Shown piece after piece: positions 1 through 64,000 of a stretch of DNA of 64,000 nucleotides. A model generated the notes under the pieces. It was not told the origin of the DNA. It searched no databases and saw only the letters and a list, made by a program, of their open reading frames with translations. Each line of letters starts with the position of its first letter. Positions within the stretch are counted from its first letter, which is position 1. Location: positions 1 through 64,000 of the forward strand of contig NZ_JACIDS010000003.1 of the NCBI RefSeq assembly GCF_014196455.1, in the 5' to 3' direction. Both the position numbers and the translations under genes were made by a program. This DNA comes from Kaistia hirudinis. GTDB lineage: Bacteria; Pseudomonadota; Alphaproteobacteria; Rhizobiales; Kaistiaceae.

Positions 1-123
1 GCGGCCAGCTGGGTGTTCCACGAGACCGCCACATGGTGGGCCGCAGGCGTCGCGGGCTCCATCGTCGGCGCCGTCTGGAACTACCTCCTCAGCGCCTCGC
101 TCGTATGGAAAAGCCGCGCGTGA
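1..123 (+). CDS. GtrA-domain protein, C-terminal end (partial)
   Basis: Only the last 40 codons are in the window, reading in frame from base 1 to a TGA at 121-123. The visible tail is hydrophobic with many tryptophans and ends in an 'NYLLSASLVWKSRA' motif. Asn-Tyr followed by a short hydrophobic stretch and a terminal Val-Trp is how many GtrA-family proteins (PF04138), and family 2 glycosyltransferases fused to GtrA, end. GtrA proteins are four-helix membrane proteins thought to flip or present polyprenyl-linked sugars. The next gene, a GT39 glycosyltransferase that uses such donors, overlaps this stop codon, which suggests one operon. Whether a GT2 domain precedes the GtrA part cannot be seen. 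Confidence 0.65.
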   Translation, partial: AASWVFHETATWWAAGVAGSIVGAVWNYLLSASLVWKSRA

Positions 124-1574
124 GCCCCGACGGCGCGTCGTTGCCCGGACGACGCATCGCGCTGGCGCTGATTGCCGCGCTGGCGATCGGCCGTCTGTTC
201 ATCGCCGGATTGACGCCGCTCGCTCCGGACGAGGCCTATTACGCGCTCTGGGCGCGCAGCCTTTCGGCCGGATATTTCGACCATCCGCCGCTGATCGCCT
301 TCTTCATCCGCGCTGGAACGCTGCTCTTCGGCGAGACGCCCTTGGGCGTGCGCTTCGCATGCGCGCTCGCGGCGCTGCCGGCAAGCTTCTTCGTCTGGCG
401 CGCCGCCGCCATCCTCCTCGGCGACGAAGACCGCGCGCCGCTGGCCGCGCTCTTCTTCAACGTCACGCTGATCGGCTATTTCGGCATGACGGTCGCGACG
501 CCCGACGCGCCGCTCGTGCTGTTCTCCGCTGCCATGGTCTATTGCGCCGCCCGTCTGACGGTTCGTGACCGCCTCGGCGACTGGCTGCTCATGGGCGCCG
601 CGACGGGCCTCGCCTTCGAGGCGAAATACTCCGCCGCGCTGCTCGCCGCCGGTTTCTCGATCGCCGTGCTGATCATCCCCGCCTGGCGCCGCCAGCTCCT
701 GACGCCGAAGCCCTGGCTGGCGCTCGTGGCGCTTTTCGCGGTCTTCGCGCCCAACATCCTCTGGAACGCCAGCCATGGCTGGGCGACCTTCCTCAAGCAG
801 GGCGGCCGCGTCGCACGGGAGGCGCCGTTCGCGCCGCGCTTTCTGGCCGAACTGATCGGCGCGCAGATCGGCCTCGCCACGCCCCTCATCTTCGCGCTCG
901 GCATTCTCGGCCTGCTGCCCCTGGCGGCCGGAGCCTATCGGAGCGCCGCCGCGCGGCGCCTGCTGCTCGCGCTGATCCTCGTGCCCTCAGCCTATTTCGC
1001 GTTTCACGCGCTCCGGGCCCGGGTCGAGGGCAATTGGCCGGGCTTCCTCTATCCCGCCCTCGCCATCACGGCCGCCGCAGCCTTCGCACCGACCGCCGGA
1101 CGGGTCCGCGCCTTCGTCTCGCGCGCCGCCCTGCCGCTGGCGCTCGCCCTCGCCGTCATCGGCTCGATCTATGTCGTGATCGGCCCCACGACGGCGTTCG
1201 GCCGCAAGGAGCCGATCCTGCGGACCACACGCGGCTGGGACGCGCTTGCCGCCTCGGTCCGCGCGAAAGCCGGCGCGATCGGCGCGCGCTATGTGCTGAC
1301 CTTCGACTATCAGCTCAATGCCGAACTCTCGATGCTCCTGACCGGCATCCCGGTCGCACAGGGCAATGAGCCCGAACGCTATCGCATGCTCGCCGAGCCG
1401 CGCCCGGAGAACCTCACCGGCACGGGCCTCGTGGTCTCGCGCGGGGACATCGGCCCACAGCTCAAAAAGGTGTTCCCGACGGTCGAGCCGCTCGGCACCG
1501 CCGAGCAGCGCTACGGCGATGTCGTCGTGGAGCGGTTCTCGCTCTATCGCATCGAACCGTCCGCGGCGCCCTGA
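105..1574 (+). CDS. Glycosyltransferase family 39 (ArnT/PMT-like) membrane protein
   Basis: A 489-residue polytopic membrane protein. The acidic DEAYY motif at about residues 42-46 and the FDHPP motif at about 58-62, in the first periplasmic loop, are the hallmark of the GT39/ArnT/PMT_2 superfamily. These enzymes transfer a sugar from a polyprenyl-phosphate donor to lipid A, protein or other envelope acceptors on the outer face of the inner membrane. Many hydrophobic helices follow, then a soluble C-terminal part of about 130 residues. The acceptor cannot be told from sequence. The gene overlaps the upstream GtrA-type gene. The start is uncertain: ATG at 105, or a GTG at 120 that overlaps the upstream TGA as GTGA. 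Neither has a clear Shine-Dalgarno sequence. Its 3' end overlaps the convergent ArsR gene by about 30 bases. Confidence 0.85.
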   Translation: MEKPRVSPDGASLPGRRIALALIAALAIGRLFIAGLTPLAPDEAYYALWARSLSAGYFDHPPLIAFFIRAGTLLFGETPLGVRFACALAALPASFFVWRAAAILLGDEDRAPLAALFFNVTLIGYFGMTVATPDAPLVLFSAAMVYCAARLTVRDRLGDWLLMGAATGLAFEAKYSAALLAAGFSIAVLIIPAWRRQLLTPKPWLALVALFAVFAPNILWNASHGWATFLKQGGRVAREAPFAPRFLAELIGAQIGLATPLIFALGILGLLPLAAGAYRSAAARRLLLALILVPSAYFAFHALRARVEGNWPGFLYPALAITAAAAFAPTAGRVRAFVSRAALPLALALAVIGSIYVVIGPTTAFGRKEPILRTTRGWDALAASVRAKAGAIGARYVLTFDYQLNAELSMLLTGIPVAQGNEPERYRMLAEPRPENLTGTGLVVSRGDIGPQLKKVFPTVEPLGTAEQRYGDVVVERFSLYRIEPSAAP

Positions 1575-1903
1575 GCCTCCTGCGGCACCTCGCAGGCATC
1601 GGCCGAGCCCGGCCGGCAGAAAGCCGCATGCAGGGCCTCGACCACCGTCACCACCTCGGGACGCGTGATCCGGTAATAGACGGTCGTCCCCTCGCGCCGG
1701 GATTCCACCAGCCCGTCGGCCCGGAGCCGCATCAGCTGCTGTGACATCGGCACCTGATCGATGCCGAGCTCCTGCCGCAGTTCCGCGACGGATTTTTCCT
1801 CGCCGCCCAGCGCGCACAGCGCCAGCAGCCGCTGGGGATGGGAGAGGCTCCGCATCAGATCGGCAGCGCGCTCTGAAGCCGGGATCAGATCTTCTACATT
1901 CAT
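1544..1903 (-). CDS. bigR: ArsR-family repressor of the BigR/SqrR (dithiol switch) type
   Basis: A winged-helix ArsR/SmtB regulator of 119 residues from the ATG at 1901-1903; a TTG at 1937-1939 would add 12. Two cysteines, one in the RLLALCAL segment and one in the AAFC segment near the C-terminus, are 66 residues apart. That spacing and context match the redox-active pair of the sulfide/persulfide sensors BigR (C42/C108) and SqrR (C41/C107), and with the TTG start the numbering here is exactly 42 and 108. In that family, reactive sulfur species form a polysulfide bridge between the cysteines and release DNA. No metal-binding ArsR motif is seen. The gene is divergent from a sulfide:quinone oxidoreductase, its expected target. 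A third cysteine lies eight residues after the second. Confidence 0.85.
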   Translation of the reverse strand: MNVEDLIPASERAADLMRSLSHPQRLLALCALGGEEKSVAELRQELGIDQVPMSQQLMRLRADGLVESRREGTTVYYRITRPEVVTVVEALHAAFCRPGSADACEVPQEAQGAADGSMR

Positions 1904-1936
1904 GATATTGAATTTAGAACTTTTGAATGTTATGTG
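1898..1936. promoter_or_regulatory. SqrR-type operator and candidate sqr promoter
   Basis: A short AT-rich island in a GC-rich region. ATTC-N8-GAAT lies at 1898-1913, over the start codon of the repressor gene. This is the operator consensus I recall for SqrR. A weaker copy, TTTA-N8-GAAT, follows 15 bases later at 1913-1928. Towards the sqr gene, TTGAAT (1908-1913) and TATGTG (1931-1936) are 17 bases apart and could be -35 and -10 elements, so a bound repressor would block both directions. The leader to the sqr start would then be about 150 bases. The motif match is seen; function is inferred. Confidence 0.55.
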
Positions 1937-2096
1937 CAAGCCTGAGGTCGGAGCTGGGCTGCTCGTCCGTCACAAGATGGCATCGCGGGATTTTCGCGCA
2001 AGGAGCCAGACACCAGCGCCGGCATCTTCGGGCTGATCGCGTGCCATGCCGCATGGGGCGGCTCGCCACGGCGCAAGGCCTCGGGAGGAGTTTGCG

Positions 2097-3395
2097 ATGG
2101 CACATATCGTGGTTCTGGGCGCCGGTCTCGGCGGCGTGATCATGGCTTATGAGATGAAGGCCGCGGTGCGGGCGGAGGATCGCCTGACCGTGGTCAATCT
2201 CGGCAGCACCTACACCTTCGTTCCATCCAACCCGTGGGTCGCCGTGGGATGGCGCGAGCGGGAGGATATCAGCGTCGATCTCGAAGGCGTCTTTGCGAAG
2301 CGCGGCATCACGCTGCGGCCGGAAGGCGCGAAGCGCATCCATCCGTCCGAAAACCGGATCGAGCTCAACGACGGCAGATCCCTCGACTACGACTATCTCA
2401 TCATCGCGACGGGACCCGACCTCGCCTTTGACGAGGTGCCCGGCCTCGGCCCCAACGGCCACACCCAGTCCGTCTGCACCATCGACCATGCCGAAAAGGC
2501 CCGCGAGGCCTATGAGGCGCTTGTGAAGGCGCCGGGACCCGTGGTCATCGGCGCGGTGCAGGGCGCCTCCTGCTACGGCCCCGCGTATGAGTTCGCCTTC
2601 ATCCTCGACACCGCGCTGCGGCGGGCCAAGGTGCGCGACCGCGTGCCCATGACCTTCGTCACGCCGGAGCCCTATGTCGGCCATCTCGGGCTCGACGGGG
2701 TGGGCGATACCAAGGGCCTGCTCGAATCGGCGATGCGCGAGCGTCACATCAAATGGATCACCAATGCCCGCGTGGCCCGCGTCGACGAGGGCCGCATGGC
2801 CGTCGAAGAGGTCAATGAGGACGGCTCCCTCAAGGCCGCGCATGAACTTCCTTTCGCCTTCTCCATGCTGCTGCCGGCCTTCCGCGGCGTTCCGGCCGTC
2901 GCCGGCATCGAGGGGCTGAGCAATCCGCGCGGTTTCGTGCAGATCGACCGCCACCAACGCAATGCCGCCTTCCCGAACATCTTCTCGGTCGGCGTCTGCG
3001 TCGCGATCCCGCCGGTGGGCAAGACCCCGCTCGCGGTCGGCGTGCCCAAGACCGGCTTCATGATCGAATCCATGGTCACGGCGACCGCGCAGAACGTCCG
3101 CGCCCTGCTCGACGGCGCGGAGCCGAGGGCCGTCGCGACCTGGAACGCGGTCTGCCTCGCGGATTTCGGCGATCAGGGCATCGCCTTCGTGGCGCAGCCG
3201 CAGATTCCGCCGCGCAATGTGAACTGGGCCTCGCAGGGCAAATGGGTTCACGCGGCCAAGATTGGCTTCGAGAAGTATTTCCTGCGCAAGGTCCGCCTCG
3301 GCCAGAGCGACACCTTCTACGAAAACCTCGTCCTCGACGTCCTCGGCATCAAGAAGCTGAAGGAAATCCACCTGGACGAAGCTCCCGGAAAATAA
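2097..3395 (+). CDS. sqr: Sulfide:quinone oxidoreductase, type I
   Basis: A 432-residue FAD flavoprotein that oxidises sulfide to sulfane sulfur/polysulfide and passes electrons to the quinone pool at the cytoplasmic face of the inner membrane. The N-terminal FAD-binding GAGLGG motif is at residues 8-13. Cysteines fall at 127 (TQSVCTID), 159 (GASCYGPAYE) and 353; these are the catalytic cysteine positions of Rhodobacter capsulatus SQR. A fourth cysteine is at 301. The motif around C159 separates true SQRs from general NADH dehydrogenases. The start was chosen for the GGGAGGAG Shine-Dalgarno at 2083-2090; an upstream ATG at 2046 has no such support. It is divergent from the BigR/SqrR-type repressor and followed by a DUF2892 gene. 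Confidence 0.9.
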   Translation: MAHIVVLGAGLGGVIMAYEMKAAVRAEDRLTVVNLGSTYTFVPSNPWVAVGWREREDISVDLEGVFAKRGITLRPEGAKRIHPSENRIELNDGRSLDYDYLIIATGPDLAFDEVPGLGPNGHTQSVCTIDHAEKAREAYEALVKAPGPVVIGAVQGASCYGPAYEFAFILDTALRRAKVRDRVPMTFVTPEPYVGHLGLDGVGDTKGLLESAMRERHIKWITNARVARVDEGRMAVEEVNEDGSLKAAHELPFAFSMLLPAFRGVPAVAGIEGLSNPRGFVQIDRHQRNAAFPNIFSVGVCVAIPPVGKTPLAVGVPKTGFMIESMVTATAQNVRALLDGAEPRAVATWNAVCLADFGDQGIAFVAQPQIPPRNVNWASQGKWVHAAKIGFEKYFLRKVRLGQSDTFYENLVLDVLGIKKLKEIHLDEAPGK

Positions 3396-3426
3396 TCCCC
3401 GTTTCCAGATCTGAAGGATTCTTCAC

Positions 3427-3630
3427 ATGAGCATCGATCGTTCCGTCATGATGTTCGCCGGCTTCATGGTTCTCCTGTCGCTGGCGCTCGCCACCTGGGT
3501 TTCGCCCTACTGGCTCTGGCTCACTGCCTTTGTCGGGCTCAACCTGATGCAGGCCTCCGTCACCGGCTTCTGCCCAGCGGCGATGGTCTTCAAGAAACTC
3601 GGCGTCCAGCCCGGCAAGGTCTTTTCCTGA
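3427..3630 (+). CDS. DUF2892 (YgaP-type transmembrane) protein
   Basis: A 67-residue protein with two hydrophobic helices and the conserved 'LNLMQASVTGFCPA' stretch, followed by a cytoplasmic LGV segment. This is the DUF2892 membrane module, found alone or fused to rhodanese domains as in YgaP. The conserved Cys of TGFCP is present. Stand-alone DUF2892 genes recur beside BigR/SqrR-regulated sulfur genes. A role in handling or moving sulfane sulfur is a guess from that context. It starts 31 bases after sqr with an AAGGA Shine-Dalgarno at about 3413-3417, so it is very likely co-transcribed with sqr. Confidence 0.85.
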   Translation: MSIDRSVMMFAGFMVLLSLALATWVSPYWLWLTAFVGLNLMQASVTGFCPAAMVFKKLGVQPGKVFS

Positions 3631-3643
3631 GCCTGGGCCGGCC

Positions 3644-3677
3644 GTGCGGACGCGGCATCCCCCGGCCGCGTCCGCAC
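3644..3677 (+). terminator. Strong hairpin between the DUF2892 and RND genes
   Basis: Perfect 12-base arms GTGCGGACGCGG (3644-3655) and CCGCGTCCGCAC (3666-3677) enclose a 10-base loop, followed by TCCCTTTCC but no run of T. It begins 13 bases after the DUF2892 stop. Only 29 bases separate it from the RND adaptor start, too few for a full promoter, so it probably acts as a partial terminator or RNA-stability element that sets sqr-DUF2892 expression apart from the RND genes. Confidence 0.55.
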
Positions 3678-3706
3678 TCCCTTTCCGCGAAAGCACTGTC
3701 AGAGCC

Positions 3707-4726
3707 ATGATCCGACCGACGTCTCTCCTCTCCGGTCTAGCCCTCGCCGCCCTCCTCGCCTTGCCGGCCTTCGCCGGGGAGTTCACGGCGAAATCCGTCA
3801 CCATCCCCGAGCTTAAGGCGGTGTTCGGCCAGGTCGAGAGCAGCAATGTCGTGCCGGCGCGCGCCCGCATCGGCGGCACCATCCGCTCCATCGCGATCCA
3901 GGAAGGCCAGGAGGTGAAGGAGGGCGAGGTGATCGCCGAGGTCGTCGACGAGAAGCTGGCCCTCCAGCGCGACGCCGCCGACGCGCGGATCAAGCAGCTC
4001 AATTCGCAACTCGACAATGCCAAGCTGGCGCTCGACCGCGCGCAGCAATTGCTGGGACGCGGCGTGGTCAGCCAGGCCAATGTCGACCAGGCGAAGATGA
4101 ATTACGACGTCGCGGTCAACCAGGTCACGGCCGCCGAGGCCGACCGCGCCGTAATCGAGCAGCAGTCGAGCGAGGGCTCGGTGCTCGCACCTGCGACCGG
4201 CCGCGTGCTGTCGGTGCCGGTGACGCTCGGCTCGGTGATCCTCGCCGGCGAGACCGTCGGGCGAATCGCCACCGGCAAATACTACCTCCGCCTGTCGCTG
4301 CCCGAGCGTCATGCGACGCAGATCCGCACCGAGAGCACCGTTCTGGTCGGCCGGCGCGGCATGAGCACGAGCGCGAGCGGCGGCGTCGACGCGGCGCGGC
4401 CGGGGCGGATCGTGAAGGTCTATCCCGAGATCGTCGACGGTCGTGTCATCGCGGATGTCGATGTCGACGGCATCGGCGATTTCTTCGTCAATGAGCGCAC
4501 GCTGGTCTGGATTCCGGTCGGCAGCCACGATGCGATCGGCGTTCCGGCAGAGGCCATCATCACCCGCCACGGCGTCGACTATGTCCGCATCGCCGGCGCC
4601 GATGGCCCGCTCGATGTCGCCGTCATTCTCGGCTCGACCTTCGAGGCCGATGGCAAGCCGCTCGTCGAGGTCCTGACCGGGCTTCGCGACGGCGACCGGA
4701 TCCTCCTGCCGGAAGACGCGCAATGA
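3707..4726 (+). CDS. RND efflux periplasmic adaptor (membrane fusion protein)
   Basis: A 339-residue HlyD/AcrA-family adaptor that would link an inner-membrane RND pump to an outer-membrane channel. An N-terminal signal peptide ends near 'ALPAFAGEF' (about residue 21). A biotinyl-lipoyl half-motif, a helical hairpin rich in Gln and Ala (about residues 90-150), the second lipoyl half and beta-barrel domains follow. The ATG at 3707 was chosen because it begins the signal peptide; a start at 3644 lies inside a strong hairpin. The stop overlaps the downstream permease start by four bases (ATGA), so the two are translationally coupled. No outer-membrane channel gene is nearby, so one must be shared from elsewhere. 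Confidence 0.85.
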   Translation: MIRPTSLLSGLALAALLALPAFAGEFTAKSVTIPELKAVFGQVESSNVVPARARIGGTIRSIAIQEGQEVKEGEVIAEVVDEKLALQRDAADARIKQLNSQLDNAKLALDRAQQLLGRGVVSQANVDQAKMNYDVAVNQVTAAEADRAVIEQQSSEGSVLAPATGRVLSVPVTLGSVILAGETVGRIATGKYYLRLSLPERHATQIRTESTVLVGRRGMSTSASGGVDAARPGRIVKVYPEIVDGRVIADVDVDGIGDFFVNERTLVWIPVGSHDAIGVPAEAIITRHGVDYVRIAGADGPLDVAVILGSTFEADGKPLVEVLTGLRDGDRILLPEDAQ

Positions 4727-7700
4727 AACTCGGCATCGCTGGCAATCTGACGCGGACCTTCATCGGTTCGCCGCTGACGCCCCTCTTCCTGCTCGCCGCC
4801 TTCGCGCTCGGCATCGTCGCCCTCATCACGCTGCCGCGCGAGGAGGAGCCGCAAATCTCCGTTCCCATGGTGGACATCCACGTCTCCGCCAACGGCCTCA
4901 AGGCCGACGATGCGGAGAAGCTGGTCACCGAGCCGCTCGAGACGATCGTCAAGGGCATAGACGGCGTCGAGCATGTCTATTCGCAGACCGACGATGACGG
5001 CGTCCTGCTGACGGCCCGCTTCCTGGTCGGCACCAATTCCGATGACGCGATCCTGCGCGTGCACGAAAAGATTCGCGCCAATATGGACCGCATCCCGGTC
5101 GGCATTCCGGAGCCGCTGATCGTCGGGCGCGGTATCGACGATGTCGCGATCGTCGTCGTCACGCTCACGCCGGCCAAGGGGGCCGCCGATCGCTGGACCG
5201 AGAACGGGCTGACGCGGCTTGCGCGCGAGCTGCAGGTCGAGGTCGCGAAGCTCCCCGATATCGGCCTCACCTATATCAGCGGCGAACAGGGAGAGGAGAT
5301 CCGCGTCGAGCCGGATCCCGAAAAGCTCTCGCTCTACGGCATCACGCTCGGCCAGCTTCAGGCCAAGGTCGCCGGCGCCAACCGTTCCTTCCAGGTCGGG
5401 CGGGTGCGCGACGATGGCGAACAGCGCACACTCGTCGCCGGGCAGACGCTGCAGACGCTGACCGATATCGGCAATCTCTTCATCACCGCACGCGACGGCC
5501 GCCCGGTCTATGTCCGCGACGTCGCCAATGTCGTGCTCGCGACTGAGCCGAACGAATCCCGCGTCACCGAGATCCGCAAGGGCGATGGGGGCCTCGAACG
5601 CGCGCCCGCCGTCTCGCTCGCCATCGCCAAGCGCCCCGGCACCAACGCCGTCGTCATCGCGGAGAAGGTCACCGAGCGGCTCGAGCAGGTGCGCGGCCAG
5701 ATCTTCCCGCAGGACGTCGAGATGACGATCACGCGGAACTATGGCGAGACCGCCAATGAGAAGGCGAACGAGCTGCTCTTCCATCTGGGGCTCGCCACCG
5801 TCTCGATCGTCGTGCTGGTCGCGATCGCGATCGGCTGGCGCGAGGCGATCGTCGTCGCCATCGTCATCCCGACGACGATCCTGCTGACGCTCTTCGCCGC
5901 GCGCATCATGGGCTACACGCTCAACCGCGTCAGCTTGTTCGCGCTCATCTTTTCCATCGGCATCCTCGTCGACGACGCCATCGTCGTGATCGAGAACATC
6001 GCACGACACTGGGCGATGAAGGACGGGCGCCCGCGCCGGCAGGCGGCGATCGAGGCCGTGGCGGAGGTCGGCAACCCGACCATCGTCGCGACGCTCACCG
6101 TCATCGCCGCGCTGCTGCCCATGCTGTTCGTCTCCGGCATGATGGGCCCGTATATGAGTCCGATCCCGGCCAATGCCTCTGCCGCGATGCTGTTCTCCTT
6201 CTTCGTCGCGGTCATCCTGACGCCCTGGCTGATGCTTCGCTTAGGCGGCAAAGGACATGCCGCGCACGGCCATGGGGAGCATGAGGCGGCGCATGGCGGC
6301 TGGCTCGGACGGGCCTACACCGCCGTCGCCCGGCCGATCCTGGTCTCGCGCACGCGCTCCTGGGTCTTCCTGCTGGTCGTCGGCGCGGCGACCATCGCCT
6401 CGCTGGGGCTGATCTACACCAAGCACGTTACGGTCAAACTGCTGCCCTTCGACAACAAGGCGGAGCTGCAGGTCATCGTCGACCTGCCGCCCGGCGCGTC
6501 TGTCGAGGCGACCAACCGCGTGCTGCAGCAGATCGCCGACCGGCTCGGCCCGGTGCCGGAGATCATCTCGTTCCAGAGCTATGCCGGCACCGCCTCGCCG
6601 TTCAACTTCAATGGCCTGGTCCGCCACTACAATCTGCGCTCGGCGCCCAACCAGGGCGACCTCGTCGTCAACCTGACGCCGAAGGGCGATCGCGACCGCG
6701 AGAGCCACGCCATCGCGCTGGAACTGCGCGAGCGGATCAAGGACCTTCCCTTCCCTGAGGGAACGCGGATCAAGGTCGTCGAGCCGCCGCCGGGACCGCC
6801 GGTGCTCGGGACGCTGCTCGCTGAGATCTATGGCCCGGATGCGCAGACCCGCCGCGCCGTCGCGACCAAGGTCGAGGAAATCTTCCGGAGCGTTCCCTTC
6901 ATCGTCGACGTGGACGATTCCTTCCACACCCAGCCGACGCGCGTGCGCATGGCGATCGACCAGGACAATCTCGAATTCTACCAGGTCGAGCAGAGCGACG
7001 CCTATGACACGATCAGCGCGCTCTATGGCGGCCAGGTCGTCGGCTATTCGCATCGCGGCGGTGGCCGCCAGCCGATCCCGATCCGCATCGCGCTCTCGAA
7101 GAGCGACGGCGTGGTCGACGAGCGCGGCCTGACCGTGCCGGTTCCGGCCAATGCCCTGCCCGGCGGGCGCGGCGTGGTCGAACTCGGCGACGTGGTGACT
7201 GTCACCCGCGAGCCGGCGTCCTTCCCGATCTTCCGCCACAATGGAAGGCCGGCGGAAATGGTCACGGCCGAACTCGCCGGCGCGTTCGAGGCGCCGGTCT
7301 ACGGGATGATGGCCGTCTCCGACGCGATCGACGCCGCCGACTGGGGCAATCTGCCGAAGCCGGTCGTCGCGCTGCACGGCCAGCCGGATGACGAATCCCA
7401 TCCGACGCTGCTGTGGGACGGCGAGTGGGAGGTGACCTGGGTGACGTTCCGCGACATGGGCGCCGCCTTCGGCATCGCCATTCTCGGCATCTACATCCTT
7501 GTCGTCGCGCAGTTCGGCTCGTTCCGCCTGCCGCTGGTCGTGCTGACGCCGATCCCGCTGACCTTCATCGGCATCATGATCGGCCATTGGCTGTTCGGCG
7601 CGCCGTTCTCGGCGACGTCGATGATCGGCTTCATCGCGCTGGCCGGCATCATCGTGCGCAACTCGATCCTGCTGATCGACTTCATCCGCCACGCCCAGAC

Positions 7701-7980
7701 GGCGGAGCGGCCGCGCATCGACGTGCTGATCGAGGCCGGCGCGATCCGCTTCAAGCCGATCCTGCTCACCGCGCTGGCGGCGATGATCGGCGCCGCGGTG
7801 ATCCTGACCGACCCGATCTTCCAGGGCCTCGCGATCTCGCTGCTGTTCGGCCTCGCCTCCTCGACCGCGCTCACCGTGCTGGTGATCCCCGCGATCTATG
7901 TGGCGCTGCGCGGACCGGGCGTGCCGAAGCGCAAGGACGGCACGGCCGAGACTGGCGAGCCGGCAGCCACCGAAGCGTGA
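4723..7980 (+). CDS. RND-family efflux permease with histidine-rich central loop
   Basis: A 1085-residue AcrB-superfamily proton-driven transporter with twelve expected membrane helices and two large periplasmic domains. TM4 carries [10 protein letters not shown], with the proton-relay aspartates at residues 417-418, typical of HAE-type rather than heavy-metal pumps. In TM10 the motif reads VRNSILLIDF, so the relay lysine of AcrB (K940) is replaced by arginine. The cytoplasmic loop between the two halves contains five histidines at about residues 512-524 (HAAHGHGEHEAAH), which could bind a metal ion. It overlaps the adaptor gene by four bases and lies downstream of the sqr genes. The substrate is unknown; a sulfur compound or metabolite is suggested only by context. 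Confidence 0.88.
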   Translation: MKLGIAGNLTRTFIGSPLTPLFLLAAFALGIVALITLPREEEPQISVPMVDIHVSANGLKADDAEKLVTEPLETIVKGIDGVEHVYSQTDDDGVLLTARFLVGTNSDDAILRVHEKIRANMDRIPVGIPEPLIVGRGIDDVAIVVVTLTPAKGAADRWTENGLTRLARELQVEVAKLPDIGLTYISGEQGEEIRVEPDPEKLSLYGITLGQLQAKVAGANRSFQVGRVRDDGEQRTLVAGQTLQTLTDIGNLFITARDGRPVYVRDVANVVLATEPNESRVTEIRKGDGGLERAPAVSLAIAKRPGTNAVVIAEKVTERLEQVRGQIFPQDVEMTITRNYGETANEKANELLFHLGLATVSIVVLVAIAIGWREAIVVAIVIPTTILLTLFAARIMGYTLNRVSLFALIFSIGILVDDAIVVIENIARHWAMKDGRPRRQAAIEAVAEVGNPTIVATLTVIAALLPMLFVSGMMGPYMSPIPANASAAMLFSFFVAVILTPWLMLRLGGKGHAAHGHGEHEAAHGGWLGRAYTAVARPILVSRTRSWVFLLVVGAATIASLGLIYTKHVTVKLLPFDNKAELQVIVDLPPGASVEATNRVLQQIADRLGPVPEIISFQSYAGTASPFNFNGLVRHYNLRSAPNQGDLVVNLTPKGDRDRESHAIALELRERIKDLPFPEGTRIKVVEPPPGPPVLGTLLAEIYGPDAQTRRAVATKVEEIFRSVPFIVDVDDSFHTQPTRVRMAIDQDNLEFYQVEQSDAYDTISALYGGQVVGYSHRGGGRQPIPIRIALSKSDGVVDERGLTVPVPANALPGGRGVVELGDVVTVTREPASFPIFRHNGRPAEMVTAELAGAFEAPVYGMMAVSDAIDAADWGNLPKPVVALHGQPDDESHPTLLWDGEWEVTWVTFRDMGAAFGIAILGIYILVVAQFGSFRLPLVVLTPIPLTFIGIMIGHWLFGAPFSATSMIGFIALAGIIVRNSILLIDFIRHAQTAERPRIDVLIEAGAIRFKPILLTALAAMIGAAVILTDPIFQGLAISLLFGLASSTALTVLVIPAIYVALRGPGVPKRKDGTAETGEPAATEA

Positions 7981-7995
7981 AGCCGGCGCGGTGGC

Positions 7996-8024
7996 GGAAG
8001 GGCCGGCGCCGTGCTAGCCCTTCC
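7996..8024 (+). terminator. Hairpin after the RND permease gene
   Basis: GGAAGGGC (7996-8003) and GCCCTTCC (8017-8024) form an 8-base-pair stem with a 13-base loop that contains a self-complementary CGGCGCCG. It starts 16 bases after the permease stop. There is no T-run, so intrinsic termination is uncertain, but position and strength suggest the end of the sqr/RND transcription unit. Confidence 0.4.
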
Positions 8025-8046
8025 CATCCGCCGTCCGGAGCCGCGC

Positions 8047-8364
8047 ATGACCCTCCTTCATCCGACATTGCCGATCATGGCCGCGCTGCTGCTGGCGGCG
8101 CTCGCCGTGCCGGCGGCGGCGCAGGGGACCTTCGATGCGGCGGGAAAGTGGATCGCCGATCCGCCGGCCGATGCCGCACCCGCGCCCGGCGCCGCGCCGA
8201 AGCAGGCCGATTCGATCGACAACCAGGTCTGCTCCGCCTTCGGGCCCGGTTTCGTCGCCGTGGCCGGTGGCACGACCTGCGTGAAGGTCGGCGGCTTCGT
8301 AAAGTTCGGCACGTCGTTCGGCTCGTCCAAGGGCGCACAATGGGACACGGCGCCGGCGAAATAG
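8047..8364 (+). CDS. Small exported protein resembling the N-terminus of an alphaproteobacterial porin
   Basis: A 105-residue protein with a clear signal peptide (hydrophobic core, AAA-Q cleavage near residue 27) and a Pro/Ala-rich linker. The C-terminal segment has Cys, an aromatic/Gly patch, Thr-Thr-Cys and KVGGFVKFG. That segment strongly resembles the start of mature Porin_2 proteins of Rhizobiales, where two cysteines flank a loop before the first beta-strand (C-xxx-GxGF-...-TC-xKIGGYVR). The remaining 300 or so residues of the barrel are missing and no remnant follows, so this looks like a short stand-alone protein, not a fresh frameshift. The ATG at 8047 directly precedes the signal peptide; an in-frame ATG at 8011 is less likely. 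Function unknown. Confidence 0.7.
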   Translation: MTLLHPTLPIMAALLLAALAVPAAAQGTFDAAGKWIADPPADAAPAPGAAPKQADSIDNQVCSAFGPGFVAVAGGTTCVKVGGFVKFGTSFGSSKGAQWDTAPAK

Positions 8365-8510
8365 AGCCCGGCGATGACCGTCCTTCGAAGCGCGCGCCTC
8401 GCCGATTACGATCACCGACACGTTTAACCAATTTTCAAGAGAATGCCGCTAAACCTTTGTTCGTGGGCGCGTATCCGTGTGTTTTTCCGGGATGCCCACA
8501 ACGACTTCAG

Positions 8511-8538
8511 GGACAGTCGGCCGCCCGGCCGGCTGTCC
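8511..8538. other. Hairpin upstream of the brnA-like gene
   Basis: GGACAGTCGGCCG (8511-8523) and CGGCCGGCTGTCC (8526-8538) can pair over 13 positions with one G-T wobble. It sits 45 bases before the BrnA-like start. No T-run follows. It could end transcription from upstream or lie in the leader of the BrnA-like mRNA. The rest of 8365-8582 holds a CtrA-like TTAA-N7-TCAA at 8424-8438 and no gene. Confidence 0.4.
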
Positions 8539-8582
8539 TTGGCGTTTGAGGGCCCATCATCCGCAACACGAGCGAGACCGAC

Positions 8583-8795
8583 ATGGCCACACGCCCCAGA
8601 GATCCCTTCAAGGCCGCCGAGGCCGTCTTCGCCAAGAAGCAGCCGGAAGCCCCGAAAGAGCGTCCGCTCCCGCCGGGCCGCGAGCAGGTCACGCTCAGGA
8701 TCGACAGCGACATACTCGAGCATTTCCAGGCCGACGGTCCCGGCTGGCAGGACCGCATCAACGAGGCGCTGCGGCGCATCGTGACGGGCTCATAA
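8583..8795 (+). CDS. BrnA-family antitoxin, without an adjacent toxin
   Basis: A 70-residue protein with a basic, Pro-rich N-terminus and a ribbon-helix-helix-like C-terminus reading VTLRIDSDILEHF...GPGWQDRINEALRRIV. That is the core of the BrnA family (PF14384): arginine-flanked beta-strand, hydrophobic helix, Gly-Pro-Gly turn and final helix. BrnA usually follows brnT in the same operon and represses it. Here no BrnT-like ORF lies on either side: upstream is a hairpin-containing gap and downstream a convergent RND gene. It may be a solitary DNA-binding regulator or an antitoxin to a distant toxin. Orphan BrnA-like genes are common in alphaproteobacteria. Confidence 0.75.
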   Translation: MATRPRDPFKAAEAVFAKKQPEAPKERPLPPGREQVTLRIDSDILEHFQADGPGWQDRINEALRRIVTGS

Positions 8796-8803
8796 AGCCC
8801 GTC
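8783..8803. terminator. Hairpin over the brnA stop codon, between convergent genes
   Basis: GACGGGCT (8783-8790) and AGCCCGTC (8796-8803) form an 8-base-pair stem whose loop contains the stop codon. The RND gene on the opposite strand ends 30 bases further on, so it could serve as a two-way terminator. There is no strong T-run. Confidence 0.4.
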
Positions 8804-8832
8804 GCCTCTCATTCAGCGCCTGCCCACCGGCC

Positions 8833-11800
8833 TCAGCTCTCGACCGCGGGCACCGCGGTCTTCTTCGCGCGATTGGCAAGCCTGTCCGAGAAGCGGCGCA
8901 CGACGACATAGAACATCGGCACGAAGAAGATGCCGATGAACGTCGCCGCGAACATGCCGCCCATCACGCCGATGCCGACCGCATTCTGCGCGCCCGACCC
9001 AGCGCCCGTCGCGATGGCGAGCGGCAGCACGCCGAGGATGAACGCGAACGAGGTCATCAGGATGGGGCGGAGCCGCTGGCGCGCGGCGGTCAGCGTCGCC
9101 GTGACCAGTTCCCGTCCCGCCGCCTGCTGATCCCGCGCGAATTCCACGATCAGGATCGCGTTCTTGGCCGCGAGGCCGATCGTCGTCAGCAGGCCGACCT
9201 TGAAATAGACGTCGTTCGACTGCCCGAACAGCTTTGCCGCCACCAAAGCGCCGAGGACGCCGATCGGCACCGCCAGCATGACCGAGAACGGGATCGACCA
9301 GCTCTCATAGAGCGCGGCGAGCGACAGGAAGACCACCAGGATCGAGATCGCATAGAGCGCCAGCGCCTGGTTGCCGGAAAGCTGCTCCTGATAGGAGAGG
9401 CCCGTCCAGGCCGCCGTGAATCCGTCCGGCAATTCGGCGACGAGCTTCAGCATCTCGTCCATCGCCGTGCCCGAGGAGACGCCCTGCGCAGCCGAGCCCT
9501 GGATATCGACCGCCGAAATGCCGTTGTAGCGGTCGAGCTTCGGCGACCCCCGCCCCCAACTGGCGCTGGCGACGCCGGAGAACGGCACCATCTCGCCGGA
9601 CGCATTGCGCACATACCAGGATTGGAGGCTCTCCGGCCCCGCGCGATAGGGCGCGTCGGCCTGGACCCAGACCGGCTTCACCTTGCCGCGGTCGATGAAG
9701 TCGTTGACGTAGGAGCCGGCGAAGGCGACCGACAGCGTCGTGTTGATGTCGGACAGCGCCACGCCGAGCGCGCCGGCCTTGCCCTGGTCGATGTCGATCT
9801 TGAACTGCGCCTGGTCCTCCTGCCCGCCCTGGCGGACGCCCGCGAGATTGGGATTGGCTGCAGCAGACGCCAGCAGTTGGTCACGCGCCGCCTTGAGCTT
9901 CTCCTGCCCGGCCCCGCCGGTATCCTGGAGATACATCTCGAAGCCGTTCGACTGGCCGAGATTGGGCAGCGCCGGCGGCGAGAGCGCGAAGACCTGCGCA
10001 TCGCGGATCTTCGAGAAGGCCACCATGGCGCGTCCGGCGATCGCCTGCGCCGACTGGTCCTTGCCCTTGCGCTCGCTGTAGTCCTTGAGCTTCACGAAGG
10101 CCATGGCGGAATTCTGGCCATTGCCGTTGAAGCCGAAGCCGATCGCGGCAAAGACGCTGTCGACATTGGCCTTTTCGTTCTGCTCGAAATAGGCCTCGAC
10201 CTGCTTCACCACGGCCAGCGTCCGCGCTTCGGTGGCGCCGGGCGGCAGCGTGATCGACGTCATCAGCACGCCCTGGTCTTCCTCCGGCAGGAACGAGCTC
10301 GGCAGGACCGTGAACAGGCCATAGACGCCGGCGAGGATCAGGGCATAGGCCGCGAGATAGCGCTTCGGCCGCCGGATGACGCCGCCGACGCCGCGCTGAT
10401 AGCTGTCCGCCGTGCGCTCGAAATTGCGGTTGAACCAGCCGAAGAAGCCGCGCCGCGCGCCATGGCCGGTCGGCCGCAGCATCGTGGCGCAGAGCGCCGG
10501 CGTGAGCACGATGGCGACGAGGACGGACAGCACCATCGCCGAGACGATCGTCACGGAGAACTGGCGATAGATGACGCCGACCGATCCCGAGAAGAACGCC
10601 ATCGGCAGGAACACGGCCGACAGCACCAGCGCGATGCCGACGAGGGCGCCGGTGATCTCGCCCATGGATTTACGCGTCGCATCGCGCGGCGACAGCCCCT
10701 CGTCGGCCATCAGGCGCTCGACATTCTCGACCACCACGATCGCATCGTCGACGAGGAGGCCGATCGCCAGCACCATAGCGAACATCGTCAGCGTGTTGAT
10801 CGAATAGCCGAAGAAGGCGAGGACGCCGAACGTGCCGAGCAGCACGACGGGCACGGCGATCGTCGGGATGAGCGTCGCGCGAAAATTCTGCAGGAAGACG
10901 TACATCACGAGGAAGACGAGCACGATCGCCTCGGCGAGCGTCTCGAACACTTTCTCGATCGATAATTGCACGAAGGGCGTCGTGTCGTAGGGATAGACGA
11001 TCTGGATGTTGGATGGCAGGCCGGCGCTCAGCGTGTTCATCGTCGCCTTGACGCCCGCCGCCGTGTTGAGGGCGTTCGCGCCCGTCGCGAGATTGATGCC
11101 GAAGCCGGCGGCCGGCAGGCCGTCATAGCGCGACGTCGTCGTATAGCTCTCGGACCCGATCTCGACCCGCGCGACATCGCCGAGCCGCACGATCGACCCG
11201 TCCGGTGTCGTCTTCAGAATGATGCGGCGGAACTCCTCCGGCGTCTGCAGCTGGCTCTGCGCCGTGACCGTCACATTGAGCTGCTGGCCGTCGGGGCTCG
11301 GCAGGGCGCCGAGCTGGCCGGCCGAGATCTGGCGGTTCTGCACCGTGATCGCGTTCGACACGTCGCCGGGCATCAGCTGGTACTTGGCGAGCTTGGCGGG
11401 ATCGAGCCAGATGCGCATGGCATAGCCCGACCCGAAGACATTGACGTCGCCGACGCCTTCGACCCGCTTGATCGAATCCTCGAAGGTCGAGGAGAAATAG
11501 TCGCCGAGATCGGACGAACTCATCGAGCCGTCGGTCGAGACGAGGGCGCCGACCATCAGGATCGACGATGTCGACTTGGTGACCGTGATGCCCTGATTGA
11601 CGACCGCATCGGGCAGCTGCGATTCGACCAGCTGCAGCTTGTTCTGCACCTGGACCTGGGCGATGTCGGAATCGACCCCGCTCGCAAAGGTCAGCTGGAT
11701 CGAGGACCTCCCGTCGGAGGAGCTCGACGCCGACATATAGGTCAGGTTTTCGAGCCCGGTCATGCCCTGCTCGATCACCTTGGTGACCGAATTCTCGACG

Positions 11801-11967
11801 GTCTCGGCGCTTGCACCTGGATAGCTCGCCGAGACGCGCACGGTGACAGGCGCGATCTCGGGATATTGCGCGATCGGCAGCGTGTAGACGCCGAGCGCGC
11901 CGCCCAGCATCACGACGATCGCCAGCACCCACGCGAAGATCGGCCGATCTATGAAGAAGTTCGCCAT
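8833..11967 (-). CDS. AcrB-type multidrug RND efflux permease (HAE1)
   Basis: A 1044-residue RND permease of standard HAE1 length. The N-terminus [17 protein letters not shown] is typical of AcrB/MexB. TM4 has [13 protein letters not shown] with aspartates at residues 407 and 408, the same numbers as in AcrB, and TM10 has [11 protein letters not shown] with the relay lysine at about 935. Such pumps take hydrophobic drugs, detergents or signals from the membrane and periplasm and expel them through an adaptor and a TolC-like channel. The start at 11967 was preferred because upstream codons are Arg/Pro-rich and lie within the adaptor-permease gap and the end of the adaptor gene. The adaptor gene ends 10 bases upstream. 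No channel gene or TetR regulator is in the window. Confidence 0.93.
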
Positions 11968-11977
11968 CGTCCGATCC

Positions 11978-13213
11978 TCACTTGGTAGCGGCAGGCGTGG
12001 TCGCTGCCGGATCGGCGGTCGCGGGTGCCGCCTTGTCCTCGACCACGACGCCGTTCGCATCCAGCGTCACCGCGACCGGCGTGACGCTGGCGCCGTCGCG
12101 GGCCTTCTGCAGTCCATCGACGATCAGCCGGTCGCCCTCAGCAATGCCCTCATCGACGAGCCAGTCATTGCCGACGGCCTGGACGGTGTTGAGGATGCGG
12201 GTCTCGACCTTGTTGTCGGCCGTCACGAACTTTGCCGTCGCCGCGCCCTTGGCATTGCGGTCGATCGCGCGCTGCGGCACCAGGAAGCCGCTCTCATCCG
12301 TTCCGACATCGATGCGAGCGCGGACATACATGCCCGGCAGCAAGGTGCGGTCGTCATTGGGGAAGCGCGAGCGGATTGAGAAGGTGCCGGTCGTCTGGCT
12401 GACGGCGGCATCCGTCGATTCGAGCGTTCCCGTCTTCGGATAGACGCTCCCGTCCTCGAGGATCAGCGTGATCTTGGGCGGCCCGTCGGTCCGCTTGAGG
12501 CGGCCGCTGTCGAGCATGCCGCGAATGCGCAGCAGGTTCACGCTCGAATCGCTGAGGTCCACATTGATCGGGTTGATCTGGCGGATCGTCGCCAGCGGCG
12601 TCGTCTGGTTCGCCGTCACCAGCGCGCCGGCCGTCACCGACGACGTGCCGATCAGCCCGTCGATCGGCGCCGTCACCTTGGTATGGGTGAGGTTGATCTG
12701 CGCCTGCTCGACGCTCGCCCTGGCCGCGGCGACATCGGCATTGGCCTGCGCCAGCGCGGCCTTGGCGTCGTCGAGGTTCTGCCCCGTCACCGAATTGGCG
12801 CCGACGAGCTGATTGTACCGGTCGACCTTGGCCTGCGCGCTCGGCACCGCGGCCTCGGCCTTCTCCAGCGCCGCCGCCGCGGCATCATAGGTCGCCTGAT
12901 AGCTCGACGGATCGATCTCGTAGAGTAGGTCGCCGACCTTCACGGCCGAGCCTTCGGTGAACACGCGCCGCTTGATGATGCCGTCGACCTGCGGGCGGAT
13001 ATCCGCGGTCTCAAGCGCGCTGGTGCGTCCGGCGACTTCGACCATGATCGGCACGGCCTGCTTCTTCAGCGTCAGCACGCCGACCTCGACGACGGGATTG
13101 CCGGCCCCGGGCATCTGGCCGCTCGCCGAGGCGGTCTCGTTGCCGCCGGAACAGCCGGCAAGGCCTGCCGCCAGGAGAATCAGGGGTGCCAGGACAGATC
13201 GCATCGTCTTCAT
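11978..13213 (-). CDS. AcrA-type RND efflux periplasmic adaptor lipoprotein
   Basis: A 411-residue adaptor with a lipoprotein signal: the LAGC lipobox at about residues 18-21 would anchor it to the inner membrane, as in AcrA and MexA. The HlyD-like lipoyl halves flank an Ala/Gln-rich helical hairpin (about residues 100-180), followed by beta-barrel and membrane-proximal domains. The Ala/Pro-rich C-terminal tail of about 30 residues looks disordered. It is the first gene of a two-gene unit with the AcrB-type permease. The start could be the first Met or the fourth (13213 or 13204); both leave the signal intact. Confidence 0.92.
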
Positions 13214-13422
13214 CGTCGAACTCCGGATGTCACTGCCCTCCTATCATGGGTCCTTTGCCGCCTTTCGCCGAACTGTTTCGAACCATTGCTCCATCGGCGG
13301 AATTTGAAACGAGATGTCTCGCGGGGACCCGCGCGCGAGATCGGACGGGCCGAGGACGCAGTTCGAAAGTCCTCGCCGGCCTGCACTGGTACCGCCCCCT
13401 GATATCGCCTATCTACACAGCC
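13214..13422. promoter_or_regulatory. Divergent promoter region between the AcrA-like and ABC-2 genes
   Basis: This 209-base gap must hold promoters for both directions. TTCGAA occurs twice (about 13277 and 13364), and GTTTC at about 13273 is mirrored by GAAAC at about 13307, which could be operator half-sites. CGCGGG-GA-CCCGCG near 13320-13333 is a perfect GC-rich palindrome. I cannot assign -35 and -10 boxes with confidence. Confidence 0.3.
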
Positions 13423-14339
<917 letters not shown>

Positions 14340-14340
<1 letters not shown>

Positions 14341-15101
14341 TGAACATCCACGCGATCGCCGCGATCTATCGCTTCGAGATGGCGCGCACGGGCCGCACGC
14401 TGCTGCAGAGCATCGTGGCGCCGGTCGTCTCGACCTCTCTCTATTTCGTCGTCTTCGGATCGGCGATCGGCTCGCACATGAACGAGATCGCCGGCGTCTC
14501 GTACGGCGCCTTCATCGTGCCGGGGCTGATCATGCTCGGCCTTCTGACGCAGAGCATCTCGAACGCCTCCTTCGGCATCTATTTCCCGCGCTTCGTCGGC
14601 ACGATCTACGAGCTGCTCTCCGCGCCGGTCTCGCCGCTCGAAACGGTGATTGCCTATGTCGGGGCGGCAGCGACGAAATCGACCATGCTGGCGCTGATCA
14701 CGCTCGCGACGGCGGCCTTCTTCGTCGATCTGCGGATCGATCACCCGTTCTGGATGATCGGCTTCATGCTGCTGACCGCGATCACCTTCTCGCTGTTCGG
14801 CTTCATCATCGGCATCTGGGCCGACAATTTCGAGAAGCTGCAGCTGATCCCGCTCCTGATCGTGACGCCGCTGACCTTCCTCGGCGGCTCCTTCTATTCG
14901 ATCGACATGCTGCCGCCCTTCTGGCGGACGGTCACGCTGTTCAATCCCGTCGTCTATCTGGTGAGCGGCTTCCGCTGGAGCTTCTTCGGCGCCTCCGACA
15001 TCCATGTCGGCGTGAGCCTCGGCATGACGCTCGCCTTCATGCTCGCCTGCATGGCAATCGTCTTCTGGATCTTCCGCACCGGCTATCGCCTCAAGCGATA
15101 G
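14340..15101 (+). CDS. ABC-2 type exporter permease (YadH-like)
   Basis: A 253-residue membrane protein with about six helices. The sequence [11 protein letters not shown], a long central hydrophobic region and [17 protein letters not shown] before the last helices are typical of the ABC-2 permease domain (PF01061) of the NodJ/YadH group. It would dimerise and pair with the ATPase immediately upstream. ATG at 14340 overlaps the ATPase TGA; a GTG at 14337 is also possible, and both imply translational coupling. The next gene converges 6 bases beyond the stop. Confidence 0.9.
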
Positions 15102-15107
15102 TTTTCC

Positions 15108-15947
15108 TCAAAGCTTCCCCATGCCCGACGCCATGACGTCGTCGCGCATGATCCGTCCGGCGAGCACGAACACGATCAGCACCGGGGCCAGCAGGATCAG
15201 GCTGACCACGGCCGCGCTGGTGAAGCGGATGCCCGACCCGTCGAGATAGAAGAACAGGCGGACCGGCAGCGTCTCGACGAGCGGCGCGCCGACGATGAAC
15301 GACATGTCGAATTCCTGGAAGCTTTCGACGAACGTCAGCAGCCCGCCCGCGACAAGCGTCGGGACCGACAGCGGCAGGACGACGGCGAGCATGGCGCGAA
15401 GCGGCGAGGCGCCGAGCGCGCGCGCTGCGAGCAGGAGATCCTCCGGGATCGTGCCGAGCGAGGCGGAGAGCAGGCGGATCATCAGCGGCAGCGTGCCGAT
15501 GAGCTGGACCAGGATCACGCCCGGCACGGTATAGGCGAGCCGCAGCGACAGGAAGAGCTGCCCGACGCCGACCGCCACCACCAGCCCCGGCACGATCAGC
15601 GGCGCGAGCACGAACATCTCGACCGCCCGCTTCATGCGAAAGGGAAAGCGCGCCATCGCCCAGGCGGTCGGCAGGGCGATGACGCCCGAGAGCGCGGTGA
15701 CGGTCGTCGCGATCAGGATCGAGCGCAGCGTCGCCTCGGCGAGGCCGCGATCCTCGACGATCTGCCGCCAGTGTTCGAGCGTGAAGGCCGTCGGGATCAG
15801 CGCCGGGGGAAACCAGCCATCGGCGAAGGACCACAGCACGATCATGGCGAGCGGCACGCCGATGACGAGCACCAGGGCGCTGTAGAGCCCGATCGCCAGC
15901 CAGAGCGAATCGTCGGTCGAGAAGGGAATGCGGCTGGAACGGGCCAT
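15108..15947 (-). CDS. ABC importer permease (PotC/PhnV-like)
   Basis: A 279-residue inner-membrane permease of the MetI-like superfamily (PF00528), with six expected helices. The EAA loop, reading EDLLLAARALGASPLRAMLAVVLPLSVP, contacts the ATPase. It is the last of four co-directional genes encoding binding protein, ATPase and two permeases, and starts directly after the stop of its partner permease. Size and loop fit importers of polyamines, iron(III), 2-aminoethylphosphonate or thiamine; sequence alone does not choose. Confidence 0.88.
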   Translation of the reverse strand: MARSSRIPFSTDDSLWLAIGLYSALVLVIGVPLAMIVLWSFADGWFPPALIPTAFTLEHWRQIVEDRGLAEATLRSILIATTVTALSGVIALPTAWAMARFPFRMKRAVEMFVLAPLIVPGLVVAVGVGQLFLSLRLAYTVPGVILVQLIGTLPLMIRLLSASLGTIPEDLLLAARALGASPLRAMLAVVLPLSVPTLVAGGLLTFVESFQEFDMSFIVGAPLVETLPVRLFFYLDGSGIRFTSAAVVSLILLAPVLIVFVLAGRIMRDDVMASGMGKL

Positions 15948-16814
15948 CTATCGGCCTCCGCCCCCGGCTGGCGCGACGATGCGCGCGGTCAGGAAATAAT
16001 AGGACAGCAGGATCAGGAAGGAAGCGAGCATCAGCACCGTGCCGATCGCATAGACGAGCGGCCAGTTCGAGTCGCGGAACGCCTGGTACATGAGGACCGA
16101 CAGAGGCAGCGGATAGCTCGCGCCGAGCACGTCGGGGATCACGAAGGATCCGGTCGAGCGGATGAAGGAGAGCAGGATCGCCGCCGTGATGCCGGGCATG
16201 GCGAGCGGCAGGCGGACCTTGAGGAACGCGCGGAGCGGCGAGGCGCCGAAGGCCCGCGCGGCATGCAGCAGCTCCTCCGGCACGGCGGCGAAGCTGCCGA
16301 CGATGATCAGCGTCATGAACGGGATATCCTTCCAGGCCATGGCCGCGATGACGCCGATGCCCCAGGGGTCCCGCACCAGGCGGGGCAGCGACAGCCCGAC
16401 CAGATGCAGCACGCGGCTCAGGAACCCGCCCTGCTCGAGCAGCGTGAGCATCGCGAAGGCGACGACGATGCCGGGCACGGCAAGCGGGATCTTGTAGAGG
16501 CCGTTGAACAGCTTGCGGCCGACGAAAGACCGGCCGAGCGCCAGCGCGAGCGGAATGGCCACGACGAGATCCACCAGGACCGCCATCGCGCCGTAATAGA
16601 GCGTGGTGCGCAGGCCCGCGAGATAGCGCGGATCGCCAAACACCTTGGCATAGCTCGCGAGAGTCGGACCGGCATTGCGGCCCGCACCCATGCCGAGCCC
16701 GAACGAGCCGAAGATGCCCGAGACCAGCGGAATGCCGAAGAGCAGCGCCAGCAGCCCGACGCCGGGCAGCAGCAGCAGCGCGATCGTCCGCCCGTTCGGC
16801 TGATCGCCCTTCAT
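15948..16814 (-). CDS. ABC importer permease (PotB-like)
   Basis: A 288-residue permease with six expected helices and an EAA loop EELLHAARAFGASPLRAFLKVRLPLAMPG. It pairs with the permease that follows to form the membrane channel of the importer. The ATG at 16814 was chosen: it lies 13 bases after the ATPase stop and begins just before the first hydrophobic helix. An in-frame ATG at 16862 would overlap the ATPase gene by about 35 bases and add a polar extension. Confidence 0.86.
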   Translation of the reverse strand: MKGDQPNGRTIALLLLPGVGLLALLFGIPLVSGIFGSFGLGMGAGRNAGPTLASYAKVFGDPRYLAGLRTTLYYGAMAVLVDLVVAIPLALALGRSFVGRKLFNGLYKIPLAVPGIVVAFAMLTLLEQGGFLSRVLHLVGLSLPRLVRDPWGIGVIAAMAWKDIPFMTLIIVGSFAAVPEELLHAARAFGASPLRAFLKVRLPLAMPGITAAILLSFIRSTGSFVIPDVLGASYPLPLSVLMYQAFRDSNWPLVYAIGTVLMLASFLILLSYYFLTARIVAPAGGGGR

Positions 16815-16827
16815 CGCCGGCCACCCG

Positions 16828-17874
16828 TCATGACGCGGCGCCCGCGCTGTCGTCGAGGACATGCAGCGGCGCCCGGGAGATCAGCGCCACGCGGCTGCCC
16901 GCGGGGATGGGCGCCTCGCGGGCCGGCGCGCTCGCCGTCAGCCGAATGTCGCCGGCCAGCACATGGTAGAACACCGCCGAGCCGAGGAACTGGAACCCCG
17001 TCACGACGCCGGCGCCGTCCGGATCGAGGGCGGGATCGAGATCCTCGGGCCGGATCGACAGCGCGACCGGGCCCGATGCGGCGGAATCGATCGGCATCAT
17101 CTGCCCCCAGGGCAGCCGGGCCATGCCCTTTCCGGCCAGTGCGTCGACCAGCGTGGTGCGGCCGAGGAAGCGGGCGGTGAACCGGCTCCTCGGCGCGCGG
17201 TAGAGATCGAACGGCGTTCCGGTCTCGACGACGCGACCTTCATTCATGACGACGATGCGGTCGGACATCGACATCGCCTCGTCCTGGTCATGCGTCACAT
17301 AGATCGAGGTGCCGCCGACGCGCCGGTGCAGCGTCAGCAGTTCCTCGCGCAGCGTCTCACGCAGCTTGGCGTCGAGATTGGACAGCGGTTCGTCGAAGAG
17401 CAGCAGGTCGGGCTCCATGACGATCGCGCGCGCCAGCGCGACGCGCTGCTGCTGCCCGCCGGAGAGCTGGCGCGGCATGCGCGCGACATAGGGGCCGAGA
17501 TTGCAGATCCGCACCGCATGCGCGATGCGGCGCTCCTGCTCGGCCTTCGGCACCTTCTTCATCTTCAAGCCGAAGGCGAGGTTGCCGAGCACCGAGAGGT
17601 GCGGGAACAGCGCGTAGGACTGGAACACCATTGCGATGTTCCGCTTCTCCGGCGGCATCGCGTCGATCCGCGCGCCGGCGAGCCAGATCGCGCCGCCGCT
17701 CGGCGCCGCGATGCCCATCAGCATGCGCAGGAAGGTCGACTTGCCACAGCCCGAGGGTCCGAGCAGGGTGATGAACTCACCCTGCTCGACGTCGAGATCG
17801 GTCGGATGGAGCGCGACGGCGTCCGCGAAGGACTTCGTCAGGCCTGCAATGCGCAGATGGGCCATCGATGTCAT
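16828..17874 (-). CDS. ABC importer ATP-binding protein (PotA/FbpC-like)
   Basis: A 348-residue ATPase with Walker A GPSGCGKST, signature LSGGQQQR, Walker B LLLFDEPLSNLD and switch His in YVTHDQDEAMSMSDR, followed by a C-terminal TOBE regulatory domain (about residues 270-340). This domain order is that of the PotA/FbpC/UgpC class that energises importers. It sits between the binding-protein gene (18 bases upstream) and two permeases, completing one system. Starts at Met 1 or Met 4 are equally plausible. Confidence 0.92.
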   Translation of the reverse strand: MTSMAHLRIAGLTKSFADAVALHPTDLDVEQGEFITLLGPSGCGKSTFLRMLMGIAAPSGGAIWLAGARIDAMPPEKRNIAMVFQSYALFPHLSVLGNLAFGLKMKKVPKAEQERRIAHAVRICNLGPYVARMPRQLSGGQQQRVALARAIVMEPDLLLFDEPLSNLDAKLRETLREELLTLHRRVGGTSIYVTHDQDEAMSMSDRIVVMNEGRVVETGTPFDLYRAPRSRFTARFLGRTTLVDALAGKGMARLPWGQMMPIDSAASGPVALSIRPEDLDPALDPDGAGVVTGFQFLGSAVFYHVLAGDIRLTASAPAREAPIPAGSRVALISRAPLHVLDDSAGAAS

Positions 17875-17892
17875 CCGATCCGGTTCTTCCGA

Positions 17893-19164
17893 TCACATCT
17901 TCGAAACGATCTCAGCCACATAGGCGTCGCGCATCGCCGTCATGACGGGGACGGTCGGGTAGCCGATGGCATATTTGCGGTAGATCGCCTCAGGCACGAG
18001 GAACTGCGCGTTCTTCGCGTCGATCGCATCGGTGATGGCGATGTCCTTGCGCGCCGTGCGCGAGGCCATGTTCTTCATCTTCCAGAACTGCGGCTCGTAG
18101 CTCATCGCATAGTCGATCAGCAGCATGGCGGCCGCCGGATGGACCGCGTTGCGGACCACGAAGATGCCGTCGCCGCCGCCGTCCTGGCCGTTGGCGAGCA
18201 GCGTGATGCGATAGGTCTCGGGGAGCTGCTTGTCCTGCACGAAGGTGTAGGCGTAGTCCTCCCAGACGGTGCCGATCGTCGCCGCGTTGTTGGCGATCAG
18301 GTTCTGCGTGTCGGCATTGCCGTTGGTGACCTCGACCAGCGGCGTGAGCTCGCGCAGATACGCCCAGACCGGCGTGAAGCAGCCGCTCGTCTTGACCCAT
18401 TCGGCGGCGGCGGCGTCATCCCAGCCGAAATCGCTCGCGAGCTTGTCGTGGCATTCGCCGGTCAGCATGCTCTGGGCGAGCGCATAGAGGAAATTCTCGC
18501 CTGAGCCGCCCTTGAGCGGCGAGGTGATCGCGACCTGCTTGGGATGAGCCTTGGCATAGGCGAGCAGTGCCGGGAAGTCGGCCGGGACCTCCTCGGGCTT
18601 CATGAGCGCGCTGTTGTAACCCATGCCGGTCTGGTCGCGGTGCAGCGGCATGAAGGTGCCGCCATGGTCGAAGCCGAACGACACGTGGAGCAGCGTCTCG
18701 TCGAAGTTCTTCGCCTCGGGGAGGACGTCGGCGAGCGGCAGATTGGCGATGATCGGCGTATTGCGCGTCTCGGCCGGGGTCGGTCCGGGCGCGAAATAGG
18801 CGTCGGCCGGCGAATCCTGATCCGCCTGGTGCACGGCGATCAGCTGCTGCTTCGCGACGTCTTCCTTCACGTCGTAGAAATTGACGCGGATTCCGTATTT
18901 CTTCTCGAAGCCGGGGATCACGGCCTCCTTCCAGAACACGGGGAAGGACGCGGCGAAGGAGTAGAGATTGACCTCTCCTTCCTGCTTCGCGACCGGAACC
19001 AGCACATCGTAGAAATTTTCGCGCGTCAGCGTCGCGGCGTCGAAATCGAGATGCTTCATGTTGAAGCTGTCGGTGCCGACCGGCTTCATGTCGGCGCTTG
19101 CCGACGCGGCCATGGCGGCGAGGGTCACTCCCGCCAGAAGGAGCACTCTGAGGCTGCGAGTCAC
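17893..19164 (-). CDS. ABC importer periplasmic solute-binding protein
   Basis: A 423-residue protein with an N-terminal signal peptide (cleavage near ASASADMK, about residue 25) and the fold expected of class D/F solute-binding proteins (SBP_bac_8-like). Segments such as GEVNLYSFAASFPVFWKE, FEKKYGIRVNFYDV and ITSPLKGGSGENFLYALAQ are typical of binding proteins for polyamines, iron(III), thiamine or phosphonates. Two cysteines around residues 243 and 266 may form a disulfide. It is first in a four-gene importer operon. The AT-rich stretch around 19256-19292 upstream, with TTGCAA in minus orientation, is the likely promoter region. The ligand is not identifiable from sequence. Confidence 0.87.
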   Translation of the reverse strand: MTRSLRVLLLAGVTLAAMAASASADMKPVGTDSFNMKHLDFDAATLTRENFYDVLVPVAKQEGEVNLYSFAASFPVFWKEAVIPGFEKKYGIRVNFYDVKEDVAKQQLIAVHQADQDSPADAYFAPGPTPAETRNTPIIANLPLADVLPEAKNFDETLLHVSFGFDHGGTFMPLHRDQTGMGYNSALMKPEEVPADFPALLAYAKAHPKQVAITSPLKGGSGENFLYALAQSMLTGECHDKLASDFGWDDAAAAEWVKTSGCFTPVWAYLRELTPLVEVTNGNADTQNLIANNAATIGTVWEDYAYTFVQDKQLPETYRITLLANGQDGGGDGIFVVRNAVHPAAAMLLIDYAMSYEPQFWKMKNMASRTARKDIAITDAIDAKNAQFLVPEAIYRKYAIGYPTVPVMTAMRDAYVAEIVSKM

Positions 19165-19412
19165 GGGTCGTCTCCTGCGTTGGGCACGGCCGGAGGGCCG
19201 GCTGAGATCGCGTCGGTGGGGTCAGGTAGGCGCGGCAGATGACAGGCCGATTACAGTTCGATTTATTTTTGCAAATGGAATTGAAATATTTCCCTTGCGG
19301 CCATGCCGCGATGGAATGAGGTTCCCGGCGTCCTGCGGCGAGGCCTGGTGCGCGCCGCGATCCCTCTGTCCACCGGCCCGGCGAAGGGCAACTGCGCGGA
19401 TCATCAATCGCA

Positions 19413-20024
19413 ATGATGTCAGACTCTTACGTCGATCGAATTCTCGCGCTCGAGGTCATCGAGCACGAGACGGGCACCGTGCCGTCGCCCCTGCCGGACC
19501 GCGCCGCGATCATCGTGTTCGGCCACCAGCTCGAGCCGGACGGCAGCATGAGGCCGCGCCTGCTGCAGCGTCTCGCCGTGGCGCATACGCTCGCCGCTGC
19601 CCATCCGGAGGCGCCGATCGTGCTCACCGGCGGCCCGCTCGGCACACCGCGCAGCGAGGCAGAGGCGATGGCGGGCGGGCTGGCGGAGGAAGGGATCTCA
19701 GCCGACCGGCTGCATCTCGAACCGCTGGCCGAGGACACGGTCGGCAATGCGCTGCTGTCCGTCCCGATCCTGGCGCGGCTCGGCGTGCGGCATGCCCAGC
19801 TGGTGTCGAGCACCTATCACGTCCGCCGTGGCCTGATCCTGCTCGAGGCAGTTGCCCGGCGGGCGGGGCTCGCCATCGTGTTCGACCACCTCGCGGCCCG
19901 CGATCCCGCGCTTCAGACCCCGCGCATCGGGATCAACGCGGCGGAACATGAGCTGATCCTGTCCGACCTCGCGCGCGCCCGCTCGCTGCCGCTTGCCGCA
20001 ATCGACGCGCGGGCTTCCGCCTAG
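19413..20024 (+). CDS. YdcF/SanA-family (DUF218) protein
   Basis: A 203-residue cytoplasmic protein with no signal peptide or membrane segment. It shows the DUF218 pattern: IIVFGHQLEPDGSMRPRLLQRLAVA, then PIVLTGGP, SEAEAMA, LAEDTVGNALLSV and VSSTYHVRRGLIL. These correspond to the conserved Gly, Ser, Thr and His/Arg positions of YdcF, which binds S-adenosylmethionine in E. coli, and of SanA. The biochemical role of the family is unsettled. It stands alone, with a 248-base gap upstream (no gene seen there) and a convergent LacI-type gene 12 bases downstream. ATG at 19413 or 19416. Confidence 0.8.
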   Translation: MMSDSYVDRILALEVIEHETGTVPSPLPDRAAIIVFGHQLEPDGSMRPRLLQRLAVAHTLAAAHPEAPIVLTGGPLGTPRSEAEAMAGGLAEEGISADRLHLEPLAEDTVGNALLSVPILARLGVRHAQLVSSTYHVRRGLILLEAVARRAGLAIVFDHLAARDPALQTPRIGINAAEHELILSDLARARSLPLAAIDARASA

Positions 20025-20036
20025 GCGACCCGCCGC

Positions 20037-21023
20037 TCAGGGCGTGGTGCGCGGCGGCCTTCGGCTTCGGGCGACCGCGCCGGCCGCGCGAACCTGCGCC
20101 TCGACGGGGAGGCGCAGCGTCTCAACCGGAGCGCCCGGATCGCGGACGCGGGCCAGCATGCGCGCGACCGCCTCGGCCGCGAGCCGCGCCGGCGACTGGC
20201 GAATGGTCGCGAGCCCGCCAGTGACCAGCGCGACCCAGCTGATATCGTCATAGCCGACGACCAGCACCTCGCCGGGAATGCGGCGCCCCGCGCCATGCAG
20301 CAACTCCATGACGGCGAGCGCGATCAGATCGTCGGCGCAGACCACCGCATCGAAATCCCCGGCCACCAGCGCCGCGGATGCTTCCGCGGGCAGTTCGCGG
20401 CTGAAGGGGATCCGGCGCTCCGTGACCGCGACATCACCGCCGATGGCCTCGAGGAAGCCACTCCGCCGCTCTTCGGCCGAGCTGATCGCAGGGCCTGAGA
20501 GCAGCAGCACGCGGCGGCGCCCCGCGGCGCGGACGATCCCCGCCTGCTGCCGTCCGCCCTCGATATGATCGGAACAGACGACATCGAAGCCCTCGACGGC
20601 GCGGTCGAGGACGACCATCGGCAGGCGCGGCGGCGCGGCGATGGCGGTGCCGACCGGGATCAGGAAGATGCCGTCGAGATTATGCGCGGCGATCTTGGCG
20701 AGCAGCTCGCGCTCCTGCTCCGCATTGTCGACCGTATCCGCAACCAGGACGAGATAGCCCTCCTTCTGCGCCGCGAGCGTGACCTCGCGCACGACCTCCG
20801 CGAACCAGGGATTGGAAAGATCCGGCACGATCAGGCCGAGCGTATGGGTCGAGCCGGTTCGAAGCGCCTGGGCGATCCGGTTCGGGCGATAGCCGAGCTC
20901 GCTCGCGGCGCGGCGAACCCGCTCCGACACATCGTCGGAGATCGGCCGCGTGCCGTTCAGGACATAGGACACGGTCGCGGTCGACACACCGGCAAGACGC
21001 GCCACATCGATCAGCCGGACCAT
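20037..21023 (-). CDS. LacI-family transcriptional regulator
   Basis: A 328-residue regulator. The N-terminal helix-turn-helix IDVARLAGVSTATVSYVLNGTRPIS (about residues 4-28) and hinge GYRPNRIAQALRTG are typical of LacI/GalR. The rest is a periplasmic-binding-like effector domain beginning TLGLIVPDLSNPWFAEV. Such proteins bind a sugar or other metabolite and repress nearby or distant operons. The neighbours (YdcF convergent, DUF763 divergent) are not sugar genes, so its target is not obvious; the ABC importer 1 kb away on the same strand is one possibility. The C-terminal residues are Arg-rich. Confidence 0.9.
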   Translation of the reverse strand: MVRLIDVARLAGVSTATVSYVLNGTRPISDDVSERVRRAASELGYRPNRIAQALRTGSTHTLGLIVPDLSNPWFAEVVREVTLAAQKEGYLVLVADTVDNAEQERELLAKIAAHNLDGIFLIPVGTAIAAPPRLPMVVLDRAVEGFDVVCSDHIEGGRQQAGIVRAAGRRRVLLLSGPAISSAEERRSGFLEAIGGDVAVTERRIPFSRELPAEASAALVAGDFDAVVCADDLIALAVMELLHGAGRRIPGEVLVVGYDDISWVALVTGGLATIRQSPARLAAEAVARMLARVRDPGAPVETLRLPVEAQVRAAGAVARSRRPPRTTP

Positions 21024-21024
21024 G

Positions 21025-21180
21025 CTACGAGCCCACCGCTTCGCGCCCCATGATGGCTGCCCAGCGGATGCCGAGCTTCAGAGACAGGGCGATGATCGTC
21101 GGATACGGCTGGAGGATGCGGACGAAACCGGCGGCATGGGCGTTCTCCCGAGCAGGCGTTATCTGCGTGGCTTTTGCCAT
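21025..21180 (-). CDS. Possible 51-residue protein directly before the LacI gene
   Basis: An open frame from ATG at 21178-21180 to a TAG one base before the LacI-type start. It encodes a Lys/Thr-rich start, then a moderately hydrophobic stretch TIIALSLKLGIRWAAIM that could be a membrane helix. I recognise no family. The one-base spacing to the next gene is what a co-translated leader gene would show, but there is no clear Shine-Dalgarno, and ORFs of this size arise by chance at this GC content. The rest of 21181-21348 holds nothing I can assign. Confidence 0.25.
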   Translation of the reverse strand: MAKATQITPARENAHAAGFVRILQPYPTIIALSLKLGIRWAAIMGREAVGS

Positions 21181-21348
21181 CGGATCGCCGCCGACGCAGT
21201 CCGCCGACGACAATCGGCCATAGGATGATCCAGACGGGGCGCTCTGTCATCGTCCGATGCGTGTATTCGCCTATTCGTCCCACCTAGAAGCCGACCAGCC
21301 TCGCGCCAGCGTCACGCTTTCTTGGCGGCGATCGGCATGATAGAAATC

Positions 21349-21363
21349 GTTCGTTCTTTGTTC
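21349..21363 (+). promoter_or_regulatory. LexA-type SOS box (GTTC-N7-GTTC)
   Basis: GTTC at 21349-21352 and GTTC at 21360-21363 are separated by exactly seven bases, the direct-repeat operator of alphaproteobacterial LexA. It ends 12 bases before the DUF763 start codon and touches its GGAG Shine-Dalgarno (21364-21367), a position where a bound repressor would block transcription. About two matches are expected by chance in 64 kb over both strands, so the location, not the match alone, is the argument. Confidence 0.5.
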
Positions 21364-21375
21364 CGGAGCGACATC

Positions 21376-22638
21376 ATGGCGAAGCGCGCGGGCAGCGCCG
21401 ATCTGCCGCTGCATGGCGGGCGGGTTCCCGCATGGCTCGGCCAGCGTATGACGCGGCTCGGCGCCGTCATCGCCGAAGCGATTTGCCAGCATTATGGCCG
21501 CGACGAGTTCCTTCGCCGCCTCGCCCATCCCTTCTGGTTCCAGTCCTTCGGCGCCGTCATGGGCATGGACTGGCACTCATCGGGCATCACCACCAGCGTC
21601 ATCGGCGCGCTGAAGCGCGGGCTGACACCGCTTTCGGGCGAGCTCGGCCTGCATGTCTGCGGCGGCCGCGGCACCCATTCGCGCGCGACGCCGGGCGAAC
21701 TCATGGCGATTGGCGAGCGCGTCGGCCTCGACGGCGCCGCGCTGGCGCGCGCCTCGCGGCTTGTCGCCAAGGTCGACAGTGCCGCGGTTCAGGATGGCTT
21801 CGATCTCTATCTGCACGGCTTCATCGTCACCGACGACGGCAAATGGGTCGTCGTCCAGCAGGGCATGAACGGCGACAGCCGCCTGGCGCGGCGCTATCAC
21901 TGGCTCTCCGAAGGGCTGACGAGCTTCGTCGACGCGCCGCATGCCGCGATCGACGGGCGCAGCTGCGGCACGATCGTGAACCTTGCCGACCATCGCGCGG
22001 CCCCGGCCCGCAAGGCGCAACTCGACCTGCTGACGGATCTCGGGCCGGACGGCATCGTGAACGAGGCGACCGCCCTGCAGCCCGCCAAAGCGCCCGCCGC
22101 CGCGCCGGACGCTCCGTTCCTGCCGCATCTCGTCATGCCCGCCCATCACGACGTCAGGCCGAAGGACGTCATGATGCGCCGCCTGCACGGGGCGCTGGCC
22201 GCCGCAGCCGAGCAGGGTCCAACCGATTTTTCCGAATTGCTTCTGGTGCCCGGCGTCGGCGCGCGCACCGTACGCTCGCTCGCGCTCGTTGCCGAGATCG
22301 TGCATGGCACGCCCTGCCGCTTCGCCGATCCGGCGCGCTTCTCGCTCGCCCATGGCGGCAAGGACCGCCACCCCTATCCCGTGCCGACCCGCGTGCTCGA
22401 CCAGACGATCACCGTGCTGAAATCCGCCGTCACCGCTGCGCGCCTCGGCAATGATGAGAAGCTGGACGCGATCCGGCGACTTGATCGGGAGGCGCGACGC
22501 CTGGAGGGCCAGGTCGGCGGCCCGTCCTTCCAGGAATTCGTCGGCGAGGAGCGCCGCCGCTCGCATGATTATGGCGGGCGCAGCGTCTTCGGCTGGGAGC
22601 CGCCCGAGGCGGAGATGGAGTCCAGCCGCCGGGGCTGA
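21376..22638 (+). CDS. DUF763 protein with a helix-hairpin-helix-like motif
   Basis: A 420-residue soluble protein of the DUF763 family (PF05559), known in archaea and bacteria with no established function. Conserved blocks are visible in order: ADLPLHGGRVPAWL near the N-terminus, FWFQSFGAVMGMDWHSSGITT (split around residue 65), GGRGTHSRATPGEL, AKVDSAAVQDGFDLYLH, WVVVQQGMN and ARRYHWLS. At about residues 288-305, LLLVPGVGARTVRSLALVAE fits a helix-hairpin-helix, a non-specific DNA-binding element. The ATG at 21376 has a GGAG Shine-Dalgarno 8 bases upstream; an upstream ATG at 21322 would add non-conserved residues and place the SOS-type box inside the gene. A role in DNA repair is inferred from the HhH and the LexA-type box. 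Confidence 0.85.
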   Translation: MAKRAGSADLPLHGGRVPAWLGQRMTRLGAVIAEAICQHYGRDEFLRRLAHPFWFQSFGAVMGMDWHSSGITTSVIGALKRGLTPLSGELGLHVCGGRGTHSRATPGELMAIGERVGLDGAALARASRLVAKVDSAAVQDGFDLYLHGFIVTDDGKWVVVQQGMNGDSRLARRYHWLSEGLTSFVDAPHAAIDGRSCGTIVNLADHRAAPARKAQLDLLTDLGPDGIVNEATALQPAKAPAAAPDAPFLPHLVMPAHHDVRPKDVMMRRLHGALAAAAEQGPTDFSELLLVPGVGARTVRSLALVAEIVHGTPCRFADPARFSLAHGGKDRHPYPVPTRVLDQTITVLKSAVTAARLGNDEKLDAIRRLDREARRLEGQVGGPSFQEFVGEERRRSHDYGGRSVFGWEPPEAEMESSRRG

Positions 22639-22650
22639 GCCGCCAAAAGC

Positions 22651-23526
22651 TCAGTCGCGCTTCAGCAGGCGGCAGACCGCATCAAGCTGTTCCAGCGTCG
22701 AATAGCCGATCTTGAGCGTGCCCGAGCCGTCGCGGCGGTGATCGATCGTGACCAGCAGCCCGAGCGTATCCGACAGCAGACGCTCCAACGCCCGCGTGTT
22801 CGCGTCCTTGTCCGCCTTCGGCTTGGCGGCGCCGCGCTTCGGCTCCTTCTCCTGCTGCGTCAGCGCCTCGGCGTCGCGGACGGTCAGCCCGCCCTCGACG
22901 ATGCGCGCCGCGACGGCGGCCGGATCCTCGACCGTGACCAGCGCCCGCGCATGGCCGGCCGTCAGCTTGCCGTCGCGGAGGTAGTCCTTAACGCTTTCGG
23001 GCAGCTTCAGCAGCCGCAGCGTATTGGCGACATGCGGCCGGCTCTTGCCGATCACATCGGCGAGCGCGGTCTGGCTATAGGCGAACTCGTCGATCAGCTG
23101 CTGATAGCCGAGCGCCTCCTCCAGTGGGTTCAAATCGCTGCGCTGGACATTCTCGATGATCGCGAGCTCGAGCGCTTCCTGATCGGAGACATTGTTGATG
23201 ATGACCGGCACGTCGTGCAGGCCCGCACGCTGCGCCGCGCGCCAGCGCCGCTCGCCCGCGATGATCTCGAAGCTGTCGCTGCCGGCCGGCACCTGCCGGA
23301 CCAGGATCGGCTGCACGATGCCCTTTTCGCGGACCGACGCGGTGAGATCGGCGAGGTCCTCCTCGCCGAAGGACCGGCGCGGATTGCGCGGATTGGGCCG
23401 CAGGAAGGCCGTCGGCACGCGGCGCGACGAACGCGCCCGCTCGCTCACCACCGCTTCCGTGTCGACATCCCCGATCAGGGCGGCGAGTCCGCGGCCGAGC
23501 CGCCGGCGCGATCCGTCTTCGCTCAT
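22651..23526 (-). CDS. parB: Chromosome partitioning protein ParB
   Basis: A 291-residue ParB/Spo0J. The N-terminus reads RRRLGRGLAALIGD, a conserved segment that contacts ParA. Then come the RPNPRNPRRSF region, the CTP-binding GERRWRAAQRAGL box (about residues 92-104), the ENVQRSDLNPLEEA segment and a helix-turn-helix YSQTALADVIGKSRPHVANTLRLLKLP (about 151-177) that reads parS. A C-terminal dimerisation domain ends the protein. It loads on parS as a CTP-dependent clamp and, with ParA, segregates the origin region. Two parS sites lie within 4 kb. It is downstream of parA, 27 bases away, in the usual parAB order. Confidence 0.96.
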   Translation of the reverse strand: MSEDGSRRRLGRGLAALIGDVDTEAVVSERARSSRRVPTAFLRPNPRNPRRSFGEEDLADLTASVREKGIVQPILVRQVPAGSDSFEIIAGERRWRAAQRAGLHDVPVIINNVSDQEALELAIIENVQRSDLNPLEEALGYQQLIDEFAYSQTALADVIGKSRPHVANTLRLLKLPESVKDYLRDGKLTAGHARALVTVEDPAAVAARIVEGGLTVRDAEALTQQEKEPKRGAAKPKADKDANTRALERLLSDTLGLLVTIDHRRDGSGTLKIGYSTLEQLDAVCRLLKRD

Positions 23527-23553
23527 CTTCGATCTCCCGAACTGGACGCGTCC

Positions 23554-24402
23554 TCAGGCGGCACGCAGCCGCTTCTCGCGCTGGATGATCTCCGACGCGA
23601 GCCGCAAATAGGCCTGGCTCCCCGTCGATTTGAAATCGTAGAGCAGCACCGGCTTTCCATGCGACGGCGCTTCCGAAATGCGGACATTGCGCGGAATGAT
23701 GGTCTCGTAGACCGCCTCGCCCATATGCGCGCGCACATCGGCCACGACCTGGCCGGCGAGATTGTTGCGGCTGTCGAACATGGTCATCACGATGCCGTGG
23801 ATCGACAGCTCCGGATTGAGTGCCTGACGCACCTGCTCCACCGTCGCCAGCAACTGGCTGAGACCCTCGAGCGCGAAAAATTCGCATTGCAACGGCACCA
23901 GGATCGAATGCGACGCCGACAGCGCGTTGATGGTGAGCAGGTTCAGCGATGGCGGGCAATCGACCAGAACATACGTATAGTTTCGGCCACGAATCGATTC
24001 CGCGCGCTGCATATGGCTGGCAATCGCCCGGCGCAGGCGGAACGCTCGATCCGAGCGGCTGGCAATCTCGAGCTCGACGCCGAGCAGGTCCATGGTCGAC
24101 GGGGCGACGGACAGGCGCGGCACGGCCGTCTCGACGACGATCTCGGACAGCACGGAGTCGCCGACCATCAGATCATAGGTCGAGCGCAGACGGCTCTTGC
24201 GGTCGATGCCGAGGCCGGTGGATGCGTTGCCTTGTGGATCCAGATCGACGATCAGCACCTCCTCGCCGATCGCAGCCAGCGCCGTGCCGAGATTGATCGC
24301 CGTCGTGGTCTTGCCGACGCCACCCTTCTGGTTCGCCAGCGCGATCACACGCGGATGCGCGGGCAGCAATGAGGGCGTCGCGTAGCTCTCGCTCAGGGTC
24401 AT
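23554..24402 (-). CDS. parA: Chromosome partitioning ATPase ParA
   Basis: A 282-residue ParA/Soj with the deviant Walker A motif KGGVGKTT at about residues 26-33, including the signature lysine two residues after the start of the motif. Walker A', VLVDCPPSLNLLTINAL, and the switch-like IVDLDPQGNASTGLG also fit. It binds DNA non-specifically as an ATP dimer and moves ParB-parS complexes. A stretch of about 20 residues before the ATPase core is variable in the family. It is upstream of parB and downstream of rsmG, the standard gidA-gidB-parA-parB order near bacterial origins. Confidence 0.96.
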   Translation of the reverse strand: MTLSESYATPSLLPAHPRVIALANQKGGVGKTTTAINLGTALAAIGEEVLIVDLDPQGNASTGLGIDRKSRLRSTYDLMVGDSVLSEIVVETAVPRLSVAPSTMDLLGVELEIASRSDRAFRLRRAIASHMQRAESIRGRNYTYVLVDCPPSLNLLTINALSASHSILVPLQCEFFALEGLSQLLATVEQVRQALNPELSIHGIVMTMFDSRNNLAGQVVADVRAHMGEAVYETIIPRNVRISEAPSHGKPVLLYDFKSTGSQAYLRLASEIIQREKRLRAA

Positions 24403-24423
24403 CGGAGGCCTCTTCCAATGCGC

Positions 24424-25062
24424 TCAGCGGGACGAAAGCCGCTTCGCCCCGAGGATCTCCACGATCGTGCTGTCGCGATCGATCATGCTCTTGTGTCTTA
24501 CCAGATCGAGCGACCAAGATTTAGAGGCTTCCGCCAGTTCCGCATCGAAATCTCCACCTTTATGAAAGGCGGCCCGCGTGCCGGCGGCGAAGAGCGGCTC
24601 GGCGAGGTCGAGCAGATCAGTGAGCGAGGCCAGCGCGCGTGCGCTGATGTAATCGACCGGTTCCCGCCATTGTTTCAGTACCGATTCGATCCGCCCCTCA
24701 TGGACGGTCGCCGGCGCCCCCGTCTCGCGAATGACGCTGCGCAGAAAGGCGCATTTGCGCTGATTGCTCTCGACGAGATGGACGACCGCACCCTCGCGTC
24801 CTGTCAGCAGAATGGCCGTGATCATCCCAGGCAGGCCAGCCCCGGACCCGAGGTCGACCCAGCGCAGGACGTTCGGGAACTGGGCGACCAGTTGCGCCGA
24901 ATCGGCTATGTGCCGCTGCCAGACCTCACCGAGCGTCTTCGGCGACACCAGATTCTGGGCCGGCTGCCAGCGGCGCAGCAGTGCGACATAGGCTTCGAGG
25001 CGCGCCAGTGTTTCACGTGAAACAGGCAGGATGCGGCTGACGGCCGTCGAATCGTCGCTCAT
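24424..25062 (-). CDS. rsmG: 16S rRNA (guanine-N7) methyltransferase RsmG
   Basis: A 212-residue S-adenosylmethionine-dependent methyltransferase that makes m7G527 in 16S rRNA. The SAM-binding motif [12 protein letters not shown] is at about residues 88-99, followed by [14 protein letters not shown] and ISARALASL, all typical of RsmG/GidB. Loss of it gives low-level streptomycin resistance in many bacteria. The start codon overlaps the mnmG stop (ATGA), so the two are co-translated. A perfect parS lies inside its first 20 codons, so the PVSRETLAR residues are encoded by a segregation site. Confidence 0.95.
25009..25024. other. parS centromere site 1
   Basis: TGTTTCACGTGAAACA, a perfect 16-base palindrome identical to the general bacterial parS consensus, lies within the 5' end of rsmG and 1.5 kb from parB. 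ParB would load here. The full 16-base match is extremely unlikely by chance. Confidence 0.95.
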
Positions 25063-27014
25063 GCCGCACCCCGCTCGACACCAACGCCCGACGGCGATCC
25101 GCTCGCATCCGCTGCGAGCGCAGCGCTCTGGGCAAGCGACGCCGCGCCCGTTGGCGACTCAGTGCGCCGCCCCGGCCGTCGTGTCCGCGCCAGAATGAGC
25201 GCCAGAGCGGCCGGTGTCATGCCCTCGATCCGCGCGGCTTGGCCGAGCGTGGTGGGACGAACCGTGCTGAGGCGCAGCTTCAATTCGTTCGACAGGCCGT
25301 CCATGCCGGCGAAGTCGAGATCGTCCGGCAGTGTGACGCCTTCGTCGCGCCGCACCGAATCGATGTCGTGCCGCTGGCGGTCGAGATAGACGGCGTATTT
25401 CGCGTCCGATTCGATCTGCGCCAGGATGGCTTGCGGGAACGCACCGAGCTCCGGCCAGATCAGGGCGAGCCGCGCGGGCGTCACATCGGGATAGGCGAGC
25501 AGATCGAAGGCAGAGCGCCGGACGCCGTCCTGATTGACAGCGAGCCCGCGGCGGGCCGCTTCGGTCGGCGTCAGCGCCACGCCACGATAGAGATCCGCCG
25601 CCTGCGCGAGCTGAGCCTTCTTCTCGCCGAAACGCTGCCGACGCTCAGTGCCGATGAGCCCCAGCGCATCGCCCCAGTCGGTCAGGCGCTGATCGGCATT
25701 GTCGGCCCGCAGCGACAGCCGGTATTCGGCGCGCGAGGTGAACATCCGATAGGGCTCCGACACGCCGCGCGTGACGAGGTCGTCGATCATCACGCCGATA
25801 TAGCTGTCGGACCGCGCAAAGGTGACGCCATCGGCGCCGCCCGCCCGACGCGCCGCATTGAGACCGGCAACCAGACCCTGGGCCGCCGCCTCCTCATACC
25901 CGGTCGTGCCATTGATCTGCCCGGCGAGGAAAAGACCGGCAACGCGCTTGGTCTCAAGCGTCGCCCGCAATTCGCGCGGATCGACATGGTCATACTCGAT
26001 CGCATAGCCCGGCCGGAGAATCGCCGCCTTCTCGAGCCCAGGGATGGAAGCAACCAGCGCGCGCTGCACATCCTCCGGCAACGACGTCGAGATGCCATTG
26101 GGATAGATCGTCGGATCGTCGAGCCCTTCCGGCTCGAGGAAGATCTGATGCCCATCGCGTTCACCGAAGCGGACCACCTTGTCCTCGATGCTCGGGCAAT
26201 AGCGCGGTCCCCGGCTTTCGATCTGGCCGGAATACATGGGCGAGCGCGCGAGGTTCTCGCGGATGACGCGATGGGTCTCCGCCGTCGTCCGCGTGATGAA
26301 GCAATCGACCTGCGGGCGCGTGATCGCCGCGGTGAGCATCGAGAACGGCTCGGGCTCCTCGTCACCGGGCTGGCGATCGAGCGACGCCCAGTCGATCGTG
26401 CGACCATCCAGTCGCGGCGGTGTTCCCGTCTTAAGACGCGCCAGGCGGAAGCCCGCCCGCTCCAGCGTCACGGAGAGGCCGAGCGCCGGCTGCTCGCCGA
26501 CGCGCCCCGCCGGAATCTTGGTTTCGCCAATATGGATCAGGCCGCGCAGGAAGGTGCCAGTCGTAATCACCACCGCGGAGCAACGAAGGACCCGTCCATC
26601 GGCCAGCACGACTGCATTGACCGCCCCGTCGACAATGTCGATATCGTGGGCCTCGCCTTCGACGACCGTCAGTCCGGAGGTCTCGGCGATCGCGGTCTGC
26701 ATCGCCTCGCGATAAAGCTTGCGATCGGCCTGCGCGCGCGGTCCACGCACCGCTGGCCCCTTGCGTCGGTTGAGCAGGCGGAACTGAATCCCGGCCGCGT
26801 CGGCCACGCGGCCCATCAGCCCATCGAGCGCGTCGATCTCGCGGACGAGATGACCCTTGCCGAGTCCGCCAATGGCCGGATTGCAGGACATCACGCCGAT
26901 GGTCGCGTGCTGATGCGTCAACAGCGCCACCGCCGCGCCCATGCGGGCAGCCCCTGCCGCCGCCTCGCAGCCGGCATGCCCACCGCCAATGACCACCACA
27001 TCGAAGGACGTCAT
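25059..27014 (-). CDS. mnmG: tRNA uridine 5-carboxymethylaminomethyl modification enzyme MnmG
   Basis: A 651-residue FAD enzyme that works with MnmE to add carboxymethylaminomethyl to wobble U34 of certain tRNAs. The Rossmann motif [13 protein letters not shown] is at about residues 6-18; [20 protein letters not shown] and [14 protein letters not shown] are MnmG/GidA signatures. The C-terminus extends about 38 residues beyond the usual end (after LILARTRR) with an Ala/Ser/Pro-rich tail. ATG at 27014 follows a purine-rich GGGAAGAAG; an ATG at 27029 would add five residues (MFGKK). It overlaps rsmG by four bases and is separated from mnmE by a parS-containing gap. Confidence 0.95.
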
Positions 27015-27090
27015 CTTCTTCCCAAACATCTTGTCTGCGCGTCCGCCGCGCGCTTCGCTGTACCGATCCGGACGCCGTCCGTCAAAGACC

Positions 27091-27106
27091 TGTTCCACGT
27101 GAAACA
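27091..27106. other. parS centromere site 2
   Basis: TGTTCCACGTGAAACA in the mnmE-mnmG intergenic gap matches the parS consensus at all positions except the variable fifth base, where C replaces T. It is 2.1 kb from site 1. Confidence 0.9.
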
Positions 27107-27121
27107 CCCGAAACGATTCGG

Positions 27122-28513
27122 CTATTTCCCGATGCAGAATTCCCGAAAGATCACGTCGAGCCAATCATCGACGTCGATGCGTCCGGTAAGCCGGCCGATG
27201 GCGTCGCCCGCCTGACGCAGCCGCTCCGCCTTCAGCTCGATCACAGATTCCGTGGAAGCAGCCCGGAGCGCAGTACAGGCTTGCTCCAACTCGATGCGCT
27301 GCCGCTCCCGTGTCACCAGCGGATCGGGACCCGCGCGCCTGAGGCCGAGCGAGGCTGCGATCGCCTGCCGCAGCGCGTCCAGTCCCTGCCCCGTCGGCGC
27401 CGAGATCGCCACATCCCATCGGTTCGGATCCGAATCGATCGCGTTGAGGTCGGCCTTAGACCGGACACGCAATACCGAGGCGCTGGTGTCGGGCAATGCA
27501 AAGCGTGAACCCTCATCGCCGTCCGACAGCAGCAGCACCAGATCCGCCGCCTCGCCGCGGGCACGTGCCCGTCGCACGCCCTCGCGCTCGATCAGATTGT
27601 CCGTCTCGCGCAGCCCGGCGGTGTCGACGAGCGTCACCGCATAACCGTCGAGATCCATCCGCACTTCGATCGTGTCGCGCGTCGTGCCGGCCTCGGCCGT
27701 GACGATGGCGACCTCGCGTTTCGCCAGCGCGTTGAGAAGGCTGGACTTGCCAACATTGGGTGCGCCCAGCAGGACTACCTCGAAGCCCGACCGCACGCGC
27801 TCGGCAAAGGCGGCGTCACCCAGATGGGCTTCGATCTCCCTCGCGACGCTGTCCGCGATCGCGTCAGACAGGTTCGCCAGCGTCTCGGGGACGTCATCCT
27901 CGTCACTGAAATCGAGTTCCGCCTCGAGAAAGGCGCGGGCCTCGACGAGTCGGGTCCGCCAAGTCTCGGCGAGCCGCCGCAGCCCACCTCCAGCCTGACC
28001 GATCGCCAACCGACGCTGCATCTCCGTCTCGGCCGCGACGAGATCGGCAATGCCCTCGACCTCGGTCAGATCCGCGCGGCCATTGACGAAAGCGCGCCGG
28101 GTGAACGCGCCGGGTTCCGCCGGGCGAAATCCCGGCAGCTCGCCCAAAGCCCGCAGCACGGCCGCGACGACGGCGCGTCCGCCATGCACATGAAGCTCGC
28201 AGACATCCTCGCCGGTGAAGCTCGCCGGCGCCGGAAAGAACAACACCAGTGCGCGATCGAGTGGCTCGCCATCGGCAGTGCGAAGCGTCGCCAAAGTAGC
28301 GTGGCGCGGCTCCGGAATGCGACCGAGCAATGTTTCGAGTCCGAATCGAACGCCGGGACCGCTCGCCCGGATCACCGCGACGCCGGCCGGCGGCTGGCCG
28401 CTCGACAAGGCGAAGACCGTATCGCCGCTCGACGGGGGCTCCGCCTCCGCTATGCTGTCCGCGCGTCGATCCCAAGCTGCGAGAGGCCGGTGTCCCAAAA
28501 TCTCCTGTCCCAT
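27122..28513 (-). CDS. mnmE: tRNA modification GTPase MnmE
   Basis: A GTPase of about 460 residues that partners MnmG. The N-terminal tetrahydrofolate-binding part begins [22 protein letters not shown], the G-domain Walker A is [10 protein letters not shown]3 is DTAGLRET, and the C-terminus ends FCIGK, containing the invariant catalytic Cys. The start is unusual. The conserved N-terminus begins near base 28430, but the first upstream in-frame start codons are TTG at 28498 and ATG at 28513, adding 22-27 non-conserved residues and overlapping the divergent gene that starts at 28490. An ATA at 28451-28453 is the only nearer start-like codon. I give the ATG; the true 5' end is open. Confidence 0.9.
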
Positions 28514-30508
28514 GAGACCAGCCCCTATCTTCTGCAGCACCGTGACAACCCGGTGCACTGGCGCGCCTGGAACGCTGAATCGCTCGCCGAGGCGCAGCGG
28601 CTGGATCGGCCGATCCTGCTGTCGATCGGCTATGCGGCGTGCCACTGGTGCCATGTCATGGCGCACGAGTCGTTCGAGGATCCCGCCACAGCGGAGGTCA
28701 TGAACGCTCTCTTCGTCAACATCAAGGTCGATCGCGAGGAACGGCCGGACCTCGACCAGATCTATATGGCGGCGCTGCACGCGATCGGCGAGCCGGGCGG
28801 CTGGCCGCTGACGATGTTCCTGACGCCGGAAGGAAAGCCGATCTGGGGCGGCACCTATTTCCCGAAGGCGGCGCGCTATGGACGCCCGTCCTTCGTCGAC
28901 GTCATGCGCCGCGTCGCGGAGGTCTATGCGAACGAACGCGAGAGCGTCGCCGATCAGGCCGCCCGCCTGACCGCGCATCTCTCCGCACCGCCGCGCCGCG
29001 AGGTGACCGCCCGTCTCGACGTCGACCTGCTCGACCAGGCGGCCGACGCCCTGCTCGGTGTGATGGATCCCGATCGCGGCGGCACGCGCGGCGCGCCCAA
29101 ATTCCCGAACTTCCCGCTCCTGGACTTCCTCGCACGGAGCGCAGAGCGAACCGGCCGTGACGATCTCGCCGGCGCCGTGCAGGCGACGCTGCGCGGCCTG
29201 ACCGATGGCGGCATCTACGACCATATCGGCGGCGGCCTCGCGCGCTATTCGACGGATGAGCGCTGGCTGGCACCGCATTTCGAGAAGATGCTTTCGGACA
29301 ATGGCCTCCTGCTCGAACGCCTCGCGCTCGCCGGATCCCCCGCGGCGCCAGAGCATCCGTTCCAGGACCGAATCGAAACCACCATCGCCTGGCTCGAGCG
29401 CGAGATGCCGCTGGATAACGGCCTGTTCGCCGCCAGCCTCGACGCCGATTCCGATGGGCGCGAGGGTGCCTATTATGTGTGGCAGCGGCCGGAACTCGAC
29501 TCCCTGCTGACCGCAGCCGATGCCGGCTTCATCGCGACGCTCTACGACATCACGGCCGAGGGCAATTGGGACGGCGAATCGATCCCGAACCGGCTGCGAC
29601 CCCACCCGCCACTCACGCCGGCGGACGAGACCCGCCGTCGCCATATTCTGGAGATGCTCCGCGTCGCGCGCGATCGCCGGCCGCGGCCGGGTCTCGACGA
29701 CAAGCAGCTGGCCGACTGGAATGCCTTCGCCATCACGGGCCTCGCAGCGGCGTCGTTCCGCCTGAACCGGCCCGACTGGCTCGAACGCGCGCGCCGCGCT
29801 TTCGCCGGTATCGGTACAGTTCTCTCGGTCGACGGTCGCCCGATGCATGCGCATCGCGCCGGCCGGCATATCGGTCCCGCCTTCTCCTCCGACCTCGCGG
29901 CGCTGGCGACCGCGGCACTGGCGCTTCATCGTGCCAGCCAGGACGCGGCCTATCTCGCCGAGGCTGAGCGGCTGCTGGATCTGCTGGAGCGTCACCACGC
30001 CACCGGCGATGGCGGCTACTATTTCACGGCCGACGATGCGGAGGTTCTCATCCAGCGGCGGCGCGACCGGCATGACGATGCGACGCCGAATGCGCATGGC
30101 CTCGCCGCGAACGCCTATATCCAGCTCTGGTCATTGACGGGTGAGGAGCGGTTTCGCGAGCGCGCCGATGCGATCCTGAGCTCGGCAGCCGGCATGATCG
30201 CGGCCAACGCCTTCGGTGCGGCAAGCCTGCTCGCCGCGCTCGATCTCCGCCTGACTGTGCGCAGCGTGGTCATCGTGGCGCCCGATTCCGCGAGCGCGGC
30301 GCCGCTTGCCGATGTCGTCGCGCGCAACTGGCGCTCCGACCTCACGCTCGACATCCGGAGCGACGGCCACAGCCTGTCGCCCGACCATCCGGCGCATGGC
30401 CGGACGGCGATCGGCGGTCGGCCGACCGCCTATGTCTGTCGCGAAGGCGCCTGCTCGCTGCCGATCCAGGACGCCGACGAACTCGCGCGGTTCCTCCTCG
30501 TGGAATGA
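28490..30508 (+). CDS. YyaL-family thioredoxin-domain protein (DUF255)
   Basis: A 672-residue protein. The N-terminal thioredoxin-like domain (PF03190) starts [20 protein letters not shown] and has the CHWC motif in YAACHWCHVMAHESFED at about residues 49-52. The rest resembles an (alpha/alpha)6 toroid of the N-acylglucosamine 2-epimerase/spermatogenesis-associated 20 type. The family function is not established. GTG at 28490 gives the usual family start and length (670-690). It is the only plus-strand gene between parB and the proposed origin, and its 5' end overlaps the possible start codons of mnmE on the other strand. Confidence 0.88.
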   Translation: MSQNLLSHETSPYLLQHRDNPVHWRAWNAESLAEAQRLDRPILLSIGYAACHWCHVMAHESFEDPATAEVMNALFVNIKVDREERPDLDQIYMAALHAIGEPGGWPLTMFLTPEGKPIWGGTYFPKAARYGRPSFVDVMRRVAEVYANERESVADQAARLTAHLSAPPRREVTARLDVDLLDQAADALLGVMDPDRGGTRGAPKFPNFPLLDFLARSAERTGRDDLAGAVQATLRGLTDGGIYDHIGGGLARYSTDERWLAPHFEKMLSDNGLLLERLALAGSPAAPEHPFQDRIETTIAWLEREMPLDNGLFAASLDADSDGREGAYYVWQRPELDSLLTAADAGFIATLYDITAEGNWDGESIPNRLRPHPPLTPADETRRRHILEMLRVARDRRPRPGLDDKQLADWNAFAITGLAAASFRLNRPDWLERARRAFAGIGTVLSVDGRPMHAHRAGRHIGPAFSSDLAALATAALALHRASQDAAYLAEAERLLDLLERHHATGDGGYYFTADDAEVLIQRRRDRHDDATPNAHGLAANAYIQLWSLTGEERFRERADAILSSAAGMIAANAFGAASLLAALDLRLTVRSVVIVAPDSASAAPLADVVARNWRSDLTLDIRSDGHSLSPDHPAHGRTAIGGRPTAYVCREGACSLPIQDADELARFLLVE

Positions 30509-30526
30509 GGCGACCGCGCGCCGCGA

Positions 30527-31792
30527 TCAGGTGTTCATCTGGTCGAAGAAGTCCGCATTGCTCTTGGTCTGCTTCAGCTTGTCGAGCAGGAACTCGATCG
30601 CATCGACGGTGCCCATCGGCATGAGGATGCGGCGCAGGACATACATCTTCTTGAGGACGTCGGACGGAACGAGCAGCTCCTCCTTGCGCGTGCCCGACCG
30701 GGTGATGTCGATCGCCGGGAAGACGCGCTTGTCCGCGACCTTGCGGTCGAGAATGATTTCCGAGTTACCCGTGCCCTTGAACTCTTCGAAGATCACCTCG
30801 TCCATGCGGCTGCCCGTATCGATGAGCGCCGTGGCGATGATGGTCAGCGAGCCGCCTTCCTCGATATTGCGCGCGGCACCGAAGAAGCGCTTCGGGCGCT
30901 GCAGGGCGTTGGCGTCGACACCGCCGGTCAGCACCTTGCCGGAGGACGGCACGACGGTGTTGTAGGCACGGCCGAGGCGCGTGATCGAATCGAGCAGGAT
31001 GACGACGTCGCGGCCATGTTCGACGAGGCGCTTGGCCTTCTCGATGACCATTTCGGCGACGGCGACGTGGCGGGTGGCCGGCTCGTCGAAGGTCGAGGAG
31101 ATGACCTCGCCCTTCACCGAACGCTGCATGTCGGTGACTTCCTCGGGCCGCTCGTCGATGAGCAGCACGATCAGGTAGCACTCGGGATGGTTATGCGCGA
31201 TCGACGACGCGATGTTCTGCAGGAACACGGTCTTGCCGGTGCGCGGCGGCGCGGTCACGAGGGCGCGCTGGCCCTTGCCGAGCGGCGCCACCAGATCGAT
31301 GATCCGCGGCGTCATGTCCTTGCCGGTCGGAACCTCGAGTTCCATCTTGAACCGCTCGTTCGGGTAGAGCGGCGTCAGATTGTCGAAGTGTACCTTGTGG
31401 CGCGCCTTCTCCGGGTCTTCGAAATTGATCGTGTTGACCTTGAGGAGGGCGAAATAGCGCTCGCCGTCCTTGGGGCTCCGGATATAGCCCTCGACCGTGT
31501 CGCCGGTCCGGAGCGAGAAGCGGCGGATCTGCGAGGGCGACACGTAGATGTCGTCCGGTCCGGCCAGATAGTTCGCATCGGGCGAACGCAGGAAACCGAA
31601 TCCATCCTGCAGCACTTCGACCACGCCCTGACCGACGATCTCGACGTCGCTGGCGGCCAGCTGCTTCAGGATCGCGAACATCAGCTCCTGCTTGCGCAGC
31701 GTGCTCGCATTCTCGACCTCGAGCTCCTCGGCGAAGGCAAGAAGCTCCGTCGGGGACTTGGCCTTGAGGTCCTGCAGTCTCATTTCACGCAT
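30527..31792 (-). CDS. rho: Transcription termination factor Rho
   Basis: A 421-residue hexameric RNA helicase that ends transcription at unstructured C-rich RNA. The N-terminal Rho domain starts [20 protein letters not shown], the RNA-binding cold-shock-like domain has the RNP1 motif DGFGFLR (about residues 63-69), Walker A is APPRTGKT, Walker B region [14 protein letters not shown], and the Q/R loops follow. Its 215-base upstream gap to hemJ contains no gene and must hold its promoter and leader, where Rho often autoregulates; I cannot assign elements there. An alternative start is the fourth codon. Confidence 0.97.
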
Positions 31793-32007
31793 GGGTTTGG
31801 CGAATCTCGCTTGGATTCAAAGACACAGAATCGGTCATGGAGGATTGCGCAGAACTTGAACCGGTCGCAGCTTCAAGGGCTGCCCGCGTGATGCGTGGAA
31901 TGACCCTGGCAGGTCCACCCGCATCCGTCTGCTTCGATAAGATGCCGCACCATAGTCGCTCGAACGCGGCTCGGCAAGCACCCGATCACGAAACGTGACC
32001 TTACATT

Positions 32008-32436
32008 TCAGAAAGGCTTTACCACCACGAGGATCACGATGGCGATCATCAGCAGGGTCGGGATCTCGTTGGCGAGGCGATAACCCCGCTCCGAGATGCG
32101 ATTGCGGCCGGCCGCAAAGTCGCGCCGACGCCCTGCAAGCCACATATGGAAACCGCTCATCAGCACGACAAGGGCGAACTTCGCCATGAACCAGGGCTGC
32201 GCCTCCCAGCCGCCGAGACGGGCGAGCGCAAGACCGGCCAGCCAGGTCACGATCATGGCGGGATTCATGATGATACGCAGCAGCTTGGCTTCCATCACCT
32301 CGAAGGTCTGCGCCATCTCAGAGCCCGGCTTGGCCCGTGTGTGGTAGACGAAGAGCCGCGGCAGATAGAACAGGCCCGCCATCCACGCGATCACCGCGAT
32401 GATGTGCAGCGCCTTGATCCAGTCGTAATAGGCCAT
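32008..32436 (-). CDS. hemJ: Protoporphyrinogen oxidase HemJ
   Basis: A 142-residue membrane protein with four hydrophobic helices, starting YYDWIKALHIIAVIAWMAGLFYLPRLFVYH. The conserved His in helix 1 and Arg/Lys-rich loops (HMWLAGRRRDFAAG, ISERGYRLANEIPTLLMI) match HemJ (UPF0093), which oxidises protoporphyrinogen IX in most alphaproteobacteria. It lies 8 bases downstream of hemE, so two steps of heme synthesis share one transcript. Confidence 0.93.
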   Translation of the reverse strand: MAYYDWIKALHIIAVIAWMAGLFYLPRLFVYHTRAKPGSEMAQTFEVMEAKLLRIIMNPAMIVTWLAGLALARLGGWEAQPWFMAKFALVVLMSGFHMWLAGRRRDFAAGRNRISERGYRLANEIPTLLMIAIVILVVVKPF

Positions 32437-32444
32437 CCGCCCTC

Positions 32445-33509
32445 CTATCCGCGCACGCGGCGGATGAGTTGCTCGACATGCGCGATCGGCGTCTGCGGCA
32501 CGATGCCGTGGCCGAGATTGAAGATATGCCGGCCGCCTTCCATGTCGGACAGGATCGTCTCGACGCCGGCATCGAGCGCCGCGCCGCCGGCCACCAGGGC
32601 CATCGGATCGAGATTGCCCTGCAGCACGATCCGGTCTTCGGTCTCGCGGCGGATCGTGCCGAGTCCGACACTCCAGTCCAGCCCGACCGCATTCACCTCC
32701 GTGGCCGCCGCATAGGCGGCGATGCCGCGGTCGGCGCCCTTGGGGAAGCCGATGATCCGCGCGCCGGTAACACGCGCCCGCACGCCGGCCGTGATCCGCG
32801 CCGCCGGTTCCTGCGACCAGCGCCGGAATGCCTCCGGCCCCAACACGCCCGACCAGCTGTCGAAGATCTGTACCGCATCGGCCCCGGCTTCGAGCTGGGC
32901 TACGAGATAATCGATCGACGCGACAACGACCGCCTCGATCAGGACGGCGAACCCCTCCGGATCGGACAGCGCCTTCAGTCGGGCCGGGGCCTGATCGCTC
33001 GTGCCCTGCCCCGCGACCATGTAGGTCGCCACGGTCCAGGGCGCACCGCAGAAGCCGATCAGCGCGGTCTCGCGCTTCAGTTCGGCCCGCACGCGGCGAA
33101 CCGTCTCGATCACCGCAGCGAGTTCCTGCACCACGAGCCCGCTTTCCCGGCTCCGGGCGGCGACATCGGCGATGCCGGCCGGATCGATCGGATCGAGGCG
33201 CGGTCCTTCGCCCTCGACGAAGCGCACGTCACGGCCCAAAGCCCTCGGGATCACGAGAATGTCCGAGAAGAGGATCGCCGCATCGAAGCCGAAGCGACGG
33301 ATCGGCTGCAGCGTCACCTCGGTGGCGAGTTCAGGCGCGAAACAGAGATCGAGAAATGAGCCGGCCTTCGCCCGCGCTGCCCGATACTCCGGAAGATAGC
33401 GTCCTGCCTGGCGCATGAGCCAGATCGGAGGCGTCGAAAGCCGTTCGCCGTCGAGGACGCGAAGCAGCGCTGGGGAAGGGCCGAGACCGTTTTCGGGATG
33501 CACACTCAC
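32445..33509 (-). CDS. hemE: Uroporphyrinogen decarboxylase
   Basis: A 354-residue cytoplasmic enzyme that decarboxylates the four acetate side chains of uroporphyrinogen III to give coproporphyrinogen [20 protein letters not shown] at about residues 27-43 is the HemE signature 1, and [13 protein letters not shown] is signature 2. The FSDILVIP segment carries the catalytic-pocket Asp. The start is GTG at 33509, with a second GTG two codons in. Its 5' end borders the proposed replication origin, as hemE does in Caulobacter and other alphaproteobacteria. Confidence 0.96.
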
Positions 33510-33912
33510 CTGCCAAAAGGGAAGTGAATCTTAGATTGCTTCTTCTTTTAGACGGGGGATTAGCGTCATTCCGATCCATCCACAATGAGTGCCACTGACG
33601 CAGAGCTGTTAACGCCGGAATCCGGCCTCTCGAACCCGGCTTGTGGAAAGTCGCTGGACGGCGAGCCGCATCCCTCTGACTCCCATCGAGTCTTGCCCGA
33701 TCATTAAAATTCGAACGATCTCGACCTCCCTGTTAAGAACTCGTTAAGAAATTGGGCAGGCTGATCGCAATTCGCGATTCCAGTCTAAGCGGGATGATCG
33801 CGTCCCCAGCCTCACTGCCTGTTGATCCTTTTGCCGTGATCGGGGACATTCGGGTCCTGCGGGGAAACGGGCCGATTTCGTCCCGGTCCATCCACAGGCG
33901 GGCGGGAAAACT
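33510..33912. other. Putative chromosomal replication origin (oriC)
   Basis: A 403-base gap between the divergent hemE and DUF299 genes. It contains a perfect CtrA box (33733-33747), a TTAAC half-site (33609-33613), and five GANTC sites (33526, 33618, 33678, 33688, 33776) where one or two are expected. DnaA-like boxes are CCATCCACA at 33576-33584 and again at 33888-33896, CTTTCCACA on the minus strand at 33642-33650, and a TCCCCA W-box-like element at 33803-33808. An AT-richer stretch spans about 33700-33780. hemE adjacency, parAB and parS within 11 kb, and gene orientation diverging on both sides all fit an alphaproteobacterial oriC. None of the DnaA boxes is a perfect TTATCCACA. GC skew was not calculated. 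Confidence 0.75.
33733..33747. promoter_or_regulatory. CtrA-binding box TTAA-N7-TTAA
   Basis: TTAA at 33733-33736 and TTAA at 33744-33747 with a 7-base spacer match the full CtrA recognition sequence. CtrA is the alphaproteobacterial cell-cycle regulator; in Caulobacter it binds such sites in the origin to block initiation. The site is inside the hemE-side intergenic gap among GANTC methylation sites. Confidence 0.65.
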
Positions 33913-34758
33913 GTGAAGAACGAAGCGCGCCATCTTCACCTGCACCTGGTCTCGGATGCGACCGGCGAAACGCTGCTGACCGTGGCGCGCGCCGCCGCGG
34001 CGCAATATCCCGGCGTCGTGGTCGTCGAGCATCTGCACGCGATGACCCGCGCGCCCAAGCAGGTCGAGCGCATTCTCCAGGATGTCGAGCGCGAACCCGG
34101 CATCGTGCTGTTCACGCTGGTCGACCGGACGATTGCCGAACCGCTCGAGGCGGGCTGCCGCGAAATCGCCGTGCCCTGCGTCTCCGTCCTCGGTCCCGTG
34201 CTGCAGCTGTTCCAATCCTATCTCGGTGCTTCGAGCGAGGGCCGGGCCGGCGCCCAGCATGCGCTGGACGGCGAATATTTCCGTCGCATCGAGGCGCTGA
34301 CCTTCGCCATGATGCATGATGACGGGCAGTTCCCCGAGGAACTCGATCTCGCGGAGATCGTCATCATCGGCGTCAGCCGCACGTCGAAGACGCCGACCAG
34401 CATCTATCTCGCCAATCGTGGCTATCGCACGGCCAATATCCCCATCGTGCCGGGCGTGCCGCTGCCGGCGCAACTGGCGGAGGCGAAGCGTCCGCTGATC
34501 GTTGGCCTGATCGCGACGCCCGACCGCATCATCCAGCTGCGCGAAAACCGGCTGCTCGCCTTCTCGTCGGTTCCCGGCGACGACATCTATGTCGACCGCG
34601 CGGCCGTGGCCAATGAGGTCGCTTCGACGCGGAAGATCTGCGCGCGCAATGGCTGGCCCGTCATCGATGTCACGCGTCGCTCGATCGAGGAGACGGCAAC
34701 GGCGATCCTGTCGTTGCGGCAGGGGGATCCGAGCCGCATTCGGGAGGCTCTCGGCTGA
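33913..34758 (+). CDS. DUF299 kinase/pyrophosphorylase (pyruvate dikinase regulatory protein)
   Basis: A 281-residue bifunctional Ser/Thr kinase and pyrophosphorylase of the PDRP/PpsR family. These switch pyruvate phosphate dikinase or PEP synthase off and on by ADP-dependent phosphorylation and Pi-dependent dephosphorylation. The N-terminus [13 protein letters not shown] and the P-loop-like [18 protein letters not shown] (about residues 152-169) are diagnostic. Which dikinase it controls is not visible here; alphaproteobacteria usually carry PPDK. The GTG start at 33913 immediately follows the proposed origin. The stop overlaps the next ATG (TGATG). Confidence 0.93.
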
Positions 34759-35348
34759 TGATCGTCCTTGCTTCCTCGTCCGGCACCCGCCGGGCGCTGC
34801 TCGCCAATGCCGGTCTCGTCTTCGAGGCCGTGGCGCCGCATGTCGACGAGCGCGCGATGGAAAACCTCATCCTGGCCGGCGGCGCGAGCCCGCGTGATCT
34901 TGCGATCGCGCTGGCCGATGCGAAGGCGCTCGCCGTGATGCCGTTTCGTCCCGATGACATCGTCATCGGATCGGATCAGGTGCTGGACCTCGAGGGCGAG
35001 CGCTTCGTGAAACCCACGAGCCGTGCCGAGGCCGCGCAGCATCTCCGCCGTCTCGCCGGCCGTACCCATCACCTGCACTCGGCCGTGTCGATCGGCTTCG
35101 GCGACGGCATTGCGCGGCGGCTCATCGCGACGGTGTCGCTGACCATGCGGCCCCTTTCGGACGCGGCAATCGAGCGTTATCTGGATGCGGCCGGAGAGGA
35201 TGTTCTGCATTCGGTCGGCGCCTACCACATCGAAGGGGTCGGCATCCGCCTCTTCCAGGCGATCGATGGCGACTATTTCGCCATTCTCGGCCTGCCCATG
35301 CTGCCGCTGCTCGAAGCGCTCCGCGAGCTCGGCGCCCTCGAAAGTTGA
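34758..35348 (+). CDS. maf: Maf-family nucleotide pyrophosphatase
   Basis: A 196-residue Maf/HAM1-like enzyme that hydrolyses non-canonical or modified nucleoside triphosphates to monophosphates. The start reads IVLASSSGTRRALLANAG, in which the second half of the usual SxSPRR motif is altered to SGTRR. The active-site segment GSDQVLDLEGERFVKP (about residues 73-88) and YLDAAGEDVLHSVGAYHIEG fit Maf. Alphaproteobacteria often have two Maf paralogues; the altered first motif suggests this is the more divergent one. It is translationally coupled to the gene upstream. Confidence 0.9.
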   Translation: MIVLASSSGTRRALLANAGLVFEAVAPHVDERAMENLILAGGASPRDLAIALADAKALAVMPFRPDDIVIGSDQVLDLEGERFVKPTSRAEAAQHLRRLAGRTHHLHSAVSIGFGDGIARRLIATVSLTMRPLSDAAIERYLDAAGEDVLHSVGAYHIEGVGIRLFQAIDGDYFAILGLPMLPLLEALRELGALES

Positions 35349-35356
35349 ACCGCCGC

Positions 35357-36214
35357 ATGTCCGATCCAACGATCCCCACCGCCTGCGTCGTCGGCTGGCC
35401 GATCCGCCATTCCCGCTCCCCGATCATCCACCGTCACTGGCTCGCCCGTCACGGCCTGGCCGGCGACTATGTCCAGCACGCCGTGCCGCCAGAGGAAGCG
35501 GAGGCCTTCTTCGCCAATTTCGCGCGCGGACCGTTCGTGGGCGCCAATGTGACGGTGCCGCATAAGGAAGTCGCCTTCGCCGCGGTGGATCGGACGGATG
35601 CCGTCGCGAGCGCGCTCGGCGCCGTCAACACGCTGTTCGTCGAGAATGGCCAGCTGGTCGGCGCCAATACAGATGCGCCGGGCTTCATCGCCAATCTCGA
35701 CCAGAGCTCGCCTGATTTCAGCGCGCGCAGCGGGCCGGCCATCGTGCTCGGCGCGGGCGGTGCGTCGCGGGCCGTGATCTGGGCGCTGAAGCAGCGCGGC
35801 TTCGCCCCGATCCATGTCGTCAACCGCACGCTCGCCCGCGCCGAGGCGCTCGCCGAGCGCTTCGGCAGCGTCGTGCGGCCGGCCGGCTGGGACCAATTGC
35901 CGGCGCTTCTCCCCGAAGCCGCACTCCTGGTCAACACCACCTCGCTCGGCATGCAGGGCGAGCCGCCGCTCGTCATCGACCTCGAACGGGCACGCGACGA
36001 CCTTCTCGTGACCGACATCGTCTATGTGCCGCTCGAGACGCCGCTGCTGGCACTCGCCCGGGCGCGCGGTCTCCAGACGGTCGACGGGCTCGGCATGCTG
36101 CTGCATCAGGCGGCGCCCGGTTTCGAATACTGGTTCGGCGTTCGCCCGGAGGTCACGCCGGAACTGCGCCGTCTCGTCCTGGCCGATATGGGAATCGTCG
36201 AGGCCGCGCCGTGA
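35357..36214 (+). CDS. aroE: Shikimate dehydrogenase
   Basis: A 285-residue NADPH-dependent enzyme reducing 3-dehydroshikimate to shikimate in aromatic amino acid synthesis. VVGWPIRHSRSPIIHRHWL near the N-terminus holds the substrate-binding Ser-x-Ser; GANVTVPHKEV holds the catalytic Lys; GAGGASRAVIWAL is the NADPH Rossmann loop; and NRTLARAEALAERF is the adenosine-phosphate-binding helix, with Arg typical of NADPH users. ATG at 35357 was chosen over a TTG at 35345. The stop overlaps the coaE start (GTGA). Confidence 0.95.
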   Translation: MSDPTIPTACVVGWPIRHSRSPIIHRHWLARHGLAGDYVQHAVPPEEAEAFFANFARGPFVGANVTVPHKEVAFAAVDRTDAVASALGAVNTLFVENGQLVGANTDAPGFIANLDQSSPDFSARSGPAIVLGAGGASRAVIWALKQRGFAPIHVVNRTLARAEALAERFGSVVRPAGWDQLPALLPEAALLVNTTSLGMQGEPPLVIDLERARDDLLVTDIVYVPLETPLLALARARGLQTVDGLGMLLHQAAPGFEYWFGVRPEVTPELRRLVLADMGIVEAAP

Positions 36215-36819
36215 TCGTGATCGGCCTGACCGGGTCGATCGGCATGGGCAAGTCGACGCTCGGCCGCTTCTTCGCGGCCCGCGGCGCGGCGCTGCTCGAT
36301 GCGGATGCGCTGGTGCACCGTCTCTATCGCGGCGCTGCGGTTGCGCCAGTCGGTGCAGCCTTCCCTGATGCCGTGCGCGAGGGGTTCGTCGATCGCGTGG
36401 CGCTGTCCGCCGAGATCGCGCGCCGGCCCGAGGCCTTGGCCGAGATCGAGGCCATCGTGCATCCGCTTGTTCGCGCCGAGCAGGCCGCCTGGCTCGGTCG
36501 TGCGCGGGCCGCCGGACGGAGCTTCGCCGTCCTGGATATTCCGCTCCTGTTGGAGACCGGCGGCGAGCAGCGCGTCGATGTCGTCGTGGTTGCGTCCGCA
36601 CCGACGGATATCCAGCGCGAGCGCGTGCTGGCGCGGCCCGGCATGACGGTCGCGAAATTCGAACAGATTCTCGCCCGCCAGATGCCCGATGCGGAGAAGC
36701 GCCGGCGCGCGCACTTCGTCGTCGATACGAGCGGGGCGATGGAATGCGCAGACCGGCAGGCGGCGGACATCCTGCGCGCGCTTGCGCCCGTGGCGGCGGC
36801 GCGATCCTTCCGGGGATGA
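36211..36819 (+). CDS. coaE: Dephospho-CoA kinase
   Basis: A 202-residue kinase that phosphorylates the ribose 3'-hydroxyl of dephospho-CoA, the last step of coenzyme A synthesis. The P-loop GLTGSIGMGKST is at residues 5-16, the DADALVHRLY substrate segment follows, and DIPLLLETGGEQ and RMPDAEKRRRAHFVVDTSG-type motifs (here RQMPDAEKR) complete the fold. GTG start at 36211 overlaps the aroE TGA. A second CoA gene, coaA, is 12 kb away. The 74 bases to dnaQ contain no gene. Confidence 0.95.
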   Translation: MIVIGLTGSIGMGKSTLGRFFAARGAALLDADALVHRLYRGAAVAPVGAAFPDAVREGFVDRVALSAEIARRPEALAEIEAIVHPLVRAEQAAWLGRARAAGRSFAVLDIPLLLETGGEQRVDVVVVASAPTDIQRERVLARPGMTVAKFEQILARQMPDAEKRRRAHFVVDTSGAMECADRQAADILRALAPVAAARSFRG

Positions 36820-36893
36820 CGGACCGGGTTGGTTGAACCGGGGATCCAGGCGGCGCATCCTGCCGCGGAAACCGGCGACGAGACGGAGCTTTG

Positions 36894-37607
36894 ATGCGCG
36901 AGATCGTGTTCGATACGGAAACGACGGGGCTCGAGCCGCTGAAGGGCGACCGGCTGGTCGAAATCGGCTGCGTGGAACTCTTCAACCATTTGCCGACCGG
37001 GCGGAACTATCACGTCTATCTCAATCCGGAGCGGACGATGCCGGTGGAGGCGTTTCGCGTCCACGGGCTTTCCGACGAGTTCCTCGCCGACAAGCCGCTC
37101 TTCGCCGATGTGGCCGACGAATTCGCCGCCTTCATCGAGGGCGCGACGATGATCGCCCACAATGCGAGCTTCGACGTCGCCTTCCTCAATGCCGAACTGG
37201 GGCGGCTCTCCCGGCCGCCGATTCCGCCGGACCGGGTGATCGATACGCTCGTTCTGGCGCGCCGCAAGCATCCGAACGGCCCGAACTCGCTCGATGCGCT
37301 CTGCGCCCGCTATGGCATCGACACGTCGAAGCGCACGCTGCATGGCGGCCTGCTCGACGCGGAGCTGCTGGCGGAGGTCTATCTCGAGCTGATCGGTGGA
37401 CGCCAGCCGGGCCTCGTCCTGGTCGCGGTCGAGGAGAAGCCGGTCGTCGATGCCGGGCCGTCGGCGCCGGTCCGCGGGGTCGTCGGCAGGAGACCCGAAC
37501 CCCTCGCCCCGCGCGGGAGCGAGGAGGAATTCAAAGCCCACGAGGCTTTCGTGGGGAAGATCAAGGAAGCGATCTGGAGCCGCTATGCGGCGCCGCCTTC
37601 CGATTGA
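36894..37607 (+). CDS. dnaQ: DNA polymerase III epsilon subunit (3'-5' exonuclease)
   Basis: A 237-residue DEDDh exonuclease that proofreads for the replicative polymerase. ExoI VFDTETTGLEP carries Asp7 and Glu9; ExoII is IAHNASFDVAFLN; ExoIII is HGGLLDAELLAEVYL with the catalytic His and Asp. The C-terminal 60 residues form a linker and alpha-subunit contact region. ATG at 36894 has a GGAG Shine-Dalgarno four bases upstream. Its stop abuts the stop of the convergent secB with no spacer. Confidence 0.94.
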   Translation: MREIVFDTETTGLEPLKGDRLVEIGCVELFNHLPTGRNYHVYLNPERTMPVEAFRVHGLSDEFLADKPLFADVADEFAAFIEGATMIAHNASFDVAFLNAELGRLSRPPIPPDRVIDTLVLARRKHPNGPNSLDALCARYGIDTSKRTLHGGLLDAELLAEVYLELIGGRQPGLVLVAVEEKPVVDAGPSAPVRGVVGRRPEPLAPRGSEEEFKAHEAFVGKIKEAIWSRYAAPPSD

Positions 37608-38078
37608 TCAGCTCGGGCGCACGCCCTGCGTCTGCGCGAACTCCATCAGGCGCTGGCGATAGAGCGCGGTGAAGTCGACCGGATCGATCAGCAGCGGCGG
37701 GAAGCCGCCATTGCGCGTCATGTCGGCGAGGATCTGGCGCGCGAACGGGAACAGCAGCCGCGGGCACTCGATCATGAGCAGCGGCGGCAGGTTTTCCTTC
37801 GGTACGTTCGAGACGCGGAAGACGCCGGCATAGACGAGCTCGGCGACGAACAGCACCTGCTCGCCGGCCAGGGCGCGGCCCTCGAGACGCAGCTCGATCT
37901 CGAAATCCTCCTCGTCGAGGGGATTGGCCGTGACATTGATGCCGATATTGATGTTCGGAGCGGCGTTGCGCGGCCCGAGCGAGCGCGGTGCCGCCGGATT
38001 CTCGAACGACTGGTCCTTCACATACTGGATGAGGACCGTCAGGTTCGGCTGCGCGCCGTCTAGAGTAGTGTCGGCCAT
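37608..38078 (-). CDS. secB: Protein-export chaperone SecB
   Basis: A 156-residue tetrameric cytoplasmic chaperone that keeps exported proteins unfolded and hands them to Sec[21 protein letters not shown] and the acidic [15 protein letters not shown] strand (the SecA contact face), plus [37 protein letters not shown], are family signatures. It is transcribed away from the timA-like gene across a 267-base divergent region and converges on dnaQ. Confidence 0.96.
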
Positions 38079-38254
38079 GGGCTCGCGCTCCTGTCGGTGT
38101 TATCGACCTTGTCTGAAAGGCGGTCGGTTTCGCGCGTGGGCTAACACTTCCGCCTGTCCGATACAAGCGCGGCACGGGGCCCCCGGCGAGGCTGCGCCTT
38201 GACAGCACGGCCCCTGATCGGGCTTGAGGGTTGATGCGCGTGCCGCGACGCCCT

Positions 38255-38303
38255 TGGATCGACCGCCAAGCATGACCAAATAGAGGAAAGGTCATGCGAT
38301 CCA
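38255..38303. other. Nested inverted repeat in the secB-timA divergent region
   Basis: GCATGACC (38270-38277) and GGTCATGC (38290-38297) are perfect 8-base arms around a 12-base A-rich loop. Directly outside, TGGATC (38255-38260) and GATCCA (38298-38303) can extend the stem with a 9-base bulge on one side. It ends 42 bases before the timA-like start. It may be a leader RNA structure or a palindromic operator. Nothing else in 38079-38345 is assignable. Confidence 0.45.
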
Positions 38304-38345
38304 GGGTCTCGCGGCCCAATCCAACCGGGACAGGACACCATCGGC

Positions 38346-39107
38346 ATGAACGGTTTCGTTGATATCTACACGCTGATATTCCTCGTCCTCGCTGTCGTGA
38401 TCTTCTTCAAGCTCCGCAGCGTGCTGGGTCAGCGCACGGGCACGGAACGTCCCCCCTTCGATCCCTTCGCCCGCCGCAAGGCCCGCACGGCCGACGACAA
38501 GCCCGCTGAAGGCGAGGTGATCGACGTGAAGCCGGCGTCCAGCGGCGCGGAGAACGACAATGTCGTCGCGCTGCCGCGCCCCGAGGGCGCGGCGAGCCCG
38601 GCAGCCGGCGCCGCGACCGACGAGCGCATCACCGCCGTCGTCCCGGCCGATTCCCCGGCGGCTGCAGGTCTTGCGAGTATTCTGCTCGCCGATGCGAGCT
38701 TCGATCCCCGGCAGTTCCTGGATGGCGCGCGCTCGGCCTATGAAATCATCATCACGGCCTTCGCCCGCGGCGACCGCAAGGCGCTGAAGCCGCTGCTCGG
38801 CCGCGACGTCTATGACGGCTTCGCCGGCGCGATCGACGAGCGCGAGCGCCGCGGGGAGACCGTCGAGTTCAATTTCGTCGGCATCGACAAGGCGGAGATC
38901 GTCGAAGCCGTGCTCAAGGACCGCACGGCGCAGGTCACCGTACGCTTCGGCTCGAAGCTGGTCTCTGTAACGCGGGACAAGGGCGGCGAGGTCGTCGATG
39001 GCGATCCCATCGCGGTCGCCGACGTGACGGATATCTGGACCTTTGCGCGCGACGTCACCTCGCGTGATCCGAACTGGGCGCTCGTCGCGACCGAAACGGT
39101 CGAGTGA
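38346..39107 (+). CDS. Tim44-domain protein (TimA-like)
   Basis: A 253-residue protein with one N-terminal membrane helix (IYTLIFLVLAVVIFFKL), a charged low-complexity linker, and a C-terminal Tim44 domain (PF04280, about residues 120-253) containing FLDGARSAYEIIITAFARGDRKALKPLL and DIWTFARDVTSRDPNW. Bacterial TimA is the proposed relative of mitochondrial Tim44, an inner-membrane adaptor; its bacterial role is not settled. The gene starts a plus-strand run with mltA, an Smr gene and an HTH gene that is conserved beside secB in Rhizobiales. Confidence 0.9.
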   Translation: MNGFVDIYTLIFLVLAVVIFFKLRSVLGQRTGTERPPFDPFARRKARTADDKPAEGEVIDVKPASSGAENDNVVALPRPEGAASPAAGAATDERITAVVPADSPAAAGLASILLADASFDPRQFLDGARSAYEIIITAFARGDRKALKPLLGRDVYDGFAGAIDERERRGETVEFNFVGIDKAEIVEAVLKDRTAQVTVRFGSKLVSVTRDKGGEVVDGDPIAVADVTDIWTFARDVTSRDPNWALVATETVE

Positions 39108-39119
39108 GCCACCCCCATC

Positions 39120-40199
39120 ATGGCGACAGCCGAACTGCACGCGGCGGAATTCCACGAGCTCGACGGCTGGTCGGAAGACGATCATGAAGCGGCCTTCGCC
39201 GCCTTTCGCCGGAGCGCGGTCCGCGCCGCCGCCGAGGCACCGAAGACCAGGGCGCTCGGTGTAGACGGCGCGGCGCTCTCAGCTGTCGCGCGCAAGGCAC
39301 TCGCCCTTCCCGAGCGTCCCGGCGCTGAGCGCGCGCGCGCCTTCTTCGAAGAGAATTTCGTGCCGCACCGCGTCGGCGCCGACGGCTTCTTCACCGGCTA
39401 TTACGAGCCGGAAGTCGAAGCCCGATTGGAGCGTGAGCCGGGCTTCACTATTCCGCTGCTGCGCCCGCCGCCCGAACTCGTCGAGGTGGACGAAGTCGAC
39501 CCGCCGGCGAACCTCCCGGCCGGAATGCGTTTCGCCCGTCGCATCGAGGCCGGCGTCGAGCCCTTTTTTGATCGCGGCGAGATCGAGCGGGGCGCGCTCG
39601 ACCGGCGCGACCTCGAAATCGCCTGGCTGGCGGATCCGGTCGACGCGTTCTTCATTCATATCCAGGGCGCGGCCCGGCTCCGCCTTGGGGATGGGTCCCT
39701 GCTGCGGGTGACCTATGCCGCCAAGTCCGGGCATGACTACACGCCGGTCGGCCGCGTCCTGCTGGAGCGGGGCGTCTTGCAGCGGGGCAATGTCTCCATG
39801 CAGACCATCCGCGCGGCACTCGCAGCGGACTCCGAGGCCGCCCAGTCGGCGATGTGGACCAACCGGTCCTATATCTTCTTTCGCGAGGCGGCGGTCGAGG
39901 ATGCCGCGCTCGGACCAATCGCGGCCGCGAAGGTGCCGCTCAGCACCGGCCGCAGCCTCGCCGTCGACCGGACGCTGTACACCTTCCATAGCCCGGTCTG
40001 GATCGAGACGAGCCTGCCGGAGGCTGAGGGGGGTGGCCCGTTCCACCGTCTCCTGATCGCGCAGGACACCGGCTCCGCCATCATTGGCCCGGCGCGGGGC
40101 GACATCTTCTTCGGATCGGGCGACGAGGCGGGCCGCGTCGCCGGCCGCATGGCCGCCAAGGGGCGCTTCGTCGTGTTCGTGCCGCGGGTCGCGTCGTGA
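39120..40199 (+). CDS. mltA: Membrane-bound lytic murein transglycosylase A family protein
   Basis: A 359-residue MltA that cleaves peptidoglycan to 1,6-anhydro-muropeptides. ADGFFTGYYEPEVEARL opens the MltA domain, DAFFIHIQGAARLRLGDGS follows, and the C-terminal 3D domain reads LLIAQDTGSAIIGPARGDIFFGSG, with the three conserved Asp residues. No signal peptide or lipobox is visible from the ATG at 39120: the protein begins with acidic soluble sequence, although the substrate is outside the cytoplasm. No in-frame upstream extension supplies one in the 12 bases after the timA-like gene. It is followed by an Smr gene overlapping by four bases. Confidence 0.92.
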   Translation: MATAELHAAEFHELDGWSEDDHEAAFAAFRRSAVRAAAEAPKTRALGVDGAALSAVARKALALPERPGAERARAFFEENFVPHRVGADGFFTGYYEPEVEARLEREPGFTIPLLRPPPELVEVDEVDPPANLPAGMRFARRIEAGVEPFFDRGEIERGALDRRDLEIAWLADPVDAFFIHIQGAARLRLGDGSLLRVTYAAKSGHDYTPVGRVLLERGVLQRGNVSMQTIRAALAADSEAAQSAMWTNRSYIFFREAAVEDAALGPIAAAKVPLSTGRSLAVDRTLYTFHSPVWIETSLPEAEGGGPFHRLLIAQDTGSAIIGPARGDIFFGSGDEAGRVAGRMAAKGRFVVFVPRVAS

Positions 40200-40783
40200 C
40201 GCGTCGCCGGCGCGGCCTCTCCGGCGAGGAACGCGCCCTATGGGAAAGCGTAGCCCGGACTGTTGCGCCGCTCAGGCCAGAAGACGCCCCGGCCGAACCC
40301 CCGCCGCCGGAGCCGGTGGTCGTCGCGGCGAGCGAGCCGGCGCCACTTTCGACGCCCACAGACAAGGGGCCGGCGCGGCCGAGCGCAAAGGCTCCGCATC
40401 CCCCGCTGCATCCGATCGAGCGGCGCACCATCACCCGACTCGTCCGTGGCGTGATCGAGATCGACGCCCGCATCGATCTCCATGGCATGAACCAGCTCGC
40501 CGCCCATGAGCGGCTGCATCGCTTCCTGCGCGACCAGCAGGCGGCTGGCGCCCGCGTCGTGCTGGTGATCACCGGCAAGGGCAGGCCGGGCGGCAACCCC
40601 GATGATTTCATTGAGGAGCGGGGCGTGCTGCGCCGCCGCGTCCCGCACTGGCTCTCGGAGCCGGGCCTCCGATCGGTCGTCGTCGGCTTCGAGGAGGCGC
40701 ATCGCGCCCATGGCGGCGGCGGCGCGCTCTATGTGCGGATCCGTAAATCTGGTCGCGGCGGTGACACGCGGGGGCGGGCATGA
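40196..40783 (+). CDS. Smr-domain protein
   Basis: A 195-residue protein with a C-terminal Smr (small MutS-related) domain: ARIDLHGMNQLAAHERLHRFL (here IDLHGMNQLAAHERLHRFL), VLVITGKGRPGG and VPHWLSEPGLRSVV followed by GGGGALYVRIRK. Stand-alone Smr proteins have nicking endonuclease or ribosome/RNA-related roles. The N-terminal half is Pro/Ala-rich and likely unstructured. GTG start overlaps the mltA TGA; its stop overlaps the next ATG. Confidence 0.9.
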   Translation: MTRRRRGLSGEERALWESVARTVAPLRPEDAPAEPPPPEPVVVAASEPAPLSTPTDKGPARPSAKAPHPPLHPIERRTITRLVRGVIEIDARIDLHGMNQLAAHERLHRFLRDQQAAGARVVLVITGKGRPGGNPDDFIEERGVLRRRVPHWLSEPGLRSVVVGFEEAHRAHGGGGALYVRIRKSGRGGDTRGRA

Positions 40784-41145
40784 CGCCCTTTGGCCGTCGT
40801 CTGCGCGAGCTGCGCGAGGCGCGCGGCGTGACGCTGAAGGCGATGGCGGCGGCGCTCCGCGTCACGCCGAGCTATCTGTCGGCGCTCGAGCATGGCCGGC
40901 GCGGGCCGCCCACCTGGATGATGGTCCAGCGGGTGATCACCTTCTTCAACATCATCTGGGACGAGGCAGAGGAACTGCAGCAACTCGCTGCCCTCTCCCA
41001 TCCGCGCGTCACCGTGGATACCGCGGGGCTCGAACCCGAAGCGACCGAACTCGCCAATCGCCTCGCCCGCGACATCCGCTCCCTGGAGCCTCAGGACCTG
41101 CGCGACCTGCTGGCGGTGCTGGCATCGGCCCGCCGCAGCGGCTGA
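40780..41145 (+). CDS. XRE-family helix-turn-helix protein
   Basis: A 121-residue protein with an N-terminal XRE helix-turn-helix (FGRRLRELREARGVTLKAMA, then RVTPSYLSALEHGRRGPPTW, about residues 4-47) and a helical C-terminus. It overlaps the Smr gene by four bases (ATGA). An HTH gene at this place after mltA and smr is common in Rhizobiales. Target genes are unknown. Confidence 0.88.
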   Translation: MTPFGRRLRELREARGVTLKAMAAALRVTPSYLSALEHGRRGPPTWMMVQRVITFFNIIWDEAEELQQLAALSHPRVTVDTAGLEPEATELANRLARDIRSLEPQDLRDLLAVLASARRSG

Positions 41146-41227
41146 CTGGCTGAGCGATCGCCCATTGCGGGAAAGGCCTGCCGGGCGCACAATTCAACGT
41201 CGAACCGCATGACAGGCGAGGTCTCCC

Positions 41228-41611
41228 ATGGACATGCCGCTGCGCGATGCCGGCCGCCGCTTGAGGTGTATGGCCCTGATGCTGGCGATCGGCACGGTGC
41301 CCGCCATCGCTGCGGAGCCGTATGTCGGCCTCTGGGCAGACGATCTCAAGGATTGCGCATCGAAGACGGTTCCCCCGCTGACGCAGGTCGAGGCCGGGGC
41401 CGCCTATTGGGGCGACTTCTTCTGCCCCACGGCCAGTTTCACGCCGGATGGCGGCTCATGGATCGTGCATCTCGAATGCCAGGATCCGATGGGTGGGCCG
41501 GGAAGCGATGACAGCTCGCACGATTACCGATTCACGGTCCTCGACGACACGCTGCACTGGGACCCGATCGGCGATGGCACGGGTTCGGTGCTGCAGCGTT
41601 GTCCGGAATGA
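41228..41611 (+). CDS. Small secreted protein, function unknown
   Basis: A 127-residue protein with a signal peptide (hydrophobic MALMLAIGTVPAIAA, cleavage near residue 28). The mature part of about 99 residues has four cysteines (KDCASK, FFCPT, LECQD, LQRCPE), enough for two disulfides, and many Asp and Trp. The pattern of aspartate, 'GLWADD' start and paired cysteines resembles small periplasmic proteins of Rhizobiales annotated as hypothetical. I recognise no named family. Starts at 41228 and 41234 are both possible. Confidence 0.65.
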   Translation: MDMPLRDAGRRLRCMALMLAIGTVPAIAAEPYVGLWADDLKDCASKTVPPLTQVEAGAAYWGDFFCPTASFTPDGGSWIVHLECQDPMGGPGSDDSSHDYRFTVLDDTLHWDPIGDGTGSVLQRCPE

Positions 41612-41620
41612 GGCGCGGTC

Positions 41621-42571
41621 TCAGAGCAGCGCGCGGAGCTCCGCCTCGCGCGCGTTGACCAGCCAGCCGTAATAATTCTCTTCCGGCCAGGCATTCTTGT
41701 TGCGCTTGCGCGCCTGGGCGAGTGCCCGCGCCCGGACCTTGACGTCCCCGACATTGTAGAGCGTCGCCGTGACGCCGGGATTGTCCGAGATGTCGACGCC
41801 GGCCGTGTCGCGATAGACGTCGATCGACAGCTTGATGATCGCGGCCATGTAGTCCAGCGACATGTCCGGATCCATGATCGCCTGATAGACCTGCGGCGCC
41901 TGGTCGGCGGTCAGCAGCGGCAGCCCGCTGGTCCGGTGGACGATATCGGTGACCGTCAAAGCCGTCAGCGGGTTGATCTGGCCGAGGCCGAAGGTCTGGC
42001 CGGCGAAGAGCGGCTGGAAGAAGACCTTCGAGAAGCGGTCGCGCGGATAGGAGATGCCGTCGACCGTCTTGCCGCGGAACGACGCGTCATAGACGTCCTC
42101 GCGGCAGGTCCACAGGTCGTAATTGTTGGTGGCCTTGTCGCACTGGTCGAATTCGGGCTGCGCCAGGAACTGGTCGATCGTCTTGCCGCCAAAGCCGAAG
42201 GTGAGGTCCTTGGTGCCGAGATAGGACAGCGCCTTGACGTAATAGCCCTGCGCGCTGTCGAACGCGCCGACATTGTAGGTGTGCTCGCCGACGATCGCTC
42301 CGATCATGTGGATCGGGTCGATGCCATAGCGGGCGGCCGACTTCTTGATCGAGCGAATCAACCCCTTGTCGCGCTTCAGCAGGCCGTAGATCTGGCTGTA
42401 TTTCTGCTCGAAGGATTCTTTCGTCATGCCGGCGCGCTTGATCGAGCTCATGTCGATCGAAGGCTGCGTCTTGGAGCGATTGCCCTCGGGAACCGGGACG
42501 GCCGCGAAGGCGGGCGTCGCAAGGGCCGCAACAAGCAGCGCGGCGATGGGTGCGCGAAGGAACTGCAGCAT
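41621..42571 (-). CDS. DUF1402 family exported protein, possibly lysozyme-like
   Basis: A 316-residue protein of DUF1402 (PF07182), a family largely confined to Rhizobiales. The signal peptide spans about residues 1-23 (cleavage near AFAAVP). A Glu at residue 96 in AIVGEHTYN, after an RYGIDPIHMIGAI helix, and GLGQIN at 195-200 resemble the catalytic Glu and GLMQI motif of family 1 lytic transglycosylases, though with a longer insertion between them. Cys144 and Cys156 may form a disulfide. ATG at 42571 begins the signal peptide; an upstream start at 42670 would add a Cys/Arg-rich stretch. Peptidoglycan activity is inferred from these motifs. Confidence 0.82.
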   Translation of the reverse strand: MLQFLRAPIAALLVAALATPAFAAVPVPEGNRSKTQPSIDMSSIKRAGMTKESFEQKYSQIYGLLKRDKGLIRSIKKSAARYGIDPIHMIGAIVGEHTYNVGAFDSAQGYYVKALSYLGTKDLTFGFGGKTIDQFLAQPEFDQCDKATNNYDLWTCREDVYDASFRGKTVDGISYPRDRFSKVFFQPLFAGQTFGLGQINPLTALTVTDIVHRTSGLPLLTADQAPQVYQAIMDPDMSLDYMAAIIKLSIDVYRDTAGVDISDNPGVTATLYNVGDVKVRARALAQARKRNKNAWPEENYYGWLVNAREAELRALL

Positions 42572-42686
42572 CGAGGGGTCCGCCGGTCGATCGTGGCAGG
42601 GAGAACCGGAGCGCCGGTTCGGGCCGGAGCGCCTTATAGCATCCGCTGATCGATGGCAGAAAGGCGGCAATGTATGCCGCGTGACG

Positions 42687-43991
42687 TCAGAGGATGTAAC
42701 GCGACAGGTCGACGTTGCGCGCGAGATCGCCGATATGCTTCTCGATATAGGCGGCGTCGATCGTCACCGTCTCGCCCGAACGATCGGGCGCGGAGAACGA
42801 GATTTCGTCGAGGATCCGCTCCATCACGGTCTGCAGACGGCGCGCGCCGATGTTCTCGATCGAGCCGTTGACCTCGACCGCGATGCGGGCGATCGAATCG
42901 ATCGCATCCTCGGTGATCTCGAGCGTGACGCCCTCGGTCGCCATCAGCACGACATACTGCTTGATGAGGCTGGCTTCGGTCTCGGTCAGGATGCGGCGGA
43001 AATCCGACTGGGTCAGCGCCGAAAGCTCGACGCGGATCGGCAGGCGGCCCTGCAGCTCCGGCAGCAGGTCGGACGGCTTGGCGACGTGGAACGCGCCCGA
43101 GGCGATGAACAGAATGTGATCCGTCTTCACCGGCCCGTGCTTGGTCGCGACCGTCGTGCCCTCGATCAGCGGCAGCAGGTCGCGCTGCACGCCCTCGCGC
43201 GAGACATCGCCCGAACGGCCCTCGCGGCCGCAGATCTTGTCGATCTCGTCGATGAAGACGATGCCGTCATTCTCGACGACCGAGATCGCCTCGGCGGTCA
43301 GCTGTTCATTGTCGAGCAGCTTGTCGGATTCCTCGTCGATCAGGACCTTGTGCGAATCGCGCACCGTGACGCGGCGCGTCTTGGTCTTGCCGCCGAAGGC
43401 CTTGCCGAGCATGTCGCCGATGTTCATGACGCCGATCGAGGCGCCGGGCATCCCCGGAACCTCGAATTGCGGCATGCCGCCCGAGGGATCGCGCACCTCG
43501 ATCTCGATTTCCTTGTCGTCCAGCTCGCCGGCGCGCAGCTTCTTGCGGAAGCTTTCGCGCGTCGCAGGCGAGGCGGATTCGCCGACCAGCGCCGTCAGCA
43601 CGCGCTCCTCGGCCGAGAGCTCGGCCTTGGCCTCGACGTCCTTGCGCTTCTTCTCGCGCGTCAGCGCGATGCCGACCTCGACGAGGTCGCGCACGATCTG
43701 CTCCACATCGCGGCCGACATAACCGACCTCGGTGAACTTGGTGGCCTCGACCTTGAGGAACGGCGCGCCGGCAAGCTTGGCGAGGCGGCGCGAAATCTCC
43801 GTCTTGCCGACGCCGGTCGGCCCGATCATCAGGATGTTCTTCGGCAGGACCTCCTCGCGCATCGGCCCTTCGAGCTGCTGGCGGCGCCAGCGGTTGCGCA
43901 GCGCGATGGCGACGGCGCGCTTGGCGTCGTGCTGGCCGATGATGAAGCGGTCGAGTTCGGAGACGATCTCGCGGGGAGAAAAATTGGTCAT
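42687..43991 (-). CDS. hslU: ATP-dependent protease ATPase subunit HslU
   Basis: A 434-residue AAA+ unfoldase that feeds proteins to the HslV peptidase. [30 protein letters not shown] opens it; Walker A is GPTGVGKTE; the pore-loop region GYVGRDVEQ and Walker [11 protein letters not shown] follow. The intermediate domain lies between about residues 110 and 240. The C-terminus ends DLSRYIL, the tail that docks into HslV. It is downstream of hslV, separated by 94 bases that contain a hairpin. Confidence 0.97.
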
Positions 43992-44010
43992 GGGGCTCTG
44001 ATCCGTCCTC

Positions 44011-44042
44011 GGTGTCCCGCCTCAGGCAGAGCGCGGGACGCC
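44011..44042 (-). other. Hairpin between hslV and hslU
   Basis: GGTGTCCCGC (44011-44020) and GCGGGACGCC (44033-44042) pair over 10 positions, one of them G-T, with a 12-base loop. It lies in the hslV-hslU gap and has no T-run in either direction. It could reduce read-through or protect the upstream mRNA, giving unequal HslV and HslU levels. Confidence 0.4.
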
Positions 44043-44085
44043 GGACAAAACGCGTGGGTCGAAGATGCTGCCGTCGCCTTCCGGC

Positions 44086-44652
44086 TCAGGCTGCATCGAG
44101 CTGTTCGAGCGTGACGCTGGTGTTGGTGTAGACGCAGATATCGGCAGCAATCGCCATCGCCTTGCGGGCGATCTGCTCGGCGCTCTGTTCGGTGTCCATG
44201 AGCGCACGGGCCGCCGCGAGGGCATAATTGCCGCCCGAGCCGATGCCCATCACGCCGCCCTCCGGCTCCAGCACGTCGCCGGTTCCGGTGAGGACGAGGC
44301 TGGTCGTCTTGTCGGCGACGAGCATCATCGCCTCGAGACGGCGCAGATAGCGGTCGGTGCGCCAGTCCTTGGCGAGCTCGACGCAAGCGCGGGTGAGCTG
44401 GCCGGGGTATTGTTCGAGCTTGCCCTCGAGCCGCTCGAAAAGCGTGAAGGCATCCGCGGTCGAGCCGGCGAAACCGGCGATCACGCCGCCCTTGCCGAGC
44501 GGGCGCACCTTGCGGGCATTGTGCTTGATGACCGTCTGGCCGAGCGAAACCTGGCCGTCGCCGGCGATGACCACCTTGCCGCCCTTGCGCACGGTGATGA
44601 TGGTCGTGCCATGCCAGGGGCCATAGGGGTCGTGGAGAGAAGAATCTGTCAT
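44086..44652 (-). CDS. hslV: ATP-dependent protease peptidase subunit HslV
   Basis: A 188-residue Ntn-hydrolase. The catalytic N-terminal Thr is residue 16, exposed by removal of a 15-residue propeptide ending WHG before [32 protein letters not shown] and [22 protein letters not shown] match bacterial HslV closely. It forms two stacked hexamers with HslU and degrades damaged or regulatory proteins after heat shock. It is first in the hslVU unit and divergent from hisB. Confidence 0.97.
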
Positions 44653-44721
44653 GAGAGCTTTCCGGCGGGCCGCCTTGGTCCGGAATGGCCCCGCGGCGAC
44701 CCCTCATCTGTTAGAGAGCCT

Positions 44722-44749
44722 TATGTAGGACGGGTGCCGAACAATGCAA
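44722..44749 (-). promoter_or_regulatory. Candidate hslV promoter
   Basis: On the minus strand TTGCAT (44749-44744) and TACATA (44727-44722) are 16 bases apart, about 70 bases before hslV. Both are four-of-six matches to sigma70 consensus. A heat-shock (RpoH) reading, with CTTTG just upstream, is also possible. The same gap must hold the hisB promoter, for which I see no clear boxes. Confidence 0.35.
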
Positions 44750-44825
44750 AGCCTTGCTCGTGACTGTGGCTTTGCGCGGCTTCGCCTGCTAAAAGCCGCC
44801 TGTTTCGGCCAGAAGGACATGGGTG

Positions 44826-45419
44826 ATGCGCAGCGCGACGATCGAGCGCAAGACGAAGGAGACCGAGATCGAGGTGACCCTCGACCTCGACGGGACCGGC
44901 CGCGCGGATATCGCGACGGGCATCGGCTTCTTCGACCATATGCTCGACCAGCTCGCGCGCCACGGCCTGATCGACCTGACGGTCCGCGCCAAGGGCGACC
45001 TCCACATCGACCAGCACCACACGGTCGAGGATGTCGGCATCGCCATCGGCCTCGCCTTCCGCCAGGCGATGGGCGACTATCGCGGCATCACGCGCTACGC
45101 CGATACGCACCTCGTCATGGACGAGGCGATGACCCGCTGCGCCGTGGACGTGTCGGGACGGCCCTATCTCGTCTTCAAGGTCGCGTTCACGCGGCCCAAG
45201 GTCGGCGATTTCGATACGGAGCTGTTCAAGGAGTTCTTCCAGGCCTTCGCGCAGAACGCTGCGGTGACGCTGCATATCGAGAACCTCTACGGCGAGAACA
45301 ATCATCACATCGCCGAGACCTGCTTCAAGGCGCTGGCCCGCACGCTGCGCGCCGCGATGGCGATCGATCCGCGACAGGAAGGCCGCGTCCCCTCGACCAA
45401 GGGCCGGCTGGGCGAATAG
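44826..45419 (+). CDS. hisB: Imidazoleglycerol-phosphate dehydratase
   Basis: A 197-residue single-function HisB that dehydrates imidazole glycerol phosphate, step 7 of histidine synthesis. [20 protein letters not shown] and [16 protein letters not shown] carry the His and Glu ligands of the two Mn sites, repeated in the second half as [17 protein letters not shown]. There is no fused phosphatase domain, unlike the enterobacterial enzyme. ATG at 44826 sits 8 bases after AAGGA; a GTG one codon earlier is possible. First gene of the his cluster. Confidence 0.96.
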
Positions 45420-45426
45420 GGCCGTC

Positions 45427-45942
45427 ATGACGATCTATACCGTGCACGCTCCGCCCCCCGCCAAACGCGCGCGGGGGCGCGACGAAACCCGCTTCGTTTT
45501 CGTCAAGGAGGGCTTTTGTTGGCCCGGCCTGCTGATCCCCTTTCTCTGGCTGATCTATCGCCGCATGTGGATCGTGCTGGCGTTTGCGATCATCGCCTTG
45601 GCTGCTGCTGCCTGGCTCGGACGCGAGAACGCGCTCGACATGATCGGCTGGCCGCCGGCTGCACCGTTCCTGCTGCCGTTCTCCTGGGCGATCAGCCTCG
45701 CCGTGCCGCTGCTGCTCGGTTTCGAGGGCAATGATCTGCGCCGCTGGTCGCTTGGCCTTGCCGGCTATGATTTCGTCGGCGTCGTCGAGGCGTCGTCGCG
45801 CGCGGTGGCCGATATCCGCTTCTTCGCCGGCCGCGCCGAGAAGACGGTGACCCCGCCCCCGCTGCCGCCGTTGCGGACGCAGCCGCTCCTGCCCGCACCC
45901 GCCGTGGTCGGGCTCTTCCCGACGCCGGGGACAGCATCATGA
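45427..45942 (+). CDS. DUF2628 membrane protein within the histidine operon
   Basis: A 171-residue protein of DUF2628 (PF10947). A short cytoplasmic start (TIYTVHAPP...[27 protein letters not shown]) is followed by about three hydrophobic helices and a soluble Pro-rich tail. It sits between hisB (7 bases) and hisH (4-base overlap), an arrangement common in Rhizobiales, so it is expressed with histidine enzymes. No function is established. Close packing suggests it is not accidental, but membrane location makes a catalytic role in the soluble pathway unlikely. Confidence 0.85.
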
Positions 45943-46589
45943 CGATCGCCGTCATCGACTATGGTGCGGGCAACCTGCACTCGGTGAAGAAGGCGCTGGA
46001 GCTTGCCGGCCGGCTGACCGGCGCGGATGGCCCTGTCGTCGTCACCTCCGAACCGGCTGTGGTCGCGAAGGCCGATCACATCGTGCTGCCCGGCGATGGC
46101 GCCTTCGCCGATTGCCGCCAGCATCTCGACGCCGTTCCCGGTATGATCGAGGCGATCGGCGAGGCGGTCGATGCGCGGGGCCGGCCGTTCCTCGGCATCT
46201 GCGTCGGCATGCAGCTGCTGGCGACGCGCGGCATCGAATACGGCATCACGGCCGGGCTCGCCCGCATCGCCGGCGAGGTCCGCCCCGTCCGCCCGTCCGA
46301 TCCGGCGCTCAAGGTGCCGCATATGGGCTGGAACACGCTCGACGTCGCCAACACCCATCCGATCCTCGATGCGATCCCGCTCGGGCCGGAAGGCTGGCAC
46401 GCCTATTTCCTGCATGGCTACCAGCTCTATCCCGAGGCTCCGTCCGATGTCGTCGCCACCGCCGATTATGGCGGCCCGGTCACGGCGATCGTCGCTACCG
46501 ACAATCTCGCGGGCACGCAGTTCCATCCCGAGAAGAGCCAGAAGCTCGGCATTGCGCTCCTCGCCAACTTCCTGAAGTGGAAGCCCTGA
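45939..46589 (+). CDS. hisH: Imidazole glycerol phosphate synthase subunit HisH
   Basis: A 216-residue class I glutamine amidotransferase that supplies ammonia to HisF. The nucleophile Cys lies in [11 protein letters not shown], and the His-Glu of the triad lie in TQFHPEKSQ near the C-terminus. [16 protein letters not shown] opens the domain. It starts in a 4-base overlap with the DUF2628 gene and ends in TGATG overlapping hisA. Confidence 0.96.
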
Positions 46590-47332
46590 TGATCCTCTTC
46601 CCCGCCATCGACCTGAAGGATGGCGCCTGCGTCCGCCTGAAGCTCGGCGACATGAACGAGGCGACGGTCTTCAACGCCGATCCGGCCGCGCAGGCCCGCG
46701 CCTTCGAGGCCGAGGGCTTCGAATATCTCCACGTCGTCGATCTGAACGGCGCCTTCGCCGGCCGTCCCGTGAACGGCGCGGCCGTCGAGGCGATCCTGGC
46801 GAGCGTCAAAATGCCGGTCCAGCTCGGCGGCGGCATCCGCGATCTCGCCGGCATCGAGACTTGGCTCGGGAAGGGCATTCGCCGCGTCATCCTCGGCACG
46901 ATCGCGCTGCGCGATCCGGATCTGGTGCGTGAGGCCTGCCGCGCCCATCCGGGCCGCATCGTGGTCGGCATCGACGCCCGCGGCGGCCGCGTCGCCGTCG
47001 AGGGCTGGGCCGAGACCTCGGAACTGACCACGATCGAGCTCGCGCGTCGCTTCGAGGACGCCGGCGTCGCTGCCATCGTCTATACCGACATCGACCGCGA
47101 CGGCGTGCTGAAGGGCCTCAATATCGAATCGACCCTGGCGCTCGCCCGCGCCGTGCAGATCCCGGTGATCGCCTCGGGCGGCCTCGCCTCGCTCGACGAC
47201 GTCCGCCGCCTGCTCGAGCCGGACTGCCGCATCCTCGAAGGCGCGATCTCGGGCCGCGCCCTCTATGACGGTCGGCTCGATGCCACAGAGGCGCTGAAGC
47301 TCATCCGCGCCGCGCGGGAGGCGCTGAACTGA
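46589..47332 (+). CDS. hisA: ProFAR isomerase HisA
   Basis: A 247-residue (beta/alpha)8-barrel that isomerises ProFAR to PRFAR, step 4 of histidine synthesis. [14 protein letters not shown] holds the catalytic Asp, and [12 protein letters not shown] holds the second one, on opposite halves of the barrel. The phosphate-binding GGGIRDL and ASGGLASL loops are present. The start overlaps the hisH stop and its own stop overlaps hisF, so three genes are translationally coupled. Confidence 0.96.
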
Positions 47333-48120
47333 TGCTCAAGACCCGCGTCATTCCCTGCCTCGACGTCAAGGATGGCCGTGTCGTCAAGGGCGTGCAGTTC
47401 GTCGATCTCGTCGATGCCGGCGATCCGGTCGAGGCGGCGAAGGCCTATGACGAGGCCGGTGCCGACGAGCTTTGCTTTCTCGACATCACGGCGAGCCACG
47501 AGGCCCGCGGCACGATCCTCGATGTGGTCGCGCGCACGGCCGAGGCCTGCTTCATGCCGGTGACCGTCGGCGGCGGCGTGCGCACCGTCGAGGATGTGCG
47601 GGCGCTGATGCTGGCTGGCGCCGACAAGGTTTCGATCAACAGCGCCGCCGTGGCCGATCGGCGGATCGTCGCCCGCGCCGCGGAAAAGTTCGGCGCGCAG
47701 GCGATCGTGGTCGCGATCGACGCCAAGCAGACGCGCCGGCGCGGCCAGGATGGCGCCACGGCGGATCGCTGGGAGATCTTCACCCATGGCGGCCGCAAGC
47801 CGACCGGCATCGACGCGGTCGAATATGCGATCGAGGTCGCCGCGCTCGGCGCCGGCGAAATCCTGCTCACCTCCATGGACCGCGACGGGACGCGCGACGG
47901 CTTCGATCTCGGCCTGACCCGGGCGATCGCCGATGCCGTGCCGGTGCCCGTGGTTGCGTCGGGCGGCGTCGGAAATCCCGGCCATTTCGTTGCGGGCGTG
48001 CGCGAGGGTCATGCCAGCGCCGTGCTTGCCGCCTCGGTGTTCCATTTCGGCGACTTTACGATCCGGGAGGTCAAGGAGCATATGATGGCTGCCGGCATCC
48101 CCGTTCGGCTCGACGGTTGA
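47332..48120 (+). CDS. hisF: Imidazole glycerol phosphate synthase subunit HisF
   Basis: A 262-residue barrel cyclase that pairs with HisH and converts PRFAR plus ammonia to imidazole glycerol phosphate and [21 protein letters not shown] holds the first catalytic Asp, and [14 protein letters not shown] the second. [28 protein letters not shown] is the phosphate-binding region. It overlaps hisA by one base. Confidence 0.97.
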
Positions 48121-48130
48121 GAGGCATTTC

Positions 48131-48454
48131 GTGTCGGAATTCTCGCTCGACGACCTCGCGGCCATCGTGAAGCGCCGCGCTTATTCGGACGATGCGTCGT
48201 CTTACACCGCCAAGCTGATGGCCAAGGGCCCCGCTCGCATCGCCAAGAAGTTCGGCGAGGAGGCCGTCGAGGCGGTGATCGCCGCGGTGGAGGGCGACCG
48301 CGACGCGCTCGTCTCGGAGACGGCCGACGTGCTCTATCACCTCGCCGTCCTGCTCGAATCGCGCGGCGTCGCCTTCGACGCCGTGTTCGCGGAACTGGCG
48401 CGCCGCACGGGGCAGACCGGGCTCGAGGAAAAGGCATCGCGGCCGGCGGAGTGA
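48131..48454 (+). CDS. hisE: Phosphoribosyl-ATP pyrophosphatase
   Basis: A 107-residue all-alpha MazG-like enzyme that removes pyrophosphate from phosphoribosyl-ATP, step 2 of histidine synthesis. [14 protein letters not shown] and the E[12 protein letters not shown] segment give the acidic metal-binding residues. The start is GTG at 48131. Single-domain HisE, separate from HisI, is usual in alphaproteobacteria. It closes the his cluster; hisG, hisD, hisC and hisI are elsewhere. Confidence 0.95.
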
Positions 48455-48475
48455 TCCGCCGACCCGGGAGGAAGC

Positions 48476-49429
48476 ATGGACTGGATCCTCAGGCCGGAAC
48501 ACGCCCCCCATCGCGTCTTCGAGCGCGAGGAATGGGCCAATCTGCGTGCCGACACGCCGCTGACGCTCGACGAGGCCGATCTGGCGCGGCTGCGAAGCCT
48601 CAACGACCCGGTCTCACTCGACGACGTCGTGACGATCTACCTGTCGCTGTCGCGCCTGCTCAACCTCTACGTCGCGGCGACCCAGGAACTCTATACGGCG
48701 ACGCGCACCTTCCTCGGCGATCGCGATGGCAAGACGCCCTTCATCATCGGCATCGGTGGTTCGGTGGCGGTCGGCAAGTCGACCACCGCCCGTATCCTGA
48801 AGGCGCTGCTCGGGCGCTGGAACAACACGCCGAAGGTCGAGCTCATCACCACGGACGGCTTCCTCTATCCCAATGCCGTGCTGCAGGGCGAGGGCCTGAT
48901 GGAGCGCAAGGGCTTTCCCGAGAGCTACGACCTGCCCGCGCTGCTTTCCTTCCTGTCGGACATCAAGGCGGGTTCCGACAAGGTTTCCGCCCCGGTCTAT
49001 TCGCACCTCGTCTATGACATCGTGCCGGGCGAGCGGGTCACGATCGACCGGCCGGACATCCTCATCGTCGAGGGGCTGAACGTGCTGCAGACGCCGCGGC
49101 TGCCGCGCGACGGCCGCGCTGTGCCGTTCGTCTCTGACTTCTTCGATTTCTCGATCTATATCGACGCCGACGAGGCCGACATCCATCGCTGGTATGTCGC
49201 CCGCTTCCTGCGCCTCCGCGAGACGGCGTTCCGCGATCCGAACTCCTATTTCCATCGCTACGCCCTCATCGGCGAAGTGGAGGCGATCGAGATCGCCGAG
49301 CGGCTGTGGACGCGGATCAATCTGGTGAACCTCCGGGACAACATCCTGCCGACGCGCCCGCGGGCCGATCTCATCCTGCGCAAGGGCGAGGATCACCGCG
49401 TCGAGGAAGTCGCGCTGCGCAAGCTCTGA
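48476..49429 (+). CDS. coaA: Type I pantothenate kinase
   Basis: A 317-residue P-loop kinase that makes 4'-phosphopantothenate, the first and feedback-regulated step of coenzyme A synthesis. The P-loop [10 protein letters not shown] is at about residues 100-109. [29 protein letters not shown] is the pantothenate/CoA-binding region, and IVEGLNVLQ and [12 protein letters not shown] follow. It starts 21 bases after hisE with a GGAGG Shine-Dalgarno, a gene order common in Rhizobiales. Confidence 0.96.
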
Positions 49430-49448
49430 GCGTCATACCCGCTACTCG

Positions 49449-49479
49449 TTCGCAGTTGCGAAGATAGGCGTTGAACGCC
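49449..49479. promoter_or_regulatory. Twin palindromes upstream of the CDF transporter
   Basis: TTCGCA-GT-TGCGAA (49449-49462) and GGCGTT-G-AACGCC (49467-49479) are two perfect palindromes four bases apart, 55-85 bases before the transporter start. Their loops are too short for RNA hairpins, so they look more like protein-binding sites. No known regulator motif is recognised. Confidence 0.3.
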
Positions 49480-49533
49480 TTCCGGTCGGATGCTAAGGGC
49501 GCCCCACAGCCGACATGCCGCCGGGAGTTTGCC

Positions 49534-50433
49534 ATGCCGAAATGGATCGACAGGACCACGGCGGTCGCTTTCTCATCCATCGTGATCGCCCTGATCGTGA
49601 TGGGCATCAAATATACCGCCTATCTGATGACGGGCAGCGTCGCGCTCTATTCGGACGCGCTGGAGAGCATCGTCAATCTGGTGACGGCGCTCACCGCCTT
49701 CTGGGCGATCCAGGTCAGCCGCAAGCCCGCCGACAGCGACCACCAGTTCGGCCACCACAAGGCCGAGTATTTCTCCGCCGTGCTCGAGGGCGTGCTCATC
49801 ATCCTCGCGGCGCTTCTGATCCTGCGCGAGGCCTGGATTGCCTATCAGGCGGGGCACCAGCCCGAGAATGCGATCTCCGGCCTCGCGGTGAACTCGGTCG
49901 CGACCGTGATCAACGGCGCCTGGGCGATGTTCCTGTTCCGCTTCGGCCGTCGCCGCCGGTCGCCGGCCTTCATAGCCGAGGCCTGGCACCTGACCAGCGA
50001 CGTCATCTCGTCGCTCGGCGTGCTGGTCGGCCTGCTGCTCGTCGTCGCCACCGGCTGGGCGGCGCTCGATTCGCTGGTCGCCGTTCTCGTTGCCGGCAAT
50101 ATCCTCTGGTCCGGCTGGCGCGTCGTGCGCGATTCGGTCAGCGGGCTGCTCGACGAGGCGGTTTCGAAGCAGGTGGAGCAGGAGATCCGCTCCATCATCT
50201 CGGCCGAGGCTGAAGGCGCCCTCGAGGTGCACGACCTCCGCACCCGTCATGCCGGCCGCGCGACCTTCATCGAGTTCCATCTGGTCGTGCCGGGTGCGAT
50301 CACGGTATCGGCCGCGCACGAGATCTGCGACCGTCTCGAAGCGGCCCTGCAGCGTGCCGTCGAGGGGGCCGAGGTGCTGATCCATGTCGAGCCCGACACG
50401 GAAGCGCGCCACCAGGGCGTCATCGTGCTCTGA
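49534..50433 (+). CDS. Cation diffusion facilitator (CDF) transporter
   Basis: A 299-residue antiporter that exports divalent metal ions in exchange for protons. It has six expected helices and a C-terminal cytoplasmic domain of about 85 residues. TM5 has the HxxxD metal site in [13 protein letters not shown]. In TM2, [16 protein letters not shown] places E-xxx-N where most members have H/D-xxx-D, so metal choice may differ. The [13 protein letters not shown] loop is typical. ATG at 49534 has a GGGAG Shine-Dalgarno 7 bases before it. Metal not predictable; zinc, manganese or iron are options. Confidence 0.9.
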
Positions 50434-50445
50434 ACGCCGCGCGCG

Positions 50446-50474
50446 CTTGATTTTCGGCGCCGGAATCCTGATAT
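50446..50474 (+). promoter_or_regulatory. Candidate heat-shock (RpoH) promoter of grpE
   Basis: CTTGAT (50446-50451) and CTGATAT (50468-50474) are 16 bases apart, about 38 bases before the grpE start. They resemble the alphaproteobacterial RpoH pattern CTTGAA / CYTATAT. No CIRCE repeat lies here. A chance match cannot be excluded. Confidence 0.4.
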
Positions 50475-50512
50475 CGGGCTCAAACTGCAACTTGAGAAAG
50501 CGAGAATTCGCG

Positions 50513-51127
50513 ATGTCCAACGATACCAGAACCCCGTCCGGCTCCGAGACGCCCGCCGCGGCCGGCTCGACACCGGTCGAGGGTGAGGTCGCCGGCGAAG
50601 CGAACGCGCGCATCGCGGCGCTCGAGGCCGAGGCTACCGAGCTCAAGGACCGCGTCCTGCGCACCATGGCCGAGATGGAGAATCTCCGCCGCCGCACCGA
50701 GCGCCAGGTCGCCGAGACCCGGCAATATGCGATCGCCGCCTTCGCGCGCGAGATGCTGACCGCCGCCGACAATCTCGAGCGCGCGATCCAGGCCGTTCCC
50801 GACGACGCCCGCAAGACCAGCGAGGCGCTCGGGACGCTGATCGAAGGCGTCGAGATGACCGAGCGCGAGCTGCACAATTCGCTGGAAAAGCACGGCGTCA
50901 AGAAGATCGAGCCGGTCGGCCAGAAGTTCGATCCCAACCTGCATCAGGCGATCTTCGAAGTGCCGACGGCGGATCACGCCGCCGGGATCGTCGTCCAGGT
51001 CATGCAGCCGGGCTATGTCATCGGCGAGCGCGTGCTGCGTCCGGCCATGGTCGGCGTCGCCAAGGGTCCGGCGAAAGCCGCCAAGGCCGACAAGTCGGCC
51101 GATTCCGACGCCGAACAATCCGCCTGA
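50513..51127 (+). CDS. grpE: Nucleotide exchange factor GrpE
   Basis: A 204-residue co-chaperone that releases ADP from DnaK. An Ala/Glu-rich start leads into a long coiled coil (about residues 30-110, with [21 protein letters not shown]), then the C-terminal beta-domain [13 protein letters not shown] and [26 protein letters not shown], the GrpE signature. The C-terminal tail is Lys/Asp-rich. ATG at 50513 gives normal length. In most relatives grpE follows hrcA; here it stands between a metal transporter and a TRIC-like gene, 12 kb from hrcA. Confidence 0.96.
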
Positions 51128-51133
51128 CGCAAC

Positions 51134-51778
51134 GTGGACCTGGGGCTCAGCCTTCTTCAGGTCCTTGGCAGTGTCGGCGTCTTCGTCTTCGCGCTGACCG
51201 GCGCGCTCGCGGCCTCGCGCCGCGAGCTCGATATTGTCGGCTTCATCTTCTTCGCCGCCATCACCGGTGTCGGCGGGGGAACGCTGCGGGACGTCCTCCT
51301 GGGCGAAACCCCCGTCTTCTGGATCCGTTCGCCGGAGCCGATCCTGGTCTGCCTCGTCACCGGAATCGGCGTCTATTTCCTCGCGCCCTTCGTCGAATAT
51401 CGCTACCGGCTGATCCTCTGGGCCGACGCCGTCGGCATCTCCGGCTATTGCGTGATGGGTGCGGCGCAGGCGCTCAAGGCCGGGGCGAGCCCGACGGGGG
51501 CGATCGTCATGGGCATCATGACGGCCTCGTTCGGCGGCATCATCCGCGACATCGTCGCCGGAGAGCCGTCCGTGCTGCTGCGCAAGGAAATCTATGTGAC
51601 GGCGACATTGGTCGGCGCGGCGCTCTTCGTCATCGCCGAACGCTGGGGCGTGCCCTTCTGGCCCGCGGCACTTGCCGGCACCTTCGCCGCCTTCGCGATC
51701 CGCGCCGGCGCGCTGGCCTTCGGCTGGACGCTCCCCGGCTATCGCTCGCGGCCGGGCCGCAACCCGCCGCCCGCCTGA
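51134..51778 (+). CDS. TRIC-type (UPF0126) membrane channel protein
   Basis: A 214-residue membrane protein with two repeats of about three helices plus a last helix. GVFVFALTGALAASRRELDIVGFIFFAAITGVGGGTLRDVLLG and the second copy ASFGGIIRDIVAGEP are the paired GG-x-x-RD motifs of the UPF0126/YadS family, now grouped with trimeric intracellular cation channels. The GTG start at 51134 lies 6 bases after grpE. Ion selectivity and role in the bacterium are not known. Confidence 0.9.
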   Translation: MDLGLSLLQVLGSVGVFVFALTGALAASRRELDIVGFIFFAAITGVGGGTLRDVLLGETPVFWIRSPEPILVCLVTGIGVYFLAPFVEYRYRLILWADAVGISGYCVMGAAQALKAGASPTGAIVMGIMTASFGGIIRDIVAGEPSVLLRKEIYVTATLVGAALFVIAERWGVPFWPAALAGTFAAFAIRAGALAFGWTLPGYRSRPGRNPPPA

Positions 51779-51798
51779 TCCTCAGCCGGCGTAACGTC

Positions 51799-52746
51799 TC
51801 ACGCGGCGTAGCGCGTGGCGTCGACGCCGTAGTGGTTCACATAGCGCGCATTGATCGCCGAGACCGGCAGCACGATCATCACGTCGGTCGTTCCGAACTG
51901 GCGGTCGATGACGGCGCCGTCGCCGATATAGGCGCCGAGGCGCAGATAGCCCTTGATCAGCGGCGGCAGGGCGTGAAGCGCCGCCTTTGTGTCGATCGCC
52001 TCCGGCGGCAGGCGGTCCATGGCCACGCTGCGGCCGGGCAGGGCGGTAACCTGCCACGCCTCGGGTGCGCGGCAGTTGTGATGCAGGAACGAGAGCGGCA
52101 GCGCCAGGCGGTCCGGATCGGTGCCCTCCAGCGAGGCACAGCCCACCATGACGTCGAGCCCGTGGCTGCGGACATAGCTCCAGATGCCGTGCCACAGCAG
52201 CTCGACCGTGCGCTTGGTGCGATAGGGCGGCAGCACGCAGGAGCGGCCGAGCTCCAGGAATTTGAGGCCGGAATGCCGGCCGATCAGCGGGCCGACATCG
52301 AACTCGCTCGCGGTATAGAAGCCGGAATGGCGCGCCGCGACGTCCTGGCGGAGCAGGCGATAGGTGCCGACGATCGCCGGGTCGCCCGACTTGGTCCGCG
52401 TGTCGTGGTCGATGACGAGCAGATGGTCGCAGATCGCGTCGAACGCATCGCGGTCGCGCCGGGTCATCTGCGTCTGCACATCGGCGATCGCCGACATTTC
52501 CTCATAGAAGACCTTGAAGCGCAGCTTCTGGGCGCGCTTCACCTCGCGCGGCGAATGGGCGAGCCGCACCTCAAGCGAGCCGAGCCGGCCGAGCGGCTCG
52601 GGTATCGCCGGCGCGGTTCGAAGTCCCTTCGGCATGGTCAGCCTCAACCCGTCAAGCATGCGGCGGGAAAGCCCCGGCAGCGCGGCGATGGGCGCGGGCA
52701 CGGCCAGCGTCCGCACGGCACCCTGTCGATCCGCAGCCTTGACCAT
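51799..52746 (-). CDS. olsB: Ornithine N-acyltransferase OlsB (GNAT/hemolysin-like)
   Basis: A 315-residue acyltransferase of the OlsB family, which transfers a 3-hydroxy fatty acid from acyl-ACP to ornithine to form lyso-ornithine lipid. KRAQKLRFKVFYEEMSA, ICDHLLVIDHDTR and FLELGRSCVLPPYRTKRTVELLWHGIWSYV are characteristic. OlsA, which adds the second acyl group, is not in the window, so lipid formation would rely on another locus. The start has GGAGG eight bases upstream. It is co-directional with the histidine kinase gene upstream (80-base gap holding its promoter or an RNA linker). Confidence 0.88.
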   Translation of the reverse strand: MVKAADRQGAVRTLAVPAPIAALPGLSRRMLDGLRLTMPKGLRTAPAIPEPLGRLGSLEVRLAHSPREVKRAQKLRFKVFYEEMSAIADVQTQMTRRDRDAFDAICDHLLVIDHDTRTKSGDPAIVGTYRLLRQDVAARHSGFYTASEFDVGPLIGRHSGLKFLELGRSCVLPPYRTKRTVELLWHGIWSYVRSHGLDVMVGCASLEGTDPDRLALPLSFLHHNCRAPEAWQVTALPGRSVAMDRLPPEAIDTKAALHALPPLIKGYLRLGAYIGDGAVIDRQFGTTDVMIVLPVSAINARYVNHYGVDATRYAA

Positions 52747-52825
52747 AACATGATCCTCCGTCCGCGATCACCCCACCCGACAGGGGCGAAGCAAATCGTG
52801 ATCCGGGGTAGTTTAATCATGCAAT

Positions 52826-54754
52826 TCATACAGTTTGGTGACGAAGCGAATCCGCCTGCCCGTCCGATCCGGCGAGATCCGCCAGCGCGTGGCGGAGCGA
52901 ATCAGGCGTGACCGGCTTGGTGATCGCGCGGTCGGCGCCGCATGAAAGGGCCCGGTCGGCGAGGTCCTTGTCGGCGCTCATGGCGAGGATCCAAGGCTGC
53001 GGCCCGCCGCGCTGCGCGCCGCGAAGTTCGCCGATCAGCGCCGCGCCGCTCTCGCTGCCGAGCTTCATGTCGACCAGCACGAGATCGGCGCCGCGCGCCG
53101 CGAGCGCCGCATGCGCCGTCGCGCGGTCAGAGGCCTCGGTGACCGCGTGGCCGAGACGCTCCAGCACGGCGCGGATCAGGAGCGCGCTGACGGGATCGTC
53201 CTCGACGACGAGCGCGCGGAGCCGCTGCCTGACATGCGAGGCGGGGGTCTCTTCGCGATCGGCCGGGTCGATCACGAAGCCGCCGCGATGATCCGTGAGC
53301 GCCGCGACGACCCGCAGCAACGACGCGCGGCGCACCGGCCGGACGAGATAGGCGTCGAAGCCGGCCTGGCGGAGGTCCGCGAGGCGCGGGCGTCCCGCGG
53401 GCTCGATCAGTGCGACGAGGCCGATGGCGCCGCCTGCGGCGGTCCGCAGGCGCTTCGGCGCCGCCTCGGCGTCGGCAAGACCGTCAATGTCGACCAGGAG
53501 CGCATCGAAGGGCTGGCGGGCTGCCGCCGCCGACGCAAGCAGCCCGTCGATGCGCGTTTGGGTGCTGGTCGTCGTGACCTCGCCGCCGGCATCGACAATG
53601 GTGCCGGCCAGCGCGTCGGCCTCGGGCTCCGAGCGGGCGGCGAGCAGCAGCCTCCGGCCGGTGAGGTCCGGGCCAAGGCTGTCCGCCGGCCGGGCGACGA
53701 TCGGCAGGCCCAGGGTGAACGAGAAGACCGAGCCGCCGCCGGCACGCGGCGACAGCACGAGCTGCGAGCCCATATGCTCGACGATCCGGCCCGAAATCGC
53801 GAGGCCCAACCCGGCGCCACCCCCATCCGTGCCGCGTTCGAACGGGCCGAAGATCCGCGCCTGATCGCCCGGGTCGACGCCGCGGCCGCTATCGGAGACG
53901 GCGATGCGCAGCTCAAGGCGATCGGTCGTCTCGGCGACCCGTTCGGCCGAGATCACGATGCCGCCCTGGTCGGAGAAGGCCGCGGCATTGGCGACGAGAT
54001 TGACGAGGACCTGACGCAGACGACCGGCATCGGCATCCACCCGCGGCAGGGCGCCGGTCGTCTGCGTCGACAGCGAGAGGCCCTTGGCGAAGGCTCGCGG
54101 CGCCATCAGCTCGGCGACCTGTTCAAGGAGCGTCCCGATATCGCAGGCCGAAGGGTCGAGCGAGAAATGCCCCGCCGCGATGCGCGAGGCATCGAGCAGG
54201 TCGTCGACGACGCGCTCCAGCGCCGCGGTCGACTGGCCGAGCGCCTCGACATAGGAGCGCTGCTCCGCAGAAAGCTCGGTCTCGGCCAGCAGATCGGCGA
54301 GGCCGTGCATGCCGTGCAGCGGCGCGCGCAGCTCATGGCTGACGGTCGCGATCGAAAGGGCCGGCTCGAAGCCCGAAGCGACGCCGCCGGTCGGAACGCC
54401 GGCACGCGCCTCCTCCAGCTCCCAGTTCTCGTCTTCGAGCGCCTCGAGCCGGGCCGCGAGCGCCGCCGCCTCGCGGCGCTCGGCGTGGAGCCGCAGGCCG
54501 AGGGCGAGGGCGGCGAGCAAGGCGAGAACGAGCGTCGCGACCAGCAGGAAGAGCGCGGCGCGGTCGGGCTCGAGCACCGCCAGTGCGGCGGCGAGCGCGG
54601 CGGTCGCGGCTGCGAGCAGCGCCAGAATGGCGGCGAGGCCGCGCCGCCCGGACGCCGGCGAAGAAGGACGCAGCGTCGCGGAACGTGGCGTGCGGCGGCG
54701 CTCGTCTTCCTGCCGGACGGGATCTGTGGCGATACGGGCCGGATCGGCGGACAT
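52826..54754 (-). CDS. Hybrid histidine kinase with two receiver-like domains
   Basis: A 642-residue membrane sensor kinase. Two adjacent helices (about residues 39-61 and 67-88) anchor it with almost no periplasmic loop, then comes a coiled coil. The H-box IATVSHELRAPLHGMHG has His140; N-box LVNLVANAAAFSD, G-boxes SDSGRGVDPGD and GAGLGLAIS follow. A first receiver-like domain (about 377-490) is degenerate; a second (about 515-630) is intact, with VVEDDP, the phospho-acceptor in LVLVDMKLGSESG and K in AITKPV. The lack of an input domain suggests sensing of membrane state or a partner protein. No response regulator gene is adjacent. Confidence 0.88.
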   Translation of the reverse strand: MSADPARIATDPVRQEDERRRTPRSATLRPSSPASGRRGLAAILALLAAATAALAAALAVLEPDRAALFLLVATLVLALLAALALGLRLHAERREAAALAARLEALEDENWELEEARAGVPTGGVASGFEPALSIATVSHELRAPLHGMHGLADLLAETELSAEQRSYVEALGQSTAALERVVDDLLDASRIAAGHFSLDPSACDIGTLLEQVAELMAPRAFAKGLSLSTQTTGALPRVDADAGRLRQVLVNLVANAAAFSDQGGIVISAERVAETTDRLELRIAVSDSGRGVDPGDQARIFGPFERGTDGGGAGLGLAISGRIVEHMGSQLVLSPRAGGGSVFSFTLGLPIVARPADSLGPDLTGRRLLLAARSEPEADALAGTIVDAGGEVTTTSTQTRIDGLLASAAAARQPFDALLVDIDGLADAEAAPKRLRTAAGGAIGLVALIEPAGRPRLADLRQAGFDAYLVRPVRRASLLRVVAALTDHRGGFVIDPADREETPASHVRQRLRALVVEDDPVSALLIRAVLERLGHAVTEASDRATAHAALAARGADLVLVDMKLGSESGAALIGELRGAQRGGPQPWILAMSADKDLADRALSCGADRAITKPVTPDSLRHALADLAGSDGQADSLRHQTV

Positions 54755-54872
54755 GAAGGTCGCAGGCGCTCCGATGAGGCCGACCGCCCCCCGGCCGACA
54801 GGAGCAGCTTCGCAGCATCTGATTGCTGAATGCTTGATGCGGCGCGGGCGCGCGTTGTCTGCGCGCCCTTGG

Positions 54873-56408
54873 TCAGGCCGCCGCCAGCAGCCGCTCGCCC
54901 GTGCTGCGATAGGCGAGGGCCTCGGCGAGATGCATGCGGCCGACCGTCTGCGATCCGTCGAGATCGGCGATCGTCCGCGCCACCTTGAGCACGCGGTGAT
55001 AGCCGCGCGCCGAGAGCTTCATCCGCTCCGCGGCCTCGCCGAGCAGCGCTCGGCCGCCGGCATCGGTCTCTGCGATCTCCTCCATCAGGGCGGAGGGACA
55101 GCGGGCATTGGTGTCGATGATCGTGCCGGCCGCCAGTTCGGCGTAGCGCTCGGCCTGGATCTCCCGCGCGCGGGCGACGCGCGCGGCCACCGCGGCGCTC
55201 GCCTCCGAGCGGCCCGGCTGGATCAGGTCGCTCGCGGTCACGGCCGGCACTTCGATGCGCAGATCGATGCGGTCGAGGAACGGGCCGGAGAGCCGTTCCT
55301 GATAGTCGGACGCGCAGCGCGGGCCGCGACGGCAGGCATGGCCGGGCTCCCCCGCAAGACCGCAGCGGCAGGGGTTCATGGCCGCCACGAGCTGGAAACG
55401 CGCCGGATAGGTCACGCGATGATTGGCCCGGGCAATGATCGCCTCGCCGCTCTCCAGCGGCTGGCGGAGCGAATCGAGCACCTGCGGCGAGAATTCCGGC
55501 AATTCGTCGAGAAACAGCACGCCGTGATGCGCGAGCGACACTTCGCCGGGCCGCACCCGCAGCCCGCCGCCGACCATCGCCGCCATGGAAGCGGAATGAT
55601 GCGGCGAGCGATAGGGACGCCGGTCCGTCAGGCGTCCGCCGGACAATTCGCCGCCGATCGAGGCGACCATCGAGACTTCGAGCAGCTCGCGCGGCGAGAG
55701 CGGCGGCAGGATCGAGGGCAGGCGGCTCGCCAGCATCGACTTGCCTGCGCCGGGCGGGCCGGTCATCAGCAGGCTGTGTCCGCCGGCGGCCGCGATTTCG
55801 AGCGCGCGCTTGGCGAGTTCCTGGCCCTTCACATCGGCAAGGTCCGGCAGGAGCGGCGGCTCGCCCATCAGCGCGGCGACCGGTCGCGTGATCATCTGCG
55901 TGCCCTTGAAATGATTGGCGACGGCGATGAGGCTCCGCGGTGCGACGATGTCGAGGTCGCCGCCGGCCCAGGCCGCTTCCGGCCCGGCCGATGACGGGCA
56001 GATCAGCCCACGGCCGAGCGCATTGGCCCCGATCGCGGCGGGCAGCACGCCGGCGACGCTCGCGATCGTGCCGTCGAGCGCGAGCTCGCCGAGAACCACG
56101 TAATCCTTGAGCCGGTCGCCCGGCGGCGCGCCGAGCGCGGCCATCAGAGCCAGCGCGATCGGCAGGTCGTAATGGCTGCCTTCCTTGGGCAGATCCGCCG
56201 GGGCGAGATTGACGATCACGCGCTTCGGCGGCAGAGCGAGGCCCGATGCATGCAGCGCGGAACGGACGCGCTCACGGCTCTCCGCCACGGTTTTATCCGG
56301 CAAGCCGACGATGATGAAGCTCGGCAGGCCCGGCACGACCTGGACCTGCACATCCACGGGAACCGCCTCGATCCCCTGGAACGAAACCGTCGTCACATGC
56401 GCAACCAT
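54873..56408 (-). CDS. YifB/ComM-family AAA ATPase (Mg-chelatase-like)
   Basis: A 511-residue protein with an N-terminal ChlI-like/Lon-like domain (VSFQGIEAVPVDVQVQV...GLPSFIIVGLPDKTVAESRERVRSAL), a central AAA domain with Walker A GPPGAGKS (at about residue 218) and Walker B VLFLDELPEF, a zinc-binding-like group of cysteines in CRCGLAGEPGHACRRGPRC, and a C-terminal Mg-chelatase domain. Close homologue ComM in Vibrio is a helicase that aids branch migration during natural transformation; the family also occurs in non-transformable bacteria. Downstream of it is gshB after a 113-base gap. Confidence 0.9.
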   Translation of the reverse strand: MVAHVTTVSFQGIEAVPVDVQVQVVPGLPSFIIVGLPDKTVAESRERVRSALHASGLALPPKRVIVNLAPADLPKEGSHYDLPIALALMAALGAPPGDRLKDYVVLGELALDGTIASVAGVLPAAIGANALGRGLICPSSAGPEAAWAGGDLDIVAPRSLIAVANHFKGTQMITRPVAALMGEPPLLPDLADVKGQELAKRALEIAAAGGHSLLMTGPPGAGKSMLASRLPSILPPLSPRELLEVSMVASIGGELSGGRLTDRRPYRSPHHSASMAAMVGGGLRVRPGEVSLAHHGVLFLDELPEFSPQVLDSLRQPLESGEAIIARANHRVTYPARFQLVAAMNPCRCGLAGEPGHACRRGPRCASDYQERLSGPFLDRIDLRIEVPAVTASDLIQPGRSEASAAVAARVARAREIQAERYAELAAGTIIDTNARCPSALMEEIAETDAGGRALLGEAAERMKLSARGYHRVLKVARTIADLDGSQTVGRMHLAEALAYRSTGERLLAAA

Positions 56409-56521
56409 GCGTCAGCCCCCATTTGAAGGAAGCCTAAGCGAGATCAGTGCATCTGACAAGAACAGGACGGGAACAAAATCACGCGCCGGTTGCTATCCGG
56501 TTGTAGGCGGTTGAATTCCGT

Positions 56522-57463
56522 TCACCTTTTGGCTTCGATCGCATCCCAGACCAGCGCGGCGATATCGGCGCCGCCGAAGCGTTTGACCTCGCGGATGCCG
56601 GTGGGCGAGGTGACGTTGATCTCGGTGAGGTGATCGCCGATGACGTCGATGCCGACGAAGAGGAAGCCGCGCGCCCGGAGCGCCGGTCCGATCGCCTCGC
56701 AGATCTCGCGATCGCGCCGCGTCAGTTCGATCGGCTCGGGACGGCCGCCGACATGCATGTTCGAGCGGGATTCGCCATCCGCCGGGACGCGGTTGATGGC
56801 ACCGACCGCGACTCCGTCCACAAGGATGATGCGCTTGTCGCCGGCCCGCACGGCGGGGAGGTAGCGCTGGATGACATAGGGCTGCGCGCGATACGCGGCG
56901 GCGAAGATCTCGAGCAGCGAGGCGAGGTTCTGGTCGCCTTCCGAGAGGCGGAAGACGCCGGCGCCACCATTGCCGTAGAGCGGCTTGATGATGATGTCGC
57001 CATGTTCCTGGCGGAACAACCGGATTTCCTCGGGATCGCGCGAGATCAGCGTCGGCGGCATCAGCTCCGGGAATTCGGTGACGAAGATCTTCTCCGGCGC
57101 ATTGCGCACCTGCGCCGGGTCGTTGACGACGAGCGTCTTGGGATGAATGCGTTCGAGGAGATGGGTCGTCGTGATGTAGCCCATGTCGAAGGGCGGATCC
57201 TGGCGCAGCAGCACGACGTCGAACTTCGCGAGATCCGTCCGTTCCGTGTCGCCGAGCGAGAAATGATCGCCCGGCACGTCGCGGACCTGGACGCTTTCGA
57301 GCCGCGCCTCGACCCGTCCGTCGCGCAGGGACAGCCGCTCCGGCGTATAATGGTAGAGCCGATGCCCGCGGCGCTGGGCTTCCAGCATGAGCGCGAAGGT
57401 GGAGTCGCCCTTGATGTTGATGCTGGCGATATGGTCCATCTGGACGGCGACGCTGAGCGCCAT
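56522..57463 (-). CDS. gshB: Glutathione synthase
   Basis: A 313-residue ATP-grasp ligase joining gamma-glutamylcysteine and glycine, the last step of glutathione synthesis. [26 protein letters not shown] opens the protein, [17 protein letters not shown] is the substrate region, [16 protein letters not shown] the ATP-binding glycine loop, and [22 protein letters not shown] the Mg/ATP acidic cluster. It lies downstream of yraN and rsmI and upstream of the YifB gene on the same strand, a common Rhizobiales order. Confidence 0.96.
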
Positions 57464-57552
57464 GGCAACCCTCTCGATCGATCGGCCGGGGCGAGGGCCC
57501 CGACGCTAGCCTTATGTCGTGCCGGGCGTGCGGAAGGCAATCCCCGGATGCT

Positions 57553-57918
57553 TCAGCGGTCGAGCGCGAAGGCATCCTTGAGATGATAGGGCAGCCGGCC
57601 GGGCGCGAGCGCCACTACATCGAAGCGGATCGTCATCGCCGCCGCCTCGGGCCGCGTGGCGAGAAACCATTCCGCCGCCCGGAGGATGCGTCGCCGCGCC
57701 GTCGGCGAAACCGCCTCGATGGCTTCCTCGCGGCGTCTGCGGGCCTTGACCTCGATGAAGGCAAGCAGACCGCCGCGCCGCATGACGAGGTCGATCTCGC
57801 CGACCGGCGTCTTGAAGCGGCGCGCGATCAGCCGGTAGCCCTTGAGACGGAGATAGAGCGTGGCGATCGCCTCGGCCGACCGGCCGTGCCGTTCGGCGGC
57901 GCGCCGGTCACGGGCCAT
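57553..57918 (-). CDS. YraN family protein (UPF0102)
   Basis: A 121-residue protein with the YraN/UPF0102 fold, a restriction-endonuclease-like core: GRSAEAIATLYLRLKGYRLIARRFKTPVGEIDLVMRRGGLLAFIEVKARR has the E..D..E-x-K catalytic-like pattern. Its function is not established, though a nuclease role is likely. It overlaps the rsmI end by 11 bases and is followed by gshB, so it is part of the rsmI-yraN-gshB unit. Confidence 0.92.
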   Translation of the reverse strand: MARDRRAAERHGRSAEAIATLYLRLKGYRLIARRFKTPVGEIDLVMRRGGLLAFIEVKARRRREEAIEAVSPTARRRILRAAEWFLATRPEAAAMTIRFDVVALAPGRLPYHLKDAFALDR

Positions 57919-58828
57919 CGCCGTCGCCGGCCTTGAGTTCGAGCGCCCGCTGATAGAGATCGCGCTTGGCGAGGCCCGTGGCCTCCGCCGCGAGCCGCGC
58001 GGCCTCCTTGACCGGATGCTCGGCGAGGAGGGCGATCAGCCGCTCGTCGACATCGGCCGCGTCGGGCTCGGTTTCGAGCGGCGGGCCGACGAGGATGACG
58101 ATCTCCCCGCGCGGATCGGGCCCTTCGCCGAAGGCGGCGGCCAGTTCGGCCAGCGTGCCGCGCCGGACGGTCTCGAACGTCTTGGTGAGTTCTCGCGCGA
58201 CGGCGGCTGGGCGTGCGTCGCCCAGGACCGCGGCCATGTCGGCGAGCGATTCGGCGATTCTGTGCGGCGATTCGTAGAACACCAGCGTCGCCGGCACGGC
58301 GGCGAGCGCGGTGAGGCGCTTCCGCCGTCCCGCGGTCCGGTTCGGCAGGAAGCCGGCGAAGAGGAAGGCGTCCGTCGGCAGGCCCGCCGGCACGAGGGCG
58401 GCGAGGAGGGCCGAGGCGCCGGGGATTGGGTAGACCGCATGGCCCGCCTCGACGGCCGCGCCGACCAGGCGGAAGCCGGGATCGGAGACGAGCGGCGTGC
58501 CGGCATCGCTGACGAGCGCCACGACCTTGCCCTCGGCGAGCGCCGCGAGGATGCGCGGGCGCTGCTGCTCGGCATTGTGCTCGTGATAGGCGATGAGCGG
58601 CGCGCGGATGCCGTAGTGGCGGGTCAGTACGGCGGTGACGCGCGTATCCTCGCAGGCGACGAGATCGGCAGCGGCTAGCGTTCCGAGGGCGCGGATCGTG
58701 ATGTCCTTCAGATTGCCGATCGGGGTCGAGACCACGTAAAGCCCCGGCGCCAGCGCGGGCGCCGGCAGGGTGTGGCCGTCGATCGAGAAGCTGCCATGCC
58801 CGGCGGGTTCGGTGGGGCGCGCGCTCAT
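57908..58828 (-). CDS. rsmI: 16S rRNA 2'-O-methyltransferase RsmI
   Basis: A 306-residue tetrapyrrole-methylase-fold enzyme that methylates the ribose of C1402 in 16S rRNA. APGLYVVSTPIGNLKDITIRAL, VACEDTRVTAVLTRHYGI, VALVSDAGTPLVSDPGFRLV and YESPHRIAESLADM are the family signatures. The C-terminal part contains a small helical domain ending in an Asp/Gly-rich tail. It starts the rsmI-yraN-gshB group and is divergent from the LpoA-like gene across a 93-base gap. Confidence 0.95.
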   Translation of the reverse strand: MSARPTEPAGHGSFSIDGHTLPAPALAPGLYVVSTPIGNLKDITIRALGTLAAADLVACEDTRVTAVLTRHYGIRAPLIAYHEHNAEQQRPRILAALAEGKVVALVSDAGTPLVSDPGFRLVGAAVEAGHAVYPIPGASALLAALVPAGLPTDAFLFAGFLPNRTAGRRKRLTALAAVPATLVFYESPHRIAESLADMAAVLGDARPAAVARELTKTFETVRRGTLAELAAAFGEGPDPRGEIVILVGPPLETEPDAADVDERLIALLAEHPVKEAARLAAEATGLAKRDLYQRALELKAGDGDGP

Positions 58829-58921
58829 CGCGCCGGTCCGGTGTGGCTGCGGGGTGACAGAATTGGTGAAATCACGGATTTTGCTCGCTTTCCGTCACTG
58901 AATAGCCGAGAAGCCGGCGTT

Positions 58922-60169
58922 ATGGCTACCGCTGTGGTTGGTGGACGGCTGGAGAGCGAATTGGTGCGTGACGGGTCGGATCGGACGAAGGGTCTCTCGC
59001 GGCGGACCGTGCTCGGCACGATCGCCTGGTCGAGCCTCCTTTCCGCCTGCACGTCGCCAATGACGAGTTCGGGCGAAACGCCGGCGGCCAACGCGCTCGC
59101 GACCCCCGCCGCCGGCCAGACGCTCGGCTCCGGCTCCGTCCGCATCGCGCTGATCATTCCCGCTTCCGCCAACGGCAATGCCGGTGCGATTGCGACCGGC
59201 CTCAGGAACGCCGCCGACCTCGCGCTGCGCGAATTCAAGGGCGCCGACCTGCAGATCCTGATCAAGGACGATCGCGGCACGCCGGAAGGCGCGCGAGCGG
59301 CCGCCGGCGAGGCGATCCAGGAGGGTGCGCGGCTGATCCTCGGCCCGCTCTTCGCGCCATCGGTCAGCGCGGCAGCGGGAGTCGCGCGGCCGGCCGGCGT
59401 GCCGATCATTGCGTTCTCGACCGATACCAGCGTCGCCGAACGCGGCGTCTATCTCCTGAGCTTCCTGCCGCAGAGCGATGTCGAGCGCATCGTCTCCTTC
59501 GCCGGCATGCGCGGCCGCCACGCCATCGCCGCGCTGCTGCCGGCCAATGGCTATGGCACCGTCGTCGAGGCGGCGCTGCAGAAATATGCGAGCGCCAGCA
59601 ACAGCCGCGTCATCACGATCCAGCGCTACCAGCTCGACCGCGTATCGATGCAGGTTCAGGCCGAGGCGATCCTGCCCGTGCTGCAGCGCAAGGAGGCGGA
59701 TACGCTGCTGCTGCCGGATGCGGGCGATGCCGCGCCGTTCCTCGCCCAGTATCTCGCCTCGAAGAATATCCGCCAGGGCGATATCCAGATCCTCGGCTCC
59801 GGCCAGTGGGACGATCCGCGCATCCTCGCCGAACCGGCGCTGCGCGGCGCCTGGTATCCGGGCCCCGACCGGGCCGCCTACAGCGCCTTCGCCGCGCGCT
59901 ATCAGGCGGCCTTCGGCGCACCCCCCGTGCGCACGGCCTCGCTCGGCTATGATGCGGTGAGCCTCGCGGCGGGCCTTGCGGCGCGCTATGGCCAGCAGGC
60001 GTTCACGGCCCAGACGATCGCCAATCCGAACGGCTTCCTCGGCGTCGACGGCGCCTTCCGCTTCCTGCCGGATGGCATCAACCAGCGCGGTCTCGCGGTC
60101 TATGAGGTCGGCACGGGCACGGCGACGCAGATCGATCCGGCGCCGCGGACCTTCTCCCGTACCATGTGA
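58922..60169 (+). CDS. Penicillin-binding-protein activator (LpoA/LppC-like) lipoprotein
   Basis: A 415-residue exported protein with a periplasmic-binding fold (PBP1 type), as in LpoA/LppC (PF04348 or Peripla_BP_6). The N-terminus has a polar stretch, then the twin-arginine-like SRRTVLG followed by a hydrophobic run and a LLSAC lipobox at about residues 37-41, so it may be a lipoprotein exported by Tat. In enterobacteria LpoA activates PBP1a; alphaproteobacterial members keep the binding fold, but partner data are few. ATG at 58922 was chosen: upstream codons overlap rsmI and look non-coding. Confidence 0.78.
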   Translation: MATAVVGGRLESELVRDGSDRTKGLSRRTVLGTIAWSSLLSACTSPMTSSGETPAANALATPAAGQTLGSGSVRIALIIPASANGNAGAIATGLRNAADLALREFKGADLQILIKDDRGTPEGARAAAGEAIQEGARLILGPLFAPSVSAAAGVARPAGVPIIAFSTDTSVAERGVYLLSFLPQSDVERIVSFAGMRGRHAIAALLPANGYGTVVEAALQKYASASNSRVITIQRYQLDRVSMQVQAEAILPVLQRKEADTLLLPDAGDAAPFLAQYLASKNIRQGDIQILGSGQWDDPRILAEPALRGAWYPGPDRAAYSAFAARYQAAFGAPPVRTASLGYDAVSLAAGLAARYGQQAFTAQTIANPNGFLGVDGAFRFLPDGINQRGLAVYEVGTGTATQIDPAPRTFSRTM

Positions 60170-60179
60170 GACGCGCCGC

Positions 60180-61337
60180 TCAGGCGGCGAGATCGGCCAC
60201 GACGGCGTCGAGCACGAAGGAGCCGGCGCGCGTCGCGCGGACGCGGTCGGTGTCGATCTCCTCGACCATGCCGTGATGGATCAGATCGGACAGGCGATGG
60301 CGATCGAGCGGACGGCCGGCGATCGCGCGATAGCGGGCGAGATCGATGCCCTCGGTGAGGCGAAGGCCCATCAGCAGCAATTCGTCGCCCGACTCTTCCG
60401 GCGTTAGCACGTCGTCGGTATCGATGCCGTCGCCCCAGGATTCGACGCGGGCGAGCCATTTCTCGGGTTCGCGCGTTGCCGCCGTGGCGTGGCGCCGTCC
60501 GTCCATGACGAGGCGGCCATGCGCGCCCGGACCGACGCCGACATATTCGCCATAGCGCCAGTAGAGCAGATTGTGCCGGCATTCCCCGCCCGGCACGGCA
60601 TGGTTGGAAATTTCATAGGCCGGGCGTCCGTGCTTGTCGCAGATCTCCTGCGTCAGCTCGAACAGCGTCGCTGCGGTGTCCTCATCGGGGATCGCCAGCT
60701 TGCCAGCATTGTAGAGCGTCTCGAACATCGTGCCCGGCTCGATGGTGAGCTGGTAGAGCGACATGTGGTCGGAGGCGCGGGCCAGCGCGGACTCGAGCTC
60801 GGCCGCCCAGGCCTGCGGCGTCTGGCCGGGCCGGGCATAGATCAGGTCGAACGAGATGCGGGGAAAGGTGCTCCGGGCGATCTCGACCGCGCGCAGCGCG
60901 TCCTCGACGCTGTGCATGCGTCCGAGCGCCTTGAGGTCGCGATCATTTAGCGCCTGGACGCCGAGCGAAACGCGGTTGACGCCGGCGGCGCGATAGCCGC
61001 GGAAGCGCTCGGCCTCGACACTGGTCGGGTTCGCCTCCAGCGTCACCTCGGCGTCCGGCGCGATTTCCCAGGCCCCGGCGATGGCATCCAGTACGGCGCC
61101 GACGGTCGCGGGCGCCATCAGCGACGGCGTGCCGCCGCCGAGGAAGATCGACCCGACGCGGCGACCGGGAACCTTCTCGGCCATGGTGCGGATCTCGGTC
61201 GCGAGCGCGGCCGCGAAGCGTGCCTCATCGACCCCCTGATGGCGGACATGCGAGTTGAAGTCGCAATAGGGGCATTTGGCCAGGCAGAAGGGCCAATGGA
61301 CATAGACGCCGAAGCCGGGATCGCGCGGTTGCGCCAA
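60180..61337 (-). CDS. hemW: Radical SAM heme chaperone HemW
   Basis: A 385-residue radical SAM protein. Cysteines in YVHWPFCLAKCPYCDFNSH give the CxxxCxxC 4Fe-4S site plus the extra Phe-x-Cys typical of HemW rather than the HemN oxidase. GGGTPSLM, EANPT and SLGVQALNDRDLKALGR are SAM-binding motifs. HemW inserts heme into respiratory proteins; older annotation calls it coproporphyrinogen III oxidase, but the essential HemN cysteine pattern is absent. It is third in rph-rdgB-hemW, starting 5 bases after rdgB. Confidence 0.94.
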   Translation of the reverse strand: MAQPRDPGFGVYVHWPFCLAKCPYCDFNSHVRHQGVDEARFAAALATEIRTMAEKVPGRRVGSIFLGGGTPSLMAPATVGAVLDAIAGAWEIAPDAEVTLEANPTSVEAERFRGYRAAGVNRVSLGVQALNDRDLKALGRMHSVEDALRAVEIARSTFPRISFDLIYARPGQTPQAWAAELESALARASDHMSLYQLTIEPGTMFETLYNAGKLAIPDEDTAATLFELTQEICDKHGRPAYEISNHAVPGGECRHNLLYWRYGEYVGVGPGAHGRLVMDGRRHATAATREPEKWLARVESWGDGIDTDDVLTPEESGDELLLMGLRLTEGIDLARYRAIAGRPLDRHRLSDLIHHGMVEEIDTDRVRATRAGSFVLDAVVADLAA

Positions 61338-61342
61338 GACGG

Positions 61343-61990
61343 TCAGTCTCCTAGTTCGGATGCGGCAAACAGGGCGAAGGCGCGGGCGCGATGCGACAGG
61401 GCATCGGTCCGTCCGGCCGACCAGCCATGCTTCTCTTCCGCCGCCATCTCGCCGAATGTCCGCTCATGGCCTTCGGGCAGGAACATGGGATCATAGCCGA
61501 AGCCGAGCGTTCCGCGCGGCGGCCAGACCATCGTGCCCTCGATCTCGCCGCGATAATAGCGCGTCGTGCCGTCAGGAAAAGCGAGGCAGAGCACGGCGAC
61601 GAAGCGGCCGGTCCGCGCCTCTGCCGTGGTGGCGCCGGCCTGCTGCAGCTTCTCCTCGACATTGCGCATGGCGCGCGCGAAATCCTTGTCGGGCGCCGCC
61701 CAATCGGCCGAATAGACGCCGGGGTCGCCGCCGATCGCATCGACGCAGAGCCCGGAATCGTCGGAAAGCGCCGCGAAGCCCGAAGCCGTGGCCGCCGCGA
61801 GCGCCTTGATCGCGGCATTCTCCTCGAAGGTCGTCCCGGTTTCGGGCGGCTCGGGCAGGCCGAGCTCCCCGGCCGAGACCGTCTTCAGCCCGAACGGGCC
61901 GAGGAGATCGGCGAATTCGCGAAGCTTGCCCTTGTTGTGGCTGGCGACGACAAGCGTGTCACCCGGCTTGAGGCGGTGCGTCATGGTCAT
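61343..61990 (-). CDS. rdgB: dITP/XTP pyrophosphatase RdgB
   Basis: A 215-residue HAM1/RdgB enzyme that hydrolyses dITP, ITP and XTP to keep deaminated purines out of DNA and [20 protein letters not shown] binds the nucleotide phosphates; [35 protein letters not shown] carry the catalytic Asp, and [11 protein letters not shown] the base pocket. It begins one base after rph and is followed by hemW. Met 1 or Met 3 may be the start. Confidence 0.95.
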
Positions 61991-61991
61991 C

Positions 61992-62705
61992 TCAGCCCAG
62001 AACGGCCCTCTGCATCTCGATCAACTCGCCGATGCCCTGGCGCGCCAGCGCGAGCATGGCCGTAAGTTCCGCCTCGTCGAAGGGCTTGCCCTCGGCCGTG
62101 CCCTGGATCTCGACGATGCCGCCCGAGCCGGTCATCACGAAATTGGCGTCCGTCTCGGCTTCCGAATCCTCGGCATAGTCGAGGTCGAGCACCGGCTTGC
62201 CGCGATAGATGCCGACGGAAACGGCGGCGACGTGGTCGCGGATGACCTTCGGGCCGACCATGTCGCGCGACTTCATCCAGGTCAGGCATTCGTGCAGCGC
62301 GATGAAGCCGCCCGTCACCGAAGCCGTCCGCGTGCCGCCATCGGCCTGCAGCACGTCGCAATCGATGGTGATCTGCTTTTCGCCGAGATGGACCAGATCG
62401 ACCACGGCGCGCAGCGACCGGCCGATGAGGCGCTGGATCTCCAGCGTGCGGCCCGACTGCTTGCCGGCGCTCGATTCGCGCCGCATCCGCTCGCCGGTCG
62501 AGCGCGGCAGCATGCCATATTCGGCGGTGACCCAGCCCTTGCCAGTGCCGCGGAGCCAGGACGGCGGCTTCTCTTCGAGACTGGCGGTGCACAGGACGTG
62601 GGTGTCGCCGAACTTGACCAGGCAGGAGCCCTCGGCGTGTTTTGCGATGCCCCGCTCGAGCGAGACGACGCGCAGGGCGTCGGGGGCGCGTTTCGAAGGT
62701 CGCAT
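61992..62705 (-). CDS. rph: Ribonuclease PH
   Basis: A 237-residue phosphate-dependent 3'-5' exoribonuclease that trims tRNA precursors. It starts [12 protein letters not shown], then [16 protein letters not shown], and [21 protein letters not shown] holds the phosphate-binding arginines; [15 protein letters not shown] and [18 protein letters not shown] are family motifs. A longer reading from 62795 adds an unlikely Ser/Pro stretch. First gene of rph-rdgB-hemW, divergent from hrcA across a 132-base gap. Confidence 0.96.
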
Positions 62706-62791
62706 GCGTTTTCCTTGGCGGATTGGTTTGCCGCTTGTAGCCGCCGATGCGCCCGGACGCAAAGGTCCGCTTGAAGCGGGCGCGGAAATCG

Positions 62792-62808
62792 ACACTTATC
62801 AGGAGTGT
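62792..62808. promoter_or_regulatory. Inverted repeat upstream of hrcA
   Basis: ACACT (62792-62796) and AGTGT (62804-62808) are inverted around seven bases in the rph-hrcA gap. The right arm with its flank (GAGTGTGAA) resembles half of CIRCE (GAGTGCTAA) but the left half and the nine-base spacer do not fit, so it is at best a degenerate HrcA site. Confidence 0.25.
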
Positions 62809-62837
62809 GAAGGCAATTCAGCGAGGATTGACCGGAT

Positions 62838-63923
62838 TTGGCTGGCGAACGTTCAAACCTTGAGAAGACGGCCTCGACCCTGGCGCAGCTCGACCGGCGC
62901 TCGCGGGAGATATTCCGGCGCATCGTCGACAGCTATCTCGACAATGGCGAACCGCTCGGCTCGCGCAATCTTTCGCGCATCCTGCCGATGGCGCTGTCGC
63001 CCGCGTCGATCCGCAACGTCATGTCGGATCTCGAAAATCTCGGCCTCATTTATTCGCCGCATGTCTCGGCGGGACGTCTGCCGACCGAGAGCGGCCTGAG
63101 GCTCTTCGTCGATTCCATGCTCGAGGTCGGCGACCTCACCGAGGACGAGCGCCGCGATATCGAGACGCGCGTCGTGGCCGGCGGGATGGCCCGCAGCACC
63201 GACGACGTGCTGGCCGATGCGAGCCGCATGCTGTCGGGCCTGTCGCGCGGCGCCGGCGTCGTGCTGGCGACCAAGGCCGACGAGCCGCTGAAGCATATCG
63301 AATTCGTGCGCCTCGAGCCGACCCGCGCTTTGGTGGTGCTGGTCGGCGACGACGGCTCAGTCGAAAACCGCCTGATCGATCTCGATCCGGGTGTCACCCA
63401 GTCGACCCTCGTCGAGGCCGCGAACTATCTGAACAATCATCTGCGCGGGCGCACACTCTCGGAAGCGCGCGCCGAATTGCTGATGCGCCAGAGCGAAGCG
63501 CGGGCCGAACTCGACCAGCTGACGGCGGCGCTCGTCGATGCGGGCCTTGCGAGCTGGGCCGATGCGGCGGCCGGGCGGCCGGACACGCTGATCGTGCGCG
63601 GCCAGGCCAATCTGCTCGAAGATGTGCGCGCGGCGGAGGATCTGGAGCGCATCCGCCTGCTGTTCGACGACATCGAGACGCAGAAGGAGCTGATCCGCCT
63701 CCTCGGCGACGCCGAAGACGGCGAGGGCGTGCGCATCTTCATCGGCTCGGAAAACAAGCTCTTCTCGCTCTCCGGCTCCTCGCTGGTGGTCTCGCCCTAT
63801 CGCGATACGAACCGGCGCGTGGTCGGCGTGCTCGGCGTCATCGGCCCGACGCGGCTCAACTATGCCCGCATCGTGCCGATGGTGGACTATACGGCGAAGC
63901 TGGTCGGCCGCCTGATCCGCTGA
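62838..63923 (+). CDS. hrcA: Heat-inducible transcription repressor HrcA
   Basis: A 361-residue HrcA. The N-terminal winged helix reads [27 protein letters not shown] and [32 protein letters not shown] (about residues 15-75), followed by the GAF-like dimerisation domain ending in [31 protein letters not shown]. It binds CIRCE elements to repress groESL or dnaKJ-type operons. The start is TTG at 62838, as no ATG or GTG lies near the conserved N-terminus. grpE, normally next, is not downstream within the visible 77 bases. Confidence 0.93.
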
Positions 63924-64000
63924 AATGCCATGGAGGCGCGACCGCCTGCCGTCTTCACAGCGCGGGATTGAGCCGATAAGAACGCCTTGAACGAACGGAG
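63924..64000. other. Downstream of hrcA, no gene seen
   Basis: The last 77 bases show no start codon with a convincing reading frame and no clear hairpin. The gene that follows hrcA lies beyond the window. Confidence 0.5.

Follow-up and report, generated by a model that had tools for sequence, protein, structure and literature searches.

The DUF763 gene and its upstream region

The window, by which we mean the whole 64-kb stretch of Kaistia hirudinis DNA analysed here, carries a gene of the DUF763 family on the forward strand. Directly before it lies a short sequence, GTTCGTTCTTTGTTC, that matches the pattern GTTC-N7-GTTC exactly and is separated from the ATG by 12 bases. The features relevant to this locus and to a second box in the window are the following:

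21338..21346, + strand: candidate extended -10 element TGATAGAAA, just 5' of the box (read from the sequence)
21349..21363, + strand: putative LexA-type operator GTTC-N7-GTTC (exact match; enriched across the family relative to spacer and half-site controls; also present in the relative L009)
21364..21368, + strand: Shine-Dalgarno-like CGGAG, touching the box (read from the sequence)
21376..22638, + strand: DUF763 protein, 420 aa (PF05559, 86-row alignment, AlphaFold2 model)
22225..22305, + strand: helix-hairpin-helix-like motif, residues 284-310 (weak PF00633 and PF14520 matches; modelled helices)
54873..56408, - strand: comM-like Mg-chelatase-type ATPase (PF01078, E 1.6e-93)
56460..56474, - strand: second LexA-type box of the window (exact match; kept in 24 of 24 relatives; positive control)

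The 420-aa reading frame matches PF05559 over residues 6-336 (Pfam, E 5.4e-122), and the score of 407.4 bits, against a curated cut-off of 35.5 and across profile positions 1-319 of 319, identifies it as a true, full-length member of DUF763 that does not differ from the family. Its start was placed at the ATG at 21376, and homologues share this methionine as their start or begin close to it; a longer frame from a TTG at 21322 (438 aa), given in a mechanical ORF list, receives no support from them. An earlier sequence-only reading had set the box 12 bases before the start codon and in contact with the Shine-Dalgarno sequence, and its coordinates are correct, CGGAG following the box directly. 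The helix-hairpin-helix-like motif that it noticed near residue 290 was likewise located, at residues 288-299 (LLLVPGVGARTV). As it also stated, DUF763 has no established role: none was found in the literature searched, where the one paper that names the family, a domain census (PMC554113), assigns it no function.

The neighbours of the gene in the window are a LacI-type regulator and ParB according to Pfam, with no repair genes. On the reverse strand after DUF763 (22651-27164), parB, parA, GidB-like and MnmG-like genes stand in series; parB was named by Pfam, and the other three are what we take the reading frames to be. This row is presumably a typical partition locus near the chromosome origin.

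LexA-type boxes in the genome and among relatives

In alphaproteobacteria the LexA motif is given as GTTC-N7-GTTC in the relevant passage of PMC3323433, and the Caulobacter consensus as GTTCN7GTTC in that of PMC4211646. The 64-kb window taken alone is uninformative about the box, since its two exact copies compare with a mean of 1.19 after shuffling and 35 of 100 shuffles reach two, in line with the estimate of the sequence-only reading that the count was near chance. In the whole genome (5.26 Mb, 14 contigs), 132 exact boxes were counted against 41 for the reversed pattern. A narrower form with a T-rich spacer end, GTTCN5WTGTTC, to which the DUF763 box belongs, occurs 19 times against 0 for the control. 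The genes downstream of these 19 boxes include ruvC and genes for a DnaE-type polymerase, a radical-SAM protein, a VOC-family protein and an AAA ATPase, while the remaining sites lie inside reading frames or adjoin unrelated genes. The genome has a single lexA, with an exact box 99 bases 5' of its start, and a recA with a one-mismatch box nearby.

The second box of the window served as a reference; 51 bases separate its end from the start of the comM-like gene. Thirty comM loci from the same family of genomes were fetched, 24 of which had the gene start and 200 upstream bases; all 24 carry an exact box between -63 and -83, the spacer letters differing from gene to gene. Because the comM box is kept throughout and comM is reported to be SOS-regulated in alphaproteobacteria (in the pertinent sections of PMC3323433 and PMC6473078), both boxes of the window are most likely genuine operators.

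A key question is whether the box belongs to DUF763 genes generally or only to this one. In the fetched loci 184 DUF763 genes were located, and 161 with distinct protein cores were retained. An exact box lies within 300 bp upstream of 50 of the 160 genes having at least 250 upstream bases. For the comparison with controls, 200 bp upstream and proteins longer than 300 aa were required, which left 159 genes after exclusion of one with 160 upstream bases and one shortened by a frameshift. Exact boxes were found upstream of 49 of these 159, compared with 0-4 for spacers of 3-6 and 8-15, 0-7 for permuted half-sites with N7, and 4 of 496 for the other genes in the same loci. One of the four is dinB in locus L030; its end and the start of DUF763 overlap, an arrangement that is an SOS-type operon. 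An upstream scan of the kind proposed by the sequence-only reading thus supports its interpretation of the box as a LexA site.

The boxes of the relatives also behave as an operator would. The set of 46 comprises 28 in the GTTC and 18 in the GAAC orientation (one row holds two), at distances of -15 to -127, and their spacer letters vary except for the T-rich end. In 23 of the 46, a TGNTA motif stands no more than 20 bp upstream, compared with 1.5% of 5000 random stretches; of the 86 DUF763 genes without a box, 19 also contain it in the promoter stretch. The retention of half-sites while spacer, strand and position change is the pattern expected from selection for a repressor site, and the frequent placement after TGNTA, with lineage-dependent spacer, strand and distance, is as expected of an operator. 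On a gene tree of 131 rows (reduced at 95% identity), 45 of them with a box, the trait requires 17 changes, at least 8 of which are forced by supported branches, compared with 37 for shuffled labels. Sequence comparison therefore places the box as a trait that is clustered on the tree yet has been repeatedly gained or lost. In L009, the nearest relative in the tree (83% protein identity), the box stands at nearly the same place with different spacer letters. Telmatospirillum siberiense and Afifella marina are other species whose DUF763 gene has it.

Two other accounts of the box were considered. That it might be a promoter site of another regulator was rejected, because the sequence of the operator, the direct repeat that it forms and the copies at lexA and comM all point to LexA. 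A chance match, with no LexA control at this gene, would fit the ease with which shuffled windows reach two boxes and the 110 of 159 relatives without an exact copy. It was rejected on the spacer, half-site and other-gene controls, and it also sits poorly with the count of 19 against 0 for the T-rich form in the genome and with the near-identical placement in L009 despite other spacer letters; we regard it as extremely unlikely. Thus, LexA very probably controls the DUF763 gene of this genome, and the predicted control of many DUF763 genes by LexA is well supported. The gene would share the operator of the alphaproteobacterial LexA regulon (lexA, recA, ruvC, comM and dnaE-type genes), placed next to the promoter, and differs from comM, with its box in 24 of 24 cases, in that only 49 of 159 DUF763 genes keep theirs.

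Occurrence of DUF763 and lineages without the box

DUF763 is scattered, being present in 21 of 28 genomes of the window's family, 74 of 397 of the order, 13 of 387 of the class and 26 of 397 of the phylum (draws that overlap). It was also found in 230 plasmid records, most of them from Rhizobium and Sinorhizobium and a few from haloarchaea, and among 14 control genomes in Sulfolobus acidocaldarius only. Caulobacter vibrioides, a model for the LexA regulon, was one of these control genomes and no DUF763 was found in it, which may explain why the gene has been overlooked. In some relatives the gene is split into two pieces and is consequently dispensable. These data suggest that DUF763 is an accessory gene, shared with archaea and spread horizontally. 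A phage or virus origin was considered and rejected, as a DUF763 pattern search of IMG/VR contigs and a search of 50,697 phage records with an archaeal DUF763 query both returned no match.

The sequence-only reading had held that absence of the box upstream of most alphaproteobacterial DUF763 genes would count against it. Taken literally, this is what was found for the exact box, which is missing from 110 of the 159 genes (7 of the 159 genes are from outside the class, and the other 152 are not known to be), because whole clades are without it. These comprise most Mesorhizobium rows, an R. etli-type plasmid clade, the family f32 and others. One-mismatch boxes occur in 32 of the 110, compared with 10-27 for other spacers, a modest excess. 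Within the family to which the window's genome belongs, the box precedes 8 of 18 full-length DUF763 genes, compared with all 24 comM genes. In eight rows that lie outside the alphaproteobacteria or branch deeply, the upstream sequence contained neither the gamma/beta form CTG-N10-CAG, nor the xanthomonad-type motif (in the form that we assume for it), nor the Gram-positive GAAC-N4-GTTC. On this sequence evidence, the claim of LexA control appears to hold for many lineages, including that of the window, and not for the DUF763 family as a whole.

Some box-free genes carry other sequences upstream. In three Mesorhizobium loci (L045, L046 and L047), an inverted repeat of the type TATCTGT-N4-ACAGA takes the place of the LexA box, possibly as the site of another regulator. 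In two box-free loci of the window's genus, pairs of GAAC half-sites are spaced by N5 (L002) and N11 (L001); these might be decayed or altered operators.

The DUF763 protein, its neighbours and a possible role

Another important question is what the protein does. In an alignment of 86 rows, reaching down to 41% identity and including haloarchaea, the N-terminal two thirds contain many invariant polar and aromatic residues, the polar set being D65-W-H-S-S-G70, GG-R/K-G at 96-99, D134, Q139-D140, H147, Q161-Q162 and R172-R173-Y-H-W176. The invariant residues of the C-terminal part are G293, G295, E307, P313, D318-P319 and G327-G328-K329-D330. An AlphaFold2 model built from 81 rows (mean pLDDT 81.7, pTM 0.81; low stretches at 189-204 and 234-251) shows helices 267-284 and 295-310 joined by a PG(V/I)G-type hairpin. 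Structure prediction, which the sequence-only reading had proposed, yielded a model that matches no known fold, whether taken whole or as the C-terminal part. Foldseek searches of the PDB ended without a significant match, at a best E of 0.65 with the whole model and of 1.5 with a separately built C-terminal model (pLDDT 78.8), and the PDB searched by sequence and profile gave none either. No significant match was found in a viral structure library (best E 0.094), NCBIfam had no match for the window protein, and PHROGs returned scattered weak matches, none of them consistent. The absence of a fold match does not by itself prove that the fold is new. Phage single-strand annealing proteins (ERF, RecT) came up several times among the first 25 weak matches from the viral library; kinship with them was rejected because the scores are too weak (E values of 0.5-2.3, with probabilities no higher than 0.12 and TM-scores no higher than 0.13).

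The hairpin segment is where similarity to known modules can be recognised. PF00633 (HHH) matches 30 of the 86 members at E <= 5 (best 0.0015) and PF14520 (HHH_5) matches 7 of 86 weakly, while the fragment from the window protein scores 13.2 bits, below the curated cut-off of 24. The C-terminal profile aligns weakly with a RecQ HRDC domain (E 1.5, profile search of the PDB), and DUF6918, to which no function is assigned, gives a weak match in 18 of 86. The weak HHH, HHH_5, HRDC and RecQ-HRDC signals coincide on one segment, 284-310, which has the same PGVG-type hairpin between two helices as the HhH and HRDC modules (PF00633, PF14520, PF00570); it differs in scoring below the curated cut-offs and in being attached to a 250-residue domain without a known fold. 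The sequence-only suggestion of a DNA-binding protein is therefore borne out in part: the hairpin is recognisable, but its scores are sub-threshold and the rest of the protein resembles no known fold. Predicted from sequence and model, DNA binding is a weaker claim than regulation.

Repair genes stand beside DUF763 in some lineages. On a Bosea plasmid it adjoins a methylpurine-DNA glycosylase gene (MPG), two Ku genes and LigD; in Sphingomonas loci the order is dinB, DUF763, an AlkB-type gene and then a DnaE-type polymerase gene. AlkB-type genes recur in 13 loci (Mesorhizobium and Sphingomonas); two loci have a LigD primase gene upstream, and one has a UvrD-type helicase gene. A scan of 97 loci for the nearest neighbour with 120 aa or more (94 upstream and 96 downstream genes; raw counts) gave 2OG-FeII_Oxy_2 (AlkB-type) downstream in 4 of 96, and LigD_Prim-Pol and IMS (DinB) upstream in 2 of 94 each. 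Repair families are thus among the few recurrent neighbours, while most neighbours are unrelated, and the repair-gene neighbourhood is real in some lineages, a minority. On a Haladaptatus plasmid (L208), an archaeal DUF763 gene adjoins an orc1/cdc6 replication-initiator gene.

These observations can be assembled into a mechanism. LexA bound at 21349-21363, covering the likely transcription start just before the ribosome-binding site, would keep DUF763 expression low, as the comparison of relatives strongly suggests; upon damage, RecA-stimulated cleavage of LexA is predicted to release it. The protein would then most likely act on damaged DNA, with the N-terminal domain of unmatched fold, dense in invariant polar residues, as the putative catalytic part and the C-terminal helix-hairpin-helix-type segment holding the DNA backbone. 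Many alphaproteobacteria would have brought this accessory gene under LexA. We infer that DUF763 is most likely an SOS-inducible DNA-processing enzyme, and we regard the reading as a whole (membership in the SOS regulon, repression by LexA and release by damage, action on damaged DNA, and horizontal spread of an accessory gene) as reasonably probable.

The role of the protein is where this reading meets its main competitors. LexA control could be real and the protein an SOS-controlled accessory enzyme or a stress protein whose targets are nucleotides, RNA or proteins, with the HhH-like segment as a general helical module. The large conserved domain without a known fold, the sub-threshold HhH scores and the predominance of neighbours other than repair genes are compatible with such a protein, whereas the kept PGVG-type hairpin, whose G293 and G295 are unchanged throughout the 86 rows, the convergence of the weak signals on one segment and the repair families among the most recurrent neighbours point towards DNA; we consider a role away from DNA unlikely. 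A more specific proposal is that DUF763 is an enzyme resembling the HhH-GPD DNA glycosylases and that it acts on alkylated bases together with AlkB and MPG. The order of hairpin, G311-x-P313 and invariant D318, which in our own reading of the alignment we take to resemble that of HhH-GPD proteins, and the AlkB-type and MPG neighbours in several lineages would suit it. An HhH-GPD domain is not among the listed matches from Pfam, the PDB profile search or Foldseek with the full and C-terminal models, and we judge the proposal very unlikely.

In addition to the preferred reading of an SOS-inducible, DNA-processing protein, a bolder form of it can be tentatively entertained, namely that DUF763 represents a novel class of enzymes that process DNA damage. 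These would have a fold absent from solved structures, occur in both archaea and bacteria, move between genomes, have come repeatedly under LexA in alphaproteobacteria, and work alongside genes for alkylation repair, end joining and translesion synthesis. The LexA regulon is known; the new element is DUF763 as a probable member of it, from an unexplored protein family. The operator would give this gene of archaea and scattered bacteria a concrete regulatory handle, and since none of the solved folds matches the protein, positive experimental results could bring a new repair activity to light.

Two further T-rich boxes of the genome lie 23-24 bases 5' of the radical-SAM gene and the VOC-family gene (L134 and L135), which are candidates for additional SOS genes.
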